Positions 1-7,884 of a stretch of 7,884 bases of DNA are shown piece by piece. The stretch lies in the NCBI GenBank assembly GCA_002395925.1, contig DGVM01000218.1, positions 1-7,884 of the forward strand, given 5' to 3'. A program made the translations under genes and the position numbers. The notes beneath the pieces were generated by a model. The model did no database searches, had not been told where the DNA came from, and was given only the letters and a program-made list of their open reading frames with translations. Position 1 is the first letter of the stretch, and every line of letters begins with the position of its first letter. This stretch comes from Bacteroidales bacterium UBA4284 (GTDB lineage: Bacteria; Bacteroidota; Bacteroidia; Bacteroidales; UBA932).

Positions 1-439
1 TGAAAATCTTGAGCTGGGCGTCGGGGAAGACTGCCGTGCCGATGTCGCGTCCGTCCATGACTATACGCCCACGGCGGCCGAATTCGTGAAGCTTCTCGTC
101 CACCCAGGCGCGTACGTACGGTACCGCGGCGACAGGGCTGACCTGCGCGCTGACCTCCATTGTACGTATCTGCTGCTCGATGCATCGTGGCCCCATGCAG
201 AGGCGCCCAGAGGCGTCGAAATGAAGGTCCAGGGTCTCGAGTGAGCGCTTAAGTTCGTCGCTTACCTTGCCCAGGCGCGAAATCAGGCGCTCCTCCTGGG
301 CGAAAAGGGTGACGCCGCGGTACAGGGCGCCGGAATCGAGGTAAAGAAAGCCGAACTTGCTGGCTATTTTCTTTGCCAGCGAACTCTTTCCCGTAGAGGA
401 GTAGCCGTCAACTGCTATGATGATATCGGGTATGTTCAT
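1..439 (-). CDS. cmk: Cytidylate kinase (CMP/dCMP kinase), 3' end outside the window
   Basis: Transfers a phosphate from ATP to CMP or dCMP in the cytoplasm, feeding CTP and dCTP synthesis. The visible 146 residues start at an ATG (437-439). They show a P-loop in the form DGYSSTGKSS (residues 11-20, Lys18), the variant I associate with Bacteroidetes Cmk, then LDSGALYRG (34-42), which belongs to the nucleotide-binding region. The signature MDGRDIGTAVFPDA lies at 128-141. Family members are usually about 220-230 residues, so roughly the last 80 are beyond the left edge. The gene diverges from the response regulator across only 38 bp, and an exact TACATTTG element sits 6 nt before its ATG, suggesting a nearly leaderless message. 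The motifs leave little doubt about the family; the partial state is due to the window, not to a mutation. Confidence 0.95.
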   Translation of the reverse strand, partial: MNIPDIIIAVDGYSSTGKSSLAKKIASKFGFLYLDSGALYRGVTLFAQEERLISRLGKVSDELKRSLETLDLHFDASGRLCMGPRCIEQQIRTMEVSAQVSPVAAVPYVRAWVDEKLHEFGRRGRIVMDGRDIGTAVFPDAQLKIF

Positions 440-445
440 TTGGCA

Positions 446-453
446 CAAATGTA
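446..453 (-). promoter_or_regulatory. Bacteroidetes-type -7 element for cmk
   Basis: Read on the minus strand this is TACATTTG, an exact match to the Bacteroidetes -7 consensus TAnnTTTG. Only six bases separate it from the cmk ATG, so transcription would start at or within a few bases of the start codon. No TTTG-like -33 element is visible at the usual 19-21 bp upstream. That position would fall on the -7 element and start codon of the divergent regulator gene. Confidence 0.6.
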
Positions 454-465
454 GAAAAAAATCAC

Positions 466-473
466 GATATTTG
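466..473 (+). promoter_or_regulatory. Probable -7 element for the response regulator gene
   Basis: GATATTTG matches TAnnTTTG at all fixed positions except the first. Four bases separate it from the ATG at 478. A TTTG at 439-442 could be the -33 element, with a 23-bp spacer that is a little longer than the usual 19-21. The upstream tract is A-rich (454-461). The match is weaker than the cmk and rlmH elements. Confidence 0.42.
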
Positions 474-477
474 CGGT

Positions 478-1632
478 ATGAAGATTCTTATTATTGACGA
501 TGAGCGGAGCATCCGCAATTCGCTCGGTGAAATCCTTTCCGACGAAGGTTACACTGTAGATACCGCAGAGAGCGGCGCAGAAGGCCTCCGGCTTGCGGGC
601 GCGACGCATTACGACATAATTTTTTGCGACATCAAGATGCCCGGCGGGCTCGACGGAATCGAAGTCCTGGGCAAACTCACCGAAGAAGGCACCGACAGCG
701 CAATAGTCATGATCTCCGGCCACGGCGACATCGACACCGCTGTTGAATGTATCAAGAAAGGCGCCTTCGACTTCATCCAGAAGCCGCTGGACCTCAACCG
801 CATCCTCATCACAGTCAAGAACGCCACCGAAAAGTCAAAGCTCGTCACCCAGACCCGCATCCTCAAGAAAAAAGCATACGGGGCCGACCGCATGGTGGGA
901 GAATCGGCGGCGATTACCCGCGTACGCGAGATTATAGAAAAGGTGGCGCCAACTCCCGCCCGCGTGCTCATCACGGGCGGCAACGGTTCCGGCAAGGAAC
1001 TGGTGGCAAGGAGCCTGCACGCACTGAGCGACCGCGCCGGCCAGCCGTATGTGGAGGTCAACTGCGCCGCCATACCGTCGGAACTCATAGAAAGCGAACT
1101 TTTCGGCCACGAGAAGGGCTCGTTCACATCTGCCATCAAGCAGCACAAAGGCAAGTTCGAGCAGGCGGACGGCGGAACCCTCTTCCTGGACGAGATAGGC
1201 GACATGTCCCTGGCAGCCCAGGCCAAGGTGCTCCGCGTACTGCAGGAGAACAAGCTCTCGCGCGTGGGCAGCGACACCGACATAAAAGTTGATGTGCGAG
1301 TGCTTGCCGCCACCAACAAAGACCTCCGTTCAGAGATAGAGAAGGGCAATTTCCGAGAAGACCTGTATCACCGGCTGAGCGTTATAGTCATCAAGGTGCC
1401 CAGTCTGGACGAGCGTAAGGAGGATATCCCCCTGCTGGTTGACTATTTCGTCGACAAGCTGTGTACGGAGACCGCAATGCCCCGCAAGACCTTCAGCCCT
1501 GAGGCTGTCCGGCTGCTGCAGGAACGCAGCTGGAAAGGCAACATACGCGAGCTGCACAACGTGGTTGAGCGCCTCCTCATCCTTGGAGACGCCGTCATTA
1601 CTCCGGAAAACGTAAGGGATTACGTATTATAG
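478..1632 (+). CDS. NtrC/NtrX-like response regulator: receiver plus AAA+ domain, no DNA-binding domain
   Basis: A 384-residue cytoplasmic response regulator. Receiver domain about 1-120: acidic pair Asp7/Asp8, phosphoacceptor Asp51 (in FCDIKMP), Ser80 and Lys102. AAA+ domain about 140-370: Walker A GGNGSGKE (167-174), Walker B TLFLDE (234-239), sensor I ATNKDL (278-283), arginine-finger region FREDLYHRL (292-300) and the lid motif WKGNIRELHN (352-361). Two features are odd. The loop that contacts sigma-54 in this family, normally GAFTGA, reads GSFTSA (214-219), which I recall from related Bacteroidetes proteins. The protein also ends just after the lid, so the Fis-type helix-turn-helix is absent. 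The following DNA encodes the opposite gene, so a simple frameshift does not explain the loss. Its likely partner is the histidine kinase at 2581-6030. Domain calls are firm; the target and whether it acts through sigma-54 are unknown. Confidence 0.93.
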   Translation: MKILIIDDERSIRNSLGEILSDEGYTVDTAESGAEGLRLAGATHYDIIFCDIKMPGGLDGIEVLGKLTEEGTDSAIVMISGHGDIDTAVECIKKGAFDFIQKPLDLNRILITVKNATEKSKLVTQTRILKKKAYGADRMVGESAAITRVREIIEKVAPTPARVLITGGNGSGKELVARSLHALSDRAGQPYVEVNCAAIPSELIESELFGHEKGSFTSAIKQHKGKFEQADGGTLFLDEIGDMSLAAQAKVLRVLQENKLSRVGSDTDIKVDVRVLAATNKDLRSEIEKGNFREDLYHRLSVIVIKVPSLDERKEDIPLLVDYFVDKLCTETAMPRKTFSPEAVRLLQERSWKGNIRELHNVVERLLILGDAVITPENVRDYVL

Positions 1633-2064
1633 ACGTTCTATCTTGAGCTGCTGGATTTTATAGCTTCCGTTCTTGCAGCTCATAAAAAACGTAACGCTGA
1701 AAGCCTCCCCTCCTGCGACCAGCGTGCCGAGGGCGTATTTCATGTTCGCCCGCCCCGTGGTATGCGTGATGCTGAAGCTGCGGGGGGCATAGGTATCGAA
1801 GAATGCCTTCACTATCTGGCGGGCCTGGGCGCGGCTTGCGTCGCTCTCGCTGGCAAGCACTGCGATTTCGAGGTTGTCGGCGAACCAGGCGGACAGAGCC
1901 TCTGCATTGCCGGCTGCAAAATACTTGCATACCGGCACGAAAACATCGTCGGAGCCGTCGGGCTGTGGCGAGGAAATGAGATTCTTTACGAGGTCCTGTG
2001 CCAGGACCGCCGGCCCGGGCAGGAGGAGTGCAAGAGCGAGTAACGCTATTCTCAGATGCTTCAT
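1627..2064 (-). CDS. Exported DUF4783-family protein (NTF2-like fold)
   Basis: A 145-residue protein with a clear Sec signal peptide: basic Lys2, His3 and Arg5, a hydrophobic core at about 6-21, and a likely cleavage after Ala22 (VLA then Gln23). It is therefore probably periplasmic. The remaining ~123 residues resemble DUF4783 of Bacteroidetes, a small domain of the NTF2-like type. Recognisable parts are an N-terminal helix with KYFAAGNAEALSAWF, a mid-region QIVKAFFDTYAP and C-terminal strands ending in YKIQQLKIERL. No catalytic function is established and none is proposed. The start at 2062-2064 is chosen because the signal peptide begins there. Its stop overlaps the end of the regulator by 6 bp tail to tail, and it diverges from rlmH over 53 bp. 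I recall DUF4783 genes lying beside rlmH in other Bacteroidetes, which supports the assignment. Confidence 0.82.
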   Translation of the reverse strand: MKHLRIALLALALLLPGPAVLAQDLVKNLISSPQPDGSDDVFVPVCKYFAAGNAEALSAWFADNLEIAVLASESDASRAQARQIVKAFFDTYAPRSFSITHTTGRANMKYALGTLVAGGEAFSVTFFMSCKNGSYKIQQLKIERL

Positions 2065-2079
2065 ACCGAAAGCGTTTGC

Positions 2080-2111
2080 GTTGCAAATATCAAGCCAGTT
2101 TATTACATTTG
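2080..2111 (+). promoter_or_regulatory. rlmH (and histidine kinase) promoter, Bacteroidetes type
   Basis: TACATTTG at 2104-2111 is an exact TAnnTTTG match and is identical to the cmk element. A GTTG at 2080-2083 lies 20 bp upstream, the expected spacing for the -33 element. Six bases separate the -7 element from the rlmH ATG, the same geometry as at cmk. A leaderless or near-leaderless start is therefore likely. Because the kinase gene overlaps rlmH, this promoter probably serves both. Confidence 0.65.
2084..2091 (-). promoter_or_regulatory. Probable -7 element for the DUF4783 gene
   Basis: On the minus strand this reads GATATTTG, five of six fixed positions of TAnnTTTG and identical to the element before the response regulator. 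It lies 19 bp from the ATG at 2064, giving a short leader of roughly 10-15 nt. No convincing -33 element is seen. It sits between the -33 and -7 elements proposed for the divergent rlmH promoter. Confidence 0.4.
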
Positions 2112-2117
2112 CACATC

Positions 2118-2588
2118 ATGAAGATCACGCTCCTCACAATGGGCAAGACCGATATCCCCTGGGTGGCCGACGGCTTGAAGATGTACAGCCGCCGCCTGGA
2201 GCACTATGCGCCTTTTTCTGTAAAGGAACTGCCTGAGCTGAAGGGCGTTTCGGCTCTGTCTGCCGAGCAGGTAAAGGCCCGGGAAGGAGCGCAGCTGCTC
2301 GGTGCCGTCAAGCCCTCGGATACCGTAATCCTGCTCGACGAGCATGGCTCCGAGTTCACATCCCTGCAGTTCGCTTCCCAGTTGCAGAAGTATCTCAACG
2401 CCGGGCGCGATTTGGTCTTCATCATAGGTGGAGCCTATGGCTTCAGTCCCGAGGTGTACGGCCGCTCCGACGCCAAATTGTCCCTTTCCCGCATGACATG
2501 TTCCCATCAGCTTGTGAGAACGGTTTTTGCAGAGCAACTTTACCGTGCCTTCACGATACTTCGCGGAGAGCCCTACCACAATGAGTAA
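2118..2588 (+). CDS. rlmH: 23S rRNA (pseudouridine1915-N3)-methyltransferase RlmH
   Basis: A SPOUT-class methyltransferase that uses S-adenosylmethionine to methylate pseudouridine 1915 in helix 69 of 23S rRNA, acting on assembled 70S ribosomes. The 156-residue product has the normal family length. It shows the typical start MKITLLTMGKT, the segment VILLDEHGSEFTS, the SAM-binding knot IIGGAYGF (102-109), and the conserved C-terminal stretch SLSRMTCSHQLVRTVFAEQL followed by YRAF and the closing GEPYHNE. The start at 2118 was chosen over an in-frame ATG at 1998 because homology begins here and the promoter element ends 6 nt before it. Its last 8 bases (ATGAGTAA) are shared with the start of the histidine kinase gene, so the two are probably translationally coupled. 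Recognition is secure. Confidence 0.97.
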   Translation: MKITLLTMGKTDIPWVADGLKMYSRRLEHYAPFSVKELPELKGVSALSAEQVKAREGAQLLGAVKPSDTVILLDEHGSEFTSLQFASQLQKYLNAGRDLVFIIGGAYGFSPEVYGRSDAKLSLSRMTCSHQLVRTVFAEQLYRAFTILRGEPYHNE

Positions 2589-5500
2589 GAAGACAATCAA
2601 AAACTATATCGTGCCGGTGCTGGTGGCGTTGAGCGCACTGCTGCTCGTAGTGGCGGTGCTGTCGCCCCGTGCCGTAGGAGATACCCGTTCCGTGGCGTCC
2701 AAGGTCCAGAGGAATCTGGAGCGGCGCATGGAAAAGCTTGACTGGTACGCCGCTCATTCCGACGCCCGGCTGCCCGACGACATGGTCATCTATACCTACA
2801 CCGACGACACCCTGCGTATGTGGAGGGGACAGTTCCCCCTGCTAAACGACGCCATATCGTCGAGGGTGCTGGTGCAGCGTATCGTAAGCCCCAGGGCCAG
2901 CCTCGATTCGCCCCTGGCCTCGGTGGGGGAGTCTCCGTCGTACCTTAACATCGGCCCCAACTGGTACATAGTCAAGGCCTCCGACGACAGCGGCACCCAT
3001 ACGGTCAAGGGTCTGCTGGTCTGCGGCATCTCGGGAGAATTCAATCCCCGCCTGCACATCAATTCCGGATACTCGATACGGCCACTCACGTCCGGTGAGG
3101 GCTATCCGGTGTACCTTGACGACACTCCCGTGTTCAAGGTGCAGTACGATTCGCCCAAGGCTTCGCCGGTGGCCAATCCCCACCTCATGTGGGCGTCCCT
3201 GCTGGTGTTCCTTCTGGCAGCGGTGCAGTTCGTCTTCCTGCGCCGGACGCTCAGGCGGGCTCTTGTTGCCTGTGCATGCTCGCTCGTTGCGATAGGGGCC
3301 ATGTTCATCTGGGGACACGGGGTGCAGCCGCAGGTGGAAATCTTCTCGCCTATGCTTTATGCAGGAGGCGGTTTCCTGTTCTCGCTCGGTGCCGTGCTGC
3401 TGGTAAACCTTGCCATCCTGACCTGCGGGGTGTGCATCTATCTTGCGCGCAAGGACCTTTGGGACCGGGTGGTGAGCCGTCCGCTCGCAGCTGTGATGAC
3501 AGTTGCCGACCTGGCGGCGATAGCCATCATACTGCTGTTTACGCACATTACGTTCCGCAGCGTCATCCTCAATTCCAACATCACACTGGAACTCTATAAG
3601 TTCGGCATCCTGTCCTGGTACACCCTGCTGGTATATGCCTCCGTGCTGTCGATGCTTTCTGTGGTTCCCATGCTGCTGCAGATGCTCCAGCCGGTGTGCT
3701 CGCGCCTGACCGGTCGACATATCAACACGTTCTCCGCTCCCCTGCGTGCGGTTTTTGCCGCTCTGGTTGCGGTGTACGCTGTAACTGCCACGTCCGTTCT
3801 CGGCTTCAAAAAGGAAGAGAACCGGGTCGAGGTATGGGCCGGACGCTTTGCAGTGGACCGCGACATCAACCTCGAACTGCAGCTTCTGCGGGCCGAAGCG
3901 CGCATACTCTCCGACGATGTGATAGCCACACTGTCTGCCTTCGAGGGAACCGACGCCTTCATACGCAGCCGCATCGTGGACAATTATCTTCTGGCGGTCG
4001 CCCAGGACTGTTACATCAGCGTGCAGATACTTCACGGCAGCGGCCAGACCCAGTTGATGGATCGCCTGCATTCCATTATCCGGGAGGGCACTCCCATAGC
4101 GCCGGGCTCTTCTTTCGTGTGTACCCCCACTTCTGAAGGACCTTCCAGGTATTATGGAGTATTCCGTTATTATTCAGGGAATTCCATGTCGGTCATGCTG
4201 CTCTCTCTCGAGCAGAAGGGCACCGAGTCGAAAGGCTATGAGCAACTGCTGTCGCTGTCTTCTTCGTACCGAAGGAACATTTCTCCTATGTATTCGTACG
4301 CCCGTTACCAGGGCAGCGACCTGAAGACCTTCCGCGGCGCGTATCCCTATTCCACGCGAATGGACGACTGGATGAAAATGATGATTTACGTGGACGGCGT
4401 GCGGCACTACAACCGCAACGGCTTCGTGCATTTCGTGAATGTCATCACCGACGACGAAGCGGTCGTCATTTCGCGCCGGCAGACGAGGTTGTTCGGATAT
4501 GTGACTTCCGGCCTCATGGTGGCCCTGATGATGTATTTCATGTTGTGGCTTGTGAAGCCGTGGAAGAAGCGGGAACGAGTAGCGGGCAGGACTTACTTCC
4601 GCTCCAGGATATCGCTTACCCTCATGGTTTCGCTTTTGCTGGCCATGGTGGTGATGGCAGTGGTGAGCGTGACCTTCGTGTACCGCCGCAACGAGGCCAA
4701 CCGGCTCGCGCTCATGTCGGACCGCATCAATTCCATACAGCTGCTTACGCAGAACGGATACCGCAGCATCCAGGGCGCCGACCTGCTGCGTTCCTCCGAA
4801 TTCGCTTCGCTCATCCAGTCCGTAAGCGACAACACCGGCTCCGACATTACCGTATATTCCGTTGACGGCCGCGTCATATTGACCACAAACCCCGAAATGC
4901 TCGATCACATGATACTGGGCTATCGCATCGAAGCCGAAGCCCTGGACGAGATTATGGTGGGCAACAAGCGGTACTGCATACTCAAGCAGGGCAAGGGTAT
5001 GCGGCATTATTACAATATGTATATGCCTCTGATGGGCGCCGACGGCCGTCCTGCGGCGATACTCTGTGCGCCTTATGTGGAACTGGGATACGACTTTGAA
5101 CGCGATGCCGTAATGCACCTCGTGTCCATCCTTACGGTGTTCATCCTGCTGTTCATCATTGCGAGGTTTACCGAATCCGCCGTGCTCGACATGGTGTTCC
5201 GGCCTCTCGACCTGGTAGGAAGCAGCATGCGCCGTGCCGGTCTGGGCTCGATGAAGCATATAAGGTATTCCCGCAAAGACGAGATATCCATGCTGGTCGA
5301 TGCCTACAACCGCATGGTCGATGAACTTTCCGAGAACAGCATCCAGCTGGCACAGGCCGAGCGCGACAAGGCCTGGAGCGGCATGGCGCGTCAGGTGGCT
5401 CACGAGATCAAGAATCCGCTCACTCCCATGAAGCTCCAGATACAGAGGCTGATACGCCTTAAACAGAAGGGCGACCCTTCGTGGCAGGACAAGTTCGACG

Positions 5501-6030
5501 AAGTGAGCAAGGTGCTTCTTGACCATATAGACATCCTTACCGAGACGTCGAACGAATTCTCCACTTTTGCGCGTCTGTATTCCGAGGAGCACACCGAGTT
5601 CAACCTGGACGACCTGCTCAAGGAAGAGATTTCCATGTTCGACAACAGGGATGAGGTGAGATTTGAGTACATAGGCCTGAGCGGCGTGACCGTCAGAGGG
5701 CCTAAGCCTCAGCTTACCAGAGTGTTTGTCAATCTGCTCGGCAATGCAGTGCAGGCGGTGGAAGGACGTGAGGACGCCCGCGTGTTCGTGTCGCTGCGCA
5801 AGTCGGGACGCGACGGATACTACGACATCGTGGTGGAGGACAGCGGTCCCGGCGTTCCTGATGAATATCTCTCGAGGCTGTTCACGCCCAATTTCACCAC
5901 AAAGAACGGCGGCTCAGGCCTCGGGCTTGCCATCAGCCGCAGCATACTCGAAAGTTGCGGGGCGACGATCGCCTACTCCCGCTCCTTCACTCTTGGCGGA
6001 GCTTGCTTCACGGTTACTTATCCCGCTTAG
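2581..6030 (+). CDS. Large multi-pass sensor histidine kinase, NtrY-like
   Basis: An inner-membrane sensor kinase of 1149 residues. By eye there are ten membrane segments: about 10-28, 203-220, 228-246, 259-290, 304-324, 342-369, 389-409, 641-658, 678-701 and 843-864. Basic loops fall on the cytoplasmic side in a consistent topology. Three large extracytoplasmic regions result (29-202, 410-640, 702-842). The last sits directly before the HAMP domain (about 865-925) and may be a PAS/Cache-like sensor. The kinase core follows: HisKA with HEIKNPLTPMKLQIQ (phosphoacceptor His941), N-box NLLGNAVQA (Asn1051, Asn1055), G1 box DSGPG (1087-1091), FTPNF (1101-1105) and G2 box GGSGLGL (1110-1116). The HEIKNPLTP form is typical of NtrY relatives. 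The start at 2581 is preferred over an in-frame ATG at 2527 because the first membrane segment follows closely and the overlap is ATGAGTAA. The probable partner is the regulator at 478-1632. The stimulus is unknown. Confidence 0.93.
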   Translation: MSKKTIKNYIVPVLVALSALLLVVAVLSPRAVGDTRSVASKVQRNLERRMEKLDWYAAHSDARLPDDMVIYTYTDDTLRMWRGQFPLLNDAISSRVLVQRIVSPRASLDSPLASVGESPSYLNIGPNWYIVKASDDSGTHTVKGLLVCGISGEFNPRLHINSGYSIRPLTSGEGYPVYLDDTPVFKVQYDSPKASPVANPHLMWASLLVFLLAAVQFVFLRRTLRRALVACACSLVAIGAMFIWGHGVQPQVEIFSPMLYAGGGFLFSLGAVLLVNLAILTCGVCIYLARKDLWDRVVSRPLAAVMTVADLAAIAIILLFTHITFRSVILNSNITLELYKFGILSWYTLLVYASVLSMLSVVPMLLQMLQPVCSRLTGRHINTFSAPLRAVFAALVAVYAVTATSVLGFKKEENRVEVWAGRFAVDRDINLELQLLRAEARILSDDVIATLSAFEGTDAFIRSRIVDNYLLAVAQDCYISVQILHGSGQTQLMDRLHSIIREGTPIAPGSSFVCTPTSEGPSRYYGVFRYYSGNSMSVMLLSLEQKGTESKGYEQLLSLSSSYRRNISPMYSYARYQGSDLKTFRGAYPYSTRMDDWMKMMIYVDGVRHYNRNGFVHFVNVITDDEAVVISRRQTRLFGYVTSGLMVALMMYFMLWLVKPWKKRERVAGRTYFRSRISLTLMVSLLLAMVVMAVVSVTFVYRRNEANRLALMSDRINSIQLLTQNGYRSIQGADLLRSSEFASLIQSVSDNTGSDITVYSVDGRVILTTNPEMLDHMILGYRIEAEALDEIMVGNKRYCILKQGKGMRHYYNMYMPLMGADGRPAAILCAPYVELGYDFERDAVMHLVSILTVFILLFIIARFTESAVLDMVFRPLDLVGSSMRRAGLGSMKHIRYSRKDEISMLVDAYNRMVDELSENSIQLAQAERDKAWSGMARQVAHEIKNPLTPMKLQIQRLIRLKQKGDPSWQDKFDEVSKVLLDHIDILTETSNEFSTFARLYSEEHTEFNLDDLLKEEISMFDNRDEVRFEYIGLSGVTVRGPKPQLTRVFVNLLGNAVQAVEGREDARVFVSLRKSGRDGYYDIVVEDSGPGVPDEYLSRLFTPNFTTKNGGSGLGLAISRSILESCGATIAYSRSFTLGGACFTVTYPA

Positions 6031-6123
6031 TTTAGATTGATCCAGTTTTGCCCGCCAATAGCCCTTACGGGATCACTTTGTGGTGATTTGATCCCGCGGG
6101 AGGGGAGAGCGAGGAGCGTTCGG
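6031..6123. other. Convergent intergenic gap between kinase and methyltransferase genes
   Basis: Ninety-three bases lie between the two converging stop codons. They contain the hairpin described at 6068-6096, an adjoining perfect 8-bp palindrome CCCGCGGG (6093-6100) and a purine-rich stretch (6098-6118). I see no credible small gene. Confidence 0.7.
6068..6096. terminator. Hairpin between converging genes, possible bidirectional terminator
   Basis: CGGGATCA (6068-6075) and TGATCCCG (6089-6096) form a perfect 8-bp stem with a 13-base loop. A second, mutually exclusive pairing joins ATCAC (72-76 of the 6000s) with GTGAT (6083-6087). Location 38 bases after the kinase stop and 28 bases after the methyltransferase stop suits termination in both directions. 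However, no run of T follows the stem on either strand, so it is not a canonical intrinsic terminator. Confidence 0.4.
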
Positions 6124-7035
6124 CTATGCGTTCTGCCGCTGGCGGACGGCTTCGAAGAGGAGTATGGAAGCGGAGACGGAGACATTCAGAGAATCCAGAC
6201 GGCCCAGCATGGGGATGCGTATGTGGGACGTCGCCGCCTCGCGCCAGGCGTTTGACAGGCCGGTGCTCTCCGTACCCATCACCAGGGCGGTGCCGCGGCG
6301 CATGTCGCAGTCGTAGTACAGGGCTGAGTCCTGAAGCTGGGCCGTGAGTATTTGAATGCCATTGCGTTTGAGCCAGGAGATGGCTTCCGCCGACGTGCAT
6401 GCTACGGTGGGGACGGTAAAGACGGCTCCGATCGAAGCACGGATTACGTTCGGATTGAAGATGTCTGTAAGCGGGTCGCAGACCAGGAGGGCGTCGGCTC
6501 CGGCGGCATCGGCGCTGCGAAGCACCGCTCCCAGGTTACCAGGCTTTTCGACACTCTCAAGCACTGCGATCAGCGGATTGTCTGGAAGCCTTAGGCCCTC
6601 AAGGCTTAGGTGTGGGGTAAATACCTCTGCGATAATACCTTCCGTGCTTTCGCGATAGGCTGTCTTCTCGTAAATCTCCTTGCTTATCTGAAAGAACCGC
6701 ACATTTGCAGGCCAGTCGATAGGGCCGTCAGTTTCATCGCTGAGCTGCGGGAGGCCGGATGGTGTCGGGCGACTTTGAAAATCCGAGCGCAGCGAAGAAT
6801 TTTTGTAGCAGGAGCCAGGCGCCATCCGGCCGGGAGCAGCGTCCGGGATGCCATAAAGCTCGGGACAGAAGAAAACGGAATCTACGCTGTAACCCGCACG
6901 CAGACAGTGAGCGAGCTCCCTCCTCCCCTCGACGACGAAAACGCCGCTCTCGCGCCGCAGGGACGAATCCTTCTGCAGTGCGAGCAGGCGCTTTATCTTG
7001 GGATTCTGTGCGCTGGTCAGCAGTTCAGTTGGCAT
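6124..7035 (-). CDS. SpoU/TrmH-family RNA 2'-O-ribose methyltransferase with an inserted segment
   Basis: A SPOUT-class enzyme that methylates a ribose 2'-OH in rRNA or tRNA using S-adenosylmethionine; the exact nucleotide cannot be told from sequence. The N-terminal substrate-binding domain (about 1-61) has the usual SAQNPKIKRLLAL and VVEGRREL. The C-terminal catalytic knot (about 113-303) carries motif 1 EKPGNLGAVLRSAD (163-176, with Asn167 and Arg173), motif 2 GTESTGL (254-260) and motif 3 IPMLGRLDSLNVSVSAS (274-290). The protein has 303 residues where relatives typically have about 250-265. The excess lies between the domains, around 62-112. Residues 66-98 of it are encoded by the inverted repeat at 6744-6840. 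All catalytic motifs are intact, so the enzyme is probably functional. It starts 7 bp after the lysS stop and is presumably in the same operon. Confidence 0.92.
   Translation of the reverse strand: MPTELLTSAQNPKIKRLLALQKDSSLRRESGVFVVEGRRELAHCLRAGYSVDSVFFCPELYGIPDAAPGRMAPGSCYKNSSLRSDFQSRPTPSGLPQLSDETDGPIDWPANVRFFQISKEIYEKTAYRESTEGIIAEVFTPHLSLEGLRLPDNPLIAVLESVEKPGNLGAVLRSADAAGADALLVCDPLTDIFNPNVIRASIGAVFTVPTVACTSAEAISWLKRNGIQILTAQLQDSALYYDCDMRRGTALVMGTESTGLSNAWREAATSHIRIPMLGRLDSLNVSVSASILLFEAVRQRQNA
6744..6840. repeat. 97-bp nested inverted repeat inside the methyltransferase gene
   Basis: The outer arms GCTGC (6744-6748) and GCAGC (6836-6840) are complementary. After a symmetric GGGA/GGGA internal loop, GGCCGGATGG (6753-6762) pairs perfectly with CCATCCGGCC (6822-6831). 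Further in, GGC (6768-6770) can pair with GCC (6814-6816) and AAAAT (6778-6782) with ATTTT (6799-6803), on nearly the same centre. The segment encodes residues 66-98 of the methyltransferase, where homologues normally have a short linker. Five of its six reading frames have no stop codon. This resembles protein-coding palindromic elements such as those known in Rickettsia, but no sequence relation to those is claimed. No target-site duplication was identified. Confidence 0.72.
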
Positions 7036-7042
7036 GAAGAAA

Positions 7043-7884
7043 CTATTCCGCAGTAGTCTCGCTATCCTTTTTAATGGATTTCTCAGGTCTCATCTGAGGG
7101 AAGAACAGAACGTCCTGGATGGTCGTCTGCCCTGTCATGAACATGGTAAGACGGTCGATACCAATGCCGAGGCCCGAAGTGGGAGGCATGCCGTACTCCA
7201 GCGCGCGCACGAAGTCCATGTCGATGTACATGGCCTCGTCGTCGCCCTTGCTCTTGAGAGCGGCCTGCTCCTCGAAGCGCTCCAGCTGGTCCACGGGATC
7301 GTTGAGCTCGGAATAGGCGTTGGCCAGTTCCTTGCCGCAGACGAAGAGCTCGAAACGCTCGGTGAGGGTGGGATCTTTACGGTGACGCTTGGTGAGCGGG
7401 GACATTTCGACGGGGTAGTCTATGATGTAGGTGGGCTGCACCAGTTTCTCTTCGCAGAAGGCTCCGAAGATGGCGTCGATGAGCTTGCCCTTGCCCATGG
7501 AAGGCTCGATGTCGACGTTCAGCTTCTTGCAGGTGGCGCGGAGCTCGTCCTCGGACATTCCCTTTACGTCCACTCCGGCGTATTCCTTGATGGCGTCGAG
7601 TATGGGCAGACGGCGGTAGGGCCCTGCGAAATCGACCCTCTGTCCTGCGATTTCGACGGTGGTGCTGCCGTTTACCGCTACTGCTATCTTTTCCAGCATC
7701 TTCTCCACGAACGCCATCATCCAGTTGTAATCCTTGTAGGCGACGTAGATTTCCATGCAGGTGAATTCGGGGTTGTGGGTCTTGTCCATGCCCTCGTTGC
7801 GGAAGTTCTTGGCAAACTCATACACGCCGGCAAACCCGCCCACAATCAGGCGCTTCAAATACAGCTCATTTGCAATTCGCATGT
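7043..7884 (-). CDS. lysS: Lysyl-tRNA synthetase, class II, 5' end outside the window
   Basis: Charges tRNA-Lys with lysine using ATP, in the cytoplasm. The visible 280 residues are the C-terminal half of the class II catalytic core. They contain [11 protein letters not shown], then motif 2 [20 protein letters not shown], then the segment [18 protein letters not shown], and [20 protein letters not shown]. Near the end lies motif 3 [15 protein letters not shown]. The protein finishes with a short charged tail, [11 protein letters not shown], before a TAG at 7043-7045. The first visible Met (7880-7882) is internal, because the class II core clearly continues upstream past the right edge. The methyltransferase gene follows after 7 bp on the same strand. 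Nothing in the visible part departs from the family. Confidence 0.97.

Follow-up and report, generated by a model that had tools for sequence, protein, structure and literature searches.

A dispersed palindromic element very probably translated as a disordered loop within the N-terminal domain of an RlmR-like methyltransferase of Bacteroidales

The window, by which we mean the whole stretch of 7,884 nucleotides that was analysed, carries a TrmH/SpoU-family rRNA 2'-O-methyltransferase gene whose reading frame runs through a palindrome. The nearest solved relative of the enzyme by fold is RlmR of Thermus thermophilus (9h1k), and the top PDB chain by sequence is 4x3l. The protein combines a SpoU fold with an N-terminal substrate-binding domain, and judged from its sequence it is an RlmR-like rRNA methyltransferase, with rRNA as the putative target. 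Positions 478-6030 hold a response regulator gene, NtrC-like by eye, and the gene of a long sensor kinase (an ORF of 1167 aa), with genes for a DUF4783 protein and an RlmH-like SPOUT methyltransferase sitting between the two. Between the sensor kinase and methyltransferase genes, positions 6035-6123 contain a short inverted repeat, GGGATCAC...GTGATTTGATCCC, together with a GAGCGAGGAGCG stretch resembling the tips of the repeats described here. The methyltransferase gene, its insert and the parts of the palindrome, which belongs to a repeat family that we designate family A, are as follows.

6124..7035, minus strand: TrmH/SpoU-family rRNA 2'-O-methyltransferase gene, 303 aa, with PF22435 N-terminal substrate-binding domain and PF00588 SpoU domain
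6742..6840, minus strand: in-frame insert peptide, residues 66-98, from the reading frame; predicted disordered
6743..6842, plus strand: complete family-A palindromic element, about 100 bp, borders from comparison with the G001 and G158 copies
6744..6748, plus strand: left outer arm, 5 bp, pairing with 6836-6840 (GCTGC/GCAGC in the window)
6749..6752, plus strand: GGGA side of a symmetric GGGA/GGGA internal loop, partner 6832-6835
6753..6770, plus strand: main left arm, 18 nt, 17 of 18 positions pairing with 6814-6831, G-T counted (columns 1-18 of alignment A2)
6771..6813, plus strand: conserved core, with GACTTT, inner stem GAAAAT (6777-6782)/ATTTTT (6799-6804), tip, then GTAGC and AGGA; from conserved columns, folds and pair counts
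6814..6831, plus strand: main right arm, partner of 6753-6770
6836..6840, plus strand: right outer arm, 5 bp, partner of 6744-6748

A sequence-only reading of this DNA had described an inverted repeat at 6744-6840, and the repeat is real: arms of 27 nt (6744-6770 and 6814-6840) are 74% complementary and include the perfect 10-bp arm that had been picked out (outer ends 6753 and 6831). Nowhere in the window was a longer perfect arm found within 100 nt. The palindrome lies in frame over residues 66-98 of the 303 aa, beginning with codon 66 and closing on the first base of codon 98, just where it had been placed. Folded as single-stranded DNA, the segment gave a z-score of only -2.18, with 6 of 200 shuffles equally good. 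Because the folding energy is only modestly special, the case for the palindrome rests on comparison with relatives. The same low z-score, together with the fact that most of the named sources are metagenome-assembled genomes, would favour a chance palindrome or an assembly artefact of a metagenome bin, and the comparisons below bear on that possibility.

Dispersed copies, which the sequence-only reading had expected, were found in related genomes both by BLAST and with a covariance model. With the 97-bp segment as query, six related genomes yielded two full-length copies in G001 (79% and 78%), five partial copies in G003 and no copy in the other four. At E<=0.01, BLAST over genus-level draws (200 genomes) matched 7 and 12 genomes; part of these matches are short and chance-like, and the draws added family-A copies in G158, G258, G300 and others; in a family-level draw, 1 of 149 genomes matched, namely G001 itself. 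Alignment A2 comprises 17 family-A copies, the window included, and served to build the covariance model R1, which matches the window at 6753-6831 with 90 bits, the window being one of the 17 sequences used to build it. R1 found matches in 7 of the 151 genomes of the genus-level group, including G001, and in 1 of the 198 genomes of an order-level draw. This single order-level match was again G001 itself, so that family A looks confined to the genus-level group; over the family- and order-level draws its distribution is patchy. At E<=1e-3, R1 located at least 49 family-A places, a few of them truncated or weak, in seven related genomes chosen as known carriers (G300 11, G158 10, G258 10, G003 8, G001 6, G179 2 and G260 2); these counts are lower bounds, as the scans scored part of the candidates.

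Family-A copies fold as one long hairpin. In A2, 93.7% of the cells pair and two-sided changes occur in 18 of 26 pairs, with a covariation of 0.570 compared with 0.179 after shuffling and 0.06-0.14 with the partners slid. A second alignment, A3, of 24 copies outside the training set of R1 and fitted to the structure, gave 89.5% paired cells, two-sided changes in 20 of 26 pairs and a covariation of 0.607 against 0.160 when shuffled; three of its rows (L196, L197 and L202) are without the inner stem, and their membership is doubtful. Across the 41 aligned copies, arm sequences vary and complementarity is mostly kept. Exceptions are columns 15-67 and 16-66 of A2, unpaired in 8 and 6 of the 17 copies, the matching pairs of A3 (12 and 13 of 24), and the C-G pair that precedes the inner stem, which is unpaired in 14 of the 24 A3 copies. 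The core is strongly conserved in A2 (GACTTTG, AAAT facing ATTTT, then GTAG and AGGA) and looser in A3; GTAG, which occupies an internal position, is present in 16/17 A2 copies and 6/24 A3 copies.

The outer arms also vary with compensation, being GCTGC/GCAGC in the window, GCAAC/GTTGC in L198 and GCACC/GGTGC in L199 and L208 of G158. Ends of the approximate form A-GCNNC-GGGA...GGGA-GNNGC-G(T) are common to the window (closing with GT), the five G001 copies in which both ends were seen, and three of the six G158 copies inspected (L199, L205 and L208). Two more G158 copies and one G258 copy fit in part, and the G003 and G300 copies compared have different ends. Since these ends are shared by the window, G001 and some G158 copies, the borders drawn from the window alone agree, give or take a few bases, with the element borders of this subgroup. 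Visual inspection of the flanks of the window, G001, G158 and other copies compared showed no target duplication.

In the AlphaFold2 model, pLDDT falls below 50 at residues 67-101, which correspond to 68-102 of the full-length protein as the modelled sequence was without Met1; the protein around the insert is folded, and the insert forms a loop between helix 57-60 and strand 112-116. The methyltransferase is longer than usual, as had been claimed, because residues 60-112 (53 aa) align with residues 57-68 (12 aa) of 4x3l, a difference of +41 residues. The accompanying claim that homologues have only a short linker here holds for 4x3l but not for every close relative, this stretch being hypervariable among them. 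The insert had also been assigned to a junction between two domains, and this was wrong. Of the 84 positions of PF22435, only 1-49 are matched ahead of the insert, and a strand and a helix of the N-terminal region (E112-116, H118-124) follow it in the model, indicating that the loop belongs to the N-terminal RNA-binding domain. Within that domain the insert probably forms a flexible loop, which would explain why it is tolerated.

Besides the window, five of the 41 aligned copies sit in ORFs with Pfam support.

ThiL (G003, L082): opposite orientation to the gene, Pfam match split
QueH (G258 L220 and G179 L194): same orientation as the gene, Pfam match split
HI0933-like flavoprotein (G001, L214): same orientation as the gene, Pfam match split
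PMT-like protein (G158, L211): same orientation, after the Pfam domain, the ORF continuing for 276 residues

For ThiL, QueH and the HI0933-like protein the Pfam match comes in two or three stretches. A weaker family-A copy lies in an altronate dehydratase gene (L197), in the same orientation as the gene; it was kept out of the in-frame count as a weak model match, and L208 was kept out because its element precedes the likely start. Both orientations are therefore represented, the window and ThiL copies running opposite to their genes and those in QueH, HI0933, PMT and L197 running with them. The idea that the elements occur antisense only, as being stop-free, was rejected, since five in-frame copies (weak L197 included) run with the gene. 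By a cruder measure, the presence of an ORF of 150 aa or more across the element, 5 of the 17 family-A loci in one set and 12 of 28 in a second, overlapping set qualified; among those beyond the loci named, some gave no Pfam support and some precede a likely start, the Pfam search having covered part of the set. The remaining family-A copies are read as intergenic. The arms might have arisen by inverted copying of the native sequence beside them, but a by-eye look at the proteins gave this no support for ThiL. ThiL of G003 (L082:463-1998, minus strand) has a second variable region with short repeated peptides of VTKQ/VTN type in its C-terminal half.

The methyltransferase loop itself is hypervariable and rich in repeat-like peptides among the 120 listed homologues (257-340 aa). 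It was parsed in 79 of 81 genes, from 80 loci plus the window, and ranges from 14 to 78 residues; L040 and L065, both with short open loops, were dropped for absence of the anchor motif. Perfect inverted repeats of at least 10 bp occur in 16 of the 79 loops, among them L055, which resembles simple sequence, compared with 1 of 1295 control windows of equal length that overlap one another and come from downstream parts of the same genes. Among loops of at least 49 residues, 12 of 13 contain such a repeat. Over the 80 loci entire (1.35 Mb), 71 perfect inverted repeats of at least 14 bp were counted, and random sequences of equal dinucleotide make-up held none of that length. The excess of perfect arms in the loops over these overlapping controls argues against chance, and a family with covarying arms in several genomes from at least two named projects (those of G001 and G003) argues against both chance and an assembly artefact, an explanation that we regard as extremely improbable. 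In L055 (L055:10171-10231), a methyltransferase loop of another genome, the simple-sequence inverted repeat is AAGAGTGAAGAGTGAAGA.

The palindromes in these loops are of several kinds. Profiles of the repeat families, built in part from the window and from the loop copies in G001 and G005, were run over the 79 loops. They place family A in the window alone, apart from a marginal match to L008 (10.5 bits, E 0.0038); loops L001-L005 contain a second family, designated family B. Family B is on opposed strands in L001/L002 and in L003/L004/L005, which implies at least two entries into the loop, or an inversion. Loops L008, L011, L014, L015, L034 and L050 contain other motifs, which we take to be repeats widespread in Bacteroidota, and L029, L030, L059, L072 and L078 have hairpins of their own. 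On comparison of these loop sequences, the methyltransferase loop is a recurrent landing site for several unrelated palindromes. Of the insert-free forms that the sequence-only reading had proposed to look for, relatives show loops down to 14-15 aa, and P0004 has 260 aa in all. The nearest protein, P0001 (90% identity), carries the insert, and no very close insert-free allele was seen. A single-copy segment encoding a conserved linker peptide without conserved palindromic DNA, the pattern that would speak against an inserted element, was not what we found, as dispersed copies exist and the loop peptide varies.

Family B (L161-L190) is palindromic, with a conserved core and variable outer arms, and has a higher copy number (up to 32 matches per genome). 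It is dispersed, with 32, 17, 4, 22, 16 and 4 matches in G001-G006, 95 in total. At the best 30 of these 95 loci by score, which are not a fair sample, 14 were read as in-frame insertions in conserved genes. Nine kinds of gene are represented, encoding the methyltransferase (three loci), TilS, RibF, AroE-AroK, RsmE, two kinds of radical-SAM protein, a nucleotidyl transferase and an EamA transporter. Two of the inserts, those of L163 and L188, follow the Pfam domain, and some of the in-frame loci are orthologous pairs in G004 and G005. In the AroE-AroK fusion gene with a family-B insert (L180 and L189; G004 and G005), the outer 12-bp arms differ and stay complementary.

The reading that we prefer, and consider very probable, is that a dispersed non-coding family-A element of about 100 bp inserted in the N-terminal-domain loop of the RlmR-like methyltransferase and is read through as a disordered loop. 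The element would have entered between helix 57-60 and strand 112-116. It would be translated straight through, because the window copy is stop-free in the frame used and the frame is kept, adding about 33 disordered residues and leaving the catalytic domain intact. We infer that the methyltransferase with its insert still works, and that family A is selfish, surviving where a protein tolerates the insert; it would have moved by transposition, probably as a folded single strand.

The conserved mismatched core and covarying stems are also typical of a functional RNA, and the hairpin might accordingly be an RNA or DNA regulatory structure selected in the methyltransferase gene, acting for example on translation or mRNA decay, rather than an inserted repeat. 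Under that explanation, the presence of the element between genes and in genes of unrelated kinds, with either orientation relative to the gene, would be unexpected, as would orthologous loops with unrelated palindromes or none. Rfam, moreover, gave no family above its curated cut-off on the element; of four Rfam matches listed, one is a TPP riboswitch in L082 and three fall below the cut-off, one of these three being a weak match to a miRNA model that overlaps the L086 copy (27.2 bits against a cut-off of 98). We consider a regulatory role of this kind very improbable.

Hairpin 'byp' elements of yeast mitochondria undergo translational bypassing. The inserts studied here could likewise be skipped, by bypassing or by removal at the RNA or protein level, a suggestion in keeping with in-frame hairpins in housekeeping genes and with an insert to which AlphaFold2 gives no structure. 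Against it, all 79 parsed loops are in open frame (the parsing sought open frames), which would be needless under bypassing, and we judge skipping to be slightly less credible still than regulation.

As to how the preferred element would move, the sequence-only reading had proposed a small mobile palindromic element, perhaps REP- or MITE-like. The dispersed copies support a small mobile palindrome, and neither a RAYT-mobilised REP nor a classical MITE is borne out. RAYT-like matches (REP-associated tyrosine transposases) occur in 11 of 11 genomes searched, as ORFs of 284-354 aa, some with an internal stop, and several of these genes are flanked by hairpin repeats of their own. One family-A copy lies about 350-370 bp downstream of a RAYT-like gene in G003. 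These observations would fit family A as a REP or REPIN moved by a RAYT. At the same time, 40 RAYT-like loci (33 distinct genes) scanned with R1 in flanks to about 1.5 kb gave one clear family-A copy and one weak match. The RAYT near L087 was considered as the cognate transposase and rejected because its orthologues are flanked by other repeats: those in G300 and G158, both carriers of family A, have TGGCGCAGGTC-type repeats in their flanks and no family A. The GTAG of family A is internal rather than terminal, differing also in frequency between A2 and A3 as given above. We therefore hold mobilisation by a RAYT to be rather unlikely, though well ahead of the regulatory and skipping explanations. 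The L087 ORF belongs with L131-L134 and its relatives (51-55% identity) to a divergent RAYT-like family that has its own flanking repeats, mostly of TGGCGCAGGTC/GACCTGCGCCA type, and is barely detected by Pfam Y1_Tnp (E 0.028).

Compared with defined repeat classes, family A lacks the terminal GTAG tag next to a short stem-loop of GTAG-type REPs, its GTAG being in an internal loop, and at the 40 RAYT-like loci scanned, the one clear and one weak match apart, its copies do not flank a RAYT gene in the manner of GTAG-type REPs or REPINs. CGTC-type REPs are defined by a terminal CGTC tag with an 8-9 bp stem (PMC3733652), and family A ends instead in A-GCNNC...GNNGC-GT. Terminal inverted repeats, as in MITEs, are present in the form of the 5-bp outer arms, compensated in G001 and some G158 copies, and no target site duplication accompanies them in flanks viewed by eye. 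Like MITEs, family A is about 100 bp long, non-coding and dispersed with inverted ends; it differs in that these ends are only 5 bp. It resembles REPINs in being a small non-autonomous hairpin in genomes with REP-associated transposases, except that other repeats flank the RAYT-like genes studied, save for one with a family-A copy close by.

In-frame palindromic elements are as a phenomenon already known. They are described as best known from Rickettsia, with scattered cases elsewhere (PMC3733652), and Rickettsia palindromic elements (RPE) insert in frame in protein genes (PMC3733652, PMC6649704). Family A is RPE-like in being a dispersed palindromic repeat (at least 49 places in seven related genomes, with covariation) and in having in-frame copies in unrelated conserved genes, a likeness by description in these sources. 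It belongs to another phylum, and RPE copies are described as losing repeat identity with time (PMC6649704), whereas family-A arms are divergent yet mostly complementary; in Bacteroidales, furthermore, several unrelated palindromes have entered a single loop. Di Nocera et al. 2013 described GTAG- and CGTC-tagged REPs, including intragenic ones in housekeeping genes that they proposed to be neutral in flexible linkers or loops, CGTC repeats from Bacteroidetes, and some REP families within longer palindromes (PMC3733652). Family A shares with the intragenic REPs its position within housekeeping ORFs, but where those are tagged stem-loops of 20-40 bp (PMC3733652), it spans about 100 bp, its main arms being long and variable and its core mismatched. 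It is, moreover, without a terminal tag, and a cognate RAYT was not found among the 40 RAYT-like loci. Palindromes in coding sequences of Nematomorpha mitochondria likewise have long complementary arms, for which template switching is discussed as a cause; there, however, both arms encode conserved amino acids, whereas the arms of family A encode a variable loop, and the accessible part of that source does not describe them as copies of one dispersed element with a common core (PMC6649704). We recognised no published report of families A and B in the literature searched, which was covered mainly through abstracts and extended to few subscription journals. Within it, the families, their architecture, the host group and the repeated use of one loop look new.

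In this gut Bacteroidales group, at least two dispersed palindromic families thus stand in frame in housekeeping genes, and comparison of species could address both the origin of new protein loops from selfish DNA and how drifting palindrome arms remain complementary. Annotators should bear in mind that a variable loop or a repeat-like peptide in proteins of this kind may be a DNA element. That the arms vary from copy to copy and still pair suggests recognition by shape, and the element may be recognised as a folded strand, its arms renewed by template switching or by selection. We offer, tentatively and with more doubt than conviction, a wider scheme in which a mobile element is recognised by its shape and not by its arm sequence. 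Only the mismatched core would be kept, and the long arms could change freely while they pair, whether by template switching or because selection acts on the folded strand. In this scheme several families of the Bacteroidales group would repeatedly enter the same housekeeping-enzyme loops, steadily supplying new loops. The data from orthologous sites are mixed: four pairs of copies gave 6 compensated, 7 one-sided and 10 broken arm changes, and the broken pairs indicate that arms decay in place too. The AroE-AroK pair, with 4 compensated, 4 one-sided and 2 broken changes, is the only one favouring co-evolution. One family-A copy (L216:1501-1603) has an internally duplicated tip, suggesting slippage or template switching within the hairpin.
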